A DNA stretch of 64,000 bases from Halalkalibacillus sediminis (GTDB lineage Bacteria > Bacillota > Bacilli > Bacillales > Alkalibacillaceae): assembly GCF_002844535.1 (NCBI RefSeq), contig NZ_PJNH01000001.1:806001-870000 (forward strand), given 5' to 3'. The position numbers were made by a program, and so were the translations under genes. Positions within the stretch are counted from its first letter, which is position 1, and each line of letters begins with the position of its first letter. The notes beneath the pieces are model-generated. The model was not told the DNA's origin. It did no database searches and saw nothing but the letters and a program-made list of their open reading frames with translations. Shown here piece by piece: positions 1 through 64,000 of this stretch.

Positions 1-1872
1 CATATAGCCTGTTTCGATGAAACGTTCACGTAATAGCTTCGTTTCAGCCTCCGTTTCCCCAATCAAGAATGGGAAGCTTCCTTTTTCTTTTGCCAACTCG
101 ATTGAAGTTCGGTAAGCCGTGGTCGCAATTGTTTCAAAAATTTGATCGACTAACATATTACCTTCATCTGAACCATATTCAGTTTCGCAATAAATCAATA
201 GGTCATGAAGCCCCATGACTCCTAGCCCTACACGACGTTCACCTAAAGCTTGTTTGCGGTTCTCGTCAAGAAAGTAAGGTGTTGAGTCGATGACGTTGTC
301 TTGTAAACGAACACCAGTTGCTACTGTTTCTTTTAATTGATCGAAATCTGGTCGCTTAGTATCCTTGTTTGCTACGGATGCTAAATTGACAGCAGCCAAA
401 TTACAGACAGAATACGGTGCGAGGGGTTGCTCACCACATGGGTTAGTTGCTACTACCTTCTGACCATAAGCTGTCGCGTTGGTTTCTTTATTCGCATTAT
501 CGATAAAGAAGATTCCTGGTTCTGCAGAATATGTTGCACAGATATTAATCAGGTTCCACAGCTCTTTTGCTGGAATTGACTGATAAACCTTCACACCATA
601 CCCTAGCTTTTCCCACTCGCGAACATCGCCGATTTCGTGCCAATTCTTATTATAAGCTTCCATTTCTTCTTCACTATAGTTTTCTACATCTGGAAAGCGA
701 AGTTCATAATCTTCGTCATTTTCTACAGCTTTCATAAAGTCGTCTGTGATACAGACTGAAATGTTGGCTCCCGTTAAAAATTCTGGGTTATGCACACTGT
801 ATGTGCCTTCATCTCTTAGCTTCGTTTCTGCTTCTCGAATATTCTCTTCAGAGAAGCCACCTAAGCCTGGGATGTGTTTGTAATTCACAATTCCTTGATA
901 CATCTGCATTTCACTAACTGATAAAGGAGTGAATTTAAGCTTGTCCTTAGCTAGCTGCTGTACTGTTTCGTCTTCAATATTTTCTATTAAGTATCTGAGG
1001 ATTCTTGGGTTCTGCATCTTCGATATGATGAAATCGATGATGTCAGGATGCCAATCATTCAACATGATCATTTGGGCGCCACGTCTTGAACCGCCCTGCT
1101 CTACTAGATGTGTCAACTTAGCGATGTCATCCAACCAACTCACTGATCCTGATGATTTGCCATTGACTCCTCGAGCCAGGGAATTCTTCGGTCGAAGTGT
1201 CGAACCATTTGTTCCGACTCCACCTCCGCGTGACATGATCTCCATCACTTGCTTACGGTGATCACTGATTCCTTCCCGAGAATCGTTGATGTAAGGCATG
1301 ACGTAGCAGTTGAAATACGTAACATCCGTGTTTGCACCTGCTCCGTAAAGTACTCTTCCAGCTGGGATGAAGTTCAAGCTCGATAGTTCATTGTAGAACT
1401 TTTCAAACCAGTACTCCCTCTTTTCCGTTGAACGCTCTACTTCTGCTAAACCGCTGGCATTTCTCAAAGCAATTTGTTCGTAAAAGATTTCTAGTGGTTT
1501 ATCTATTACTGTTAGAGACCTCTCAATTTTTCCGGTCTCTCTTTCTGATTCTTTGTCTAACACATGGATATAATCTTCTTCAACTTGTACAATAGCTTTA
1601 TGTCTTTCTTTATCAATCGACACTATAAATCCTGTTCCACGAGCGGGAAATTTCGGGTCATCTTTTATCGTTAAGACGACGAAATCTCCTTCTTTCAATG
1701 TCCTCTTTTCAGTGTCTTTGAATGAGTATCGATCTAACATAACTAATCGAGAAACTCCCTTATGAGTTACCTGCATATCACTTGTTACAGGATGGACATA
1801 AGGAAACTCTTCTATATCTTGATTCAGACGATCGATATCAACATTCGTCATTCGGTTTTCAACTTTTTGCAA
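1..1872 (-). CDS. nrdJ: Adenosylcobalamin-dependent (class II) ribonucleotide reductase, N-terminal part, runs off the window
   Basis: Reduces ribonucleotides to deoxyribonucleotides with a radical generated from B12, so it needs no oxygen and no separate radical subunit. About 623 codons are visible; the C-terminus lies beyond base 1. Seen: the redox cysteine in FNCYV (about residue 190), a glycine-rich GGGVGTNGS stretch (about 220) and the NPCGEQPL active-site loop carrying the thiyl-radical Cys (about 480). The start chosen is TTG at 1872, because GGAAG lies 8-9 bases upstream; the in-frame ATG at 1851 has no ribosome-binding site. It follows two NrdR-box-like palindromes. B. subtilis uses the iron/manganese NrdEF enzyme instead, so this is a different dNTP strategy. 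Family assignment is secure; NDP versus NTP specificity is not proven. Confidence 0.95.
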   Translation of the reverse strand, partial: MQKVENRMTNVDIDRLNQDIEEFPYVHPVTSDMQVTHKGVSRLVMLDRYSFKDTEKRTLKEGDFVVLTIKDDPKFPARGTGFIVSIDKERHKAIVQVEEDYIHVLDKESERETGKIERSLTVIDKPLEIFYEQIALRNASGLAEVERSTEKREYWFEKFYNELSSLNFIPAGRVLYGAGANTDVTYFNCYVMPYINDSREGISDHRKQVMEIMSRGGGVGTNGSTLRPKNSLARGVNGKSSGSVSWLDDIAKLTHLVEQGGSRRGAQMIMLNDWHPDIIDFIISKMQNPRILRYLIENIEDETVQQLAKDKLKFTPLSVSEMQMYQGIVNYKHIPGLGGFSEENIREAETKLRDEGTYSVHNPEFLTGANISVCITDDFMKAVENDEDYELRFPDVENYSEEEMEAYNKNWHEIGDVREWEKLGYGVKVYQSIPAKELWNLINICATYSAEPGIFFIDNANKETNATAYGQKVVATNPCGEQPLAPYSVCNLAAVNLASVANKDTKRPDFDQLKETVATGVRLQDNVIDSTPYFLDENRKQALGERRVGLGVMGLHDLLIYCETEYGSDEGNMLVDQIFETIATTAYRTSIELAKEKGSFPFLIGETEAETKLLRERFIETGYM

Positions 1873-1976
1873 ACTCTTCACTTCCTTTCACCAAGTTTCT
1901 CGACATGCTTTTCATTGGTGTGTTGTTTGTTGTCTATAACATTACCAAATACATTTTTAAAAATCAATAGATTTAT

Positions 1977-2050
1977 ACAATATATAGTGCTTGATTTTTA
2001 AGACGAATACTATATATAGTTTTAAAGGCATACATCCGATTGTTTGTCAA
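1977..2050 (-). promoter_or_regulatory. nrdJ promoter with two NrdR-box-like palindromes
   Basis: On the minus strand TTGACA (2050-2045) and TTTAAA (2026-2021) are 18 bases apart. Just downstream lie ACTATATATAGT (2009-2020, perfect palindrome) and ACAATATATAGT (1977-1988, one change). Their starts are 32 bp apart, about three helical turns, which is the geometry known for NrdR box pairs. NrdR is the zinc-finger/ATP-cone repressor of ribonucleotide reductase genes. The rest of the 1873-2177 gap is AT-rich with no gene. Confidence 0.75.
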
Positions 2051-2114
2051 GATGAAAATAGTGTCGAATTTACTCTAAGAATTGGATGAAAAATCAAATT
2101 CCACAAAAAATCCT

Positions 2115-2143
2115 TTGAAAGTTTGTCTAAAGATTTTTATAAT
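2115..2143 (+). promoter_or_regulatory. SigA-type promoter of yqhL
   Basis: TTGAAA (2115-2120), a 17-base spacer and TATAAT (2138-2143). The predicted transcription start near 2150 supports a translation start at 2178 rather than at the upstream in-frame ATG at 2082. Confidence 0.7.
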
Positions 2144-2177
2144 GAAAGGTGGTAGATATAGAAGAGAGGGGATTCGT

Positions 2178-2570
2178 ATGGATATTTTATTCATCGTATT
2201 AATAGCTGTTGCAGCTCTTATTTTATTCGGGGCTTTCAGATACGTACGAACGCAACGCTATTTAAAAACACTGACAGAGGATCAATGGATTGAAGGTTAT
2301 CGCAAAGCACAATTGATAGATGTAAGAGAACCGAATGAATATGAAAGAGGTCATATTCTTGGTGCACGTAATATTCCATTATCACAAATGAAGCAACGTC
2401 TAGTAGAAATCAGAAAAGATAAGCCGGTATATTTATATTGTCAAAGTGGTACAAGATCTGTACGGGCTGCAAATATGCTGCGCAAAAAAGGTTACGAGGA
2501 TCTCAACCATCTTAAAGGTGGGTTCCGTAAGTGGAATGGTAAAATCAAAGTGAAGAAAAAAGGTTATTAA
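2178..2570 (+). CDS. yqhL: Membrane-anchored rhodanese-domain protein (YqhL)
   Basis: A 130-residue protein: one N-terminal membrane helix (residues 3-19), then a single rhodanese domain (about 30-120) facing the cytoplasm. The active-site loop CQSGTR (88-93) has the catalytic Cys88, so sulfurtransferase chemistry is possible; the in vivo sulfur donor and acceptor are unknown. The tail is basic. The start at 2178 follows GAGAGGGGA and lies downstream of the predicted promoter; the longer reading frame from 2082 would begin upstream of that promoter. It converges on gcvPB and shares a bidirectional terminator with it, the same neighbourhood as in B. subtilis. Confidence 0.9.
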   Translation: MDILFIVLIAVAALILFGAFRYVRTQRYLKTLTEDQWIEGYRKAQLIDVREPNEYERGHILGARNIPLSQMKQRLVEIRKDKPVYLYCQSGTRSVRAANMLRKKGYEDLNHLKGGFRKWNGKIKVKKKGY

Positions 2571-2574
2571 ATGA

Positions 2575-2609
2575 AAAAAGGATGGCGAATTTCTTCGCCA
2601 TCCTTTTTA
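2575..2609. terminator. Bidirectional intrinsic terminator between yqhL and gcvPB
   Basis: A 10-bp perfect stem, GGATGGCGAA (2580-2589) with TTCGCCATCC (2594-2603), flanked by A-tract and T-tract so that it can work for both convergent genes. Confidence 0.9.
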
Positions 2610-4079
2610 TTATGATTCGTCTTTCATATATCTTAGAACTGGTTTTCTTGCTGCCTGAGTCTCATCTAAACGACTTAACACTGTAGTATGTGGGGCTTCT
2701 TGTACGATCTCAGGATCTTCTTTTGCCTCGTTAGAAATCTGAATCATCGCATCGATAAACTCATCGAGCGTTTCTTTAGATTCTGTTTCAGTTGGTTCAA
2801 CCATCAAAGCCTCTTCCACATTAAGTGGGAAGTAGATTGTTGGTGGGTGATAGCCAAAGTCTAATAGACGCTTGGCAATATCAAGAGTTCGAACACCTAG
2901 TTTCTTTTGGTTTTTCCCTGATAACACAAATTCGTGTTTACAATGCTGTTTGAATGGGAGTTCGTACTCTTCTTCTAAACGACGCATCATATAGTTAGCA
3001 TTCAACACTGCATTTTCACTAACTTGCTTCAATCCATCAGGACCCATTGAGCGGATATACGTATAAGCTCTTACATTGATTCCGAAGTTACCATAGTAAG
3101 GCTTCACGCGACCAATCGAGTCTGGGCGATTGTAATCGAATGTAAATGCATCATCTTTTTTCGTTAAAATAGGTTTTGGTAAGAACTTAGATAATTCTTT
3201 CGTCACTCCGACAGGTCCGGAACCAGGTCCGCCACCACCGTGTGGTCCTGTGAATGTTTTATGCAAGTTCAAGTGAACTACATCAAATCCCATGTCTCCT
3301 GGGCGAGCATAGCCCATAATAGCGTTCAAGTTAGCGCCATCATAGTATAAACGGCCACCAGCTTCGTGGATAATTTCAGCCATTTCAAGAATATGTTCTT
3401 CAAATAGACCTAATGTATTTGGGTTCGTCAGCATTAAAGCTGCAGTATCGTCTCCTACAACACGTTTCAAGTCTTCAAGGTCAACTAAGCCTTGGTCATT
3501 CGATTTAACAGTTACTGCCTCGAATCCTGCAACAGTTGCAGAAGCAGGGTTAGTTCCGTGAGCAGAGTCAGGTACGATTACTTTTGTACGGTTATAATCT
3601 CCGTTTGATTCGTGGAAAGCTCGGATCATCATCAGTCCAGTCCACTCGCCATGCGCACCAGCAGCGGGTTGTAATGTGACCTCATGCATTCCCGTAATTT
3701 CAGAAAGTGACGTCTGGAGATTATACAACATTTCCATTGCACCTTGGACTGTTTTTTCCTCCTGATAAGGATGGATATGACTGAACCCTGGGTAACGAGC
3801 CACGTCTTCATTAATTTTTGGATTGTATTTCATCGTACATGAACCGAGAGGATAGAATCCTGAATCCACCCCGTGATTTCTTGTAGATAAAGCAGTGTAA
3901 TGACGCATAATCTGTAATTCACTTACTTCTGGAAGATCCGGGTTTTCTTGACGGATATAGTCGTTCCCGAATTCCTCATCCAAATCCACATCTGGAACAT
4001 CTAAATCGGGTAAGCTGTACCCTTTACGGCCTTCCTTGCTTAATTCAAATATGACTGGAAAATCGTTTTGATTAGCCAT
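2610..4079 (-). CDS. gcvPB: Glycine dehydrogenase (decarboxylating) subunit 2
   Basis: PLP-binding half of the two-subunit P-protein of the glycine cleavage system: it decarboxylates glycine and passes the aminomethyl group to the H-protein. 489 residues. The PLP lysine sits in NLHKTF (about residue 270), followed by a glycine-rich GPHGGGGPG loop; DGANLNA and SAHGTNPAS are further family motifs. The start is ATG 4079, overlapping the end of gcvPA by 8 bases, so the two subunits are translationally coupled. Last gene of the gcvT-gcvPA-gcvPB operon. Confidence 0.95.
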
Positions 4080-5421
4080 GGATATCACCCAATTCTTTAA
4101 CAAATTGATCGATCTCTTCTTTGGTGCGAATCTCAGTAACAGCTACTAACATGTGATTCTCATATGAGCTATCAGCTTTTCCTAGATCGTAACCGCCAAT
4201 AATTCCTCGCTGTTCTAACTTGTCGTTTACTTCAGTAATAGATTTGTTCAACTTCACAACAAACTCATTGAAAAATGGTCCTTTAAAGCTGATTTCAAAG
4301 CCAGCAGCTTCTAATTGTTTCTTAGCATAGCGAGCTTTCTTCATATTCAACACGGCCATTTCCTTTATCCCTTGTTTACCTAGAGCACTCATAGCAACAG
4401 AAGATGCTAATGCATTCAATGCTTGGTTGGAACAAATATTAGATGTCGCTTTATCTCTACGGATATGTTGTTCTCGGGCTTGAAGAGTTAACACGAACCC
4501 TCTTCTTCCCTCTTCGTCTACTGTTTGTCCTACTAGGCGCCCAGGTACCTTACGCATCAATTTCTTCGTCGTCGCAAAATAACCGCAATGTGGGCCGCCG
4601 AATTGTGCAGGGATTCCGAACACTTGATTGTCACCTACCACAATATCTACGTTGAATTCACCTGGAGGTGTCAAATAGCCTAAAGAAAGTGGGTTACTAG
4701 AAACTAAGAACATCGTCTTTTTCTGATTTTCTAATAACTGCTCTACCTCTTTCAAAGGTTCAACCTGTCCAAAGAAGTTCGGATATTGAAGAACGACACT
4801 AGCTGTATCATCATCCAATTCATTTTCTAATTGTTTCAGGTCAGTCATTCCATCTTCTACATCAATTTCGACTACCTCTAATCCAGGTCCTTTAGCATAC
4901 GTGTGAATAACAGCTAATGATTCTGGATGGATCGCTTTTGAAACCAGTACTTTTTTCTTGCGAGTTTGACCTGCACTTAAGTTGACTGCTTCAGCCAAAG
5001 CTGTTCCACCGTCATACATGGAAGAATTGGCAACTTCCATACCCGTCAATTCACAAATCATTGTTTGGAATTCGAAAATAGCTTGTAATTCCCCTTGGGA
5101 GATCTCTGGTTGATACGGAGTATAAGCTGTATAAAATTCTGATCTTGAGATTACATGATCAACGATTGATGGTGCATAATGATCGTAAACACCAGCACCC
5201 AAGAATGAAGTATGTGATTGAAAATGAGCATTTTTGTTTGCTAAGCCACTCAATTCTTGTTTTAGTGCATACTCATCTTTCGCGGGAGCAATGTTGATTT
5301 CATCTCTGAAACGTACTTTTTCAGGTATATCCTTGAATAATTCTTCCGTAGAATCTACTCCAACAGTTTTTAGCATAGATTCCTTATCTTCTTTAGTCAT
5401 AGGAATATAACGATGTTGCAT
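4072..5421 (-). CDS. gcvPA: Glycine dehydrogenase (decarboxylating) subunit 1
   Basis: First half of the split P-protein; it pairs with GcvPB to form the active site but carries no PLP lysine itself. 449 residues. The N-terminus (MQHRYIPMT) matches the usual start of the family. ATG 5421 is preceded by AAGGGGTGA; a GTG nine bases upstream falls inside that ribosome-binding site and was rejected. Motifs seen include SSMYDGGTA and GDNQVFGIP. It lies 12 bases after gcvT and overlaps gcvPB. Confidence 0.95.
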
Positions 5422-5433
5422 GCTTCTCACCCC

Positions 5434-6537
5434 TTACTTTCTTTTATAAAATGGAGTCGGAACAACTTTCGCATCCAACGTCCGTTTTCTTACTTGGATT
5501 TCTAATTCTTCCCCTTCGCTCGTCAAATCAGAGCGAACTAATGCAAGACCGACATTTTTTCCGAGTGTCGGAGATTGTGTACCAGAAGTAACAAATCCAA
5601 CAACTTCGCCATCTTTCAATACGTCATAACCATGGCGTGGAATTCCTTTATCGATCATTTCGATGCCGACTAGCTTTCTAGTAGGTCCATCCTCTTTTTG
5701 TTGTTTAAGTACTTCTTTACCGTTAAAATCAGCCTCTTTCTTAACTTTGACAGCAAAGTTAAGACCCGCTTCGACAGGAGTTATATCTTTTGATAACTCT
5801 TGGCCATATAAAGCTAAATTAGCTTCAAATCTTAAAGTATCACGGGCTCCGAGTCCGATCGGCTCTATGCCTTCTTCTTTTCCAGCTTCCAGGATCTCTT
5901 CCCATAAAGCTGCTCCTTCAGAGGCATCTATATAAATCTCAAAGCCATCTTCACCTGTATACCCGGTTCTAGAAACAATTGCTCCGTGTTGGTGATTATG
6001 GAACTTCACTTCATCTTTAAAACGGAAAAATTTGATTTCCGACAAGTCATCTTTAGTTAACTTTTGTAAAATAGACTCTGCTTTGGGACCTTGGATAGCT
6101 AATTGTACATAACGATCAGAGACATTCTCCACGGATACATCATTGCCAGCATATGACTTTAGCCACTCAAAGTCTTTTTCTGTATTTGCAGCATTAACTA
6201 CTAATAAAAAAGTTTCCTCTTCTAACTTATAAACTAGTAAATCATCCACAGTACCGCCATCTTCATAACACATGATCGTATACTGGGCTTGGCCTACCTT
6301 CACTTTAGATAGATCATTGGTAAGCATTTTCTGTAAAAAATCTTCACTGCCTGAACCTTTGACCAATACTTCGCCCATATGGGATACATCAAAAAGACCA
6401 GCACGTTCACGGGTGGCAAAGTGTTCGTTTTTTATACCAGAAAACTGTACAGGCATTTCCCAGCCACCAAAATCAACCGTTTTTGCCCCGCTTTTTTCGT
6501 AAACTGGGTACAATGGTGTTCGTTTCAATTCACTCAT
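5434..6537 (-). CDS. gcvT: Aminomethyltransferase (glycine cleavage T-protein)
   Basis: Transfers the one-carbon unit from aminomethylated H-protein to tetrahydrofolate, releasing ammonia. 367 residues, usual length. Family motifs seen: [10 protein letters not shown] near the N-terminus, [16 protein letters not shown] and [10 protein letters not shown]. The start is ATG 6537, placed six bases after GGAGGG; the ATG two codons upstream is too close to the ribosome-binding site. First gene of the operon, controlled by the glycine riboswitch directly upstream. H-protein (gcvH) is not in the window. Confidence 0.96.
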
Positions 6538-6562
6538 TCTCATCCCTCCAATTTATTTACTG

Positions 6563-6602
6563 CATAAAAAAAGAGAATACCAATTTCATTGGAATTCTCT
6601 GT
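6563..6602 (-). terminator. Expression-platform terminator of the glycine riboswitch
   Basis: On the minus strand a stem AGAGAATTCCAAT/ATTGGTATTCTCT is followed by eight T residues, just downstream of the second aptamer and before the gcvT ribosome-binding site. In the family, glycine binding prevents termination and turns the operon on. Confidence 0.85.
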
Positions 6603-6766
6603 CCTGTCACCTGAAAGTTTCGCAATCATTGATTGCTTGCATCGTTGGTGGTTCATGCATGATGAACACTCTCCAGAGCTGCGTCATACAAAGGTCTTTT
6701 TGCCTGAGAGATTCATACTTAAGTACTTGCTCCGTCGGCGCTGTGATCACCACAGTCTCTCCCCTT
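6600..6766 (-). ncRNA. Tandem glycine riboswitch
   Basis: Two glycine aptamers in series on the minus strand. The first begins GGGGAGAGAC (about 6764) and includes GCCGACGGAGCAAG and AATCTCTCAGGCAAAAAGACC. The second includes GGAGAG, CACCAACGATGCAAGC and GAAACTTTCAGGTGACAGG. Both have the conserved bulge and junction sequences of the class. The terminator and gcvT follow at once, so this controls gcvT-gcvPA-gcvPB. Confidence 0.95.
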
Positions 6767-6826
6767 GTAGTCATTCGCTTATGATATTCATTTTTATGTA
6801 CATACTAATACTATATGTTAAATCAC

Positions 6827-6855
6827 ATTATAGCATATGTTCATTTGATGTGTAA
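6827..6855 (-). promoter_or_regulatory. Promoter of the gcv operon
   Basis: On the minus strand TTACAC (6855-6850), 17-base spacer, TATAAT (6832-6827). Transcription would start near 6820, about 55 bases before the first aptamer. Confidence 0.7.
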
Positions 6856-6892
6856 GCGTCATCATACTGTTATTTTATAAGGGGCTAAACGA

Positions 6893-8512
6893 ATGAAAAC
6901 GCTGATTATCAAAAATGAAATCGAGCAGTTCTCACAACAACATAATACTTATCAAACATGTGAATGGAAATTATTCCAGCAGGCTTACCAAATAGCTCAG
7001 CTAAAATCGAGTAGAAAGAATCAATTAATAAGTCTCAACTTCTTACCTGATTTGAATTTAATGAGCCACCAGTTGGAAGCTGTAAATAAGGTTATCTTCG
7101 AGATGCATGGTCGAGCGATTCTTGCTGATGAAGTAGGTCTTGGTAAGACTGTAGAAGCAGGGGTAATCACTAAAGAGTTGATGATTAAAGGACTGGTTAA
7201 AAAAGTCCTTATTCTTGTACCATCCTCTCTTATTAATCAATGGGTTGAAGAGTTGAACCGAATGTTTTTTATTCCAGCCGCTTCTAAACATCGCTCTTAT
7301 AATTGGGCTGACTATGACGTAGTTGTGTCTTCCATTGATTTAGCTAAAAAAGAACCTCACTCTAAAGATATTTTAGAGCAACAATATGACTTATTGATTG
7401 TAGATGAAGCTCACAGATTAAAGAATCCGAAAACCAAAAATTATCAGTTTGTAAAATCGATTCAATCAACCTATTGTCTATTGCTTACGGCTACTCCGAT
7501 TCAGAATAAGATCGAAGAAGTTTATTATTTGATGTCCATCGTTCGCCCAGGATTATTAGGAAACAAAACTCGGTTCAAGGAACTAGTTAGAAAAAGTAAT
7601 AAAGAAGACAGAAATCAATCGATACAAACACTGATACAACAGTCGATGATTCGCAACCGAAGAGAAGAAACAGAGCATCCTTGGACGGATCGTCATGTAC
7701 AAACAATCTCAATAGACTTTACTCCTGAGGAAATATCATTCTATGAAAGGTTGACTTCATTCTCTCAAGAACATGCCCTCACCAACCTGACTTTGCAAAG
7801 AGAGTTTTGTTCTAGTAGAGAAGCCTGTTTCCAATCGATCAGGAAGCAACCTTTGACAAAAGAAACAATTCTACAATGGGTAGAACTTTTAGAACAACTA
7901 CCGCATCACAGCAAGGCACTCAGAACCATTCAACTCATCAAAGAAATCGGAGAAAAGTGTATTATTTTCACAGAGTATAAGTCGACACAAATATATTTGC
8001 AATGGTTATTCAAACAATATGATATAGCTGCTGTTACTTATAACGGAGATTTTAAGAAGAGTAAAAAACAGTGGATGTTGAGATTATTTGAAAATCAAGC
8101 GGATGTATTGATTGCAACAGATGCAGGCGCAGAAGGATTGAACCTACAATTTTGTAACCATATGATTCATTATGATTTGCCATGGAATCCTATGAAGTTA
8201 GAACAAAGAATAGGCAGAATCCACAGGTATGGTCAACAAAATGATGTTCATATCTATTACATTGTTCTGAATCAAACAACCGATCAAAGGATCATGAATT
8301 TACTATATAAGAAACTTGATGTCTTTCGAGATGTTATCGGTGAAATAGACCAGATATTGACGGAGTTGAATATAGAAAGTTTAGAAAAAGAATTAGGAGA
8401 AATTATAAGTGAAGCTAGTTCCGAAAAGGAAAGTGAAATAAAGATTGATAACATGATCGAAGTGATCACAAGTAACGCGGATAAAAGGAGTAATTATCAT
8501 GAATCAAGCTGA
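6893..8512 (+). CDS. yqhH: SNF2-family helicase (YqhH)
   Basis: A 539-residue two-domain SF2 ATPase of the SNF2/RapA type. Walker A is DEVGLGKT (about residue 80), the DEAH box is VDEAHRLKNP (about 170), motif III is LLLTATPIQN, and the C-terminal RecA-like half has TDAGAEGLNLQ and the arginine-rich QRIGRIHRYGQ (about 440). The family translocates on double-stranded DNA and remodels protein-DNA complexes; no specific role is known for YqhH. There is no separate DNA-binding domain. AAGGGG precedes ATG 6893. The end overlaps yqhG by 14 bases, so the two are coupled. Divergent from the gcv operon, as in B. subtilis. Confidence 0.92.
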   Translation: MKTLIIKNEIEQFSQQHNTYQTCEWKLFQQAYQIAQLKSSRKNQLISLNFLPDLNLMSHQLEAVNKVIFEMHGRAILADEVGLGKTVEAGVITKELMIKGLVKKVLILVPSSLINQWVEELNRMFFIPAASKHRSYNWADYDVVVSSIDLAKKEPHSKDILEQQYDLLIVDEAHRLKNPKTKNYQFVKSIQSTYCLLLTATPIQNKIEEVYYLMSIVRPGLLGNKTRFKELVRKSNKEDRNQSIQTLIQQSMIRNRREETEHPWTDRHVQTISIDFTPEEISFYERLTSFSQEHALTNLTLQREFCSSREACFQSIRKQPLTKETILQWVELLEQLPHHSKALRTIQLIKEIGEKCIIFTEYKSTQIYLQWLFKQYDIAAVTYNGDFKKSKKQWMLRLFENQADVLIATDAGAEGLNLQFCNHMIHYDLPWNPMKLEQRIGRIHRYGQQNDVHIYYIVLNQTTDQRIMNLLYKKLDVFRDVIGEIDQILTELNIESLEKELGEIISEASSEKESEIKIDNMIEVITSNADKRSNYHESS

Positions 8513-9296
8513 AATTCATCCCTTTCTGCTCGATTTCTTTAGAGAGCGTGGCGGGAAGATTGTTCACGAAGAAAACGGTTTGTTTAAAGTACAATTGACC
8601 GAAGCCTTGGATGAAGAGCTAATGAATCGGCCATTTTACTGGCAATACATTAAGAAATTAGGCTTCAAAGGTGAACCAATGAGTGTTACATTCATCACTG
8701 ATGACACTAAAAGAAACCAGACTGGGGAGTGGGTACATTTCGGCTCACGACGACTTGAACAATTCTTCCAGATCATTCAACGGGATGGGATGTATACAGA
8801 GCTATACGAACAACACACTCCTGGCCAACAACAATCAGCAATGTACCCCTGGTTTGTATGCAATGTCAACGTCCATTTCAACGGTTACTATACAAGTGAT
8901 GAAATCGTTAGCGTCGGAGTTTTACTGACTAATGGTACGATGAGATTCGGCATGATGGAAGAATTAGAATCCTTATCATTGAGTTCACAAATTCCTGATT
9001 ACTGCTACAAGATACCAAGCATTATCCCACCTAAAAAAGCTGCTGAACACTTGATGAACGAACTCGAATCGAGGGTGATTGAAAAATCGAAGTCCTTTGC
9101 TGAACAATCCTCTCATTTATATGAGAGTGAATTAGATTTGATCCGTGATCTAGGCCAAGATTTGAAAGATGAAGAAATCAAAAGTATGAAACAACAAATT
9201 TTCGATCGCCTATACCCTAAAGTGAATTTCAAGGTCATCAACGGAGGTTTATTTTATTTGACAGCCGCTACTTGTTCGCGCCTTACTTCCTATTAA
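8499..9296 (+). CDS. yqhG: Conserved protein YqhG, partner of the YqhH helicase
   Basis: A 265-residue soluble protein of unknown function, found in Bacillaceae next to yqhH. No signal peptide or membrane helix. The C-terminal third (residues 180-235) is charged and probably helical; the central part has a WFVCNVNV/YYTSDEIVSVG beta-rich region. Start ATG 8499 follows AAAAGGAG and overlaps yqhH by 14 bases. The constant pairing suggests a common complex or process, but that is inference. Confidence 0.88.
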   Translation: MNQAEIHPFLLDFFRERGGKIVHEENGLFKVQLTEALDEELMNRPFYWQYIKKLGFKGEPMSVTFITDDTKRNQTGEWVHFGSRRLEQFFQIIQRDGMYTELYEQHTPGQQQSAMYPWFVCNVNVHFNGYYTSDEIVSVGVLLTNGTMRFGMMEELESLSLSSQIPDYCYKIPSIIPPKKAAEHLMNELESRVIEKSKSFAEQSSHLYESELDLIRDLGQDLKDEEIKSMKQQIFDRLYPKVNFKVINGGLFYLTAATCSRLTSY

Positions 9297-9346
9297 TCAA
9301 AAATATTTTGAGAGCCATATCCCTTTATTAATAGTCGTTTTTTTGC

Positions 9347-9379
9347 AAGGAATCCATTTTGGGTTCCTTTATTTTTATT
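9347..9379 (+). terminator. Terminator after yqhHG
   Basis: AAGGAATCC (9347-9355) pairs with GGGTTCCTT (9361-9369) around a five-base loop, with one T·G pair, followed by TATTTTTATTT. Confidence 0.8.
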
Positions 9380-9436
9380 TCAGGCTGAATTGACCTTTGC
9401 TAGTGGAGTTGACACCTTTTAAGCAACATTATATAA

Positions 9437-9931
9437 CTATAAATACAGCTTACTAATTTCTTCAACCAATTCATTGACCTCCAAATGATCAACCGAAATC
9501 CGATGGTCTGCAACAGCTTCATAAAGTTTGCGTCGTTTGTTGAATAATTCGATTCTAGCTTCTCTTTTCACTTTCCACAACGGCCGTTCTTCATCATCAC
9601 TAATTCTCTTCTCTACAACTTCAAGAGATGCATCAAGCCAAAAATTATGAAAAAAATTCTTTAAATACTCCCTTGACCTCTCATTCGTCACTATTCCTCC
9701 ACCAGTCGAAATAATCAAATCCTTATCCATTTGATCCTCAAGTATAGAAGACTCTACTTTTCTGAAATAAGCTTCGCCTGAGTCAGCAAAGATTTCAGGA
9801 ATGCTTCTTCCTTCATACTTTACGATCTCTTGATCTGTATCAATTAGTGGTTTTCCAAGTTTTTGAGACAATGCTTTTCCTACAGTCGTCTTCCCAACTC
9901 CCATAAAACCAATAAGTGTAAGTGGCTTCAA
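9437..9931 (-). CDS. aroK: Shikimate kinase
   Basis: Phosphorylates shikimate at the 3-hydroxyl with ATP in the chorismate/aromatic amino acid pathway. 164 residues, slightly short for the family. Walker A GFMGVGKT (residues 8-15), shikimate-binding DTDQE (about 32-36), GEAYFRKVE, STGGGIV and the lid region RPLWK are all present. The start is TTG 9931 behind GGGGGGAT; no ATG is available before the P-loop. Divergent from comGA with only 43 bases between them. B. subtilis calls this gene aroI/aroK. Confidence 0.93.
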   Translation of the reverse strand: MKPLTLIGFMGVGKTTVGKALSQKLGKPLIDTDQEIVKYEGRSIPEIFADSGEAYFRKVESSILEDQMDKDLIISTGGGIVTNERSREYLKNFFHNFWLDASLEVVEKRISDDEERPLWKVKREARIELFNKRRKLYEAVADHRISVDHLEVNELVEEISKLYL

Positions 9932-9974
9932 AAATATCCCCCCATATACTTCAAATCACAAGGAGTGATTCGAT

Positions 9975-10976
9975 GTGAACAAACCAGATTCATTATCTGA
10001 AAAAATTATGAATGATGCATTGTCAGAAGGGGCAAGCGATATCCACTTCTCCCCTGGAGAAAAAACAGTGACCATTTATTTCCGTATCAACGGTTACCGA
10101 TGGTATTATGACAAAATATTGATTCAAGCATATCAATTACTTCTGAGCTATTACAAATTTTCCACTGGCATGGATATCGCGGAGAAGCGTATTCCTCAAA
10201 ATGGGACTTTGCTATTCAATCATTCAAAAGGTATGTATGATTTACGTTTATCTACACTACCACTAAAGGAAAATGAAAGCCTTGCCATTCGAATTCTATC
10301 AAAACAAGATTTCCCAGATCTAGATGAGTTATTCGTCTTCCCAAAACAAGCAAAAGAATTAATCACCTGGATGGAAAATAAAGCAGGAATTATATTACTG
10401 ACCGGACCGACTGGTAGTGGTAAATCCACCACAATGTATACCTTATTACGAGCATCCACTCAGAAACATGGGTACCAAGCGATTACTTTAGAGGACCCAG
10501 TGGAACAAACAATCGATAATCTATTACAAGTACAGGTGAACGAAAAAGCAGGATTCAACTATGATATCGGTTTGAAAGCAGCTTTAAGACACGACCCAGA
10601 TATTATCATGGTTGGAGAAATCAGAGATCAATCAACGGCCAAATTTGCTTTTAGAGCCGCTTTAACAGGACATTTGGTCATCAGTACAATTCATGCAAAA
10701 AACGCCGTCGGAACAATAGCACGATTAACAGAAATGGGCTTAAGTAAAATAGACCTTCAACAATCAATCATAGGGATTGCCTCACAGGAATTGATAGAAT
10801 GTGAAAGGTTTTCTAATGGGAAGTCAATCATGAAAAGAGCTGCAATAGCTGAGATGCTCCATGAGCATCAATTAGAAGCTGCTATTGGCGGCACACCATC
10901 ACATAACATACCTGGTTTTGAATCATTTTCAGATTTAAGGAGAAAAGCTTATGCGCTCGGTTATTCTACTCCTTAG
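9975..10976 (+). CDS. comGA: Competence pseudopilus assembly ATPase ComGA
   Basis: Cytoplasmic traffic ATPase that drives assembly of the competence pseudopilus for DNA uptake; related to PilB/GspE. 333 residues. Walker A is GPTGSGKST (about residues 144-152), the Asp box and Walker B region LRHDPDIIMVGEIRD lies near 210, and the His box motif GHLVISTIHAKNA follows. The zinc-binding CXXC insert of GspE proteins is absent, as in other ComGA. The start is GTG 9975 behind AAGGAG; the ATG two bases earlier is followed by a stop. First gene of the comG operon; it overlaps comGB by 26 bases. No convincing ComK box was found in the 43-base divergent gap. Confidence 0.95.
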   Translation: MNKPDSLSEKIMNDALSEGASDIHFSPGEKTVTIYFRINGYRWYYDKILIQAYQLLLSYYKFSTGMDIAEKRIPQNGTLLFNHSKGMYDLRLSTLPLKENESLAIRILSKQDFPDLDELFVFPKQAKELITWMENKAGIILLTGPTGSGKSTTMYTLLRASTQKHGYQAITLEDPVEQTIDNLLQVQVNEKAGFNYDIGLKAALRHDPDIIMVGEIRDQSTAKFAFRAALTGHLVISTIHAKNAVGTIARLTEMGLSKIDLQQSIIGIASQELIECERFSNGKSIMKRAAIAEMLHEHQLEAAIGGTPSHNIPGFESFSDLRRKAYALGYSTP

Positions 10977-11994
10977 AGAAAAACGCCCACTAAAACTTCA
11001 ACTGCAAGTCCAATTTCTGGATCGCTTAAGTAAATTATTAATTAAGAATTACTCTATTAAACATGCTTTAGAATTCATGGTTTACGACCCGCAACTTGGT
11101 CGGATTGCTGAACAATTCATTGTTCGTTTAAGGTCAGGCGAATCATTGGATTCCTGCTTCAAAGAATCGAAATTTCAACCAAGTGTCGTCACCTTTTTGT
11201 ACTTCTCAAAAGAATCAGGAAAACTCCCAGATCATATCACCAATTGTACTCGAATTCTGAATATGAGAATGCACTTTCAGAAAAAATTAAAAGAAATTCT
11301 CACGTATCCCTTATTTCTATTGGGGATGAGCTTAATAATTTTCTTCGCCATAAGCACAAACTTACTTCCCCTCTATTCAAGTGCCTTCAATAGCTTTAAT
11401 GACAAAAATTCCTTCTCTTTTTTTCAGCAACTAGTCCAAACCGTAAATTTCATATTGGTGTATGGAACTATATTGAGCTTATTAATTATTAGTATAGCAA
11501 TCATCATCTTTTATAAATCTCACTTAGAAAGAAAGATGATCATCCTTAACCAAATTCCGATAGCTAGAAAATTCGCAAGCTTATTTTTCAGTTCTCAATT
11601 GGCTTATCATCTATCAAGTCTTTTGCAGAGCGGATTGACGATAAAGGAAAGTCTTCAGATTATGTCTAACCAAAATGAGAGCTCTTTGATGAGGTTATAT
11701 GCAAATGAAGCATGGGATCATCTTTCGCAAGGAACAAGTCTCTACCATTCGTTTAAGGATTTGTTGTTAATAGAACCTGATATGAAACATCTGATCCTCC
11801 GGAGTGAGGCTCAAGGGACTCTTAACGAAGATCTGAATACTTATTCTGTCCTAATTCTTGATGCAATTGAAGACCGAATCAGGCGTTTAATCGTCATGGT
11901 TCAACCTATACTGTATTCCGTTTTAGGAATTTTCATCATCTTTATCTATGTACTTACGCTTTATCCAATGTTTCAAATGATGAATAAACTATAA
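10951..11994 (+). CDS. comGB: Competence pseudopilus membrane platform ComGB
   Basis: Polytopic inner-membrane protein of the GspF/PilC type that anchors ComGA and supports pseudopilin assembly. 347 residues with two GspF-like halves and membrane helices at about 112-137, 155-182 and 315-340. AAGGAGAAA precedes ATG 10951. Overlaps comGA by 26 bases and leaves 15 bases to comGC. Confidence 0.93.
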   Translation: MRSVILLLREKRPLKLQLQVQFLDRLSKLLIKNYSIKHALEFMVYDPQLGRIAEQFIVRLRSGESLDSCFKESKFQPSVVTFLYFSKESGKLPDHITNCTRILNMRMHFQKKLKEILTYPLFLLGMSLIIFFAISTNLLPLYSSAFNSFNDKNSFSFFQQLVQTVNFILVYGTILSLLIISIAIIIFYKSHLERKMIILNQIPIARKFASLFFSSQLAYHLSSLLQSGLTIKESLQIMSNQNESSLMRLYANEAWDHLSQGTSLYHSFKDLLLIEPDMKHLILRSEAQGTLNEDLNTYSVLILDAIEDRIRRLIVMVQPILYSVLGIFIIFIYVLTLYPMFQMMNKL

Positions 11995-12009
11995 TTTCGA
12001 GGTGATTAC

Positions 12010-12309
12010 ATGAATAACGAAAAAGGATTTACTTTAATTGAAATGCTGATCGTGCTCTTTATTATCTCTGTACTTCTTCTGCTAACTATACCGAATGTCG
12101 TAAAGCATAATACTTTTGTTGATGATAAGGGGTGTGAAGCTTATATTGATCTAGTTCAATCTCAAGTTCAGATGTATAAATTAGAAACCAATGCTTATCC
12201 TATTGACCTCGCCACACTAGAAACGGAAGGTTATATTCAATCAACCGCATGCCCTGATAGTCGTGAACTTACTATCGATGGAGAAGGGATCGTAGATGTA
12301 TCCCCTTAA
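12010..12309 (+). CDS. comGC: Major competence pseudopilin ComGC
   Basis: Main structural subunit of the competence pseudopilus. 99 residues with a type IV prepilin signature: a short basic leader, the cleavage site after the Gly of EKGFTLIE, and a hydrophobic N-terminal helix. The two Cys (GCEAY and TACPD) are placed as expected for the intramolecular disulfide. ATG follows CGAGGTGAT. The stop overlaps the start of comGD by 14 bases. Confidence 0.95.
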   Translation: MNNEKGFTLIEMLIVLFIISVLLLLTIPNVVKHNTFVDDKGCEAYIDLVQSQVQMYKLETNAYPIDLATLETEGYIQSTACPDSRELTIDGEGIVDVSP

Positions 12310-12742
12310 CAAAAATAGAGGTTTCACTTTGATCGAAACGTTGATCGTATTAAGTATCCTTTTTCTAATCTCATCACTCATTTATTTCCCTTATCAGCTA
12401 AACCAAAAAGATAAAACAATCGAGTCTTTCCTCAATCAATTTGAAAAAGATATTTATATGATGCAACAATTCTCGACCTTGCACCAAAAGCGATTGTTAC
12501 TCTATATAGAACCCTCGAACTCCCGTTATTTCATTGTAGATAATCCTTTATCCCAACCAGTTGTCGATCGATCCTATGATTCTGCTATAACAATAGAATT
12601 AAATCGATTCAGCAACCCTTTTCGGTTCAGTGTGAATGGTTCGCCAATGGGCCCAGGTACTTTCAACATTCATCACCAAAGTTCCAGTTACAAAATAACA
12701 TTTCCTTTTGGGAGAGGTAGATATTATGTTTCCGAAATCTGA
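12296..12742 (+). CDS. comGD: Minor competence pseudopilin ComGD
   Basis: 148-residue minor pseudopilin with the prepilin motif NRGFTLIETL and a hydrophobic helix of about 20 residues, then a beta-rich extracellular part. Overlaps both comGC and comGE, consistent with translational coupling along the operon. Assignment rests on motif and position. Confidence 0.9.
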   Translation: MYPLNKNRGFTLIETLIVLSILFLISSLIYFPYQLNQKDKTIESFLNQFEKDIYMMQQFSTLHQKRLLLYIEPSNSRYFIVDNPLSQPVVDRSYDSAITIELNRFSNPFRFSVNGSPMGPGTFNIHHQSSSYKITFPFGRGRYYVSEI

Positions 12743-13067
12743 GGGTGGTTTCATATTAATGGATATCCTCTTAACTATTTCAGTAATGATTTTGATGACT
12801 GTAATCATTTTTCCGAGCATGAAATATATTATGAACTACTCCAATGACTTATCTCTATACAGAGAAGCAAAAACAATCCTAGATATTGAACTAACTCAAT
12901 ATGCAAGTAAACCAATACTTGAAGATGAAGAGTATTCAATTGATGGAATTTCAACCACATTTACTTTCAATATATTGTTGGAGAATAATAAACACCTCGC
13001 CTGTATTGAATGGTATGAACATAATATTAAGAAAGAAAGATGGTGCAAGTATGCGCCGAATAATTGA
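12726..13067 (+). CDS. comGE: Minor competence pseudopilin ComGE
   Basis: 113-residue minor pseudopilin. The prepilin-like segment is EGGFILMDILL followed by a hydrophobic stretch. Sequence similarity within the family is weak, so position in the operon carries the call. The start is ATG 12726; an in-frame TTG at 12708 lies upstream of the GGGAGAGG ribosome-binding site and was rejected. Overlaps comGD and comGF. Confidence 0.85.
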   Translation: MFPKSEGGFILMDILLTISVMILMTVIIFPSMKYIMNYSNDLSLYREAKTILDIELTQYASKPILEDEEYSIDGISTTFTFNILLENNKHLACIEWYEHNIKKERWCKYAPNN

Positions 13068-13497
13068 TAGTGAATCAGGAATTACACTAATCTCGCTTTT
13101 GCTTGCACTATCTGTATTAATCATGATCTTTCCCCTCTTAAATCAGATGTTATCATCCATTGAAAAACTGAATACTTCTGCATCGATTGATACATTAGCA
13201 ATTGAACAGTTTTATTATTTTCTCGAGAACGAATTGAATCATTCCGAAAAAATCACGTTAGCAACTGAGAAGATTACATTTCATCGGAAAGATGGGAGTA
13301 TCGTTACTTATTCTAAATACGAAGACAAGTTAAGGCGTCAATCCAATGATCTAGGTCATGAACTTCTAATCTTTAATGTTCTATCAATGAAGACTTTTCA
13401 GTTAAATGATCATGCCTTTCAATTGACCCTTCAATTTAGGGACGGAGAATTTCATGAAAAATACCTACTTTTCCCCTATCTTATCGAGAGTCTCTAG
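13051..13497 (+). CDS. comGF: Minor competence pseudopilin ComGF
   Basis: 148 residues; the N-terminal SGITLISLLLALS prepilin-like helix is followed by a folded extracellular domain. ATG 13051 lies inside the end of comGE; an extended reading frame from 12901 is only the overlap with comGE in another frame. Matches the ComGF family by position and by the length of the C-terminal domain. Confidence 0.88.
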   Translation: MRRIIDSESGITLISLLLALSVLIMIFPLLNQMLSSIEKLNTSASIDTLAIEQFYYFLENELNHSEKITLATEKITFHRKDGSIVTYSKYEDKLRRQSNDLGHELLIFNVLSMKTFQLNDHAFQLTLQFRDGEFHEKYLLFPYLIESL

Positions 13498-13840
13498 CGA
13501 AAAAGGTCTGATTTTTCCTTATGTACTCATTATATTATTATTTATAAGTACAATTCTTCTATCAGTGGTACAGCACCAAGTATATGAAGAAGAAAGGTTT
13601 TTGGATATTAATGCACAAGATTCCATTCAGAATTTAATTCAGATCAGTTTATATGAATTTGAACTTGAACTAAACACAATGAATTTGAATTACGAAAAAC
13701 AATTTAAATCTTATGAATATGCTAATGGAAATGTCACTATTGGGTTCTATCTTTTGGATGATGAGTTGTTGAAATTAGAATTGAATGTAGAGACACTGGA
13801 TGAAATTATTTATCGTTTTTCTACTGAAATGATTGTATAA
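13454..13840 (+). CDS. comGG: Minor competence pseudopilin ComGG
   Basis: 128 residues; last gene of the comG operon, overlapping comGF by 44 bases. EKGLIFPYVLI replaces the usual prepilin glycine/glutamate signature, as is common for ComGG. A hydrophobic helix (about 19-40) precedes a charged C-terminal region. ATG follows GGGACGGAG. yqzE, often next in B. subtilis, is absent; tRNA-Gln follows. Confidence 0.85.
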   Translation: MKNTYFSPILSRVSSEKGLIFPYVLIILLFISTILLSVVQHQVYEEERFLDINAQDSIQNLIQISLYEFELELNTMNLNYEKQFKSYEYANGNVTIGFYLLDDELLKLELNVETLDEIIYRFSTEMIV

Positions 13841-13862
13841 AAGCAGAGTGGTTGTCTATAAT
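13833..13862 (+). promoter_or_regulatory. Candidate promoter of tRNA-Gln
   Basis: TTGTAT (13833-13838), 18-base spacer, TATAAT (13857-13862), 14 bases before the tRNA 5' end. The -35 match is weak and overlaps the comGG stop. Confidence 0.5.
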
Positions 13863-13875
13863 AAATAAAGTAACT

Positions 13876-13947
13876 TGGGCCATAGCCAAGCGGTAAGGCA
13901 ACGGTTTTTGGTACCGTCATGCGTTGGTTCGAATCCAGCTGGCCCAG
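13876..13947 (+). tRNA. tRNA-Gln (TTG)
   Basis: 72-nt cloverleaf: acceptor TGGGCCA/TGGCCCA, anticodon stem ACGGT/ACCGT with loop TTTTGGT, anticodon TTG at 13908-13910, T-loop TTCGAAT, discriminator G. CCA is not encoded. Confidence 0.97.
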
Positions 13948-14040
13948 TTTTCATTGCGGTTCATAAAATGTTCATTTACAAGACCGACTACATCGTATAT
14001 AATTATCTCTGACAAGTTCCTGTGTGAAGGAGGAAATGAT

Positions 14041-14283
14041 ATGGCTCGTATGTTTCGTGTAATGTCCTTTTGGACAGCAATTTTCACAGCTATGTTTTAT
14101 GCTGGCGGAATGATGCCCATGGCTATGTTATTCTTAGCTCAAACGGTTTTCTTCTTGGGAATTGGATACTTGAACCTATCTGAACGTCTTTATATGTATG
14201 TATTTGGTGCTTATTTAACCTTATTCATGATTGGGTTTACGTATTATACAACATTCCTATTAGAACCATCATTTGCCCATTAA
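14041..14283 (+). CDS. yqgY: Small membrane protein YqgY (DUF2626)
   Basis: 80-residue protein that is nearly all hydrophobic, with three probable membrane helices (about 8-25, 27-44, 50-70). It matches the DUF2626 family conserved in Bacillaceae; function unknown. ATG 14041 follows AAGGAGGAAATGAT; the reading frame can be extended into the tRNA-Gln gene, but that extension is not real. Own terminator downstream. Confidence 0.88.
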   Translation: MARMFRVMSFWTAIFTAMFYAGGMMPMAMLFLAQTVFFLGIGYLNLSERLYMYVFGAYLTLFMIGFTYYTTFLLEPSFAH

Positions 14284-14291
14284 AGAGTAAT

Positions 14292-14329
14292 AAAGAGGAC
14301 TCAACATTCGTTGAGTCCTCTTTTATTTC
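14292..14329 (+). terminator. Terminator after yqgY
   Basis: A 12-bp stem AGAGGACTCAAC/GTTGAGTCCTCT with ATTC loop, then TTTTATTTCT. The A-tract on the other side means it can also serve the convergent yqgX. Confidence 0.92.
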
Positions 14330-14344
14330 TTTTATAGCTATAAC

Positions 14345-14965
14345 CTACAAAAAAGGATTGTTGCTTCTTTCTTTTTCAACTGTCGTTGAAGGTCCATGAC
14401 CAGGATAGATTAGTGTTTCTGAAGGCAGGATCATAATCTTTTCGGTGATGCTTTCGATTAACTGATCATGGTTTCCGAATGGTAGGTCGGTGCGTCCAAT
14501 TCCCATTTGGAATACAGTATCACCAGCTATCAGCACCCCTTCATCTTCAAACCAGAACGAAATACTTCCTGGCGAATGACCAGGTGTTAATAGAACCTTG
14601 AACTTAAACTGATCTAATTCAGTTACTCCTTCCGTTAAGAATTCGTCAGCTTGTTCCTCGGCAGAAATTCGTCCAATTTGAAACAATTCCGAGCCATTCA
14701 AAGCTGGGTCAGTCAGCCAATCCTTTTCATTTTCATGCATATATACCGGGATTTTAAAATGGTTTCTTAAAGGCTCGACTGCTCCTATATGATCGAAGTG
14801 CGCATGAGTTAGCAAAATCGCGTCTGGTTCTAACTTTTTCTCTTCCAAATAAGTAATTAGTTGATCTTCATCCCCACCTGGATCAATTATTAACACTTTT
14901 TCGTGTTGTTCCACGAGGTAGCAATTTGTTCCTAACAATCCTAAAGATAATGAATGTATTTTCAT
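14345..14965 (-). CDS. yqgX: Metallo-beta-lactamase-fold hydrolase YqgX
   Basis: 206-residue glyoxalase II-like MBL-fold hydrolase. The metal motif THAHFDHIG (about residues 52-60) and later ligands in TPGHSPGS, AGDTVF and YPGHGP are present. Members hydrolyse thioesters such as S-lactoyl conjugates; in bacilli the substrate may be a bacillithiol adduct, which is inference. It lacks the C-terminal HAGH domain. AAAGGAGATAGTC precedes the ATG. Confidence 0.9.
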   Translation of the reverse strand: MKIHSLSLGLLGTNCYLVEQHEKVLIIDPGGDEDQLITYLEEKKLEPDAILLTHAHFDHIGAVEPLRNHFKIPVYMHENEKDWLTDPALNGSELFQIGRISAEEQADEFLTEGVTELDQFKFKVLLTPGHSPGSISFWFEDEGVLIAGDTVFQMGIGRTDLPFGNHDQLIESITEKIMILPSETLIYPGHGPSTTVEKERSNNPFL

Positions 14966-15124
14966 GACTATCTCCTTTTACTTTTTGTATTTTTTATGAA
15001 ATCCCTCGACATTACACACTTTTTTTTATAAAATAAGAAGGAATCAGATTTCGGAATAATATTAGTCTTTTATGGCGACCGTAACAAATGATTACGTTGT
15101 TATTCAAGAGGAGGTACGTGAACC

Positions 15125-15298
15125 GTGGTATTAGGGATTATATTATTATTTGTCGCAATTCTAAGTGTGTTCGCTGTGTTTAGAGAAATGAAACATCGAA
15201 ATATTTTCGCTATCCTTTTCAGCGGTGCTTCAGCACTCGTTTTCGGTTGGTTCTCTGTGATGACGATATTGAATGCACTATTCCCAGACACATTCTAA
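15125..15298 (+). CDS. yqgW: Small membrane protein YqgW (DUF2759)
   Basis: 57-residue protein starting at GTG 15125, nine bases after AGAGGAGGT. Two hydrophobic helices (about 2-20 and 29-50) flank a basic REMKHRN loop. It matches the DUF2759/YqgW family of Bacillaceae; function unknown. A GTG at 15118 closer to the ribosome-binding site opens a different frame that soon stops. Confidence 0.8.
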   Translation: MVLGIILLFVAILSVFAVFREMKHRNIFAILFSGASALVFGWFSVMTILNALFPDTF

Positions 15299-15317
15299 TA
15301 GTGATGAAAAAGTTTTA

Positions 15318-15350
15318 AAAAGGCTAACTTGTTAAGTTAGCCTTTTTTAT
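15318..15350. terminator. Bidirectional terminator between yqgW and fetB
   Basis: GGCTAACTT (15322-15330) pairs with AAGTTAGCC (15334-15342) around GTT, with A-tract before and T-tract after. It overlaps the last codons of fetB. Confidence 0.9.
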
Positions 15351-16119
15351 TTAGTTCATCGAGGTCAACCAATTGCATCTGATCATTATAAAAGAATCGG
15401 TACATAATAAGTGATACGATAATTGCACTGACTGAAACAGAAGAAAAAATGCTTATGGAAATGACTAACTGATATTTTATTGCCACAATTGGCTCGATTC
15501 CACCCAGAATCAATCCAGTCATCATACCTGGTAACTGTACAAGACCAATCGTTTTCAGTTGATCAATATTCGGGATAAGAGCTGCATTCAAAGTCTTCTT
15601 GACGGTTAGATGAGAAGCCTGTCTTGGAGTTGCCCCAAGCGACAACGCGGCTAACAATTGTCCACGATTTGTTTCAAATTCAGACTTCATACGCTCCAGT
15701 GATAGACCCATCGCTACCATACTATTCCCTATTACCATCCCGCTCATAGGAATTACTTCTTCAGGAACGAACGACACCATGTCAAAGACTAGCCACAGAG
15801 AAAGAACTGCCAACTCAATGACAATCAGACCAACCAAGATGGTAGGAAAAACATAAGGAAGTGCTTTTCCTTTTTTCCTTGCGTGAAAGGTGGCAACTGT
15901 GATCATTACAGTCAACATGATCGGGATACCGATATGAGGTGGTAAATTGAATAGGTATGTTAATAGTAAACCAATTAAAAAGAGCTGCACTGTCCCTCTT
16001 ATTGATGACCATAAAATATCCTTCTTCAATCCAAGTTGATAGAAATAAGCGATACTAAATGGAATCATGACGAATACTATTAAGACTAGTAGTGAAAAAT
16101 TAGATACATCTCGTTCCAT
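15337..16119 (-). CDS. fetB: FetB/YbbM-type ABC transporter permease
   Basis: 260-residue integral membrane protein of the FetB (UPF0014) family, with about seven helices. The family signature region GMVIGNSMVAMGLSLERM and LGATPRQAS is present, as is LPGMMTGLILGG. In E. coli the FetAB pair exports iron and protects against oxidative stress; the substrate here is not shown. Lies 13 bases after fetA; AGGAGGTCACA precedes the ATG. The same gene pair is also annotated as YbbL/YbbM. Confidence 0.88.
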   Translation of the reverse strand: MERDVSNFSLLVLIVFVMIPFSIAYFYQLGLKKDILWSSIRGTVQLFLIGLLLTYLFNLPPHIGIPIMLTVMITVATFHARKKGKALPYVFPTILVGLIVIELAVLSLWLVFDMVSFVPEEVIPMSGMVIGNSMVAMGLSLERMKSEFETNRGQLLAALSLGATPRQASHLTVKKTLNAALIPNIDQLKTIGLVQLPGMMTGLILGGIEPIVAIKYQLVISISIFSSVSVSAIIVSLIMYRFFYNDQMQLVDLDELNKKG

Positions 16120-16132
16120 TGTGACCTCCTAT

Positions 16133-16831
16133 TTATTCATGATTAAGAAAACGTATAAGTTCCTTCGATTGTGGCTGTTCAATCATGTCAGGCAGGTGAC
16201 CATACTCCTTGATTTCACCACCCTCAAGAAAGATCCCTTTGTTTCCTAAACGTTTCGCTTGATTAAGGTTGTGTGTAACCATCACCATCGTTAAGTCTTG
16301 AGTCTTTAATAAATTCATTAAGTCCTCTTCAATCATCTCTATGTTTTTATCATCTAGTGCGCTGGTAGGCTCGTCCAAAAGCAAAACTTCAGGTTGATTG
16401 GCTAAAGTTCTTGCCAACGATACTCTTTGTTGTTGGCCACCTGAAAGTTCATCGACAGGCCTTTCTAAAAACTCTCCTGATAAGTTCACATGCTTTAGTA
16501 CTTCAATTGCTTTGTCTTCATTCCATTCTTCAAATAAAGAAGGTCCGAACTTTAAATTATCTTTCACCGTTTCAGGAAATAAATGTGGCTGTTGCATGAC
16601 AAGACCGATAATCTTTCTTAGTTCAGGAATAGGAAAGCTTTGTATCGCTTTTCCATTATATAATATCTCCCCATCTTCCGGATCTTCTAATCGATTAAAC
16701 AGGTGTAATAGAGTAGATTTTCCAGAACCTGAAGGCCCGAATATTATGAGTCGATCACCTTTTTCAATGCTCAGATCAATAAAATTCAATACCCTTTTCT
16801 GTACACTTTTTAGTTGGAAAATCGTTCCCAT
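16133..16831 (-). CDS. fetA: FetA/YbbL-type ABC transporter ATPase
   Basis: 232-residue ABC ATPase and partner of the FetB permease downstream. Walker A GPSGSGKST (about residues 32-40), Q-loop in MQQPHLF, signature LSGGQQQR (about 128-135), Walker B LLLDEPTSALD and switch His in VTHN are all intact. Start ATG 16831 follows GAGGTTGA. It is followed without a gap by fetB as a two-gene unit. Confidence 0.88.
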   Translation of the reverse strand: MGTIFQLKSVQKRVLNFIDLSIEKGDRLIIFGPSGSGKSTLLHLFNRLEDPEDGEILYNGKAIQSFPIPELRKIIGLVMQQPHLFPETVKDNLKFGPSLFEEWNEDKAIEVLKHVNLSGEFLERPVDELSGGQQQRVSLARTLANQPEVLLLDEPTSALDDKNIEMIEEDLMNLLKTQDLTMVMVTHNLNQAKRLGNKGIFLEGGEIKEYGHLPDMIEQPQSKELIRFLNHE

Positions 16832-16889
16832 GGAATCAACCTCTATATCTTTTATTGTGGTAATATTGTTCCTTCTATTATAGTTTACT

Positions 16890-16930
16890 GAAAATCAAAA
16901 GCCCACTCATTAACTCCAGAGTGGACTTTC
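16890..16930 (-). terminator. Terminator after the LtaS-like gene
   Basis: On the minus strand AAAGTCCACTC pairs with GAGTGGGCTTT (one mismatch), followed by TGATTTT. Confidence 0.75.
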
Positions 16931-16978
16931 CATGTAAAACAAGATGAAGCAAATTTCAAACTCTAAATTTTAAGGCGT

Positions 16979-19129
16979 TTATTCTTCGTTGTTGTTTTCT
17001 TGTTCATCGTTATTTTCTTCTGTGCTTACCTCTTCTTGACCTTCAGAACTATCTTCAATTTGCTCTTCTTCAGTATCTACTGAATTCCCGTCTTCTTCAG
17101 AGCCATCTTCGGTATCTTCTGAACTCCCGTCCTCTTCAGAGACATCTTCATTCTGTCCTTCTTCAGATTGTTCTGAGCTTTCGTCTTCTTCTTTGTCAGC
17201 ATCTTCTTCTGTAACTTCTTCCTCATCCTGCTCTTCTTCCTCAACATCTTCCTCTTCATCTACGAGAATTTCTCCTTTTTCAAAATCATAAAACCTGAAT
17301 AGATCTCCATAGATGATTTCATCTGAGTAATTCAATTCTTGCGCGGCCTGTTCTTTCATTTCAGTACAAGCCCCTTCTTCAGCTTCCTCACCGGTTTCGG
17401 CATCGTAACAAATATTACCTGCATAGATATATTCTTCTCCCACTACTCTACCATCTCGGAATGCAATGAAGCCTTTTCGTTCTTCGGAGAACATATCGTT
17501 TCCAAAAATAATATCCTTTTCATTTTCTATACCGAGCATATTCAATAAAGTTGGCTTATAGTCCACTTGACCCGTAACAGTAGATATAGTTCTTGACTCA
17601 TCATGTCCGGGAATATGAATAATGAATGGAACCTGCTGCAATTTAGCCTCATCATATGGCGTGATTTCTTTTCCTAGAAACTCACCCATCGACTCGTTAT
17701 GATACGAACTGATACCGTAGTGATCTCCAGAAATGATGAAAATTGTGTCTTCGTATAACCCTTCTTGCTTCATTTTCTCAAAAAATCGCTCAATCGCCTC
17801 ATCCGTATAACGTACAGTTTGGAAATATTGGTTCAACGTCACAGACCTAGAATCGAATTGATCGATTGTTGCTTCTTCTTGTGGCATTTCAAATGGGAAA
17901 TGATTAGTTAGGGTAATTAATTTTGCATAATGTGGTTCATCAATTTCTTTCATCATGTCTACCGTTTGATCAAAGAACATCTTATCATTCAATCCCCAAC
18001 CAATTTCATCTTCTTTTGAAAACTCGTATGATTCAACGTCATACCAGTCTTCGTAACCTAAAGTCTCGTACATCACGTTTCTGTTCCAGAAGCTGATATT
18101 ATTTGCGTGAAAAGCATATGATTTATACCCTTTTTTCTCACTCATGATCTCAGGTAAAGCATGATATTCATTCTGAGCATGAGTAAAAAACACAGCACTA
18201 TTTGGTAAAGGATAAAGACTGTTATCCAATAAGAATTCGTGGTCAGATGTTTTTCCTAAAGCTGTTTGATGATAGTAATTATCAAAGTAATAACTTTCTT
18301 CAATCAAACTATTTAAAAACGGCGTAATTTCTTCACCATTCAAATCCTCATTTATGACAAAGTCCTGCATTGATTCTGCTGCAATATAAACAATATTTTT
18401 CCCTTCGGCTACACCACTTAAGTCAATTGGAGGTTTCTCTTCTTCTCTCACGTTCTCTTCCACATATTCATCGATCTCATTCATTTCAGAACCATCCGCA
18501 AACAGACGCTTAGTCTGAGTGGAAGCAGTCAAAACTATATCGTAACCATGGAATGTAAATAAACCAACGTTCTTAACCAGGTATTCTCTGTCAAACCCTC
18601 TTTTGAACAACATTGGGCGCTCTATTTCTGAAAGCGTAAGATTCAAAACGATTGCTGCAAGAGATACCGTGATAGCTCTTCTTTTAAATTGTTTTGAAAA
18701 GGTCTTCACAACAAAAGTGTCTCTTTTAGCGAATATGAAAATAGCTACGACATCTAATAAAAGTAAGACATCTTCAATATGCATTAATGAGAAAAAGCTT
18801 GAGCCAAGATCTCCGGCATTATTCACTTGAAAAAGTGTAGGAATTGTTATAAAGTCCGTAAAGTTTCGATAATAAAATAAGTTGAATAAAATAATTAATG
18901 TAATTACAACTGAGGCATATTTAATGTATTTTTTCTGTCGCTTAGGTGCCATCCAAACCGCAAGGAAAAACACCAATAAGCTAAATGCGATTGGGTTAAC
19001 GAATAATATTATTTCTTGAAAAAGCGATTCCATTGAAAGGCTAAAATAGAATCTGTAGAGAATATATATTTTCAAGCCTACTAATATACCCGCCACGATA
19101 AATAATGGGGTGTTTTTAATACGATTCAT
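16979..19129 (-). CDS. yqgS: LtaS-family sulfatase/lipoteichoic acid synthase (YqgS type) with a long acidic tail
   Basis: Polyglycerol-phosphate transferase of the lipoteichoic acid synthase family. 716 residues: five membrane helices in the first 220, then an extracellular sulfatase-fold domain (about 255-600). Seen: metal ligand in AAESMQDF, catalytic Thr in GKTSDHEF (about 291), and SGDHYG. B. subtilis YqgS belongs to this group and lies in the same place; which of the LtaS, YfnI or YqgS activities applies cannot be read from sequence. The last ~100 residues are an almost uninterrupted run of Glu, Asp, Ser, Gln and Asn with imperfect repeats of SEEDG-S-DTE, ending outside the membrane. 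The start is ATG 19129 behind GGAGGAAAG; the frame continues 22 codons upstream without a ribosome-binding site. Confidence 0.9.
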   Translation of the reverse strand: MNRIKNTPLFIVAGILVGLKIYILYRFYFSLSMESLFQEIILFVNPIAFSLLVFFLAVWMAPKRQKKYIKYASVVITLIILFNLFYYRNFTDFITIPTLFQVNNAGDLGSSFFSLMHIEDVLLLLDVVAIFIFAKRDTFVVKTFSKQFKRRAITVSLAAIVLNLTLSEIERPMLFKRGFDREYLVKNVGLFTFHGYDIVLTASTQTKRLFADGSEMNEIDEYVEENVREEEKPPIDLSGVAEGKNIVYIAAESMQDFVINEDLNGEEITPFLNSLIEESYYFDNYYHQTALGKTSDHEFLLDNSLYPLPNSAVFFTHAQNEYHALPEIMSEKKGYKSYAFHANNISFWNRNVMYETLGYEDWYDVESYEFSKEDEIGWGLNDKMFFDQTVDMMKEIDEPHYAKLITLTNHFPFEMPQEEATIDQFDSRSVTLNQYFQTVRYTDEAIERFFEKMKQEGLYEDTIFIISGDHYGISSYHNESMGEFLGKEITPYDEAKLQQVPFIIHIPGHDESRTISTVTGQVDYKPTLLNMLGIENEKDIIFGNDMFSEERKGFIAFRDGRVVGEEYIYAGNICYDAETGEEAEEGACTEMKEQAAQELNYSDEIIYGDLFRFYDFEKGEILVDEEEDVEEEEQDEEEVTEEDADKEEDESSEQSEEGQNEDVSEEDGSSEDTEDGSEEDGNSVDTEEEQIEDSSEGQEEVSTEENNDEQENNNEE

Positions 19130-19212
19130 TTTTCTTTCCTCCGTATAGTTATGTTCTCTTATTAGACGAACAAACATAAAAAAAGTTTCATACAAATCAC
19201 TATTATATTCAA

Positions 19213-19254
19213 TTCCCGTTTAAAAGGTTCTCAAACCTTGATTTGAGGACCTTT
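19213..19254 (-). terminator. Terminator after yqgQ
   Basis: On the minus strand AAAGGTCCTCAAA pairs with TTTGAGAACCTTT, followed by TAAAC. The stem begins in the yqgQ stop codon. Confidence 0.7.
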
Positions 19255-19444
19255 AACCCATGTCTTTTCTCTCTTTTTTTAAAACTAATAAAACTTGTGT
19301 ATATTCTTCCGATGATATCAACCCATTTTTATATAAATCTTTTATTTCTTCTTCCATCATTTCAATGTCTGCATTTCTATCGCCTAAATAAATGAACGTA
19401 CCAAATCGTTTTAACAGTTGTTGAACATCAAATAACGTACGCAT
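19253..19444 (-). CDS. yqgQ: YqgQ family protein (DUF910)
   Basis: 63-residue soluble helical protein matching the YqgQ/DUF910 family: MRTLFDVQQLLKRFGTFIYL at the start, GDRNADIEMM and a charged C-terminus. Structures of the family show a small three-helix bundle; a nucleic-acid role has been suggested but not proven. ATG 19444 lies five bases after the gluP stop and follows GGGTGAG. In B. subtilis the glucokinase gene glcK comes next; here it is missing. Confidence 0.88.
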   Translation of the reverse strand: MRTLFDVQQLLKRFGTFIYLGDRNADIEMMEEEIKDLYKNGLISSEEYTQVLLVLKKERKDMG

Positions 19445-19448
19445 TAAC

Positions 19449-21020
19449 TCACCCACTCGTAGATTTTTGAGATAATTCCTTTTCGTACTGTTTAAATTGC
19501 TCGTTGGCAGGTTGTAGTTCAATTGCCTTTCTCACATGCTCTAATGCCATTCCAATTTCATTCTCCCTTTCAGAAATGACGCTTAAATTATAATGTGCCT
19601 CAGCAAAATCTTCATTAATTTCTATTGAACGAAATAAATCATCCTCAGCTGCATCAAGTCGATCGGTTTCCAGATAAGCAACTGCACGATAAAAATATAC
19701 AAATTCATGTTCTATTCCTTGATCTATTCGATCTGTACTCCAATCTATTAATTCTGCATACCTTTCACTCTCAACGTACTCTTGAGCGATAGCTGCCATA
19801 GTTTGTGGATTTTCAGAGGCTGATGTTTGTTGTGATCCATATAAGAACATCGCACTCATCAGGGTGATTAGCCCTATTATCGCTACTACCTGCTTCGTTC
19901 CTTCTGTTTTCTTAGGTAAATGAATTATTTGAGAAGCAATAAAACCACCGATCAATCCACCAATATGGGCACCATTGTCGATCTGAGGAACGGCAAGCCC
20001 GAACACAATATTTATTCCAATTATTATTAAAAGGCTTCTTCCCATTGTTTGAAAAAACAGTTCTTTATAATGTAAGCCGAAGAAAAGGAGTGCACCAAAC
20101 AGCCCAAATATAGCACCGGATGCTCCTGCAGCTACAGCATCATTGGTTGCATAACTAGCTATTCCTCCTGTAAAGCCAGCTAAAAAATAAATGAATAAAA
20201 ACCTTTTTGATCCATAAATCTTCTCAGTTATTTCACCGAGAAAATACAATGCAATCATGTTCATCATTAAATGGAAAATACCAATGTGTAAAAACATTGA
20301 TGTAAGGAAGCGCCAAATCTCCCCTTCGGATATTGCATAGTTATATTTTGCGCCCCAGTCAATTAAATGCAGACTATTAGTCGAACTTCCTTGTGTCTCC
20401 ATAAGAAAAAACACAATTAAGTTAATGATAATTAAAACAAACGTCCACTTTGTTTTACCAAACTGGAATATCTCCTCAAATTTTCTCTGATTGTGTTGGT
20501 GGATGGCTACTATCTTCTGTTCTAGATAAACCATCTGACGTTCTTGCTCAGAAATAGGAGGTAAAGCTTCCATTTTCCAATTATCATTTTTATCAATCGT
20601 GTTAGTCAGTTTTCCTAACTCTTCTAATCCTTCATATTCATCCACAAAGTAAGTGGTGACTGTGGCATTTTTACGACCCTTAAGGCGCATAGTTTTACTC
20701 AAGTGTTCCCACGAATCAACTGGTTTCAAATTAGAAACATAAACAATGCTGAATCGTGTTTCTTTTCCTCGGAACAGTTGAGGTTGCTGATAAAATTTTC
20801 TCAAGTATGAATCTATATCTTGCTTAAGTTGATTAGACCAGTCAAATGTTTTTCTTCTTATACATATGACATGATTAATACGGCGATCATATTTTTCTAA
20901 TAAAAATTCATCGCGTGCATCTGATATGAATAAAGTTCTGAATCCATATTTTTGCTGTAGAGTGTCTACAGTTTTAAGCAACAAGTATTGTTCTGTTACA
21001 TACAAATTAACAGCTCCCAT
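19449..21020 (-). CDS. gluP: Rhomboid-family intramembrane serine protease GluP with TPR domain
   Basis: 523 residues: an N-terminal cytoplasmic domain (1-200), a rhomboid membrane core (about 200-390) and C-terminal TPR repeats (about 410-520). Catalytic Ser is in GASGAIFG (about 299) and His in GAHIGGLIGG (about 351); HIGIFHLMMNM is the usual HxxxxHxxxN loop. The family cleaves transmembrane substrates; in B. subtilis it is tied to septation and MgtE turnover. The annotated ATG 21020 lies directly after GGAGA, which is tight, so TTG five codons inside is an alternative. Followed by yqgQ. Confidence 0.9.
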   Translation of the reverse strand: MGAVNLYVTEQYLLLKTVDTLQQKYGFRTLFISDARDEFLLEKYDRRINHVICIRRKTFDWSNQLKQDIDSYLRKFYQQPQLFRGKETRFSIVYVSNLKPVDSWEHLSKTMRLKGRKNATVTTYFVDEYEGLEELGKLTNTIDKNDNWKMEALPPISEQERQMVYLEQKIVAIHQHNQRKFEEIFQFGKTKWTFVLIIINLIVFFLMETQGSSTNSLHLIDWGAKYNYAISEGEIWRFLTSMFLHIGIFHLMMNMIALYFLGEITEKIYGSKRFLFIYFLAGFTGGIASYATNDAVAAGASGAIFGLFGALLFFGLHYKELFFQTMGRSLLIIIGINIVFGLAVPQIDNGAHIGGLIGGFIASQIIHLPKKTEGTKQVVAIIGLITLMSAMFLYGSQQTSASENPQTMAAIAQEYVESERYAELIDWSTDRIDQGIEHEFVYFYRAVAYLETDRLDAAEDDLFRSIEINEDFAEAHYNLSVISERENEIGMALEHVRKAIELQPANEQFKQYEKELSQKSTSG

Positions 21021-21041
21021 TCTCCGAGAGGTACCTTGTAA

Positions 21042-21575
21042 TTAGTTACCTGTGATCCTTTGGGCGATTTCGCTGTATTCCAAGTTTGAAGCAACTTCAT
21101 AAGTTCCTAATTGAATGATGCGACTATAATCATTGCTTTCTAAAAACTTACTGAATTCATCACCGTCTTGGATGATATCTTGTTGTTCCAACTCTCTTGC
21201 GATATCATTTGGAGTCATACCACTGGAAATCGTCAAAGTATATTGTGTCACTGATGAATCAGTGTTCGTATTTGATGAACCTCCCGCAGAACTTTCCTCT
21301 TCTTCGTTTGATTCCTGCATCGATTCCATAGTTTCTTTTAATTGAGTGATTTTTTTATGTAATTGTTCGTTCTTTTCTTTTAAAGTACTCACTTCATCCG
21401 GATCAATAACTTCATAATCTCTCTCTTCCAGATAGCTTTGTGCTGATTCTCCATCTAGTTTGTTTTTTTGTTCCCCTTCACTACTATTCTCTTGGTCTTC
21501 TAACATAAAAACGCCGCCCATAATTAACGCCGCTGTCATCAACCCGATGGAAAATGAGGCTACCATTATACGCAT
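21042..21575 (-). CDS. Membrane-anchored protein with a MltG/YceG-like (LysM-type) C-terminal domain
   Basis: 177 residues. An N-terminal helix (about 4-24) anchors the protein, a charged coiled-coil stretch (about 45-95) and a Ser/Asn-rich linker follow, and the last ~65 residues (TISSGMTPNDIA through LGTYEVASNLEYSEIAQRI) resemble the small LysM-like subdomain of MltG endolytic transglycosylases. The catalytic MltG domain is absent, so it probably binds but does not cut glycan. Start ATG 21575 follows AAAGGTGTGAAG. Lies between the coiled-coil gene and gluP and may belong to the same transcript; a role is not known. Confidence 0.65.
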   Translation of the reverse strand: MRIMVASFSIGLMTAALIMGGVFMLEDQENSSEGEQKNKLDGESAQSYLEERDYEVIDPDEVSTLKEKNEQLHKKITQLKETMESMQESNEEEESSAGGSSNTNTDSSVTQYTLTISSGMTPNDIARELEQQDIIQDGDEFSKFLESNDYSRIIQLGTYEVASNLEYSEIAQRITGN

Positions 21576-21596
21576 TATTATCTTCACACCTTTTAT

Positions 21597-21962
21597 TTAA
21601 ACCAATGAATGGCTATCTTTTTCCTTTTGAACTATGGTTTGGATATCTTCTTTACTTAATCCAGTCTTATCTGCTATTTGATTTATTTCATATCCTTGTA
21701 AATACATTCTTTGAACGTTATTTACTAATTCATTTGAATTGTTTCCTTTATTAGAGGCCAAAGATTCTAAATCCATTGTGTCAGTCAACAATTCCTCTTC
21801 TAATACTTTGATTTTGTTTTTAATGATGTATCGATCTTGCAATGTGGAAATAGATAATTGTTCCACTTGATCTTCAAGGTCATGTAAACGACTATTCATA
21901 AAAAACGAAGCTATGAACAAAATAAGGCCAATTACTAATATCGTTATGATCGCATAAATCAA
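21597..21962 (-). CDS. Small anchored coiled-coil protein with a helix-turn-helix-like C-terminus
   Basis: 121 residues: one N-terminal membrane helix (2-22), a heptad-rich helix (about 27-62), a Ser/Asn linker and a C-terminal segment (about 83-115; YEINQIADKTGLSKEDIQTIV) that looks like an HTH. The layout is like that of SwrB/DUF6115 proteins of Bacillaceae, but I cannot confirm homology. It lies directly upstream of the MltG-like protein on the same strand. Function unknown. Confidence 0.6.
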   Translation of the reverse strand: MIYAIITILVIGLILFIASFFMNSRLHDLEDQVEQLSISTLQDRYIIKNKIKVLEEELLTDTMDLESLASNKGNNSNELVNNVQRMYLQGYEINQIADKTGLSKEDIQTIVQKEKDSHSLV

Positions 21963-22075
21963 TATAATCTCTCCAATTCCTGTATTTCAAATAATCAAGC
22001 TAGCTTATAATCATGTTAATTACTGCCCATATGAAATAATATCATGTTATTCGCGAACTTGGAATAGATTCCATC

Positions 22076-22104
22076 TTGAATATTTCAAATACAAATGGTA
22101 TGAT
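22076..22104 (+). promoter_or_regulatory. Promoter of rpmG
   Basis: TTGAAT (22076-22081), 17-base spacer, TATGAT (22099-22104), 46 bases before the rpmG start. Confidence 0.75.
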
Positions 22105-22149
22105 GATTAAGTCGAAAATTGAAGAGATAGAAGAAATGGAGGGATTTTC

Positions 22150-22299
22150 ATGCGTGTACAAATCACTTTAGCTTGTACAGAAACTGGCGATCGTAACTAT
22201 ATCACGTCAAAAAATAAACGTACAAACCCTGATCGTTTAGAATTGAAAAAATATAGCCCGAGACTACAAAAACATACGTTACATCGCGAAACGAAGTAA
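22150..22299 (+). CDS. rpmG: 50S ribosomal protein L33
   Basis: 49-residue basic protein of the large ribosomal subunit; too short for most gene finders. The typical [18 protein letters not shown] start and the C-terminal HTLHRETK are present. It has only one Cys and no CXXC pairs, so it is the zinc-free (C-minus) form. AATGGAGGGA precedes the ATG. Own promoter and terminator. Confidence 0.96.
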
Positions 22300-22333
22300 A
22301 ACAGTGGGGATGCAATTCCTACTGTTTTTTTCT
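22300..22333 (+). terminator. Terminator after rpmG
   Basis: ACAGTGGGGA pairs with TTCCTACTGT around TGCAA, followed by seven T residues. Confidence 0.88.
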
Positions 22334-22352
22334 ATATAATGGGAGTGATTTT

Positions 22353-22919
22353 ATGTACAAGTCCTCATTTAGAGCAGTCGGAAAAAGATTACTTAAACAT
22401 ATATCTAAAGAAACAAAAACGGAAAAGATGGATGCTATTACAGATGCAGTCATGAACACTTCCATCTGGCAAAACGCAAATACCATTGCTTGTACTATAC
22501 CTAGATCTATAGAACTTGATACACATAAACTGATTGAACAAGCTTGGATGCAACAAAAACAAGTAGTTATTCCAAAATGTTATCCTGAAAATGATAATCA
22601 AATGACCTTTTATCAATACACTAGCCGTGAAGAACTCGAAAATGTATATCTTGATTTGTATGAACCCCTAGCAGATGAGAAAAAGCTGACGAATAAACGG
22701 GACATTGATCTGATTATCGTTCCAGGCTTACTATTCGATAAGGAAGGTTTCAGAATCGGTTATGGTGGCGGGTATTACGATCGCTATTTAGAAGATTACA
22801 ATGGACAAACTATTTCTATCGCCATGGACGAGCAAATAGTGCCCCATCTCCCCTACGATTCTTTCGACCAACCAGTTCAAACAATAATCACAGACAAAAA
22901 AATCATCACACCATTATAA
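22353..22919 (+). CDS. yqgN: 5-formyltetrahydrofolate cyclo-ligase (YqgN)
   Basis: Converts 5-formyl-THF to 5,10-methenyl-THF with ATP. 188 residues, usual length. The C-terminal nucleotide/folate site IGYGGGYYDRYL (about 137-148) and the central DLIIVPGLLFD are diagnostic. GGGAGTG precedes the ATG. Follows rpmG, as in B. subtilis, and converges on pbpA. Confidence 0.94.
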   Translation: MYKSSFRAVGKRLLKHISKETKTEKMDAITDAVMNTSIWQNANTIACTIPRSIELDTHKLIEQAWMQQKQVVIPKCYPENDNQMTFYQYTSREELENVYLDLYEPLADEKKLTNKRDIDLIIVPGLLFDKEGFRIGYGGGYYDRYLEDYNGQTISIAMDEQIVPHLPYDSFDQPVQTIITDKKIITPL

Positions 22920-22953
22920 AAAGACAGGAGTTCCTAAGGAATCCTGTCTTTTC
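22918..22953. terminator. Bidirectional terminator between yqgN and pbpA
   Basis: AAAGACAGGA-TTCC pairs with GGAA-TCCTGTCTTT around a short loop, with A-tract and T-tract on both sides. Confidence 0.9.
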
Positions 22954-22959
22954 TCATTT

Positions 22960-25062
22960 TTATTCTGTTGTATCAGTTTCTGTCTCTTCTTCTTCCTGCT
23001 CTTCTTCAGCTTCCTCAATTGCTCCAGTTTGACGTTTCTCTTTGAGATCAAAATAAGCATCGAGAATTCTGCGACCGATATTTTTGTTGATCTGGTATTC
23101 AGAATCGGTTCCTGTATATGGAACTAGAACTGAAAAAGCAACTTCTGGCTCGTCATGAGGTGCATACCCTACCAGTGACAAGTTATATACCATGATACGT
23201 TGGTTATCCCCCGGATAGACATATTCCTGCGCGGTACCTGTTTTACCAGCTGGCTCATATTCAGCATCATTAAAGTGCCTATATGCAGTTCCTCCAGATT
23301 CCTGCATTACTTGACGGAAGCCTTCTTGAACACGTTCGATCAATCGATCTTCCATATCGATTCGGTTCAATACAGTTGGTTCATTCTTCTCGTATATAGG
23401 TCCTAAAGAATCTTCCTTAGTCGGTTGATGGATTTGACTCACTAAGTGAGGTTGCATTCGATAACCTCCGTTAGCAATGGTGGATACATATTGAGCCATT
23501 TGAAGAGCTGTATATGCCTCGTTCTGGCCAATAGCTAAGTCCATCAAATCACCTGGTCGAGCACCATTACCTTCTACACCATCTTCTTCAAATGGGAAGT
23601 CCACTCTAGTTTCAACACCTAAACCAAACTGAGCAAAATAACTTTGTAATTCGTAAAAACCTTCACGGTTATAAGTTACCGTATCAAAATTATATTTTTC
23701 CCTGAATTCTCCACCTAGTCTTAGCCCTACAAAAAACATATAAACGTTTGATGACTGTTTGATTGCCCCTAAGTCATTGATTGTCCCAATCGGTCTATAA
23801 GAACCTTTAGTGTCAGTAGAAATGGTGATAGGTCGGTCTCGCATAGTTTCACCCACACTCAAAACGCCAGATTCATAACCTGCAAGCACTGTTGCACCTT
23901 TGACTGTCGAACCTGGCAAATGCGAGTCATAAAAAGCTCGGAAAGATTCATCTCTATAAACGTCCTCCCCATCTTCTTCGCTGCGACTCTGACCGGAAAC
24001 TGCGAGAAGCTCACCAGTATTCGGGTCCATCATGACTACCATAGCATCTTTCAAATAGCGATTCTCGTATGGATGCTGATTAATGGCGTTTTGTAATTCA
24101 TCCCGTACAATTTCGTCCACTTGTTCCTGCAATTCAATATCCACAGACAATCGTAAGTCTTTGCCTCTTTCACCCTCACGAATAAGATTTGAATTAATAA
24201 CCTGACCATTAGCGTTAGTGATATGTTCGCGGATTTCTTTTTTACCGCTTAATAATAATTCATATTGTTCTTCTAGACCACTTCTGCCGACACGATCATT
24301 ACGACTGTAATTCCTAGACATATAGTAATCCAATTCCGTCCTAGGCAAGCCTTGCTTTGCTGTAGTAAGACTCCCGATATAGTTTCTGAAGGTCCCATCA
24401 TACAAGTACTCTCGTTCCCAATCAGTCGTTACGTTTATCCCTGGAAGCTTACCTAAATTTTCCGCAATAACAGCATACTCTTCTTTAGAGATATTATCTT
24501 TTTTGATAATTCTAGGTGTTAATTCATAAGCTTGATCCAGCTCATGTTTGATAGCGATGATTTCCATTTCTTTTTCTGAGATTCCTTCTAGATCCTCTTC
24601 TTCAATTTTATCTAACATAGAATAGTATTGATCCCTATCACTTTGTTCTTTCTCTTCGTCAGATAACCTTGAATAAGCTTCCTCTCGATTCAGTAATATC
24701 CAATAATCTTCAATGCTCCGCTGATTCACTGAACTTGTATCCATCTCTATATAAGGTTCTAATTTCCTTGCAACTTCTAAATTGTCCTCTGGCTGCACAT
24801 TCCTTTGTGGTGTGTATGTAATAGCAAACTTAGCTTCATTATCAACTAATAAATTTCCATTTCGATCATACAATTTACCTCTAGGTACAGGGGTTTCACT
24901 TACGACCCGTTCCGTACGATCCAATTCCTCTTGTGCGTCTTGTCCATATAGTATCTGCACAACTCCCAATTGAAGAATCAACATGGAGAATAGCAAAAAT
25001 ATAGCAAAAAACAATATATTTAACCGAAGAGGTAGATGTGATTTACTTTTCTTTCTTGTCAT
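22960..25062 (-). CDS. pbpA: Penicillin-binding protein 2 type transpeptidase (PbpA)
   Basis: Class B PBP that cross-links lateral-wall peptidoglycan during elongation. 700 residues: one N-terminal membrane helix (about 15-37), a dimerisation domain and a transpeptidase domain. Active-site motifs: SxxK in PGSTVKG (Ser about 386), SSN in QSSNVY (about 436), and KTGT (about 607). The last 20 residues are nearly all Glu, Asp and Thr, an acidic tail outside the membrane. Start ATG 25062 follows GGGAGAGGG. In B. subtilis pstS follows; here yqgN converges instead. Confidence 0.94.
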   Translation of the reverse strand: MTRKKSKSHLPLRLNILFFAIFLLFSMLILQLGVVQILYGQDAQEELDRTERVVSETPVPRGKLYDRNGNLLVDNEAKFAITYTPQRNVQPEDNLEVARKLEPYIEMDTSSVNQRSIEDYWILLNREEAYSRLSDEEKEQSDRDQYYSMLDKIEEEDLEGISEKEMEIIAIKHELDQAYELTPRIIKKDNISKEEYAVIAENLGKLPGINVTTDWEREYLYDGTFRNYIGSLTTAKQGLPRTELDYYMSRNYSRNDRVGRSGLEEQYELLLSGKKEIREHITNANGQVINSNLIREGERGKDLRLSVDIELQEQVDEIVRDELQNAINQHPYENRYLKDAMVVMMDPNTGELLAVSGQSRSEEDGEDVYRDESFRAFYDSHLPGSTVKGATVLAGYESGVLSVGETMRDRPITISTDTKGSYRPIGTINDLGAIKQSSNVYMFFVGLRLGGEFREKYNFDTVTYNREGFYELQSYFAQFGLGVETRVDFPFEEDGVEGNGARPGDLMDLAIGQNEAYTALQMAQYVSTIANGGYRMQPHLVSQIHQPTKEDSLGPIYEKNEPTVLNRIDMEDRLIERVQEGFRQVMQESGGTAYRHFNDAEYEPAGKTGTAQEYVYPGDNQRIMVYNLSLVGYAPHDEPEVAFSVLVPYTGTDSEYQINKNIGRRILDAYFDLKEKRQTGAIEEAEEEQEEEETETDTTE

Positions 25063-25128
25063 GAGAAAACCCTCTCCCTTTTTAAAGATCTTCTCAATTA
25101 TAGCATCTATTTTCCATTAAGATAAGCG

Positions 25129-26355
25129 TCAAATTCCTTCTTTTTTCTTTTTCGATATAAAGGAAATCATGCCTCCAGCTATCGCATAACCGAGCCCAAA
25201 AATGATCACAGCGAATATCATAAACTGTTCAGTGCCGAATATAAGTAATCCTGACACGAACAGAAGAAGTGAGACCACTCTACCCAAATTCAGAAAGACA
25301 TCGCGCATGATAATATATTCTATTCGGTATTCTTTTGCCAAGTGTGCTTGACCGATTATATCGTAAGAGACTGACATCAATGGAGCATAAAACAGTGGGA
25401 AGGTTACTCCCAAAACAATTGCAAAAATAAAAAATTCAATAGACGTTGAACTGTTGATGAACCAGAATAGAGAGAAGAATAAAATTAATGAACTAATTAG
25501 TATCATGGTTGGACGATGGGAAGAACGAAACCTTTTGTAAATCCACTGATATACCACAAAAGATGCTGCTGCATAAAGCATATTGTATATTCCCAAAGTC
25601 ATTTCACTTTGTGTTACCAAGAAGACAATCAACCCGATGAGGAAAAGAAAAATACCTTCCCTAAGACCTTGAAAAAAATGGGCACTGATTAACAATAGCC
25701 ACTGCTTGTTCCTTTTTGTCTCATAAATGACATGACTGAAACTTATTCTTCCATCTACATTTCTCCTTGTCATGAACATGCTACAAACAACTGCGCACGA
25801 AAACAATAAGAAAGAAATGAAGAAAATTGTTAAATATCCTTGATACCCTTCTAAGACAGTTATCAACCAACCAGCAGTTATGGGACCAATCATGCCACTG
25901 AGTGACTGAAGAGCTCCAAAGGATCCGTTAAAGAAATCTCTAGTGTATGGCTCTGTCACTTCAAATGTCAGTACATTAAAAGATAGCCAAAACAGACCGT
26001 ATCCACACCCTAAAACAATTCCCAAAAGAATATAATAAGAGGAAGCAGCTGTTCCAAATGAAAGCACAAGCATAAAAAATACAGCAATCATCAGAATGCC
26101 ATACCTTAATATTAATACCCGATCAATACGTTTCACCCAATTTCCCGATAAAACAAATGTAGCTACTTGTGTAGCATAGATCGTCAGGTTATATAAGCTG
26201 ACCAGTAATAAACTTTCTGTTTGCTTCCATAGGAACACATTTACAAATATATTCGACAAATAAATACCTAAAGTGTATAACCATCCGATTGCTAACAATA
26301 ACAATAAATTTTTCTTTTCGTAAGCACTCACATCATTAAGGCGACTCAGAAACAT
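25129..26355 (-). CDS. yqgE: Major facilitator superfamily protein YqgE
   Basis: 408-residue MFS transporter with about twelve helices; substrate unknown. It lies between sodA and pbpA exactly as yqgE does in B. subtilis. GAGGGAG precedes the ATG. The loop between helices 6 and 7 is short (MTRRNVDGR). The sodA terminator at 26420 separates it from sodA. Confidence 0.85.
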   Translation of the reverse strand: MFLSRLNDVSAYEKKNLLLLLAIGWLYTLGIYLSNIFVNVFLWKQTESLLLVSLYNLTIYATQVATFVLSGNWVKRIDRVLILRYGILMIAVFFMLVLSFGTAASSYYILLGIVLGCGYGLFWLSFNVLTFEVTEPYTRDFFNGSFGALQSLSGMIGPITAGWLITVLEGYQGYLTIFFISFLLFSCAVVCSMFMTRRNVDGRISFSHVIYETKRNKQWLLLISAHFFQGLREGIFLFLIGLIVFLVTQSEMTLGIYNMLYAAASFVVYQWIYKRFRSSHRPTMILISSLILFFSLFWFINSSTSIEFFIFAIVLGVTFPLFYAPLMSVSYDIIGQAHLAKEYRIEYIIMRDVFLNLGRVVSLLLFVSGLLIFGTEQFMIFAVIIFGLGYAIAGGMISFISKKKKEGI

Positions 26356-26419
26356 CTAACTCCCTCATTTCCTCATCGCTAGTTTTCTCAATTAATGAAT
26401 GCTTATTCGCTCTTACGAA

Positions 26420-26456
26420 ATATAAAAAGAGTAGATAGCGCAATGCTACCTACTCT
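26420..26456 (-). terminator. Terminator after sodA
   Basis: On the minus strand AGAGTAGGTAGC pairs with GCTATCTACTCT (one G·T), followed by TTTTTATATTT. Confidence 0.88.
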
Positions 26457-26473
26457 CAGTATTGATCTAATAT

Positions 26474-27085
26474 TTATTTTGCATCTTCATAACGCTTGCT
26501 TACTTCATCCCAGTTCACAACGTTCCAGAATGCATTGATATAGTCTGGACGACGGTTTTGATATTTAAGGTAATAAGCATGTTCCCAAACGTCAAGACCA
26601 AGGATTGGTGTTACACCCTCCATAACTGGAGTGTCTTGGTTTGGAGTAGAAGTGATTTCAAGATTACCATTCTTCACTACTAACCAAGCCCAACCTGAAC
26701 CGAAACGGCCAGCACCAGCAGCAGCGAACTTCTCTTTGAATTCATCAAAGCTACCGAAGGTCTGATTAATCTTTTCAGCTAATTCTCCAGTAGGTTCTCC
26801 ACCACCGTTCGGTGATAAAATTGTCCAGAAGAATTTGTGGTTCGCGTGGCCACCACCGTTATTTCTTACAGGTGTTTGAATATCACTAGGTAGTGAATCC
26901 AAGTTCTGTAATAATTCTTCTAATGATTTGTCTTGTAAATCTGAGTGCCCTTCTAATGCGGCATTCAGCTTAGTCACATACGTATTATGGTGCTTCGTGT
27001 GGTGAATGTTCATCGTTTCTTTATCGATGTGTGGTTCTAGTGCGTCATAAGCGTAAGGTAATTCTGGTAGTTCAAATTTAGACAT
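26474..27085 (-). CDS. sodA: Manganese superoxide dismutase
   Basis: Converts superoxide to oxygen and hydrogen peroxide. 203 residues. Metal ligands are in HHTKHHNTY (His27 region), HANHKFFW (His ~82), and DVWEHAYY (Asp and His near 164-168). Residues around the metal (GGHANH, GSGWAWL) favour Mn over Fe. AAGGAGGAATTTC precedes the ATG. Start and length are typical. Confidence 0.96.
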
Positions 27086-27154
27086 AATGAAATTCCTCCT
27101 TCAACATAATACGGTGGTCAAATCAAAAAGACACCAATCTTCAGAATTGCCACT

Positions 27155-27187
27155 CAATAAAAAGGTTACCAATCCATTGATAACCTT
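27155..27187 (-). terminator. Hairpin with T-tract upstream of sodA
   Basis: On the minus strand AAGGTTA pairs with TAACCTT across a 12-base loop and is followed by TTTATTG. It could be a second terminator behind the tRNA cluster or an element in the sodA leader. Confidence 0.5.
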
Positions 27188-27280
27188 GCAAGGCATTTGC
27201 ATGAAAATATCATTTAAACCTACATAATTACATTTACCAAGTGATTTATTTTTTAAACATGTCAATGAAGTCTGAATAAC

Positions 27281-27305
27281 AAAAAAACAAGCTCAAGAGC
27301 TTGTT
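27281..27305 (-). terminator. Terminator of the five-tRNA cluster
   Basis: AACAAGCTC pairs with GAGCTTGTT around two bases, followed on the minus strand by seven T residues, 15 bases after tRNA-Ser. Confidence 0.92.
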
Positions 27306-27319
27306 GGCAATTAAAAATA

Positions 27320-27412
27320 TGGAGGAGGAAGAGGGATTCGAACCCCCGCGGGCTTTGACACCCCTGTCGGTTTTCAAGACCGATCCCTTCAGCCAGACTT
27401 GGGTATTCCTCC
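27320..27412 (-). tRNA. tRNA-Ser (TGA)
   Basis: 93-nt class II tRNA with long variable arm. Acceptor GGAGGAA/TTCCTCC, anticodon loop CTTGAAA with anticodon TGA, T-loop TTCGAAT, CCA encoded. The discriminator base reads T (U73), whereas most bacterial tRNA-Ser have G73. Confidence 0.95.
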
Positions 27413-27421
27413 GTGTGTTAG

Positions 27422-27498
27422 TGGTGGACCCTGCAGGACTCGAACCTGCGACCGATCGGTTATGAGCCGATAGCTCTAACCAGCTGAGCTAAGGGTCC
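27422..27498 (-). tRNA. tRNA-Ile2 (CAT, lysidine type)
   Basis: 77-nt cloverleaf: acceptor GGACCCT, anticodon loop CTCATAA (anticodon CAT), T-loop TTCGAGT, encoded CCA. Body sequence resembles the Bacillus isoleucine tRNA that TilS modifies to read AUA. A separate elongator tRNA-Met in the same cluster supports this reading over Met. Confidence 0.85.
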
Positions 27499-27521
27499 AC
27501 TAATTTAATATTTTTTATAAA

Positions 27522-27598
27522 TGGGGCGATCGGTGGGAATCGAACCCACGAGTGCCGGAGCCACAATCCGGTGCGTTAACCACTTCGCCACGACCGCC
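27522..27598 (-). tRNA. tRNA-His (GTG)
   Basis: 77-nt cloverleaf including the extra G at position -1 and C73, both typical for His. Anticodon loop TTGTGGC, anticodon GTG; CCA encoded. Confidence 0.97.
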
Positions 27599-27636
27599 AT
27601 GTTGTTGAAGTGGCTGATACATTTTCAAAAAATGAG

Positions 27637-27710
27637 TAGCGGCGGAGGGGATCGAACCCCCGACCTCACGGGTATGAACCGTACGCTCTCGCCAGCTGAG
27701 CTACACCGCC
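27637..27710 (-). tRNA. tRNA-Met (CAT, elongator)
   Basis: 74-nt cloverleaf with acceptor GGCGGTG/CGCCGCT (G·U at the first pair), anticodon loop TTCATAC, discriminator A. CCA is not encoded (CTC follows). Sequence matches the elongator form. Confidence 0.93.
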
Positions 27711-27713
27711 ATT

Positions 27714-27788
27714 TGGCTCCAGCGGCAGGATTCGAACCTGCGACCGATCGGTTAACAGCCGATTGCTCTACCACTGAGCTACGCTGGA
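27714..27788 (-). tRNA. tRNA-Asn (GTT)
   Basis: 75-nt cloverleaf: acceptor TCCAGCG/CGCTGGA, anticodon loop CTGTTAA, anticodon GTT, T-loop TTCGAAT, discriminator G, CCA encoded. First tRNA of the minus-strand cluster Asn-Met-His-Ile2-Ser. Confidence 0.97.
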
Positions 27789-28010
27789 ATCTTAATAAAG
27801 TTAAAAATACTTACCTTGCATTTTCACCTTGTCTTGCCCACTGTGTTCGTCGCGTTGAAAGATCATTCGGTGATGTCAGCGCTCCTCACAAACCTACTCT
27901 GTTGTTTTTTCGGGAAGTTTACGGTTCGCTACGCTAGAATCTTAAAAAAGTTAAAAATGTTTATCTTTCGTTTTCACCATGTCTTGTCCACTGTGTTCGT
28001 TCAGTTGATA
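27778..28010 (-). repeat. 150-bp tandem duplication in the tRNA leader, including the 5' end of tRNA-Asn
   Basis: Bases 27778-27858 and 27928-28008 align without gaps at an offset of exactly 150 bases, at roughly 85% identity by eye. The first copy contains the first bases of tRNA-Asn (GCTACGCTGGA on the plus strand); the second has GCTACGCTAGA, a relic of the tRNA start. The remaining unit sequence fills 27859-27927. No protein-coding gene lies in 27789-28145. Confidence 0.8.
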
Positions 28011-28051
28011 TTCCGCGTCACTTCTCTACATGATTAACAGCGACGAGATTT

Positions 28052-28080
28052 AATTTATCATGATAGATAAAAGATGTCAA
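28052..28080 (-). promoter_or_regulatory. Promoter of the tRNA cluster
   Basis: On the minus strand TTGACA (28080-28075), 17-base spacer, TAAATT (28057-28052). Transcription would begin near 28045, about 255 bases before tRNA-Asn, so the duplicated region is transcribed as a long leader. Confidence 0.7.
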
Positions 28081-28100
28081 CATTATTCAAATTGTTTTTA

Positions 28101-28136
28101 ATAAAAAATAGAGAGCTGATATTCCATCAGCCCTCT
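28101..28136 (-). terminator. Terminator after the Na/Pi transporter gene
   Basis: On the minus strand GAGGGCTGAT pairs with ATCAGCTCTC (one mismatch), followed by TATTTTTTATT. It lies just upstream of the tRNA promoter. Confidence 0.82.
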
Positions 28137-28145
28137 ACTCTATCA

Positions 28146-29783
28146 TTATTCAGGCTTTCCAGTTACTTCTTGCGCGATATTTAATGCGTGGTCACCGATA
28201 CGCTCAAGGTTACTGATGATATCTACAAATACGATTCCGGCTGTGCCTGAGCATAATCCTTCATTTAAACGCATAATGTGTTTCTTTCTGTATACGCGTT
28301 CCATTTTATCGATTTCATCCTCTTTCTTCATAACTGATTTAGCTAATTCCTCATCCATCTGTTCGAATGAATTTAGAGCTTCTTGAACAGTTAAGAGTGT
28401 GAGGTTGAACATTTCATTTAAATCTTCAATTGCTTGGTCTGTCAAATGAACTTTATTTGTGATTTTGTAATCATTCAACTCTACAATGTTTTCAAAGTGG
28501 TCACCGATTCTCTCTATATCACGGACAACATCAACAACAGCTGAATGTGTGTTACTATCCGCTTCAGTGATTGACTCACTTGAAATTTGGGTTAAATAAT
28601 TGGTTATTTTTTTATCTAAGTTATTCAACGCATCTTCTAATTGATAGGCAACTTCAGCATGTTTCGGCTGGTTACTGTTTAGATAATTTTTTGTCTCTTC
28701 TAAACCGTGAACTGCGATTTCACCCATGTGAATCGATTCAGCTTTAGCTTGTGTCACAGCAACCGATGGCGATTGCTCAATGAAGATGGGGTCAAGGTTC
28801 CTTGGTTTATAATCAATGACGCTATCTTTACCAGGAATAATTTTAGTCACAAGAACTGCGAACGCTGCAATGAATGGGAATTGTAAAATTGTGTTTGAAA
28901 CATTGAAAATCCCGTGAGCGAAAGCAATTGTCATTTTAGGTTCTAGTGCCAGTATATCTCTTAAATACTCCACCAAAGAAGTGAACGGAACTAAGAGAAT
29001 AAGAAAAATAGTAGCACCAATTAAATTAAATAACACATGGACAGCTGCAGCTCTTTTCGCAGCTATACTCGCACCAATTGCAGCTAAAGCTGCAGTAACA
29101 GTAGTACCAATATTATCACCAAATAATACAGGTAGAGCAGCATCTAAGGATTCAATTGCTCCTTCAGAAAATAACTGCTGCAAAATCCCAATTGTCGCAG
29201 AAGAACTTTGGACAATTACTGTGAAGACTGTACCGATTACAACACCTAAGATCGGTGTTTCACTCATAGTTACAGTTAAATCTTGGAATGATTGTACCGA
29301 GCGTAACGGACTCATTCCTTCACCCATCAGTTCTAAACCGTAGAATAGGGCTCCGAACCCGAATACAGTTTGTCCCAAGTATGTGATTCTTTTATTTTTA
29401 AAGAAGAATAACATCAACATACCTACAAAGATAATAGGTAACGCATAAGCTGAGATATCAAATCCAATAATAAACGCTGTTGCTGTGGTACCAATGTTGG
29501 CACCCATGATAACACCAATAGCTTGTCTAAGTGTCATAAAACCTGCGTTTACAAGACCAATTGTTAAAACTGTTGTCCCAGAACTTGATTGAATTAAGAT
29601 CGTTACTATTATACCTGCTAATATCCCTAACAATGGATTACTAGTAAAACGATCAAGAATATCTCGAAGTTTATCCCCTGCAGTTTTTTGTAAACCTTCA
29701 CTCATAAATTTGATACCGAACAAGAATATCCCCAGTCCACCAAGGAATAAGAATATCATTTCTTGAACACTAGCATCGATCAT
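28146..29783 (-). CDS. Na/Pi-cotransporter family protein with PhoU-like C-terminal domain
   Basis: 545 residues. The N-terminal part (about 1-310) has eight or nine helices with the two inverted QSSSGTT and QSSSAT motifs and GANIGTT/GDNIGTT repeats of the NptA/YjbB family; the C-terminal ~200 residues are helical PhoU-type bundles. Members take up or extrude phosphate with sodium. The start chosen is ATG 29783 behind GGGGGTAA; six extra codons upstream are possible. A second, shorter member without PhoU lies at 59941. Confidence 0.9.
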   Translation of the reverse strand: MIDASVQEMIFLFLGGLGIFLFGIKFMSEGLQKTAGDKLRDILDRFTSNPLLGILAGIIVTILIQSSSGTTVLTIGLVNAGFMTLRQAIGVIMGANIGTTATAFIIGFDISAYALPIIFVGMLMLFFFKNKRITYLGQTVFGFGALFYGLELMGEGMSPLRSVQSFQDLTVTMSETPILGVVIGTVFTVIVQSSSATIGILQQLFSEGAIESLDAALPVLFGDNIGTTVTAALAAIGASIAAKRAAAVHVLFNLIGATIFLILLVPFTSLVEYLRDILALEPKMTIAFAHGIFNVSNTILQFPFIAAFAVLVTKIIPGKDSVIDYKPRNLDPIFIEQSPSVAVTQAKAESIHMGEIAVHGLEETKNYLNSNQPKHAEVAYQLEDALNNLDKKITNYLTQISSESITEADSNTHSAVVDVVRDIERIGDHFENIVELNDYKITNKVHLTDQAIEDLNEMFNLTLLTVQEALNSFEQMDEELAKSVMKKEDEIDKMERVYRKKHIMRLNEGLCSGTAGIVFVDIISNLERIGDHALNIAQEVTGKPE

Positions 29784-29888
29784 AAAAATTACCCCCATCA
29801 ATTACAATAGTTTTTTTACATAAAGTTTTGCGCGACAAGTACATTATGATGAACTTTAGACCAATTCGTAAAGACTTCTACACCATTC

Positions 29889-29905
29889 TTTACAAAAACT
29901 TAACA
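29889..29905 (+). promoter_or_regulatory. Pho-box-like direct repeats
   Basis: TTTACA (29889-29894) and TTAACA (29900-29905) are spaced 11 bp apart, as in PhoP sites; TCTACA (29877-29882) is 12 bp further upstream. They lie between the divergent Na/Pi transporter and yqgB genes. A full site needs four hexamers, so this is tentative. Confidence 0.3.
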
Positions 29906-29941
29906 ATCGACAAATTAGGTATTTATAGCTGTCAATTTTTA

Positions 29942-29970
29942 TTGTGCATGAATCGATCATCATTTATGAT
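29942..29970 (+). promoter_or_regulatory. Candidate promoter of yqgB
   Basis: TTGTGC (29942-29947), 17-base spacer, TATGAT (29965-29970), 26 bases before the chosen TTG start. Confidence 0.5.
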
Positions 29971-29995
29971 ATAAAGAGTTAGAGAGGTGGCATTA

Positions 29996-30745
29996 TTGAA
30001 AAAGATAAATATGTTTAAAAGATTTTATTGGAGTCTACTCCAGTTCAAGAAAGTTTCTGCTTTAAGAATAGAAAAAGTCGGGAAGTCAATCGGATTTGTG
30101 TTCTTCTTGATGATGCTCTTGACATTTCCCTATGCAATCAACCTTACTTTGGATGCAACTCAGGCGTTAAGTTCTATCGAAAAAGCTTCTGAGACAGAAG
30201 ACTCAACCTTTACATATAATGAGGAAGAACAATCAGCTGATGAAGAGATTATATTTGAAAATGATTCATTGATTATTACTACTGTAGAAGATGATTTCAC
30301 TTCCAAGAAAAATATTTTATTCCTTAATCATAACCAAGGCATGTTAAAAACACCTTCGAATTCATATTCATTTATGTATAGCAGTATGTTTTCGGAAGGT
30401 GAAACTTTTACTTTGGATGATCTTCATTCAGAATTAGCAAACTTCATTTATGTACTATTGATCTTATCAGTCGTCACATTTTATTTATTATCAACTACGG
30501 TGAAGTTCGTGGAAGTAAGCTTGTTATCACTAGGTGGACTCATGGGTAACAAATCTATGAAACGCAATTTGAATTATGCTCAAATTTGGAAACTGTCAGC
30601 ATACGCAGTAACTGTTCCTAGTATTGTTGTTTTCATATATGATCGATTTGCTTCTCAACAAATGATATCTGGCTTTCTATTTTGGATAGGGAGTTTTGTG
30701 ATTTTATACTTCATTTCTTCGTTCGTGCCAAAGAAAGCCAAATAA
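29996..30745 (+). CDS. yqgB: DUF1189 membrane protein YqgB
   Basis: 249 residues with five likely helices (about 25-45, 140-160, 180-195, 205-225, 227-245) and an acidic extracytoplasmic stretch between the first two (SETEDSTFTYNEEEQSADEE). It matches the DUF1189/YqgB family; function unknown. Start choice: TTG 29996 is six bases after GAGAGGTG, whereas the earlier GTG 29987 is inside that site; ATG 30011 is a third option. Confidence 0.8.
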   Translation: MKKINMFKRFYWSLLQFKKVSALRIEKVGKSIGFVFFLMMLLTFPYAINLTLDATQALSSIEKASETEDSTFTYNEEEQSADEEIIFENDSLIITTVEDDFTSKKNILFLNHNQGMLKTPSNSYSFMYSSMFSEGETFTLDDLHSELANFIYVLLILSVVTFYLLSTTVKFVEVSLLSLGGLMGNKSMKRNLNYAQIWKLSAYAVTVPSIVVFIYDRFASQQMISGFLFWIGSFVILYFISSFVPKKAK

Positions 30746-30749
30746 AAAA

Positions 30750-30822
30750 ATATCCCAAAACCGTTTCTAACATTTAGTTTCACTTAATTAACTAAACATA
30801 AACACGGTTTTGGGATTTTTTA
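30750..30822. terminator. Large bidirectional terminator between yqgB and the NfeD gene
   Basis: ATCCCAAAACCGT (30752-30764) pairs exactly with ACGGTTTTGGGAT (30804-30816); an inner TTTAGTTT/ACTAAA stem adds to it. A-tract and T-tract flank both sides. Confidence 0.85.
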
Positions 30823-31443
30823 TATTTCTTCCACTAAAATTTTCGTACCATCCACATTGGTCACTTGAACTTTTTTCCCTTTCTCTATCCATTTCCCTTT
30901 AGAAACTGCACTATATTCTTGATCGTTCACTCGAATGGATCCTGTAGGTCTCAAGTCAGTTGAAGTTATTCCTTCTTGGTTGAGTAGTTCTTTATAAGAA
31001 TCATTCATGGAATTATACCCTTTGTCACTGGTCATCTGGTCAAACAAAGCAATTTTCGTCCACATGCCCCTTTTCGGAAGCACTTTCATTAAAAATAAAC
31101 TCCCAAATGCACCTATAATAACCCCTGTTATACTATATACAGCTAATAACCAATTTGGAGCTGCAAAACCGACAGAAAAAATGAGAATGATAAACCCAAG
31201 TACTCCAATTGTTCCATCATTTATAAATTTTCCATCTAGAATTACCATTAACAGACCTACTGCAAAAGTAACCATGATCCAAATCAGGTCGAATGATGAA
31301 AGATGACCCGAAAAATAAAATGTAATCGCACCTAAACCAAGAATTGCGCCAAGTCCTTTTAGCTTCACAATCAACTCGCCAAATAGGAAAAACATAGCAA
31401 CTGCAGTTATTAAAAAAGCACCTAAAGCTGTTTCGATAAACAT
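30820..31443 (-). CDS. NfeD-family membrane protein, short form
   Basis: 207 residues: five or six membrane helices in the first 130, then a C-terminal OB-fold (about 140-207; GITSTDLRPTGSIRVNDQEYSA) that is the NfeD core. It lacks the ClpP-like protease domain of the long form found at 57636. Short NfeD proteins usually work with flotillins in membrane organisation. Start ATG 31443 follows GGGGGAT. Not in an operon with a flotillin here; FloA lies 25 kb away. Confidence 0.85.
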   Translation of the reverse strand: MFIETALGAFLITAVAMFFLFGELIVKLKGLGAILGLGAITFYFSGHLSSFDLIWIMVTFAVGLLMVILDGKFINDGTIGVLGFIILIFSVGFAAPNWLLAVYSITGVIIGAFGSLFLMKVLPKRGMWTKIALFDQMTSDKGYNSMNDSYKELLNQEGITSTDLRPTGSIRVNDQEYSAVSKGKWIEKGKKVQVTNVDGTKILVEEI

Positions 31444-31586
31444 AATATCCCCCATTCAAATAATAAAATATAGTAATCTTTCTTTATTATAACAATTACT
31501 TAAGATGGCATGTTGAGTCTTTTTTTGTTATTATCATAAATGGATTGGTTTAGTTTTATTTTACACCATTAAAGGGGAGTTGTAGC

Positions 31587-32699
31587 ATGTCTACGATTAC
31601 ACATCGAAAAGATACCAGACCCGTGCGTGTCGGCAATGTCGTCATCGGCGGTAAGGATGAAGTAATTATACAATCAATGACTACCACTAAAACACATGAT
31701 GTTGAAGCAACAGTCAAAGAAATTCACCGTTTAGAAGAAGCTGGTTGTCAGGTCGTCCGAGTGGCTTGCCCAGATGACCGAGCTGCTGAAGCTATTCCAG
31801 AAATCAAGAAGCAAATCAATATACCACTAGTAGTCGATATACACTTCGACTATCGTTTAGCTTTAAAAGCAATCGAAGGTGGGGCAGATAAAATCCGTAT
31901 CAACCCTGGTAACATTGGTAAACGCGAACGTGTTGAAGCTGTCGTGAACGCTGCCAAAGCTAAGGGGATTCCTATTCGTATCGGGGTCAACGCTGGATCG
32001 CTTGAAAGACATCTGATTGAAAAATACGGTTACCCTACACCTGAAGCAATGGTTGAAAGTGCTTTAGAGCATATTAAAATTTTGGAAGACCTAGACTTTC
32101 ATGACATCGTTGTTTCCTTAAAAGCATCTGACGTTCATTTAGCGATTAAAGCATACGAAATGGCTGCTAAAGAAATTCAATATCCGATTCATTTGGGTAT
32201 CACAGAATCAGGTACACTTTTTGCAGGAACAGTCAAAAGTGCTGCTGGTTTAGGTGCAATTTTAAGTAAAGGGATTGGAAGTACACTTCGCATATCTTTA
32301 AGTGCCGACCCTGTGGAGGAAGTAAAAGTAGCAAGGGAGTTACTGAAATCCTTTGGTTTAGCTGCAAACGCAGCAACACTTATTTCATGCCCTACTTGTG
32401 GAAGAATCGAAATCGACTTGATATCGATCGCAAACGATGTGGAAGAATATATTCAGAAAATCAAGGCTCCTATCAAAGTGGCCGTCCTTGGCTGCGCAGT
32501 GAATGGACCAGGTGAAGCGCGTGAAGCTGATATAGGTATCGCTGGTGCCCGTGGAGAAGGTTTACTCTTCAGACACGGAGAGATCATCAGAAAGGTTCCT
32601 GAGGAGATAATGGTCGATGAACTGAAGAAAGAAGTCGATAAGTTAGCCGAAGAACATTATAAAAAGCAAAAAGAAGAAGAAGAGGCACAAAACGCATAA
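31587..32699 (+). CDS. ispG: 4-hydroxy-3-methylbut-2-en-1-yl diphosphate synthase (IspG)
   Basis: [4Fe-4S] enzyme of the MEP isoprenoid pathway that converts MEcPP to HMBPP. 370 residues. Cluster ligands are in SCPTCGR (about 268-271) and [10 protein letters not shown] (about 303). The N-terminal TIM barrel has [10 protein letters not shown] and [17 protein letters not shown] precedes ATG 31587. The next pathway enzyme, IspH, lies 5 kb downstream in this window. The last 20 residues are a Glu/Lys-rich tail. Confidence 0.96.
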
Positions 32700-32707
32700 G
32701 TTCAAAA

Positions 32708-32746
32708 GTAAACCCACAGACAAATGTCTGTGGGTGTTTTTATTTT
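32708..32746 (+). terminator. Terminator after ispG
   Basis: ACCCACAGACA pairs with TGTCTGTGGGT around two bases, followed by GTTTTTATTTT. Confidence 0.93.
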
Positions 32747-32798
32747 GATGATTTTTTGTAGATAATAAGCAAATTCTATATTATAGCGACTTTGTATT

Positions 32799-33263
32799 TT
32801 ATATAAGTGGATAAACGAACAATCTTACTGCAATTGCAACTAATGCAAAACCAATAGCTAAATTACCAAGTGTATTAGCTCCACGACGTTTAGCATACAC
32901 ACCTATAATAGCTCCTACCACACCGAATAAAAATGTCCATACGAAGAATGCTAATAAAGACATGACCAGTGCAATCCAACCCCAACCTGCATCAACATGC
33001 TGTTCCATTCTTGTTTCTTTTTCTTCTTTTCGTAATTTGTCACTATCTAATTCATTTGGGTTGAATGCAGCGGACTCACTTGCGAACTCAACATCTTCTC
33101 CCCTATCTCTTGCAGCATATTCATTCGGAGTAACTTGAGCAAGAGGTTTTTCAGCATCTAATGGATCAAGAACATGTTGTTGGTCTATTTGATTTGCTTC
33201 TTTGACTGTTTCCTTATTATATTGTTCTTCATTATATTGATCATCTTTTGATGTCATTTTCAT
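32799..33263 (-). CDS. yqfX: YqfX-like membrane protein (DUF4190-type C-terminus)
   Basis: 154 residues: a hydrophilic, acidic N-terminal half (1-90) and two C-terminal helices (about 95-122 and 128-150) joined by YAKRRGANT, a pattern of DUF4190-type proteins. It lies next to ispG as yqfX does in B. subtilis; homology beyond position is moderate. Function unknown. The ribosome-binding site is weak (GTGAGGG). Confidence 0.7.
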   Translation of the reverse strand: MKMTSKDDQYNEEQYNKETVKEANQIDQQHVLDPLDAEKPLAQVTPNEYAARDRGEDVEFASESAAFNPNELDSDKLRKEEKETRMEQHVDAGWGWIALVMSLLAFFVWTFLFGVVGAIIGVYAKRRGANTLGNLAIGFALVAIAVRLFVYPLI

Positions 33264-33318
33264 ACCCTCACTTTCTTTTCATATTGTTATGTTGTGAAGG
33301 TATGACAAATTTCATACA

Positions 33319-33352
33319 TAAAAAACCGAACCCTCAATTTAAGAGTTCGGAT
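33319..33352 (-). terminator. Terminator after the lytic transglycosylase gene
   Basis: On the minus strand CCGAACTCT pairs with AGGGTTCGG (one mismatch), followed by six T residues. Confidence 0.85.
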
Positions 33353-33358
33353 TATAAG

Positions 33359-34063
33359 TTAATTCGCAAATGCAACTTGTCTGCGTTTTTCTGCTTCTTC
33401 CTGTATTTCTACTGCATACCAGCTTGCTGCATGCCCTTTGTTCGCTTTATATTTTTCTAATCCACCCATACCTCTGTGATAAGCAGTCAGCGCTTCATCC
33501 CAGTTATCGTATTTATGATGGAGAAAATCTAAATAAACTATAGATAGCTCAATTGAATATTCTGGATCGAAAAGCAATTCTTTTTCATATGGTAAACCAG
33601 CCATTTCTGCAATCCACGGAGCTGTGTTTTCCATGAATTGAGACATGCCGTAAGCGTGTCCATATTTAGTTTCAGGACCGGTAAGTTCTGGATCAAATGT
33701 ATTACCGGTTTCTACTCTTAACAATTCATATACGATGAATGGATCAACTTCGTATTCTTTTGCTTTCTTATTTAAAAACAAGGCCCATGATTTTTTGAAA
33801 TTCCCATCGCTGTTCGTGACCATTTGATCTGCATTACGTTCAAGCTCCTGCCACTCTTCCATCGTTAATCCTTCTTGAGTTACAGTCTCTTTAGACCGTA
33901 AATATTCATTCTGATCCACTAGTGAATCGTTAGTTTTATTAATCTGTTCCTTTTCATCTTCAAGCTGAGTCAATTGCTCTTCATAATAGGAATTATTTAA
34001 AATAACTCCACCAGATATCAACAAGAGCGATAGAAAAATAAAGGAAATAACCTTATAATTCAT
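33359..34063 (-). CDS. Membrane-anchored lytic transglycosylase (SLT domain)
   Basis: 234 residues: an N-terminal anchor helix (5-22), a coiled coil (about 25-60) and an SLT-type domain (about 100-215). The catalytic Glu is in LLRVETGNTFDP (about 130), followed by HAYGMSQFM and AYHRGMGG, which replace the usual GLMQ and AYNAG motifs. It should cut peptidoglycan outside the membrane. Start ATG 34063 follows AAAGGATG; the frame runs 21 codons further without a ribosome-binding site. Confidence 0.85.
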   Translation of the reverse strand: MNYKVISFIFLSLLLISGGVILNNSYYEEQLTQLEDEKEQINKTNDSLVDQNEYLRSKETVTQEGLTMEEWQELERNADQMVTNSDGNFKKSWALFLNKKAKEYEVDPFIVYELLRVETGNTFDPELTGPETKYGHAYGMSQFMENTAPWIAEMAGLPYEKELLFDPEYSIELSIVYLDFLHHKYDNWDEALTAYHRGMGGLEKYKANKGHAASWYAVEIQEEAEKRRQVAFAN

Positions 34064-34313
34064 CCTATCATCCTTTCGTTTACTGCATAACTTTTTACAA
34101 TTTTTGTTAACGTGCTTTTGCGACAATTACTAATGTTAAATGACATTAAGCCATACTTCAATAAATAGGGCTTAAAGAGCACAAATGTTGACAGATCAAA
34201 TAATCATGATGCAGAAACCAGTCCAATTTTTATGTAGGAGACGGTCCGCACAAAATTAAATGTACCCCATATACATATAATCGAAACATTTTTGTCGAAA
34301 GGACCTAAAAATT

Positions 34314-34586
34314 ATGATTAAACAAATGATCATTACCCGCCTATATCAAAGTACACCTCAAGAAATTGTGGAGCATGGTAGGAACTATGGTATATCGGTC
34401 ACAGATCAAGAAGCAGATAAAATCCTTACATTCATTCGGACACAAAAAATCGATCCTTTTTCTGAAAAGGATCGACAGCGTACATTTCAATATATTTCTT
34501 CAAGTATTGATGAGAATGTTGCAAGAAAAGCGGAACAATTGCTATATTCATTAGCAAAACAATTCGGTATGGAGCACTTGCTCTAA
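34314..34586 (+). CDS. yqfT: DUF2624 protein YqfT
   Basis: 90-residue soluble helical protein of the YqfT/DUF2624 family of Bacillaceae; no function known. GAAAGGACC precedes ATG 34314. Its stop codon overlaps that of the convergent nfo gene by four bases, so there is no room for a terminator between them. The 250-base gap before it holds no gene and no clear promoter. Confidence 0.85.
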
Positions 34587-35476
34587 TCTTGGTTCAAGAT
34601 TTTTTCTTTCAATGATTCGTCGAATGAATCACCTTTAAGCATTTCTATTTCAAATTGATAAGGCGGTTTCTTATTTTTCTTATCTTCACCAACGTATGGT
34701 GTCTCTAAGATTTTAGGTAAATGCATGAGCTGGGGGTGGTGCACCACATAGCGCAATGCATCATAACCGATATGACCAAAACCAATATTTTCGTGGCGAT
34801 CTTTCGCTGCTCCTCGCTCATTTTTACTGTCATTAATGTGAAGAACCTTCATTCGATCAAGTCCGATCGTTTGATCGAATTGATTAATAACTCCATCAAA
34901 ATCGTTAACGATATCATAACCTGCATCATGTGTATGACAAGTATCAAAACATACGGATAGTCGTTCATTATGGGTTACTCCATCAATAATTTTAGCTATT
35001 TCATCAAAGCTACGTCCGCATTCAGAGCCTTTGCCGGCCATCGTTTCAAGTGCAATCTGGACATCTTTCTTCTCGGTCAGCACTTCATTTAATCCTTCGA
35101 TGATTTTCGCTATGCCTTCATCAGCACCGGCTCCCACATGAGCCCCTGGGTGAAGCACAATTTGCTTAGCCCCGATTGCTTCTGTTCGTTCGATTTCAGA
35201 CCGAAGGAAATTAACTCCGAGTTCAAATGTTTCTGGTTTTTGAGTATTACCGATATTAATGATGTATGGTGCATGCACGACAATATCATCGATACCGTGC
35301 TCAGCCATGTGTTTTCTTCCCTCTTCAATATTAAGGTCTTCGATTGCTTTTCTTCTCGTGTTTTGAGGTGCACCAGTGTAGATCATAAACGTATTTGCGC
35401 CGTATGATGTAGCCTCTTCACTAGATTTCAATAGCATTTTCTTCCCACTCATCGATACATGTGATCCTAATCTCAT
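34583..35476 (-). CDS. nfo: Endonuclease IV (AP endonuclease)
   Basis: Cuts the DNA backbone at abasic sites in base-excision repair. 297 residues. The three-zinc site motifs are present: VLHPGAHVG (about 108-116), [23 protein letters not shown] and VLHINDSK, and ILETPYV near the end. Starts two bases after the cshB stop, so the two form an operon. B. subtilis yqfS. Confidence 0.96.
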
Positions 35477-35478
35477 GT

Positions 35479-36807
35479 TTATTCCCCTCTCTTTTTACCC
35501 TTTCTGAATTGTTCGCGTTTCAACTGCTTCTTCACTTTATCCTTTTCATACTTCATTTTCTTTTTATAACCAGGTTTGACTTTTTTACGTTTCTTAACCT
35601 TTTTCCAAGCTTCTTTTTCTAAATTATTATCTTTTTGTTGTCTCTTTTTACGTTGGTTCCATTCTTGTACTTCTACCCATTCACCTTTTTTAATATCATA
35701 ATTCAAGAATGATAGGCCTTTCTCTTCGAGTTTCTCAATTAACGGCAAATCGTATTCAGTATAGAAACTCACTGCTGTACCCTCTAAACCAGCCCGGGCT
35801 GTTCTTCCCACCCGGTGAATATAAGTATCCATATCTTTTGGTAACTCGGCATTGAATACGTGACTGATCCCTGGTATATCGATACCTCTTGCTGCTAGGT
35901 CGGTTGCAACGATATACTGGAATCTCAAAGTTTTCACTTCTTGAAGCATTCTCTTTCGTTCTCGTTGTTGTAAACCCCCGTGTATGACCCCTACTTCAAG
36001 ACCTTTACTTAATAATTGATCAGCCAACTCATCTGCTCGTTCTTTTTTGTTTACAAAAACAAGAGCGATATAAGGGTTGATCAACTTCGAGGTTTCAACA
36101 ATAAGATCAGCAGGATTTCGATGTCTTAGAGGCACCAAACGATGTTCAAGCTGCTCAGGACTCAACACATCTTCTTCTATTTGTATATATTGGGAATTAA
36201 CCATATATTTTTTCAATAGAGGTTCTAGTTTCTTGGGTATGGTCGCTGAGAATACAAGTGTTTGTACATCTTCTTTCATACGGTAAAGTGTCTTATCTAC
36301 TTCTTCCATCAGCCCTAGATCAATCAATAAATCCGCTTCATCAATAACGACACTTTCTACACTACTAGCGTCGATTGCGCCTTCCTCGATGAAGTCTAAG
36401 ATTCTTCCTGGTGTACCAACCACGATATGTGGTTGCTGTTTAAATTGCTGCATCAACCGCTTCTTATCCGTCCCACCTATGACTAGCTTCGCTTTCCAAG
36501 GGTTTGGATCTTCATCGAATTGAATCATATTTTTGACTTGTTCATAAATTTGCATAGCAAGTTCACGAGTTGGTGCAATGATCAGCTTTTGGACGGATTG
36601 CTCTTCACGTCTAATCTGATCCATTAAAGGAATCAAATAGGAATGGGTTTTACCAGTTCCTGTTTGAGATTGTCCAATGATATTTTGCTTTTTAAGTGTT
36701 TTTGGAATCACTTGATGTTGAATTTCTGTCGGGTGTTCGAATTTCAATTCACTAATGATATCCAACATATTGTTGCTCAAATTAAATGACTGGAAATAAC
36801 GTTTCAT
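35479..36807 (-). CDS. cshB: DEAD-box RNA helicase CshB
   Basis: Cold-shock RNA helicase acting on ribosome assembly and mRNA. 442 residues: Q motif FEHPTEIQ, Walker A SQTGTGKT (about 46-53), DEAD in [13 protein letters not shown] in [16 protein letters not shown], and a Lys-rich tail of about 60 residues for RNA binding. GGAGAAG precedes the ATG. Upstream of nfo. B. subtilis yqfR. Confidence 0.94.
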
Positions 36808-36951
36808 ACTTATCTTCTCCTTTTAATAACACCTTCCATTATAAATGAGACATACCTGAAATGCTACTTGATTAAACATTTTGTCTTTAAGAGCTATAAC
36901 CTTTATAATGACATATAGAGATAATTACGAATTTGGGGAGGCCATGTATTC

Positions 36952-37914
36952 ATGGATGTTATTAAAATCGCACCACGCGGATATTGTTATGGTGTCGTCG
37001 ATGCAATGGTCATTGCGAGTAATGCAGCGAAGGATCCGAACTTACCTAGACCGATATATATTTTAGGTATGATCGTTCATAATAGTCATGTAACCAAAGC
37101 TTTCGAAGATGAAGGTATATATACTTTAGATGGTAAAGATAAAACAAGAGTTGAACTTTTAGAAGAAGTTAATGAAGGTACCGTTATTTTTACTGCACAT
37201 GGGGTTTCACCAGAACTTCAACAACTTGCTGAAGATAAAGGACTGACTGTTCTTGATGCAACTTGTCCTGACGTTACACGAACACATGATTTAATTCGTG
37301 AAAAAGTTGGAGAAGGATATGAAGTCGTTTATATTGGTAAAAAAGGGCATCCCGAGCCTGAAGGGGCAGTAGGTGTTGCACCTGATCATGTGCATTTGAT
37401 TCAAACGGAAGAAGAAGTTCAGGACTTGAATTTACCTAAGGATGCTAAAATCATCGTAACGAACCAAACAACAATGAGTCAGTGGGATGTTTACGATGTG
37501 ATGCTTGAGGTACAAAATCGATATCCACAGACGGATATGATCCAAGAAATTTGTATGGCGACTCAAGTTAGACAAGAAGCTGTAGCTGAGCAGGCTAAAG
37601 ATGCTCAATTAACCCTTGTCGTTGGAGATCCTAAAAGTAATAACTCCAATCGTTTGGCTCAAGTTTCTAGAGAAAAAGCTGGTACAGAAGCATATCGTAT
37701 AGCTAATATATCTGAAATCAAATTAGAATGGTTGCAAGGTGTTGATACTGTGGCAGTTACAGCTGGAGCGTCAACTCCTACACCAATCACGAAAGAAGTT
37801 ATCAAGTTTATCGAGCAATACGATCCAGAAGATGAATCTACTTGGAACCGTGAAAGTCTTGTAACGAACAAGAAAATTTTGCCTAAAGTAAAACCTAAGA
37901 AAAAAGCACAATAG
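36952..37914 (+). CDS. ispH: 4-hydroxy-3-methylbut-2-enyl diphosphate reductase (IspH)
   Basis: Last enzyme of the MEP pathway; makes IPP and DMAPP from HMBPP. 320 residues. Cluster ligands: Cys in RGYCYGV (about 12), DATCPDV (about 103) and EICMATQ (about 203). VTAGASTP near the C-terminus is conserved. GGGGAGGCC precedes ATG 36952. Divergent from cshB. Confidence 0.95.
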
Positions 37915-37920
37915 ATGTAT

Positions 37921-37957
37921 TAAACCCGCCTGTGCGTAGACAAGGCGGGCTTTTTGT
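37921..37957 (+). terminator. Terminator after ispH
   Basis: CCCGCCTTG-like stem: CCCGCC(T) pairs with (A)GGCGGG around an 11-base loop, then CTTTTTG. Confidence 0.87.
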
Positions 37958-38011
37958 TTCATCATTTATCAGTTATTCAGTTGTATCTATTTTTGATTAT
38001 ACTTCATTCAT

Positions 38012-39550
38012 CTATTCCCACTCGATTGTTGCTGGTGGCTTACTTGTAACATCGTACACTACTCTGTTAATGCTTGGAACTTCATTAACTATTCGAGTTG
38101 AGATTTTCCCAAGAACATCCCACGGAATCCTTGCCCAATCTGAAGTCATTCCATCAATAGATGTAACTGCACGTATTCCAATGGTGTGATCGTAAGTTCG
38201 TTGATCTCCCATTACCCCTACACTTTGAATATCAGGAAGGACGGTGAAATATTGCCATATATCGCGATCTAGACCAGCTTCTTTGATCTCATCTCTAAGG
38301 ATAGCATCAGAGTCCCTTACGATCTCTAACTTTTCCTTAGTTACCTCTCCTAATACACGAATTCCTAATCCAGGGCCAGGGAATGGTTGTCTCCATACAA
38401 TATGCTCTGGAATACCCAATTCCTCTCCTAAGGCTCTAACCTCATCTTTAAACAAAGTATTCAATGGTTCGATCAATTTGAATTGCATATCTTCTGGTAG
38501 ACCACCGACATTATGGTGAGATTTAATCGTTTGAGCAGTTTCCGTTCCGCTTTCAATAATATCTGTATACAAAGTCCCTTGAGCTAAGTAATCAATTTCT
38601 TTTAATTTTGAAGCTTCATCATCGAAAACGTAGATGAACTCATTTCCAATAATTTTTCTTTTTTGTTCGGGATCACTTATCCCACTTAATTTATTCAGAA
38701 ACCTGTCCTGAGCTTCTACTTTAATGACGTTTATATTGAACCCATCTCGGAACATCTTCATTACTTCATCTGCTTCATTTTTTCTTAACAATCCATGGTC
38801 TACGAATATGCAAGTCAACTGGTCACCAATAGCTTCATGTAATAATACAGCTACCACTGATGAATCGACCCCTCCACTCAATGCACAGAGAACTTTACGA
38901 TCCTTTACTTCTTCACGGATTTTATTGATTTCGAGCTCGATAAAGTTTTCCATCGTCCAAGTATCATTACAGTGGCAGATATCAAACACGAAGTTTTTCA
39001 AAATATCATTACCATGTATCGTGTGACGGACTTCTGGGTGAAATTGTACACCGTAAAAATGTTTCTCAGGGTGACTGATCGCTGCGATCGGACAGCTCGG
39101 GTTAACTGCATCTACTTGGAAACCTTCTGGAGTCTCAACCACTTGATCTCCATGACTCATCCATACATCCTGTTCATCTGGTAACTTATTGAAAAGTATA
39201 GAATCTCCATTAATTTTAATCGGAGCTTTCCCGTATTCACGAGCAGTTGCCGCCCCCACTTTTCCCCCAAAATGATGGGTGATCAGTTGCATTCCATAAC
39301 ATATACCTAACACTGGTATATTCATCTCCAGGATTTCAGGATCAATCGTAAAGCCATTGTTATCATTCACACTATTTGGCCCACCTGATAAAATAATCCC
39401 ATTTGGCTTCAGTTCCTTTAATTCTTCTGCAGTTGTTTTATGAGAGAGTAATTCACTATATACTCCAAACTCACGGATTCTTCTCGTAATCAATTGGTTG
39501 TACTGACTTCCGTAGTCTAACACAATGATTTTTTCTTGGATTTCTTCCAA
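38012..39550 (-). CDS. guaA: GMP synthase (glutamine-hydrolysing)
   Basis: Aminates XMP to GMP using glutamine and ATP. 512 residues: class I amidotransferase domain with nucleophile in GICYGMQ (about 83) and HPEVRH; PP-loop ATP domain with SGGVDSS (about 227-233); C-terminal dimerisation domain. The start is TTG 39550 behind AAGAGGTGAAT; no ATG is suitable. It has its own guanine riboswitch although guaB lies just upstream. Confidence 0.96.
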
Positions 39551-39588
39551 ATCTATTCACCTCTTATTCAAACTTACCAATAAAAAAA

Positions 39589-39622
39589 CTAGAACTCCAC
39601 CTATAAAGGCAGAGTTCTAGTG
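39589..39622 (-). terminator. Expression-platform terminator of the guanine riboswitch
   Basis: On the minus strand CTAGAACTCTGCC pairs with GGTGGAGTTCTAG around TTTATA, followed by seven T residues. In this class, purine binding promotes termination. Confidence 0.88.
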
Positions 39623-39638
39623 TTATTCACCAGCTCTT

Positions 39639-39712
39639 GCCTTCATAGTCAGGTCATTTACGGTAACCCGGTAGAGACTCTTGCGCCATATTCGCAAGGA
39701 TATACGAAGTCG
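39639..39712 (-). ncRNA. Guanine-sensing purine riboswitch
   Basis: Three-way junction aptamer on the minus strand: P1 arms ACTTCGTATA and TATGAAGG, P2 CTTGCG/CGCAAG, the core TCTACC, P3 CGGGTTACCG and the conserved GACTATG. The discriminating base before TATG is C, as in guanine rather than adenine riboswitches. A terminator and guaA follow. Confidence 0.93.
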
Positions 39713-39751
39713 TTCGTTTATTTTAATGGGGTTTGGTATTAATGTGATGTA

Positions 39752-41248
<1,497 letters not shown>

Positions 41249-41344
41249 TTATCAACGGCTCGCATAGGTGTCAACCGAGCAATTAAAAATAAAACAATTC
41301 AGAATTGAAAATCTTTAATATTTAATTAAAACATCAGCTATTAA

Positions 41345-42463
41345 TTAAATAAAGTGAAATGGTTCAGTAACGATTTCAGAGGCAGTAACTGAAACCTTCA
41401 TATTTCTCTCCTCAACTTGTTTCTTCAAGTAAGCAGCTAACTCATTCTTCATCACATGTTCTATATGGTGGCCGGGGTCGATCATTGCTAGGTCTATTCC
41501 CAGTGCATCATGCGCTGTGTGATAATAAACATCACCCGTTATCAATACATCGACTCCTCTATTTTTGACCTGTTGAATGAACTTATTACCGTCACCACCG
41601 ATTACCCCAACACTGTGTACAGTCTTCTCAGGGGCACCTACCATTCTTACATTTGGAACATTGAACGCTTTCTTCACATAGTTTGCGAATTCGTCTAAAG
41701 GCATAGGCTTGGAAAGTTTACCTTTCCTACCTAATCCACGTTTCTCACCTTCTATTTCTAATTTGAAAAGGTCATATGCCATTTCTTCATAAGGATGTGC
41801 CTTTTCAGCCGCGCGGACCACTTTATCAAGTAAATGCTTTGGAACGATTGTCTCCATCCGCTTTTCTTCTACCTTTTCAAGCTTATTAGTCGAGCCAATA
41901 TGTGGGTCTGTCCCTTCTAGTGGCATGAATGTACCGACGCCTTCTGAGTTGAAAGTGCAATGACTATAATTTCCGATATGCCCAGCACCTGCTTCTGAAA
42001 TTGCATTTCTGACAAACTCCTCATGAGTAGTCGGAACATAGACTGCAAACTTATAAATTTCTTCTGAATCTGTATAAACCAACGGGTCACTCGTCTCTAT
42101 GTTCAGCTGCTTCATTAGCATATCGTTGACCCCACCAGATGTTATATCTAAATTAGTGTGAGCAACATAGACAGAAATATTATGGTTAATAAGCTTTTTA
42201 ATAATACGACCCTTTTCGGTTGATAAATCTATAGATTTCAGTGGTTTAAAAATAAGTGGATGATGAGCGATGATCAGGTCAATATCTTGTTCAATAGCTT
42301 CATCTACAACACTTTCCAAGACATCCAATGTTACCATGACTTTATCAACTGGTTCAGATAAACTCCCTACGTGTAATCCTATTTTATCTCCTTCAAATGC
42401 ATAAGATTTAGGCGCCAATCGATTCAAGATCCCAATTACATCTTGATTTTTCAGATTACTCAT
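41345..42463 (-). CDS. yqfO: Nif3-like dinuclear metal protein YqfO
   Basis: 372 residues, NIF3/DUF34 family with the extra ferredoxin-like insert typical of Bacillus YqfO. Metal-binding motifs AHHPLIFKP (about 65) and the C-terminal DPGHHIEH are present. Proposed roles range from metal handling to folate enzyme, none certain. Starts inside the end of trmK (8-base overlap), so the two are coupled. Confidence 0.92.
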   Translation of the reverse strand: MSNLKNQDVIGILNRLAPKSYAFEGDKIGLHVGSLSEPVDKVMVTLDVLESVVDEAIEQDIDLIIAHHPLIFKPLKSIDLSTEKGRIIKKLINHNISVYVAHTNLDITSGGVNDMLMKQLNIETSDPLVYTDSEEIYKFAVYVPTTHEEFVRNAISEAGAGHIGNYSHCTFNSEGVGTFMPLEGTDPHIGSTNKLEKVEEKRMETIVPKHLLDKVVRAAEKAHPYEEMAYDLFKLEIEGEKRGLGRKGKLSKPMPLDEFANYVKKAFNVPNVRMVGAPEKTVHSVGVIGGDGNKFIQQVKNRGVDVLITGDVYYHTAHDALGIDLAMIDPGHHIEHVMKNELAAYLKKQVEERNMKVSVTASEIVTEPFHFI

Positions 42464-43154
42464 TGTGAATTTCCTCCTTGATCCATTCGGTTTGTTTGGA
42501 AAAATATGCTACCTTTTCTTCATCGATTTGCTTAGCATTTTTCATTTGTTCAATAATATTGATTTTCTTGTCCAATACTTTCTCCCATTTTTTATAGAAT
42601 GCTTCATTTTTCTCTCTCATCAATATCGGTCCTAAGTACATTTCTTTCTCCGTCAAATTCTTTTCTAAAGATTCCTGAGGCTCCAGCACGAGGATCTCAT
42701 AAATATATCCATCATCTTCGAATATTTTTTCATTTACAATTTGCCATTGAAAATTTTTTGCAAACATTCTGATAGAAGAAGCGTCTATATTTGGTTGAAG
42801 GACTAAACGATCAACTCCAGAAAGATTTTCGACCTGCTCGGTCAAGATATTAGAAATCAACGTACCACCCATACCCGCAATAGTGACACAATCAACTTCA
42901 TTAGGACTTATAACTCCAAGTCCATCTCCTAATCGTACTTCGATCCTGTCTTGTAATCCTGCTGACTGCACTTGACGCAAAGCTGCATCATGAGGTCCTT
43001 GATTCACTTCCCCTGCTATTGCACGGGTATTTTTATTGTTTTCGCAGATGTAACATGGCAAATAAGCATGATCAGAACCAATATCTGCAAATTTTCTTGT
43101 GGTTACTGGAATAAATTCTGCAACGTTCTGTAATCTTTTCGATAATTCAACCAT
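42456..43154 (-). CDS. trmK: tRNA (adenine-N1)-methyltransferase TrmK
   Basis: Methylates A22 of tRNA. 232 residues: an N-terminal SAM-binding Rossmann fold with ADIGSDHAYLP (about 22-32), DGLGVI and TIAGMGGT, and a C-terminal coiled coil. In an overlapping pair with yqfO. B. subtilis yqfN. Confidence 0.94.
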   Translation of the reverse strand: MVELSKRLQNVAEFIPVTTRKFADIGSDHAYLPCYICENNKNTRAIAGEVNQGPHDAALRQVQSAGLQDRIEVRLGDGLGVISPNEVDCVTIAGMGGTLISNILTEQVENLSGVDRLVLQPNIDASSIRMFAKNFQWQIVNEKIFEDDGYIYEILVLEPQESLEKNLTEKEMYLGPILMREKNEAFYKKWEKVLDKKINIIEQMKNAKQIDEEKVAYFSKQTEWIKEEIHNE

Positions 43155-43169
43155 AGTTATCTCCCTATA

Positions 43170-43228
43170 TAAAAGCCCAGAAATGATGAAGTTGTAAGTT
43201 ACTTACAAACCATCTTTCTGGGCTTTAA
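43170..43228 (-). terminator. Terminator between cccA and trmK
   Basis: AAAGCCCAGAAA-ATG pairs with CAT-TTTCTGGGCTTT, with an inner GTAAG/CTTAC stem. T-tract on the minus strand after the stem. Confidence 0.87.
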
Positions 43229-43229
43229 A

Positions 43230-43619
43230 TTATTCTTCTGATTCTTCGCCTTCGCCGCCGCTTTCACCTTCAACTAACCATGCAGCTAAAATTTCAGCTT
43301 CTTCATTTGTAGCATAGTCTCCAGTCATGATGTTACTTCCTTCAACACCATTTGCGATAATATCTTGAACCTTTTCAAGTGAATAGCGATCGCCTACATC
43401 TTGAAGATTTGGTCCTGTTCCACCTTCTAGATTTTCACCATGACACTGCATGCAGTTTGCTTGGTAAATATCTTCAGGCTCCATTGATTCTTCAGTATCT
43501 TCGCTTTCATTACCTTCAGCTTGATCCATTTGAGAAAGTCCGACACCAGACATCACTACCATCGCTACAATCCCTAATAAAGCTATTAGTGCAAAAGGTA
43601 TAACTGCGTTCTTCTTCAT
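43230..43619 (-). CDS. cccA: Cytochrome c550
   Basis: 129-residue membrane-anchored c-type cytochrome for electron transfer to terminal oxidases. N-terminal helix (about 8-27), an acidic linker (EGNESEDTEESMEPED) and a cytochrome c domain with heme motif CMQCH (56-60) and axial Met in NIMTGDY. The C-terminus is again acidic. Ribosome-binding site GGAGGTC. Confidence 0.94.
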   Translation of the reverse strand: MKKNAVIPFALIALLGIVAMVVMSGVGLSQMDQAEGNESEDTEESMEPEDIYQANCMQCHGENLEGGTGPNLQDVGDRYSLEKVQDIIANGVEGSNIMTGDYATNEEAEILAAWLVEGESGGEGEESEE

Positions 43620-43729
43620 CTAAAATTGACCTCCTTGAGTTGCAACATATGTAATTATAATCTCTAAATATAAACTATGTCTATTTTACTTCAAAAATAG
43701 AGCATGGGAAAGGGTTAAATTGTGACTAT

Positions 43730-44269
43730 TTATATAACAATCATTCCTATTATCATTAGAGATCCAATGATTCCAGATGCTATCAAATAGTACAACTTTG
43801 ATATATATCCTACTATTACCCAAATGACACAATGAAATACTATCGTTAAATTCAGCAGCCAACCTTGATCAAATAATTGCTGTACTATTGAAATGTTTGC
43901 AATTAGAAAAATTAAAAAAAATAATATAATTGGCAAATGGACATAAACTGTATTATTTTTTCTATAAAAATATAGATGTACAGCAACCAAGAGAAGGGAT
44001 GCAATAAATATCGATGCTTCAACGATTAAATTGGCTTCCATGGATAAAACAACAAAAAAAGTAATAGGGAGCAAAAGTAGTAATAGGATCATATCTAATA
44101 TAAATAAGATTCTTCCCCAACGACTTTTGCCGACCTGATTATTATCCTCAGGTTGATCCCCATACGTGTATAATGCAAGTAAGAAATCACAGTATTCTGG
44201 AGGTAAGAGTTTCGATTCTTTCCAGTGATTGATTTCTTTGATAATTATTTGGTTTTTTTCATTTTCCAT
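43730..44269 (-). CDS. Uncharacterised membrane protein between cccA and sigA
   Basis: 179 residues: a cytoplasmic N-terminal helix-rich segment of 50 residues (EINHWKESKLLPPEYCDFLL) and about five membrane helices. The N-terminal pattern looks like the start of DUF2157-type proteins, though weakly. I do not recognise a function. AGGGGGTTATC precedes the ATG. It lies 27 bases after the sigA stop and may be cotranscribed with it. Confidence 0.65.
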   Translation of the reverse strand: MENEKNQIIIKEINHWKESKLLPPEYCDFLLALYTYGDQPEDNNQVGKSRWGRILFILDMILLLLLLPITFFVVLSMEANLIVEASIFIASLLLVAVHLYFYRKNNTVYVHLPIILFFLIFLIANISIVQQLFDQGWLLNLTIVFHCVIWVIVGYISKLYYLIASGIIGSLMIIGMIVI

Positions 44270-44296
44270 GATAACCCCCTGAAGAAGAAAGGCTAA

Positions 44297-45415
44297 TTAC
44301 TCAAGAAAATCTTTCAAGCGCTTACTTCTACTAGGATGTCTCAATTTTCTAAGAGCTTTCGCTTCGATTTGTCGAATTCTTTCGCGTGTTACTCCGAACA
44401 CTTTACCGACTTCTTCTAACGTTCTCGTACGACCATCATCAAGACCGAATCTTAAACGAAGAACATTTTCCTCTCGGTCTGTAAGAGTATCCAACACATC
44501 TTCTAACTGCTCTTTAAGCAATTCATAAGCAGCATGATCAGATGGTGAAGTTGCTTCTTGGTCTTCAATGAAATCTCCCAAGTGTGAATCATCTTCTTCA
44601 CCTATTGGAGTTTCTAACGAAACAGGCTCTTGAGCAATCTTTAAGATCTCACGAACCTTCTCAGGAGTAAGGTCCATTTCCTCACCAATTTCTTCTGGTG
44701 TTGGTTCACGGCCTAAGTCCTGAAGAAGTTGTCTTTGGACACGGATAAGTTTGTTAATCGTTTCCACCATATGAACTGGGATACGGATTGTTCTTGCCTG
44801 GTCTGCTATAGCACGAGTAATTGCTTGGCGGATCCACCAAGTTGCATAGGTACTGAATTTAAATCCTTTGCGGTAATCAAATTTCTCGACTGCTTTGATA
44901 AGACCCATATTACCTTCTTGAATTAAGTCTAAGAACAACATACCGCGACCTACATAACGCTTTGCAATACTAACAACTAAACGCAAGTTAGCTTCAGCTA
45001 ATCTTCTCTTAGCTTCATCATCACCTTGTTCAATTCGATGAGCTAGATCAATTTCATCATTTGCTGTCAATAAGTCAACACGACCTATCTCCTTCAAATA
45101 CATGCGAACTGGATCATTGATTTTAACACCCGGTGGTACACTTAAATCATTAAGGTTAAACTCTTCTTCTTTAGCGATTTTTTGCATGCTTGGATCTTCG
45201 TCATTTTCTCCGATCACATCTACACTTTGTTCCGCTAAAGCTTCATAAAATTCATCCATCTGATCGGAATCAAGCTCAAAGTGCCCTAATTTATCAGCAA
45301 TCTCTTCATAAACAAGGACGCCTCTTTTTTTACCTATCTCCATCAACTGTTCTTTCGCTTGTTCAACAGTTAAATCTTGATCTACTTCTTTTGATTCAAT
45401 CGGCTTATCAGCCAT
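44297..45415 (-). CDS. sigA: RNA polymerase primary sigma factor SigA
   Basis: Housekeeping sigma factor. 372 residues: region 1.1 at the N-terminus, region 1.2-2.4 with the core-binding and -10 motifs ([20 protein letters not shown]), region 3 and region 4.2 with [27 protein letters not shown]. Start ATG 45415 follows GGAGGGG; six upstream codons overlap that ribosome-binding site. Directly downstream of dnaG, as in the macromolecular synthesis operon, but without yqxD. Confidence 0.97.
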
Positions 45416-45441
45416 GAAAACCCCTCCTTCCAAACAGCTTA

Positions 45442-47274
45442 CTATTGTTTGGATTGTTTACTTTTTTTCTTTAACTCAATGATCTTCATGCCTATACGTG
45501 CTGCAGATTTTGGATCATTTTCTTTTTCAGCTTGTTTGAGCATTTTTTCAAGCTCTCTTACCTCATGATCTATTTCACTTTCGCGAGTGATTGCGAAAAA
45601 GTAATCTTCTAATTCGTGATCTGTCAACGCTTCATTTAATGGTAGTAATGCCAACTTGGATACTAAGTTCTGTAAATTTTCATCAGGTAAACGGTCGATG
45701 AATTTACTCGTGTCAGCCGCGTTACCTTCCTCATAATATGCATATAAGTAAGTTACTAATACCTGATGCTCTTGAATATTGAATGAAGAACCAAGTCTAT
45801 CCTGTACTCTTTCTGTTATATAAGGGTCACGTAACATATGAGCAATCAAATAGCGTTCAGCATTTTGATATGCGGATAAAATTTTATGATTTTTGTTCCA
45901 TTCGTGCTTTGTAGCATTATTATTATTGACAGTCTTATCTTTATCTTTCGTTTGCTCCTTTATTCTTCGTCTTTTTTCGATTTCCTTTTCTAAGGTATCT
46001 CGGTATAAATCGAAAGAATCCTCAAGCTCCTTCAAATAGAAATCACGCTCTACTGAATTTTCAACTTGGGCAATGATATCAAGAGCTTTCTCAATATATG
46101 TTACCCTCTCATGGTCTAGTGAGAGGTTATACTGCTTCTTAAGGTGATTCAAATAGAAGGAAACAAAACTTTCTGCAGCTTGGATGATTTGTTTCTTGAA
46201 CTTTTCAGCTCCATACGCATCAATATAATCATCAGGATCCATCTCATTTGGTATATTCGCTATTCGAACCTGTAACCCTGCTTTTTTTAAAATTTTTGCT
46301 GTTTTATAGCTAGCATTCTTTCCAGCTTTATCCCCATCAAAACAAATAATCACGTGATCAGCATAGCGATTCAAAATTGCTGCTTGATACTCAGAAAAGC
46401 TTGTACCTAATGTTGCCACAGCGTTTTTGACTCCTGCTTGGTAAGCTTTAATCACATCCAGATTACCTTCAAACAAAACGATTTCACGGTTGTTCTTTTG
46501 AACGTGCTTACGTGCATCGTGGAAATTGTATAAGATCTGTCCTTTTTGGAAAAGCTGTGATTCAGGACTGTTTAAATATTTTGGTTCCATTTCTGGTTGT
46601 GTTGATCTGCCCCCGAAGGCTACAACTTTGCCTTGATGATTTTTTATCGGAAATATAATCCTTCCGATAAATCGATCATGATAGCTATTCCCATCTCTTT
46701 TAGTCAATAAACCATATTCAGTCAAGGAATCCAGTTCAAAACCTTTTCCTTTTAAAAAGGATGATAGGAACTGATCTTTTTGAGGTGAATAGCCTAATTG
46801 AAAATGTTCGATCGTTTCCAACTCGAAACCACGATTTTTCAAATAATTAAGACCATCCTTGCCGTCAGAAGTATGACGCAGAACATGATGAAACAGTTTA
46901 GTGGACCATTCATATGCTTGGATAATATTCTGTTGTTCAGAAGAATAATTGCTTTGAGATTCTTGTTTTTGCCATTCTTCAGGTAAGGCTTCTCCACTTT
47001 TATTCGCTAAGTGTTTGATTGCTTCAACGAATGAAAGTGATTCCATCTCCATGACAAATTTGATTACATTTCCACCTTTACCGCAACCAAAACAATGAAA
47101 AATTTGTTTATCTGGTGCGACTGAAAAGGATGGTGTGTTTTCACCATGAAATGGGCACAACCCAAAGTAATTTCTTCCTTTTTTTGAAAGCTTGATATGG
47201 TCACTAATTACATCGACGATATCGTTATTGGAAATAACTTGATCGATAAATTCTTCTGGAATGTTATAAGCCAT
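45442..47274 (-). CDS. dnaG: DNA primase
   Basis: Makes RNA primers for DNA replication. 610 residues: N-terminal CHC2 zinc finger ([11 protein letters not shown] to CFGCGKGG, about 40-64), TOPRIM core with [10 protein letters not shown] (about 265) and CFDGDKAG, and a C-terminal helicase-binding domain. It lies 26 bases before sigA, forming one operon. The start is followed by MAYNIPEEF, the family norm. Confidence 0.95.
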
Positions 47275-47458
47275 TTATATCACCATGTTTAATTGATATT
47301 CGATAAATGAATACAAATCCCTTCATTTAACGACAAAAAAATTAAATAAATCGTTATTTCGTCAAAAATCATTCACAAACATGGGGATAGAATACTAAAA
47401 CAACACATTATTCTTTACCCTTTATTTGAGCTATACAAACTAAGTATGTAACAATTCA

Positions 47459-47680
47459 TTGCAACTGACGCAAGACTCCATTATAAACTAAGAAGTACTG
47501 AAATGCGACAATAAATTGCAAAGTTCAAATGTTTGAAAAATTATGAGAAAAACTTGGCTTCTCGCCAAATCCTAATGGAGAAAGCCCTAGTTTTTCACAT
47601 ACTTTAATCCTTTATCAAGTTTAAACATACTTAAGTATAAATAATAAGAGCTACCATTAAATATAATGATAACTCTTTTT
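47459..47680 (+). ncRNA. Possible small RNA divergent from dnaG
   Basis: The 411-base gap 47275-47685 has no gene. On the plus strand TTGCAA (47459-47464), 17 bases, TATAAA (47482-47487) form a promoter-like pair; about 60 bases on, AAAAACTTGG-CTT-CTC pairs with GAG-AA-GCC-TAGTTTTT (47551-47596) and ends in a T-tract. A second stem (47646-47676) is followed by seven T residues. A smaller hairpin TTGGC-TTCTC-GCCAA competes with the first. It is only a prediction; the 47646-47676 stem may just terminate ppsR from the other side. Confidence 0.3.
47646..47680. terminator. Terminator-like hairpin next to ppsR
   Basis: AAGAG-TA-CATTA pairs with AATG-TA-CTCTT with two mismatches. The T-tract is strong on the plus strand and weak on the minus strand, where it would end ppsR. 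Confidence 0.5.
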
Positions 47681-47685
47681 TTCTT

Positions 47686-48486
47686 CTATTTTTTTATCAT
47701 ATGACGGATGACATTCGCGGTTTCTTCAACTGCCTTATTCGAAACATCGATTGTCCTGCAACCTATTTTATCAACAACTCTATTAAAGTAATCGATTTCT
47801 TCTTGAATCCGGTCCGCCTTAGCGTAGTTAGCTGAACCATCTAGTCCTAGTGCCTTAAGCCTCTCAGTTCTAATATGAGTCAGTTTATCGGAGTTTATTT
47901 TCAACCCGATACATTTTCCAGGATCTACTTGATATAGTTCTTCTGGTGGTTCGACCTCTGGAACGATGGGAACGTTTGCTACCTTTATTCGCTTGTGTGC
48001 CAGGAATTGAGATAAAGGAGTTTTTGAGGTTCTAGATACACCGATCAAGACTAAATCAGCTTTTAGAATCCCTTTAGCATCTCTTCCATCATCATATTTG
48101 ACTGCGAACTCTATAGCTTCAACTCTTTTATAATAATCTTCATCTAATTTGTGTACCAACCCAGGCTCCATTTTAGGCTTTTCTTCTAAATGTCCTTCTA
48201 GTTTGTCTAGCAAAGGACCTAAAACATCTACTGTAGGAACATTGAAGCGATCTGATAGTTCAAACATCTTTTGTCTGAATTCAGGTTTGACTAGGGTAAA
48301 TGCAATCAACCCTTCATTCGCTTCTGCCTGTTCAAATGCTTCAACCATGGTCTGTTCATCATTCACATAAGGTATGCGCTGAATTTTCGAATCATCTATA
48401 GTGAACTGACTGATTGCAGCCTTCACGAGTAACTCAGCGGTTTCTCCGACCGAATCGGATATTACATAAAATGTGTTTGGTTTCAT
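47686..48486 (-). CDS. ppsR: Pyruvate, phosphate dikinase / PEP synthase regulatory protein
   Basis: Bifunctional ADP-dependent kinase and phosphorylase that switches PPDK or PEP synthase off and on. 266 residues, DUF299 family; the P-loop-like [11 protein letters not shown] (about 148-158) is the hallmark. Follows ccpN with a 15-base gap, as yqfL does in B. subtilis, where it modulates CcpN activity. GGAGGAGG precedes the ATG. Confidence 0.93.
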
Positions 48487-48501
48487 CGTTATAACCTCCT
48501 C

Positions 48502-49131
48502 CTAGACTTCTTCACTTTTTACAAGTTCAACAAATGCTTTAGTGACATTCGTTTTAGTCAATCGACCAACGACTTCTAACCCTGATTCTCTTTTAGCAAT
48601 AACAGGTAAAGCATCTATTTGGTTTTCGATCAATTTTAAGGAAGCATCTATCAACAAGTCATCCTTCTCACAATATTTGATTTTAGGAAGTCTAGTCATA
48701 ATAATATGTACAGGTATTTCATGTAGCTCTTGTTGACCCATACTTGCTCTTAACAAATCTTTTCTAGAAAGTACACCAATCAACAACGATTGTTTATCGA
48801 CGACGAAAAGAGTACCCACATCTTCTAAAAACATCGAACAAATTGCATCATAAACAGAAACCTGGTCATTTACAACGACAGGTACAGAATAATACTCACG
48901 TACTTTAAGTTTTTTTATTTTATCAGAAACCAGTTCAGTTCCCGTCTTTCCAGTGAAAAAATATCCTACTCTAGGTCTAGCATCAAGGAAACCTGCCATT
49001 GTTAAAATCGCTAAATCAGGTCTCAATGTAGCTCTCGTTAAACTCAATCGATCGGCAATATTTTCTCCTGTGATTGGTCCATCCGCTTTTACTATAGAGA
49101 GAATTTGCTCTTGTCGAGGGGTTAAATCCAT
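48502..49131 (-). CDS. ccpN: Transcriptional repressor CcpN
   Basis: Represses gluconeogenic genes (gapB, pckA) and sr1 in the presence of glucose in B. subtilis. 209 residues: winged HTH at 5-60 (ENIADRLSLTRATLRPDLAIL) and two CBS domains (about 80-205) for nucleotide sensing. GGGTGGTG precedes ATG. In B. subtilis glyQS sits upstream; here recO is the neighbour. Confidence 0.94.
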   Translation of the reverse strand: MDLTPRQEQILSIVKADGPITGENIADRLSLTRATLRPDLAILTMAGFLDARPRVGYFFTGKTGTELVSDKIKKLKVREYYSVPVVVNDQVSVYDAICSMFLEDVGTLFVVDKQSLLIGVLSRKDLLRASMGQQELHEIPVHIIMTRLPKIKYCEKDDLLIDASLKLIENQIDALPVIAKRESGLEVVGRLTKTNVTKAFVELVKSEEV

Positions 49132-49258
49132 CTATTACACCACCCTTACGCATACTTTCATATATATGAGTTATACTAATTCTTAATTATTATATCTCAT
49201 TTCACCACCAAAAGTCATTAATGATGAAAAAATAGCGAAACAAGTTGATATGACTTTA

Positions 49259-50014
49259 CTACTCATCACTATTTGAATCAAATAAATGGATTTGTTTCAA
49301 AAATTTCTTTGACTTTAATGGTAAGCCTCCGAAATTGTCATAGTAGTCATCAAGAATCTGTCTTAAAAAAACCAGGTTTTCTTGATTGATTGAAATGTTC
49401 CTGACTCTTTTTATACTTGTTTCATTCATAAGTCTTAACAGATTGTATTGCTGCGGGGTAAGATTAGTCGAGTCTAAAGCTCTATGTTTACATTGCTCGC
49501 AAATGACTCCACCTTCACTCACGGAAAATGCAACTATGGGAATATCTTCATGCCCATTTACACATTTACTCGTAATTGGTGCGAAACCTCCGACGTGATA
49601 CATCTTCAATTCGAACATCATAGCGATTGCACTTGGAGATTCTCCACCAACCATTCTTTCTAAGCTTAAATAAAGTTCATTGAATAGAGCTAAATTCGGC
49701 TCTTTTTCTTCCATTATCTTAGTCACTAGTTCACACATGAATGATGCGTAGGCAGTCTGAATAATATCCTCCCTTACGCCTCTCATACTTTCTAAAACTT
49801 CACCTTGTTGAATGGTTCCTAAGCCTTTACCAAGATACACCAAAAAAAGGCCATAGATAAATGGCTGCGAAACGGCAGCCATTCGACTTTTAGCCTTCTT
49901 TGCACCTTTTGCTACAGCGCTTATTAAGCCGTATTCTTTTGTGAAAAGAGTCACTATTTTATTTGACTCTCCATAATCACGAGTTCTGATCACTATACCA
50001 TGTACTTTTTCCAT
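49259..50014 (-). CDS. recO: DNA repair protein RecO
   Basis: Loads RecA on SSB-coated DNA with RecR. 251 residues: N-terminal OB fold (KVHGIVIRTRDYGESNKIVT) and a C-terminal helical domain with a zinc site, C-H motif in KCVNGHEDI and CEQCKHRAL. The start chosen is ATG 50014 after GGGGAATG; nine further codons upstream lack a better site. Confidence 0.94.
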   Translation of the reverse strand: MEKVHGIVIRTRDYGESNKIVTLFTKEYGLISAVAKGAKKAKSRMAAVSQPFIYGLFLVYLGKGLGTIQQGEVLESMRGVREDIIQTAYASFMCELVTKIMEEKEPNLALFNELYLSLERMVGGESPSAIAMMFELKMYHVGGFAPITSKCVNGHEDIPIVAFSVSEGGVICEQCKHRALDSTNLTPQQYNLLRLMNETSIKRVRNISINQENLVFLRQILDDYYDNFGGLPLKSKKFLKQIHLFDSNSDE

Positions 50015-50047
50015 ACTGGCATTCCCCGACTTTCTTTTCAAAAACCA

Positions 50048-50215
50048 TTACTTGACTTGACCAGTCAAGTCACTTTGCATTTGTGTCTCACTAGACGATG
50101 GTGCATCATCTTGAGCGAACAATTCTTCATCAACACTCTCTTCCATTTGCTTCAGCAATAAATAAGTTTCGATGTTACCTGTTTTCACAAAAACTTTCCA
50201 AGGTAAATCTGTCAT
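50048..50215 (-). CDS. yqzL: YqzL family protein
   Basis: 55-residue protein with the YqzL signature: MTDLPWKVFVKTGNIETYLL, then an acidic, Ser-rich tail. Conserved between era and recO in Bacillaceae; function unknown. AAAGGTGGAAC precedes the ATG. The C-terminal codons contain the inverted repeat CTTGACT/AGTCAAG. Too short for most gene finders, but start, length and place all agree. Confidence 0.85.
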   Translation of the reverse strand: MTDLPWKVFVKTGNIETYLLLKQMEESVDEELFAQDDAPSSSETQMQSDLTGQVK

Positions 50216-50320
50216 AAAAAGTTCCACCTTTCAGTTTTGATTAAATGAAAACAACTGCTTATCTATAGTTTCACCTGAACAAACATATCTCATGTGTATA
50301 AATAATTACCAACTCAGTAA

Positions 50321-51226
50321 TTAATACTCATCATCTCGGTATCCGTATTCTCTTAACTGATGCATGTGGTTACGCCAATCCTTCTGCACTTTTACCCACA
50401 GTTCTAGGTACACTTTTGAACCAAGCATTCTCTCAATTTCTTGTCTCGCTTCGGTTCCTAGTTGCTTAAGCATCTTACCTTGCTTACCAATGATGATCCC
50501 TTTTTGAGATTTCCTTTCAACTATTATTGTTGCCTGTACATCAATAATCTCAGAATCATCTCTACCTTTTATTGAATCAATCACGACAGCAATCGAGTGG
50601 GGTATTTCTTCACGTGTGTGATGTAAAACCCTCTCTCTGATAAATTCACTTATTATAAACCTTTCCGGATGGTCTGTGATCTGATCTTCTGGATAAAATT
50701 GCGGTCCCTCGGGTAAATATCCTCTCATCACATCTACAAGGCGATCAACATTGTTTCCATTCAATGCGGATATAGGTACAATTTCTTCAAAATCGATTTG
50801 TTCTTTATAAAATTCAATCATAGGTAGCAATTGATCCGGATGTACCTCATCAATTTTGTTTATGACGAGTATGACTGGATTCGAAACACTTTTTAAGCGT
50901 TCTATGATAAATTCATCACCTTTTCCATACCCTTCTTGAGCATTGATCATGAATAAGATCAAGTCAACTTCATTAAGTGTATTCATTGAGGACTTGACCA
51001 TAAAGTCGCCTAATTTGTGTTTGGGTTTATGGATACCTGGTGTATCAATAAAGATCATTTGCGATTGTTCCTCGGTCAATACACCTTGAATTTTATTTCT
51101 CGTAGTCTGAGGTTTATCACTCATTATAGCTATCTTTTGTCCAATCACTCGATTCATGAATGTAGACTTACCTACATTCGGTCGACCGATGATGGAAATG
51201 AATCCTGAACGGTAAGACTCTGTCAT
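50321..51226 (-). CDS. era: GTPase Era
   Basis: Essential GTPase that binds the 3' end of 16S rRNA during 30S assembly. 301 residues: G1 GRPNVGKST (about 15-23), G3 DTPG, G4 NKID and a C-terminal KH domain with [18 protein letters not shown] precedes ATG. It follows dgkA with 48 bases between; the cdd gene usually found there is missing. Confidence 0.96.
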
Positions 51227-51274
51227 ATGTTTAACTCCTTCAAGCGTAATGTTTTTGTTAATTAGAAAGTCAAA

Positions 51275-51634
51275 TTAAGATATTAAATTGATTACTTTAG
51301 GTGCGAATATTATTGTTCCTACGATCGCTGCAAAAACGGCTGCGATCAATACAGATGCTGCACTAATATCTTTTATTCTTTTGGCATCTTCATGCTGGCC
51401 AGGAAACAATTGATTTGTTACTAACTCAATAGCTGTGTTCATTAGTTCAAACGCCAGCACAAAGCCGATCGCGATCAAAACAAAGAGCCACTCAAATACA
51501 GACAGTTGAAAGTATAAACCTGCAAAAAGAGTAACGAACATAACAACAAAATGAATTTTCATATTATATTCTGTCTGTAATGCAGTGAAAATACCTCTTA
51601 TTGCATAGTTAAAACCGACACGGTTACGTTTCAT
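51275..51634 (-). CDS. dgkA: Undecaprenol/diacylglycerol kinase
   Basis: 119-residue membrane kinase with three helices; in Gram-positives the substrate is mainly undecaprenol. Motif ELMNTAIE (about 68-75) and the following DAKRIKDISAASV are typical. Overlaps the end of ybeY by 11 bases, so it is part of the phoH-pgpH-ybeY-dgkA chain. Confidence 0.93.
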   Translation of the reverse strand: MKRNRVGFNYAIRGIFTALQTEYNMKIHFVVMFVTLFAGLYFQLSVFEWLFVLIAIGFVLAFELMNTAIELVTNQLFPGQHEDAKRIKDISAASVLIAAVFAAIVGTIIFAPKVINLIS

Positions 51635-52097
51635 CGCGTTTCAACCCATATTCACTCAATACTTCTTCTTGTCGACTGAACATCTTTTGTTCATCACTAT
51701 CTGACATATGATCGTACCCAAGTAAATGTAAAAGTCCATGAACAGCTAAAAAGCCTAACTCTCGTTCAAAAGAATGATTATATTCCTCTGACTGAGCCAC
51801 GCAACGATCTAGTGATACAATAATATCCCCTAAATGGACAGGTAGATCCTCACCTGTTATTTCAAGTTCTTCTTCTCCAATCTCTTGCATCGCAAAAGAT
51901 ATAACATCTGTAGGTTTATCTTTGTCTCGATATTTTTTGTTGATTTCTTGAATCTCTTCATCCGTCACAAATGTTACAGATAGCTCAGCTTCTTCTGAAA
52001 CATTTTCCTTTTTTCCAGCAAACTGAAGTAATTCAAGTAGTTTATCTAATTGCTCGCTCGTTAGACGTTCAGTTTCATCGTTAAAATCAATGATCAA
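51624..52097 (-). CDS. ybeY: Endoribonuclease YbeY (rRNA maturation)
   Basis: 157 residues; metal-binding HGLLHLLGYDH (about 118-128) is the signature of this 16S rRNA-processing family. The start is TTG 52097, preceded by GGAGGCGC, directly after the pgpH stop. An ATG at the corresponding place is absent. Confidence 0.94.
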   Translation of the reverse strand: MIIDFNDETERLTSEQLDKLLELLQFAGKKENVSEEAELSVTFVTDEEIQEINKKYRDKDKPTDVISFAMQEIGEEELEITGEDLPVHLGDIIVSLDRCVAQSEEYNHSFERELGFLAVHGLLHLLGYDHMSDSDEQKMFSRQEEVLSEYGLKRDET

Positions 52098-53561
52098 TTA
52101 ATGCGCCTCCTTCACTTTTTCTCTTGTAGCTTCCTCTGGATATTCAATTCGTGCGTGAAAGATTCCCTTCAACATGTCACATATATCTATTTCAATTTCC
52201 CTCAAATCCTTTAATGTTAAACTGCTCTCGTCCAATTGCCCATCAGTAAGTCGGTCATGAATGATGGAGCGTACAATCTTCTGTATTTCTTCATTTGTAG
52301 GGTTCTCTTTGGAACGAACGGCCGCCTCTACCGAATCACAAATATTTATAATAGCAGCTTCCCTTGATTGAGGAACGGGACCGGTATATCGAAATGAACT
52401 TTCTATTACAGAAGGGTCCGTCTCCTTCGCTTTATAATAGAAAAACTTCAGAAGCGTTGTTCCGTGATGTTGTTCTGCTATATCAATGATTTCTTTAGGT
52501 ATATCATAATTTCTCAAAATTTTGGCTCCATCGCTTGGATGGGATAATATAATTTCTGCACTGTCCTCGGGACTCATATCATCATGGGGATTTTTCATGT
52601 TGTGTTGGTTTTCAATGAAATATTTCGGCCGAAATGATTTACCTACATCATGGTAATAAGAAGCTACTCGCGCAAGCAGTCCGTTAGCACCGATTGCCAT
52701 ACTCGCAGATTCACTCAGGTTTGCCACCATCACACTGTGGTGATAAGTGCCCGGAGCTTCCACAAGTATTTTGCGTAATAATGGATGATTGGGGTTCGAC
52801 AAGTTGAGTAATTTAGTTTCAGTTAATGTATTAAAACTTGCTTCTATAATAGGTATTACTCCAAAAATCAAAATCGCTGAGATGAAAATGGATGATATTG
52901 AAAGCAGAGCTGCAACCACCCAGTTCATTGACCATAAATCGTTAATAGCATTTACCTGTTGTAAAATTACAAATCCTAAATGTACTGTAATTAATACAGC
53001 TGATGTCTTTATTAAAGAGGCGCGATCTTTGATTGATTGGTATAAATATACCGCCGTCCATTGAGATATTAAAAAGAATATAAATGCTGAAAACATTAAA
53101 AAGTCACTTGTAGCTCCATTCATGTAAATTGCACCGAAAAGAGCCATAAAAACAGACGCAACCAAAGCATACCTTTCATTTACGAGTTCTTTCATCAAAA
53201 CTGCATAAGCAGCAACAGGTATGAGATAAAACAGGCTATTGACAGATGGCCCGAAAACATTAATCAGAACCATAAATATCAATAAACTTGTCCCAACCAA
53301 AGCACTTGAAAACGCCATTTGTTTTGTCCAGCCTGACATATGATCATGTTCTAACCGTAAGACCAAAATCCCAACTACTGCCAAAAAAGAACCCAGAAAC
53401 AACACATGTAACGGAATGGTGACTCTAAAATATTCAACAATTAACGCCAATAAAAAAATAAGGGGTACAACAACAGCTGACAGAAGTACCCCATAACTTT
53501 TTATTCCTTTGCTATAATCTTTAGCTTCAGATGAAGTTATATTCTTTTCCACCTCATACAT
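52098..53561 (-). CDS. pgpH: PgpH-type c-di-AMP phosphodiesterase lacking its extracellular domain
   Basis: 487 residues: seven or eight membrane helices (about 25-265) followed by a cytoplasmic HD domain with TYHHSVMVANL, YYHDVGK (His-Asp pair, about 330) and EQHHGT. PgpH/YqfF proteins hydrolyse cyclic di-AMP. Homologues of about 700 residues begin with a helix and a ~230-residue extracellular HDED domain; here that part is missing and the gene begins almost at the membrane core. The preceding phoH gene ends 25 bases upstream, so there is no room for the missing part and no sign of a frameshift. Start ATG 53561; in-frame TTG 53573 is an alternative. Confidence 0.87.
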   Translation of the reverse strand: MYEVEKNITSSEAKDYSKGIKSYGVLLSAVVVPLIFLLALIVEYFRVTIPLHVLFLGSFLAVVGILVLRLEHDHMSGWTKQMAFSSALVGTSLLIFMVLINVFGPSVNSLFYLIPVAAYAVLMKELVNERYALVASVFMALFGAIYMNGATSDFLMFSAFIFFLISQWTAVYLYQSIKDRASLIKTSAVLITVHLGFVILQQVNAINDLWSMNWVVAALLSISSIFISAILIFGVIPIIEASFNTLTETKLLNLSNPNHPLLRKILVEAPGTYHHSVMVANLSESASMAIGANGLLARVASYYHDVGKSFRPKYFIENQHNMKNPHDDMSPEDSAEIILSHPSDGAKILRNYDIPKEIIDIAEQHHGTTLLKFFYYKAKETDPSVIESSFRYTGPVPQSREAAIINICDSVEAAVRSKENPTNEEIQKIVRSIIHDRLTDGQLDESSLTLKDLREIEIDICDMLKGIFHARIEYPEEATREKVKEAH

Positions 53562-53585
53562 TGAAAGCACCAACTTTTTTAATAA

Positions 53586-54539
53586 CTATTTTTCATAGGC
53601 ATCAATGATTTTCTGAACCAATGGGTGTCGAACAACATCTGTACCTGTTAAATAGTTGAAAGAGATTCCTTTGACACCTTTCAGTCTATCCTCAACTGCT
53701 TTCAGCCCTGATGTCATACCTTTTGGAAGGTCAATTTGAGTAATATCTCCAGTAATGGTCATTTTAGAACCAAAACCTAAACGAGTTAAAAACATTTTCA
53801 TTTGCTCGGGGGTAGTATTTTGTGCTTCGTCCAATATGACAAAAGCATCGTCAAGTGTACGGCCTCGCATATAGGCTAAAGGAGCAATTTCGATTGTACC
53901 CCGTTCCATCAACCTTGCAGTATGTTCAGTACCTATAACATCATGGAGAGCATCATATAATGGACGTAAGTATGGATCCACTTTCTCTTTCAAGTCTCCA
54001 GGTAAGAAGCCTAGGCTCTCTCCTGCTTCTACCGCAGGACGCGTTAGGACAAGTCGTTTGACATCTCCGTTACGTAACGCCTTTGCTGCCATAACAACCG
54101 CAAGGTAAGTTTTTCCTGTACCAGCTGGACCGATACCGAATACTAGATCATTTGCCTTCATGGCAGCTACGTATTCTCTTTGACCTAAAGTTTTTACACG
54201 AATAGGTTTACCTAGCTGATTTTTTGTAATTTCGTCTTCAAAAAGAGTTTCAAACTGTTCGAGTTTATCTAATCGAGCTAATTCCAAACCATATATGATA
54301 TCTCGTTCAGTTACAGTAATCCCCTTTTTAATGATTTTCAACACTTGTTGGATAAGGGCCTCGACAGTTTCAACGTCTTTTTGTTCACCTTCTATTTTTA
54401 ATTGTCCACCACGCGTTATGATTTTAACAGGTAGAAATTCTTCAATTTGTTTAATATTACGATCATTTGTTCCAAATAAATTCAATGTATCTTCATGATC
54501 TTCTAAGTGTAGATCGATGATTTGTTTTCCCTCTTGCAT
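53586..54539 (-). CDS. phoH: PhoH-like protein
   Basis: 317 residues; ATPase related to superfamily I helicases with Walker A GPAGTGKTYL (about 131-140) and Walker B FVILDEAQN. An N-terminal KH-like region precedes it. RNA-related functions are suggested by the constant linkage to ybeY. Second gene of the yqfC-yqfD-phoH-pgpH-ybeY-dgkA chain. GGAG precedes ATG. Confidence 0.93.
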   Translation of the reverse strand: MQEGKQIIDLHLEDHEDTLNLFGTNDRNIKQIEEFLPVKIITRGGQLKIEGEQKDVETVEALIQQVLKIIKKGITVTERDIIYGLELARLDKLEQFETLFEDEITKNQLGKPIRVKTLGQREYVAAMKANDLVFGIGPAGTGKTYLAVVMAAKALRNGDVKRLVLTRPAVEAGESLGFLPGDLKEKVDPYLRPLYDALHDVIGTEHTARLMERGTIEIAPLAYMRGRTLDDAFVILDEAQNTTPEQMKMFLTRLGFGSKMTITGDITQIDLPKGMTSGLKAVEDRLKGVKGISFNYLTGTDVVRHPLVQKIIDAYEK

Positions 54540-54542
54540 ACA

Positions 54543-55694
54543 TCAGTCTCCTTGGTTTATGATTTGAGCCTCTGAAATATCTTCAATCACTTTTACAAAT
54601 AGTTCTAGTTCAACTTTATCACTGTGCCTTTGCTCGTGCAAAACTTTTAGATAAATCAATTCAACAGATTGACCGAGCTTTCTTTTCAACTGAGCTTCTA
54701 CATAATTGGTATAGTCTTCAGTTTCAATAGTTTGCTCTAAACTTTGTTCTTGCAGAAATAACGTTTTGTTAATCGATAAAGGAAGTTCCCAATTCAGAAA
54801 AAATAGTGGCTGGCTTCTTTTGTGAACCTCGACCAAGTCTTCTTTATTGGTTGCAAAAAATTCACGGTTACCTATATTCAAAGAATAGCGTTGTGTTGCT
54901 TCATCTTCCAGTGAATATAGCAAAGCTTTATTTTCAATTGTAACATCTATATTATACCAAACTTCCGCTAGTATATCGCCTTCTGAATACGTAAAGTCTT
55001 CCCCCTCTTCAGATAGTTCACCCGTTACTAATATGTCACCTTTCTTTACAGTGTCATTGACTTTAGCCAAAGGACGGCCATTGGTTATAAACATGGAGTG
55101 GATCGTCCCTGATTTACTGGCAATAAGATTACTTGGATGCTCGTCGGGATCAGGTTCGTTGATTGATTGCTCTTTTATCTTAATTAAGAAGGTTGTCCCT
55201 GTACGGTTAATCCCTATATAAGATATTTTCTCAATTTGATTCATAACTTCACGTTCGACTGTGCTGATATCTTCTGATGCTTGGACCCAATTACCTTGCT
55301 TCAAGCCCAACTGATCAATCAACTGAGAAACTTCGAACCTAGACTCAGGTGATCCTCCAACTATTTCGACTTTCCAAATAACATTCGAAAGGGCGAATAA
55401 TAAAAACAATGCAAAAAATGTTCCTAAGACATAGGAAGCCATTCTACCCCTCATTTTATAAGCGCGTTTTATACTATTTTTTCTCTCAAAATAGACCTTG
55501 CATTGAAACCTCTTCCTGATTGATTTTATCTCTTTTACAGAATCAAGACTTGTACAGAATTTGATTTCTGTTTCGTTTTCTCGTTTGATATCATGCATCG
55601 GTATAGATAAGCGATGCAGCTCTAAAAACAATTGTGATGCCTGTCCACCTTTTACATGGACCTTCACATACTCATTCCAATGAAAACCATTCAA
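54543..55694 (-). CDS. yqfD: Sporulation protein YqfD
   Basis: 383 residues: a cytoplasmic N-terminal domain, one membrane helix (about 92-113) and a large extracellular part. Required for normal sporulation in B. subtilis, where it is SigE-dependent. The start is TTG 55694, overlapping the yqfC stop by four bases (TTGA). It lies upstream of phoH. Confidence 0.92.
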   Translation of the reverse strand: MNGFHWNEYVKVHVKGGQASQLFLELHRLSIPMHDIKRENETEIKFCTSLDSVKEIKSIRKRFQCKVYFERKNSIKRAYKMRGRMASYVLGTFFALFLLFALSNVIWKVEIVGGSPESRFEVSQLIDQLGLKQGNWVQASEDISTVEREVMNQIEKISYIGINRTGTTFLIKIKEQSINEPDPDEHPSNLIASKSGTIHSMFITNGRPLAKVNDTVKKGDILVTGELSEEGEDFTYSEGDILAEVWYNIDVTIENKALLYSLEDEATQRYSLNIGNREFFATNKEDLVEVHKRSQPLFFLNWELPLSINKTLFLQEQSLEQTIETEDYTNYVEAQLKRKLGQSVELIYLKVLHEQRHSDKVELELFVKVIEDISEAQIINQGD

Positions 55695-55993
55695 CTTAAC
55701 CGACCCCCTTCGCCTTCAAGTAATAATTGAACGTTTGTAATTTCACCTTCAACGACCATCTCAGATGGTAATAAATTTTTTATTACTAAGTTTTTTCCTT
55801 GAATTTGAATGGTTCCGATATGTTGCTTAACTCTAATTTCATATGATTCAAAAAGAGATAATCCTTGATGGTTCTCTATATATAAGTGAATATGTCCGAT
55901 CATCGTTAACCTCGGGTAATCGTAAATAATATCTTTCGGCATATTCAACCGATCAGTCAAAAGACGCTGAACTCCTTTTCTCAAGCGCTTCAT
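55691..55993 (-). CDS. yqfC: Sporulation protein YqfC
   Basis: 100-residue YabP/YqfC-family protein, expressed in the mother cell under SigE in B. subtilis. LTMIGHIHLYIENHQGLSLF and the closing VVEGEITNVQLL are family features. Preceded by its own terminator-separated gap from floA. Its stop is coupled to yqfD. Confidence 0.93.
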   Translation of the reverse strand: MKRLRKGVQRLLTDRLNMPKDIIYDYPRLTMIGHIHLYIENHQGLSLFESYEIRVKQHIGTIQIQGKNLVIKNLLPSEMVVEGEITNVQLLLEGEGGRLS

Positions 55994-56044
55994 TTATACG
56001 CCCCCTATCAACATAATCTTATGATTTGAAAGGGGAAACTAGCA

Positions 56045-56084
56045 CAAAAAAAAGCAAGGCGTGATATTCACACCTTGCTCATTT
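56045..56084 (-). terminator. Terminator after the yqeZ-floA-yqfB operon
   Basis: On the minus strand GCAAGGTGTG pairs with CACGCCTTGC (one mismatch), followed by eight T residues. Confidence 0.93.
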
Positions 56085-56086
56085 CT

Positions 56087-56578
56087 TTATATATTTTTTC
56101 TTCTTTTAGCTTTTGGTTCAGCTAAAACTTCGCTCATTATAAAGCCTTCAATGATTCTTTTCTTGTTTAAATTCTTTTTAATCGACACGTTGGGACCATA
56201 AGTCCGATCTTTGTCAACTAGCGAATTCCTTTTGATCGTGTTTTGAATACCATCATATTTCCCGATGGCTTCACCCATATCGGATAAGCTTTCTTCTCTT
56301 TCAGCTTTGGAATCCTCCATAGCTTCATACCATTTGTTCGAAGCCTCTGTAGAAAAACGCTCACTAGATGAGACCTTTTCTTGAAGAGTTTCTCTTGCTT
56401 CGGTTACTTGCTCACGGCTTGGCCTCTGTTCACGATTGGGTCTAGGAGTTGGTCTATTAGGACGTCGCTGTTCACTTTCGTCTTCACGCTTTTCCTTTTG
56501 AAAAAAACCAACCAAACCAGCCACGAGTGCAAGAAGAACAAATATATTCCCTGCTATGGCTTCTATGAACTCACCCAT
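56087..56578 (-). CDS. yqfB: YqfB-like anchored protein downstream of floA
   Basis: 163 residues: N-terminal helix (about 8-26), a Pro/Arg/Asn-rich linker (RRPNRPTPRPNREQRPSREQ, about 38-58), then a charged helical part and a basic C-terminus KAKRRKN. It occupies the position of yqfB in B. subtilis, though similarity beyond that is only suggested. Likely cotranscribed with yqeZ and floA. Function unknown. Confidence 0.65.
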   Translation of the reverse strand: MGEFIEAIAGNIFVLLALVAGLVGFFQKEKREDESEQRRPNRPTPRPNREQRPSREQVTEARETLQEKVSSSERFSTEASNKWYEAMEDSKAEREESLSDMGEAIGKYDGIQNTIKRNSLVDKDRTYGPNVSIKKNLNKKRIIEGFIMSEVLAEPKAKRRKNI

Positions 56579-56611
56579 TTGTCAACACCTCTCTTTCTAA
56601 TTTAGAGAAGG

Positions 56612-57610
56612 TTACTTATTATCATCGTAATCGTCATTCTCTTTCTTGCTAAGTTTACCAATCATATCTCTCATGTCAGTGTCTGCTAATACGTTCTTGT
56701 AGTTGACGTAATCCATGACACCCATATTACCATTGCGAAGTGCTTCAGCAAGTGCTTGAGGTACAAGTGCTTCTGCTTCAACAACTTTAGCTTGCATTTC
56801 TTGTACTTTTGCAACGTTTTCTTGCTCTTGTGCTACTGCCATTGCACGACGCTCTTCAGCTTTCGCTTGAGCGATATTCTTATCTGCTTCTGCTTGGTCA
56901 GTCTGTAAAATTGCGCCGATGTTTTTACCGATATCAATATCAGCAATATCGATAGACAAGATTTCAAATGCTGTACCTGAATCCAAGCCTTTAGAAAGAA
57001 CATTCTTAGATATAAGGTCAGGATTCTCTAATACTTTGCTGTGACTTTCAGATGAACCAATCGTACTTACGATTCCTTCACCAACACGAGCAATAACCGT
57101 ATCCTCACCAGCACCACCAACAAGACGATCGATATTCGCGCGCACAGTGATTCTAGCTTTCGCTTTAACTTCGATACCATCCATTGCAACACCAGCGATG
57201 AATGGAGTTTCGATAACTTTAGGGTTAACACTCATTTGAACGGCTTCTAATACGTCACGTCCAGCTAAATCAATAGCTGCAGCACGCTCGAAGCTCAATT
57301 CAATATTGGCACGTTGAGCAGCAATCAAAGCATTTACAACTCGGTCAACGTTACCGCCTGCTAAGTAGTGACTCTCCAATTGATTGGTATTTACATCTAC
57401 ACCCGCTTTATGTGCCTTGATCAAAGGGTTGATCACCATTTTTGGTACAACCCGACGTAAACGCATTCCAATCAGAGTGAAGATACTGATTTTAACACCT
57501 GCAGCAAGGGCGCTTATCCAGAGCATTACTGGAACAAACGTGAATAAAATTGCAATAGCAATAATCAGTACTGCAACTAGCAATAATGGAAATAAATCCG
57601 CATAGTTCAT
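56612..57610 (-). CDS. floA: Flotillin-like protein FloA
   Basis: 332-residue scaffold of functional membrane microdomains: an N-terminal hairpin-like membrane segment (about 5-50), an SPFH-like domain, and a coiled coil with an Ala/Glu repeat ([20 protein letters not shown], about 250-285). AGGAGGAATATG precedes ATG. It follows yqeZ, its usual partner. Confidence 0.95.
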
Positions 57611-57635
57611 TTACATATTCCTCCTAATATCTTTT

Positions 57636-58961
57636 TTATTTATCGTGAACTTCTCGAACCACAATCCGAGAACCTTCCACTTTTACAACCTTGATCTTTG
57701 TACCGGCGGCGATAAAGCCACCTTCAGACACGACATCCAACCTCTCATCATCAATGACAGCTGTTCCGGCTGGTCTTAAATAAGTCAGTGCCTCTCCTTC
57801 TTTACCAATAAGTTCCATCCGATTAGAGTTTGAAACATAACCTAAATCAGTCGTGGTTTGATCAGTTAATACAATCTTACCAAAAATTCCTTTATTAAAG
57901 TCCAATTTTCTAAATAAAATAAATATTCCTACCAACGCAATCAATAATGCAATTCCTATACTAAATGCCATATAGCCTAAATCAGCTCCAGCTACAAGCA
58001 TTGCTCCCAATATGGCTCCTCCTCCAATGACTCCTAGAATGCCACTTGGGACAAATATCTCTAGAACAATTAACACGATTCCTAAGATGAATAATATGAT
58101 GCTTTCATATCCAGCAAATCCTGCAATTAAATGTCCATAAAAGAACAACAACAATGCAGATAGGCCCATTATCCCTGGTATTCCGAATCCAGGAGAATAT
58201 AATTCTACAATCAACCCCAAGCTCGCTACAGAAAGTAAAATAGGAATTACAACCGGACTAGTTACAAAACGTGCGATGTGCTCAGAAAATGTCAGTTCTG
58301 TTTCTACGACCTGTGGATTCTTAATATCAAGCATTTCGAAGAGTTCTGCACGATTTTCGGCTGTACCTTCAGAATAACCTACTTCCAAAGCCTCATCAGC
58401 ACGCAAGGTCAGATAATCCCCTTCCCCTGCACGATATTCTGATAAATCAAGGTCTGGATTTGCCATCGCCTCTGCGTATAATGGGTCACGGTCATTTTGC
58501 TCAGCAGCTGCAGTCATCGCTGCTATCCAAGCAGACTGTGCTTTTTCATCTGCAGCAGTTCCGTCCCCTACAATGACTCCCGAAGCTCCCATTGTCGCAC
58601 CCGGCCTGAAGTAAATTTCCTGTGCATTCAATGCTATGTATGAGCCAGCAGAAAGCGCTTGATTGATGATATAAGCAGCATTCGGGATTTCCACGCTGGA
58701 AATTAAAGTAGCAATCTCTTCAGCAGAATCCACTCTACCCCCAGGAGAGTTTATTTCAAAAACAATGTAATCGGCATAAGCTTCCTCAGCTTCCTGAATA
58801 CTTCGTTCTAAGAAAGCGACCAGGCCTCTTTCAACCTCGTTTTCGATCGGTATCACATAAACATCTGTTGAAGACTCGTGGTTATCAGCTGTAACACCCG
58901 CCTGATTAATCCATATAAATGATAATGCAAAGATTAAGAAAATATATAATTTCTTTTTCAC
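57636..58961 (-). CDS. yqeZ: NfeD long-form protein with ClpP-class protease domain (YqeZ)
   Basis: 441 residues: signal peptide (1-24), an extracellular ClpP-like serine protease domain (about 30-220) with the SAGSYIALNA (Ser nucleophile) motif, four or five helices, and a C-terminal NfeD OB-fold (about 370-440). Works with FloA in membrane organisation. The start is GTG 58961 behind GGGGGGGG. First gene of the yqeZ-floA-yqfB unit. Confidence 0.93.
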   Translation of the reverse strand: MKKKLYIFLIFALSFIWINQAGVTADNHESSTDVYVIPIENEVERGLVAFLERSIQEAEEAYADYIVFEINSPGGRVDSAEEIATLISSVEIPNAAYIINQALSAGSYIALNAQEIYFRPGATMGASGVIVGDGTAADEKAQSAWIAAMTAAAEQNDRDPLYAEAMANPDLDLSEYRAGEGDYLTLRADEALEVGYSEGTAENRAELFEMLDIKNPQVVETELTFSEHIARFVTSPVVIPILLSVASLGLIVELYSPGFGIPGIMGLSALLLFFYGHLIAGFAGYESIILFILGIVLIVLEIFVPSGILGVIGGGAILGAMLVAGADLGYMAFSIGIALLIALVGIFILFRKLDFNKGIFGKIVLTDQTTTDLGYVSNSNRMELIGKEGEALTYLRPAGTAVIDDERLDVVSEGGFIAAGTKIKVVKVEGSRIVVREVHDK

Positions 58962-59052
58962 AAGACCCCCCCCATTTCTAGATATTACTTCTACTACGAT
59001 TAATATGATTAAAAAGTTTCATTTCTATTAGTATTTACACTTGTTAATAAAA

Positions 59053-59135
59053 ATAAATACCTGACAGACCGACAAATCGAACGCACAACTATTGTTAGTA
59101 CGCTTTCAACGATTTGTCGAAATGCCAGGCATTCA
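59053..59135 (-). terminator. Extended hairpin and terminator after yqeY
   Basis: CGACAAATCG (59070-59079) pairs perfectly with CGATTTGTCG (59110-59119); outside, AATACCTGACA and TGCCAGGCATT pair at 9 of 11 positions. The stem spans about 77 bases. On the minus strand it is followed by TATTTATTTTTATT. Confidence 0.8.
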
Positions 59136-59147
59136 TCAAGCAACCCC

Positions 59148-59594
59148 TTATGTTAATTGTTTCATGACAATTTGATTTACTTTTGAACCGTCAGCTTTTC
59201 CTTGAACTTTCGGCATAACTGCGCTCATTACTCTTCCCATATCTTGTTTAGAGCTAGCGCCTACTTCCTCAATTGTCTCCTGAATTACTTGTTTTAATTC
59301 ATCATCAGTCAGCTGCTTCGGTAAATATTGTTCAATAATGACTAGCTCTTGCTCAGTCTTTACTGCTAGATCCTCACGATCAGCTTCTCTGAACTCTTGG
59401 AGGGAATCTTTCCTTTGCTTAACTTCACGAGTAAGAACTTGGAGCTCTTCTTCTTCAGAAAGTTCTCCATCCTTTTTCTTGATCGCTTCGTTTTGCAAAG
59501 ACGCCTTAACCATACGGATGACGGTTAATTTATCTTTCTCCTTATTCCGCATTGCTTGTTTCATATCTTCATTTAATCGTTCAAGCAAAGTCAT
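59148..59594 (-). CDS. yqeY: YqeY/GatB-domain protein
   Basis: 148-residue protein with the C-terminal helical GatB/YqeY domain (TRVMS-type region [20 protein letters not shown]), which binds tRNA in GatB. Role of the free-standing protein unknown. It lies 16 bases after rpsU and is likely cotranscribed. Confidence 0.94.
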
Positions 59595-59610
59595 CCAGTG
59601 TTACACCCTC

Positions 59611-59787
59611 TTACTTTTTGCGCTTTCTAGCAGCCTCAGATTTTTTCTTTCTACGAACACTAGGCTTATCGTAGAATTCACGTTTACGATACTCAGACAA
59701 CGTTCCACTCTTTGAAACGCCGCGTCTGAAGCGTCGAAGAGCATCCTCAATAGACTCATTCTTTTTCACGCGAGTTGAATTTGACAT
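59611..59787 (-). CDS. rpsU: 30S ribosomal protein S21
   Basis: 58 residues, strongly basic. [20 protein letters not shown] and [14 protein letters not shown] are diagnostic. GGAGGGAGGG precedes ATG. First gene of the rpsU-yqeY pair. Confidence 0.97.
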
Positions 59788-59940
59788 GCTCTACCCTCCC
59801 TCCAAATGAAACACGTAAATAAGTGCAAATTAGTGCACTCAACATATTATATTAAACAATGAGCCTCAGGTCAATAATCAATATCCCTATTCAAGCATGA
59901 AAATACTTACACACCATACAATAGATTGAGGTGAGATGCG

Positions 59941-60852
59941 GTGTACACTCTATTTCTATCATTTGCAGTTTATTTATCTATTTTTCTTTTAGGGATTGCC
60001 TATTTGAGATATGGTTGTAGTGGAATTACTCAGCCATTAGTTAAGGAAATTGAAAAACATCAAACCATTTTAAATGGCCTTTGGTTAGGATTTTTTCTGA
60101 CGTTACTCTTGCAAAGCAGCTCAGCTTCCATAGCTCTTTTTATCATATTCTTTGCATCTACATCTTTGTCAATTCCTTTTATAATCAGTTACTTAATTGG
60201 AGCAAATGTTGCTACTACCATCACTTCCCAACTTTTTGTATGGAATGATCAAACTCTTATGTTTATTTGCCTTCTTGCAGGTTTAATTCTTATATTCAAT
60301 AAACGAAACATTATCCACTGGGTCGGAGCTATTTTATTAGGTCTCGGGGTCATATACAGTTCATTACTCGGATTTCGTTCGCTTAGCATTTTTCTTGATA
60401 ATCCATTAGTTGAGCAATCTCTTCTTTCTGGACAACCCCTCATACAAATCATCACAGGGATCCTAATAACAAGTATCGTTCAATCTTCCACCGTGCTGAC
60501 CGGAATTTTGATGAGTATAAATGATGGTACTGGCTTATCTTTAGTCCACATTTATTACCTTTTGTTAGGGGCAAATATAGGTACTTGTATTTCCGTATGG
60601 ATTGTCACCCTCACTCAACCTTCCCATACAAGAATTATTGCCTATGCACATATTTTGATGAATATCATCGGTGCTTTCATCGCCTACCCAGCGATTGTTA
60701 GTGGTTTTATCATACAATGGAGTGAATCTATAACTTCTTCTACTGATCAACAAATTGTTTATATCAGTTTTTTATACAATTTATTCACAGGATTGATTTT
60801 CTTAATATTCATCAAACCTATTTCAAGAACTTTAGGCTTATTGAGAAGATAA
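59941..60852 (+). CDS. yqeW: Short Na/Pi-cotransporter family protein (YqeW)
   Basis: 303 residues with eight or nine helices, and the paired QSSSASIAL and QSSTVLTG motifs with GANVATT/GANIGTC of the NptA family. Lacks the PhoU-like C-terminal domain present in the protein at 28146. Position next to rpsU-yqeY-yqeZ agrees with B. subtilis yqeW. The start is GTG 59941 behind GAGGTGAG. Confidence 0.88.
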   Translation: MYTLFLSFAVYLSIFLLGIAYLRYGCSGITQPLVKEIEKHQTILNGLWLGFFLTLLLQSSSASIALFIIFFASTSLSIPFIISYLIGANVATTITSQLFVWNDQTLMFICLLAGLILIFNKRNIIHWVGAILLGLGVIYSSLLGFRSLSIFLDNPLVEQSLLSGQPLIQIITGILITSIVQSSTVLTGILMSINDGTGLSLVHIYYLLLGANIGTCISVWIVTLTQPSHTRIIAYAHILMNIIGAFIAYPAIVSGFIIQWSESITSSTDQQIVYISFLYNLFTGLIFLIFIKPISRTLGLLRR

Positions 60853-60855
60853 ATC

Positions 60856-60892
60856 AAAAAATCCTCCACTCATCACCGAGTAGAGGATTTCA
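60856..60892. terminator. Bidirectional terminator between yqeW and deoC
   Basis: AAATCCTCCACTC pairs with GAGTAGAGGATTT (one mismatch) around ATCACC; A-tract on one side, TCATTA on the other. Confidence 0.85.
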
Positions 60893-60897
60893 TTAAA

Positions 60898-61569
60898 TTA
60901 ATAATCACTGGTACCTTCATTTCCTGAAACGATATCAACACCTGCAGAAGCCCCGATTCGAGTAGCTCCTGCATCAATCATTGCATTTGCATCCTCAAGG
61001 TTTCTGACCCCACCTGAAGCTTTAACACCCATTTCAGGTCCTACCGTCAGTCGCATTAAACGAATGTCATCAACCGTTGCACCACCACCTGAAAATCCAG
61101 TAGATGTTTTGACAAAGTCCGCTCCAGCTTTTTTAGCAAGTTCACATGCTTTGATTTTTTCATCATTCTCAAGAAGTGCTGTTTCGATGATAACTTTTAC
61201 TAGTGCTTTTCCTTTTGCAGCATCAACCACAGCTTGAATGTCACTTTCTACCTCTTCATAACGTCCATCTTTCAATGATCCGATATTAATGACCATATCA
61301 ATTTCAGTTGCTCCATTTTCAATCGCATTGGATGTCTCAAAAGATTTGGTCTCTGACGTTGTAGCACCTAATGGAAAACCAATAACCGTACATACTTTTA
61401 CTTCTGAATCTTTAAGAAGTTCATAGCAGTGGCTTACCCAAGTAGGGTTCACACATACAGAAGCAAAACTATAAGTCTTTGCCTCTTCACAAATTTGGTT
61501 GATTTTTTCTGCTTGGGTTTCTGGTTTTAGCTGGGTATGATCAATCATGGACGCTAGTTGTTTATTCAT
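60898..61569 (-). CDS. deoC: Deoxyribose-phosphate aldolase
   Basis: Splits 2-deoxyribose 5-phosphate to glyceraldehyde 3-phosphate and acetaldehyde. 223 residues; Schiff-base Lys in FVKTSTGF (about 152), second Lys in VKASGG (about 181), and DHTQLKPE at the N-terminus. The start is ATG 61569 behind AGGAGTGG; a GTG nine bases earlier falls inside this site. Usually in a deo cluster; here alone between mtaB and yqeW. Confidence 0.95.
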
Positions 61570-61594
61570 GTTATCCACTCCTATTGAATTTTTA

Positions 61595-62941
61595 TTAAAT
61601 TACTTCCTTCTGACTGGAGTCATCCATCACACGGACGAAAGTTCCTTCATTGTAAGGATAACCTGGTTTTGTGATTTTCACTCGGACAATTTTGCCAATC
61701 ATGTCTTCTGTTCCTTCAAATACAACTTTCATGTAATTATCTGAATAACCTTCAAACAAATTACTAGTCGGATCCTTCTTAAATCTTTCTTCAGGGATAA
61801 CTTCTAAAACTTCCCCTTCATATTCTGAGGCATATTCCTTCGCCTGTTGGTCAGAGAGCTCGATTAAACGATGAACCCGATCATTTTTAACATCATCACT
61901 TACTTGGTCTTTCATTCTGGCTGCAGGGGTCCCTGTACGCTGAGAGTATGGGAAAACATGCAGTTCTGAAAAACCGATTTTCTGAATGGATCGATAAGTT
62001 TCCATAAATTCTTCATCAGTTTCGCCTGGAAAACCAACGATAACATCAGATGTAATCGCAAGACCCGGTAAAGCTTTTTTCACTTTTTCTACACGGCCAT
62101 GATAAAACTCCATCGTATATTTGCGTCGCATTCTTTTAAGAACAGTATCAGAGCCTGACTGAAGTGGAATATGCAAGTGACGCACAATTTTATCTGATTC
62201 ATTGAGAACATCAATCACTTCGTCAGTAATCTGGCTTGCCTCAATAGAGGAAATTCGAATACGTTTCAAACCTACAACCTTTCTATCCAACTCACGTAAC
62301 AGAGCAGCAAGATTGTAGTCCTTCAAGTCTTCACCATAACCACCTGTATGAATTCCCGTCAAAACGATTTCCTGATAGCCCGCATCGACTAATTGTTGAG
62401 CTTGTTTTATTACATCCTCAGGTGGTCTGGAGCGCATTAGACCACGCGCCCAAGGAATGATACAAAACGTGCAGAAATTGTTACAACCTTCCTGGATTTT
62501 CAGGGAAGCTCTTGTACGGTCAGTAAATTGTGGTACGTCCATTTCTTCGAACACACGAGTTTTCATGATATTAGAAACACCGTTGATCGGTTGGCGTGCA
62601 TCTTTATATTCTTCTATGTACTCCAGCATCTTTCGACGCTCCTGTGTTCCAACCACAATATCAACACCTGGGATATTCATAATTTCATCAGGTGAAGTCT
62701 GTGCATAACATCCAGTTACACATATAACTGCATCAGGATTTTTTCTAATTGCACGACGAATTACCTGGCGACTTTTCTTGTCCCCAGTGTTAGTCACTGT
62801 ACATGTATTAATTACATAAACGTCAGAGTGTTGGTCGAACTCCACACGTTCGTAGTCACTTTCTTTAAAAAACTGCCAAATGGCTTCAGTTTCATAATGG
62901 TTTACCTTACAGCCAAGGGTGTGAAATGCAACTGTTGTCAC
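61595..62941 (-). CDS. mtaB: tRNA t6A37 methylthiotransferase MtaB
   Basis: Converts t6A37 to ms2t6A37 in tRNAs that read ANN codons. 448 residues: N-terminal MTTase domain with Cys in LGCKVN, NTCTVT and GCYAQT; radical SAM motif CNNFCTFC (about 148-155); C-terminal TRAM domain. The start is GTG 62941, six bases after GGAGGTG; the ATG 62956 would sit within the end of rsmE. Coupled to rsmE. B. subtilis yqeV. Confidence 0.95.
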
Positions 62942-62946
62942 ACCAC

Positions 62947-63699
62947 TCACCTCCATTCTTCAAAATAAAAGGAAATAGCGGATAACACATAAAGTGGAGC
63001 TGTTTCCGTTCTTAGAATTCTAGGTCCTAAACGGATCGATTTAAACTGATTCGATGTCAAAAACGAAATTTCATCATTGGATAGACCACCCTCTGGTCCA
63101 ATTACAACCAATAAATTGTCGCCAGGAGAAATTTGTTTAAGTGCTTCTGCAAATGAACCATCTTCTGAAGGTGCTTTTGCTTCTAATTCACTTGCTACAA
63201 ATAAATGATCATAAGTATTTTCGCTTAAAACCTCTTTCAATGTGTGCTTCTCATGAATCAAAGGTAACTTAGAGCGATGGGATTGTTCTGCCGCTTCTTT
63301 AGAAATTTTTCGTAATCTAGAAAGTTTTTTGCTTTCCTTTTTCGAATCCCATTTGACTATCGAACGGTCCATTTGAACAGGTATAAAAGCAAACATCCCT
63401 AATTCGGTTCCTTTTTGGACAATTAACTCTAACTTATCACCTTTAGGAAGTCCTTGGACAATTGTCACTTTTACCGGCATTTCTTGTTTTTCATCTAATG
63501 CTTCGACAAGAGCACCAGTCACTTTATCATCAGTAATTTCTGTAATCTCCACTAAATAAGAAGACCCATCGACATTACAACAGATGATTTTATCACCAGA
63601 AGTCATTCTCATCACATTGACAATGTGATGTCTATCCTCTCCATCAATGTGAACTTGTTCTTTTGTCCAATTATTATCGGATATGAAATAACGTTGCAT
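62947..63699 (-). CDS. rsmE: 16S rRNA m3U1498 methyltransferase RsmE
   Basis: Methylates U1498 of 16S rRNA. 250 residues: N-terminal PUA-like domain, C-terminal SPOUT knot with VIGPEGGLSNDEI (about 200-212) and RLGPRILRTETA. In a chain with prmA upstream and mtaB downstream. B. subtilis yqeU. Confidence 0.95.
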   Translation of the reverse strand: MQRYFISDNNWTKEQVHIDGEDRHHIVNVMRMTSGDKIICCNVDGSSYLVEITEITDDKVTGALVEALDEKQEMPVKVTIVQGLPKGDKLELIVQKGTELGMFAFIPVQMDRSIVKWDSKKESKKLSRLRKISKEAAEQSHRSKLPLIHEKHTLKEVLSENTYDHLFVASELEAKAPSEDGSFAEALKQISPGDNLLVVIGPEGGLSNDEISFLTSNQFKSIRLGPRILRTETAPLYVLSAISFYFEEWR

Positions 63700-63713
63700 T
63701 TTGATAACCTCTA

Positions 63714-64000
63714 TTATTCAGGTTTTTTGGCCACAATTGAAATCCAGTCTTCCATCTGATTCACTTCGATAATTTCAAAACCTGATTCAACTAATGTCTG
63801 TTTTACCAAGTCCTTCTTAGCTTTAATAATACCAGATGTAATGAATACTCCTCCAGGTTTAAGTCTTTCAAATGCATCGTCTGTGAACTGAACAATGATT
63901 TCGGCCAGAATGTTTGAAACAATCAAATCACTCGTAGAAGTAATACCCTCTAAAAGGTTATTTTTTGATGCATCTACACGGTCATTGACTTTGTTCAACT
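63714..64000 (-). CDS. prmA: Ribosomal protein L11 methyltransferase PrmA, C-terminal end
   Basis: Last ~95 codons of a gene that begins beyond the window. SDLIVSNILAEII is the SAM-family motif IV region of PrmA, followed by PGGVFITSGII. It lies 14 bases before rsmE, its usual partner. Only the C-terminal Rossmann part is visible, so no start can be given. Confidence 0.9.
   Translation of the reverse strand, partial: LNKVNDRVDASKNNLLEGITSTSDLIVSNILAEIIVQFTDDAFERLKPGGVFITSGIIKAKKDLVKQTLVESGFEIIEVNQMEDWISIVAKKPE

Follow-up and report, generated by a model that had tools for sequence, protein, structure and literature searches.

Has the pgpH gene of Halalkalibacillus sediminis really lost the extracellular domain of its enzyme, and if so, is the loss peculiar to this organism, and what kind of enzyme does it leave? 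The gene lies on the minus strand at 52098..53561 of the window (the whole 64,000-nucleotide stretch of DNA that we analysed), and its 487 codons, starting from an ATG at 53561, lie within a stop-to-stop frame of 495 residues that has no internal stop. A sequence-only reading had described a PgpH homologue of 487 residues that retains the membrane core and HD domain and has lost the extracellular HDED domain cleanly, with no frameshift, and the domain content agrees. Pfam places PF07698 (7TM-7TMR_HD) at residues 61-255 and PF01966 (HD) at residues 280-421 of the 495-residue frame (in both cases 8 less when counted from the ATG), PF07698 scoring 63.4 bits against a curated cut-off of 29.4 (68.7 bits in the genome search), and gives no match to PF07697 (HDED) up to an E value of 1. 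The neighbours are phoH upstream (53586..54539, minus strand) and ybeY downstream (51624..52097, minus strand), with dgkA (51275-51634) and era (50321-51226) beyond ybeY; phoH and ybeY flank pgpH in the relatives examined as well, and the window protein is the PgpH orthologue at its normal locus.

We asked how widely this form occurs in the 22 genomes of the family, and found the short form in 12 genomes from seven genera, the long form in 8, and no pgpH in 2. PF07698 is accordingly present in 20 of the 22, and PF07697 in 8, exactly those with the long form. Long frames are 705-736 aa, save one of 634 aa (G015) with a frameshift in the HD domain. Short frames occur in 11 of the short-form genomes, with no stop inside the gene (in G021 the copy ends at the contig end, at 437 aa), and the twelfth, G013, carries one in-frame TGA. 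Both the G015 frameshift and the G013 TGA, the latter in a genome that is 82% complete, may be sequencing errors. The recurrence of the short form, together with the phoH stop 24 nt before the pgpH ATG, which leaves no room for an HDED domain, reduces to practically nothing the chance that a frameshift, a misassembly or a wrong start produced it.

The domain is not encoded elsewhere either. In the window's own genome (2.86 Mb, 99% complete) PF07698 is matched once and PF07697 not at all, and PF07697 likewise goes unmatched in every one of the 14 family genomes that do not carry the long form. A split sensor, with HDED made as a separate protein, had been raised as a way in which the sequence-only reading could fail, and on these searches it is very improbable.

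In a tree of 47 rows and 425 core and HD columns (with G013 left out and Allobacillus salarius in effect included twice, G017 being almost identical to it), the 12 short rows group together as a clade supported at 100/100, so that a single change accounts for the short form. Its sister group consists of the family's 8 long rows (91/81), and short and long family rows together are supported at 99/97. No inner branch printed for this tree is longer than the stem leading to the short rows, at 0.95 changes per column. Since all short rows form one clade, one ancestral loss of HDED is the simplest reading. The domain is really absent, as had been claimed, and with the short form in 12 of the 20 pgpH-bearing family genomes its absence is a feature of the lineage and not a private loss.

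The 5' side of the gene also has some features of its own. A GTTGGTG-like stretch (at most one change) lies shortly 5' of the ATG in 6 of the 10 complete short-form rows, the window's included. Across 10 short-form loci the gap between phoH and pgpH is 10-27 nt, with one of 119 nt, and a simple hairpin plus T-run scan finds no terminator-like hairpin in it; the same scan finds one in the long forms, in 5 of 8 family rows and 15 of 18 named loci. The short clade may have acquired co-transcription of pgpH with phoH.

Beyond the family, the long form prevails. Among 80 named loci, taken as those most similar to the short form among the matches listed and not as a random sample, 77 are long, with frames of 683-772 aa that agree with the length of about 700 residues previously given for homologues; the three short ones come from Alkalibacillus (two) and Allobacillus (one). 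Halobacillus, Pontibacillus, Aquibacillus, Virgibacillus, Lentibacillus and Gracilibacillus are halophilic genera, and their loci carry the long form; because many relatives from halophilic genera keep HDED, the earlier suggestion that its loss suits an osmotically stressed halophile is unsupported.

An order sample of 397 genomes has PF07698 in 359 and PF07697 over the cut-off in 352, and includes seven short-form genomes; as 359 minus 7 is 352, HDED loss in this sample is limited to the short clade, and no PgpH-bearing genome outside that clade lacks the domain. The rows of the two Pfam entries were compared by eye, and outside the window's family their gaps differ only at G272 and G292, which have a weak PF07697 match and no PF07698 match. 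Two shorter proteins of the order sample, of 602 aa (G103) and 586 aa (G053), both have an HDED match. In the phylum sample, PF07698 is present in 186 of 199 genomes, and among the matches listed four rows fall below 550 aa, none of which makes a good case for a convergent short form, though rare ones may exist among the weakest matches, which lie outside that listing. HDED is matched in two of them, G436, with an in-frame stop inside the HD domain, and G543, whose HD domain is cut by the contig end; in G483 the contig ends before the core and the remaining part has no HDED match, and G526, which starts at base 42 of its contig, is likewise truncated by a contig end. HDED belongs to the usual architecture of these proteins, but PF07698 does not require it: the control genome, Thermotoga maritima, has a PF07698 match and no PF07697 match, and may hold another 7TM-HD protein in which HDED is missing or diverged.

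What remains of the enzyme is well preserved on its catalytic side. The HD phosphodiesterase domain (residues 255-476; 52134..52799, minus strand) matches the Lmo1466 HD structure 4s1b over its whole length (E 5.1e-84), and the structural comparison gives Z 31.3 over 212 residues, with an rmsd of 1.5 and an identity of 57-58%. H275, H304, D305, H341, H365, H366 and D409 are invariant across 10 short forms. The metal ligands of Lmo1466 are thereby retained; among these ligands, D648 is described in the literature (PMC12072042). Positions at least 90% conserved in 130 long forms number 22 in the core and 112 in HD, and 11 short rows retain 103-108 of the 112. By these measures the HD domain is intact in the short form.

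At the other end, the protein had been thought to begin almost at the first core helix, which is inexact: the counterpart of the long forms' first core helix, as the alignment places it, is preceded by about 48 residues that include one extra hydrophobic helix. In the window protein, a 23-residue tail leads into an N-terminal transmembrane helix identified by a hydropathy scan (residues 24-42; 53436..53492, minus strand). A short loop (residues 43-48; 53418..53435, minus strand) stands at the HDED site of long forms, where the extracellular domain has about 230 residues, and is followed by the first core helix, H0 (residues 49-71; 53349..53417, minus strand), both being placed by alignment and hydropathy. 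The scan recovers these first two helices in 10/10 short forms, separated by a loop of 5-12 residues with 0-1 K/R. The N-terminal tails carry 2-6 K/R, and their net charge is positive in 8/10; the window protein's tail, with as many acidic as basic residues, is neutral, as is that of one other short form. PgpH is usually described as having eight helices (PMC12072042). The scan recovers all eight in 2 short forms out of 10; six others show seven, and the remaining two show six and five. In the two rows with all eight, K/R counts largely alternate as a topology with both ends inside predicts.

AlphaFold models the short PgpH with a mean pLDDT of 81, the core and HD being more confident than the N-terminal part, where residues 31-72 form one long helix (pLDDT about 58-66) and so give no confirmation of an N-terminal hairpin. 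In the long-form model (pLDDT 84.5) a helix at 2-42 is followed by the HDED region, and this in turn by the membrane core and then HD. Homology between the first helix of short forms and the N-terminal helix of long forms cannot be demonstrated. Because AlphaFold is less confident at the N-terminal region, we infer rather than observe the topology, which is best described as the usual eight helices with HDED swapped for a short outer loop.

The membrane core itself has changed along with HDED. Short rows (n = 11) keep 11-13 of the 22 conserved core positions, compared with 16-22 in the 130 long forms; 11 long forms whose HD scores are equally low (at most 106) keep 18-21. When the three positions in H0 are left out as the least securely aligned, short forms keep 11-13 of 19 against a long-form minimum of 14 and median of 19, so that the signature is still shifted, yet the ranges nearly touch. 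Changes in short forms (L091 numbering) fall at the junction of HDED and core (P283, G286, L287), near the predicted outer face (the polar S334 and N381, together with K331, a position occupied by K in 108 of the 130 long forms and by E in 19) and in mid-helix (G420, N427). On the inner side R413, G467, P470 and E473 are kept. This pattern has exceptions: P348 and A350 are retained although they lie in the outer half, and the inner-side positions I416 and S480 undergo conservative changes. The residues that changed along with HDED point to the part of the core that may contact this domain.

The six-helix membrane core (residues 78-247; 52821..53330, minus strand) is predicted to have a fold like that of ECF S-components, with residues 78-244 of the short model matching TmRibU at Z 12.6 over 161/171 residues (rmsd 3.2) and residues 311-477 of the long model at Z 13.5 over 160/171 residues (rmsd 3.1), values to be read against the Z of about 13 that unrelated helical models may reach. 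Foldseek likewise pairs S-components with the PgpH core at weak E values (0.1-0.7) and probabilities of 0.97-1.00. Further RibU, FolT, BioY and ThiT entries match the core in one or both structural lists, and the HDED domain is barely covered by the fold searches. That the core-confined rows are S-components in both lists speaks against a chance match, and in its predicted fold the core of PgpH looks similar to an ECF S-component. The AXXXA motif of S-component helix 1, which is associated with docking to the ECF module (PMC11109136), is not conserved in helix 1 among 11 short or 130 long forms; the window protein has A-x-x-x-A at 83-87, with A at 87 in 1 of the 11 short rows. The S-component fold with one preceding helix has been found in 5TMR kinases and MreD in a 2024 paper (PMC11109136), and the main-text passages of that paper on which we draw make no mention of PgpH, 7TM, HD domain, phosphohydrolase or hydrolase.

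With such a fold, the core may itself be a binding site for a small molecule. It is therefore conceivable that the short PgpH is a working sensor whose core has been re-tuned to another ligand, to pH or to ions, a reading to which we give a minor share of our belief. The same fold acts as a receptor in 5TMR kinases (PMC11109136), and four core residues, F160, L183, S187 and H194, are fixed in short rows and occur in none of the 7 long family rows used for comparison (G015 left out). The ligand is putative, however, the Z values stand close to what helical bundles may give by chance, the Foldseek E values are weak, and K331, S334 and N381 at the outer face have become variable. Five HD positions (S285, L339, N406, K418 and E425) are equally newly fixed, so the core is not richer in such sites (4 of 169 columns, against 5 of 224 in HD). 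This equal density, together with the near-touching ranges without H0, weakens the reading. In its most ambitious version, PgpH as a whole would be a receptor-phosphodiesterase built on an S-component-like core with HDED as its outer cap; the short clade would have lost cap and outer polar face together, a pocket would have gained the fixed S187, H194 and F160, and c-di-AMP breakdown would have been rewired or freed from outside control. We regard this model, which builds on predicted folds, as speculative and rather doubtful.

A strong match to GdpP, the other membrane c-di-AMP phosphodiesterase, is present in 22/22 family genomes (in G021 over two frames), and so is a CdaA-type PF02457 cyclase (frames of 245-296 aa, and 690 aa in G001), which answers the earlier proposal to check for both. 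A second cyclase of DisA size (356-374 aa), told apart from CdaA by frame length and match strength only, occurs in 4 of the 8 genomes with the long form; the other 14 family genomes, whether short-form or without pgpH, have none.

With GdpP at hand, the short PgpH might be a remnant on its way out: GdpP would suffice, constraint would be relaxed, and HDED would go first and the whole gene later. Decay comes into consideration because pgpH is absent in two genomes, G013 has its stop, and divergence is raised. The two genomes, G012 and G020 in the Alkalibacillus genus group, have phoH followed directly by ybeY at near-identical clean junctions, from which it follows that pgpH itself was lost there, most simply in a single event. 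The core-to-HD divergence ratio is slightly up in short forms (2.26, against 2.03 in the long family forms and 1.88 in other long forms), which would suggest mild relaxation without collapse. The long stem branch also counts in favour of decay. Against decay stand the HD signature, retained in all 11 rows examined, the invariant columns of the short forms (120/224 in HD and 28/169 in the core) and the genes free of internal stops in 11 of the 12 short-form genomes. We consider a remnant unlikely, more so than a re-tuned sensor. Outside the family, G036 likewise has pgpH cleanly absent between phoH and ybeY.

We favour a functional c-di-AMP phosphodiesterase from which HDED disappeared in a single event, in the last ancestor shared by its clade, an account that we hold to be probable on the sequence evidence. 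This small clade comprises Alkalibacillus, Allobacillus, the genus of the window and four further genera (Bacillaceae). In its ancestor, the extracellular stretch that joins the N-terminal helix to H0 would have shrunk to an outer loop of about 5-12 residues, the eight-helix topology with both ends inside being retained. The cytosolic HD domain would convert c-di-AMP to pApA alongside GdpP, offsetting the single CdaA-type cyclase, and most likely does so still, without the HDED signal. As the HDED input and part of the conserved core signature are gone, the enzyme probably no longer perceives the original outside signal; its activity would be constitutive, or else be governed by the membrane core or by cytosolic effectors. 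Inhibition by (p)ppGpp, reported for PgpH in several Firmicutes (PMC10243994), could still be present in the short form.

The loss of the domain is real and ancestral, and the enzyme that it affects is a conserved one. A 2023 review describes the function of the PgpH extracellular domain as unknown and its sensing role as wanting work (PMC10243994), and in the open-licence literature we found no report of a PgpH lacking HDED and none of an S-component fold for PgpH. The short clade is a natural experiment on the role of this unexplained outer domain: a clade with a single loss and sister genera with the long form provide matched natural proteins for testing what HDED senses.

Among known systems, the closest are PgpH of Listeria monocytogenes (Lmo1466) and YqfF of Bacillus subtilis, 7TMR-HD proteins that share the HD domain, the membrane core and the phoH and ybeY neighbours with the short form, which differs from them in having no extracellular HDED domain and in its altered conserved core positions. 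GdpP, by comparison, has a DHH-DHHA1 catalytic domain, unlike the HD domain of PgpH (PMC10243994, PMC5575661). The 5TMR-LYT kinases BtsS and YpdA have a six-helix S-component-like fold after one helix (PMC11109136), an arrangement similar to that predicted for PgpH, and the ECF S-components RibU, ThiT, FolT and BioY have the six-helix fold that the predicted PgpH core resembles. Unlike either group, PgpH carries a further N-terminal helix, with HDED in the long forms, and no conserved AXXXA in helix 1, and its output is an HD phosphodiesterase instead of a kinase or a transport module.
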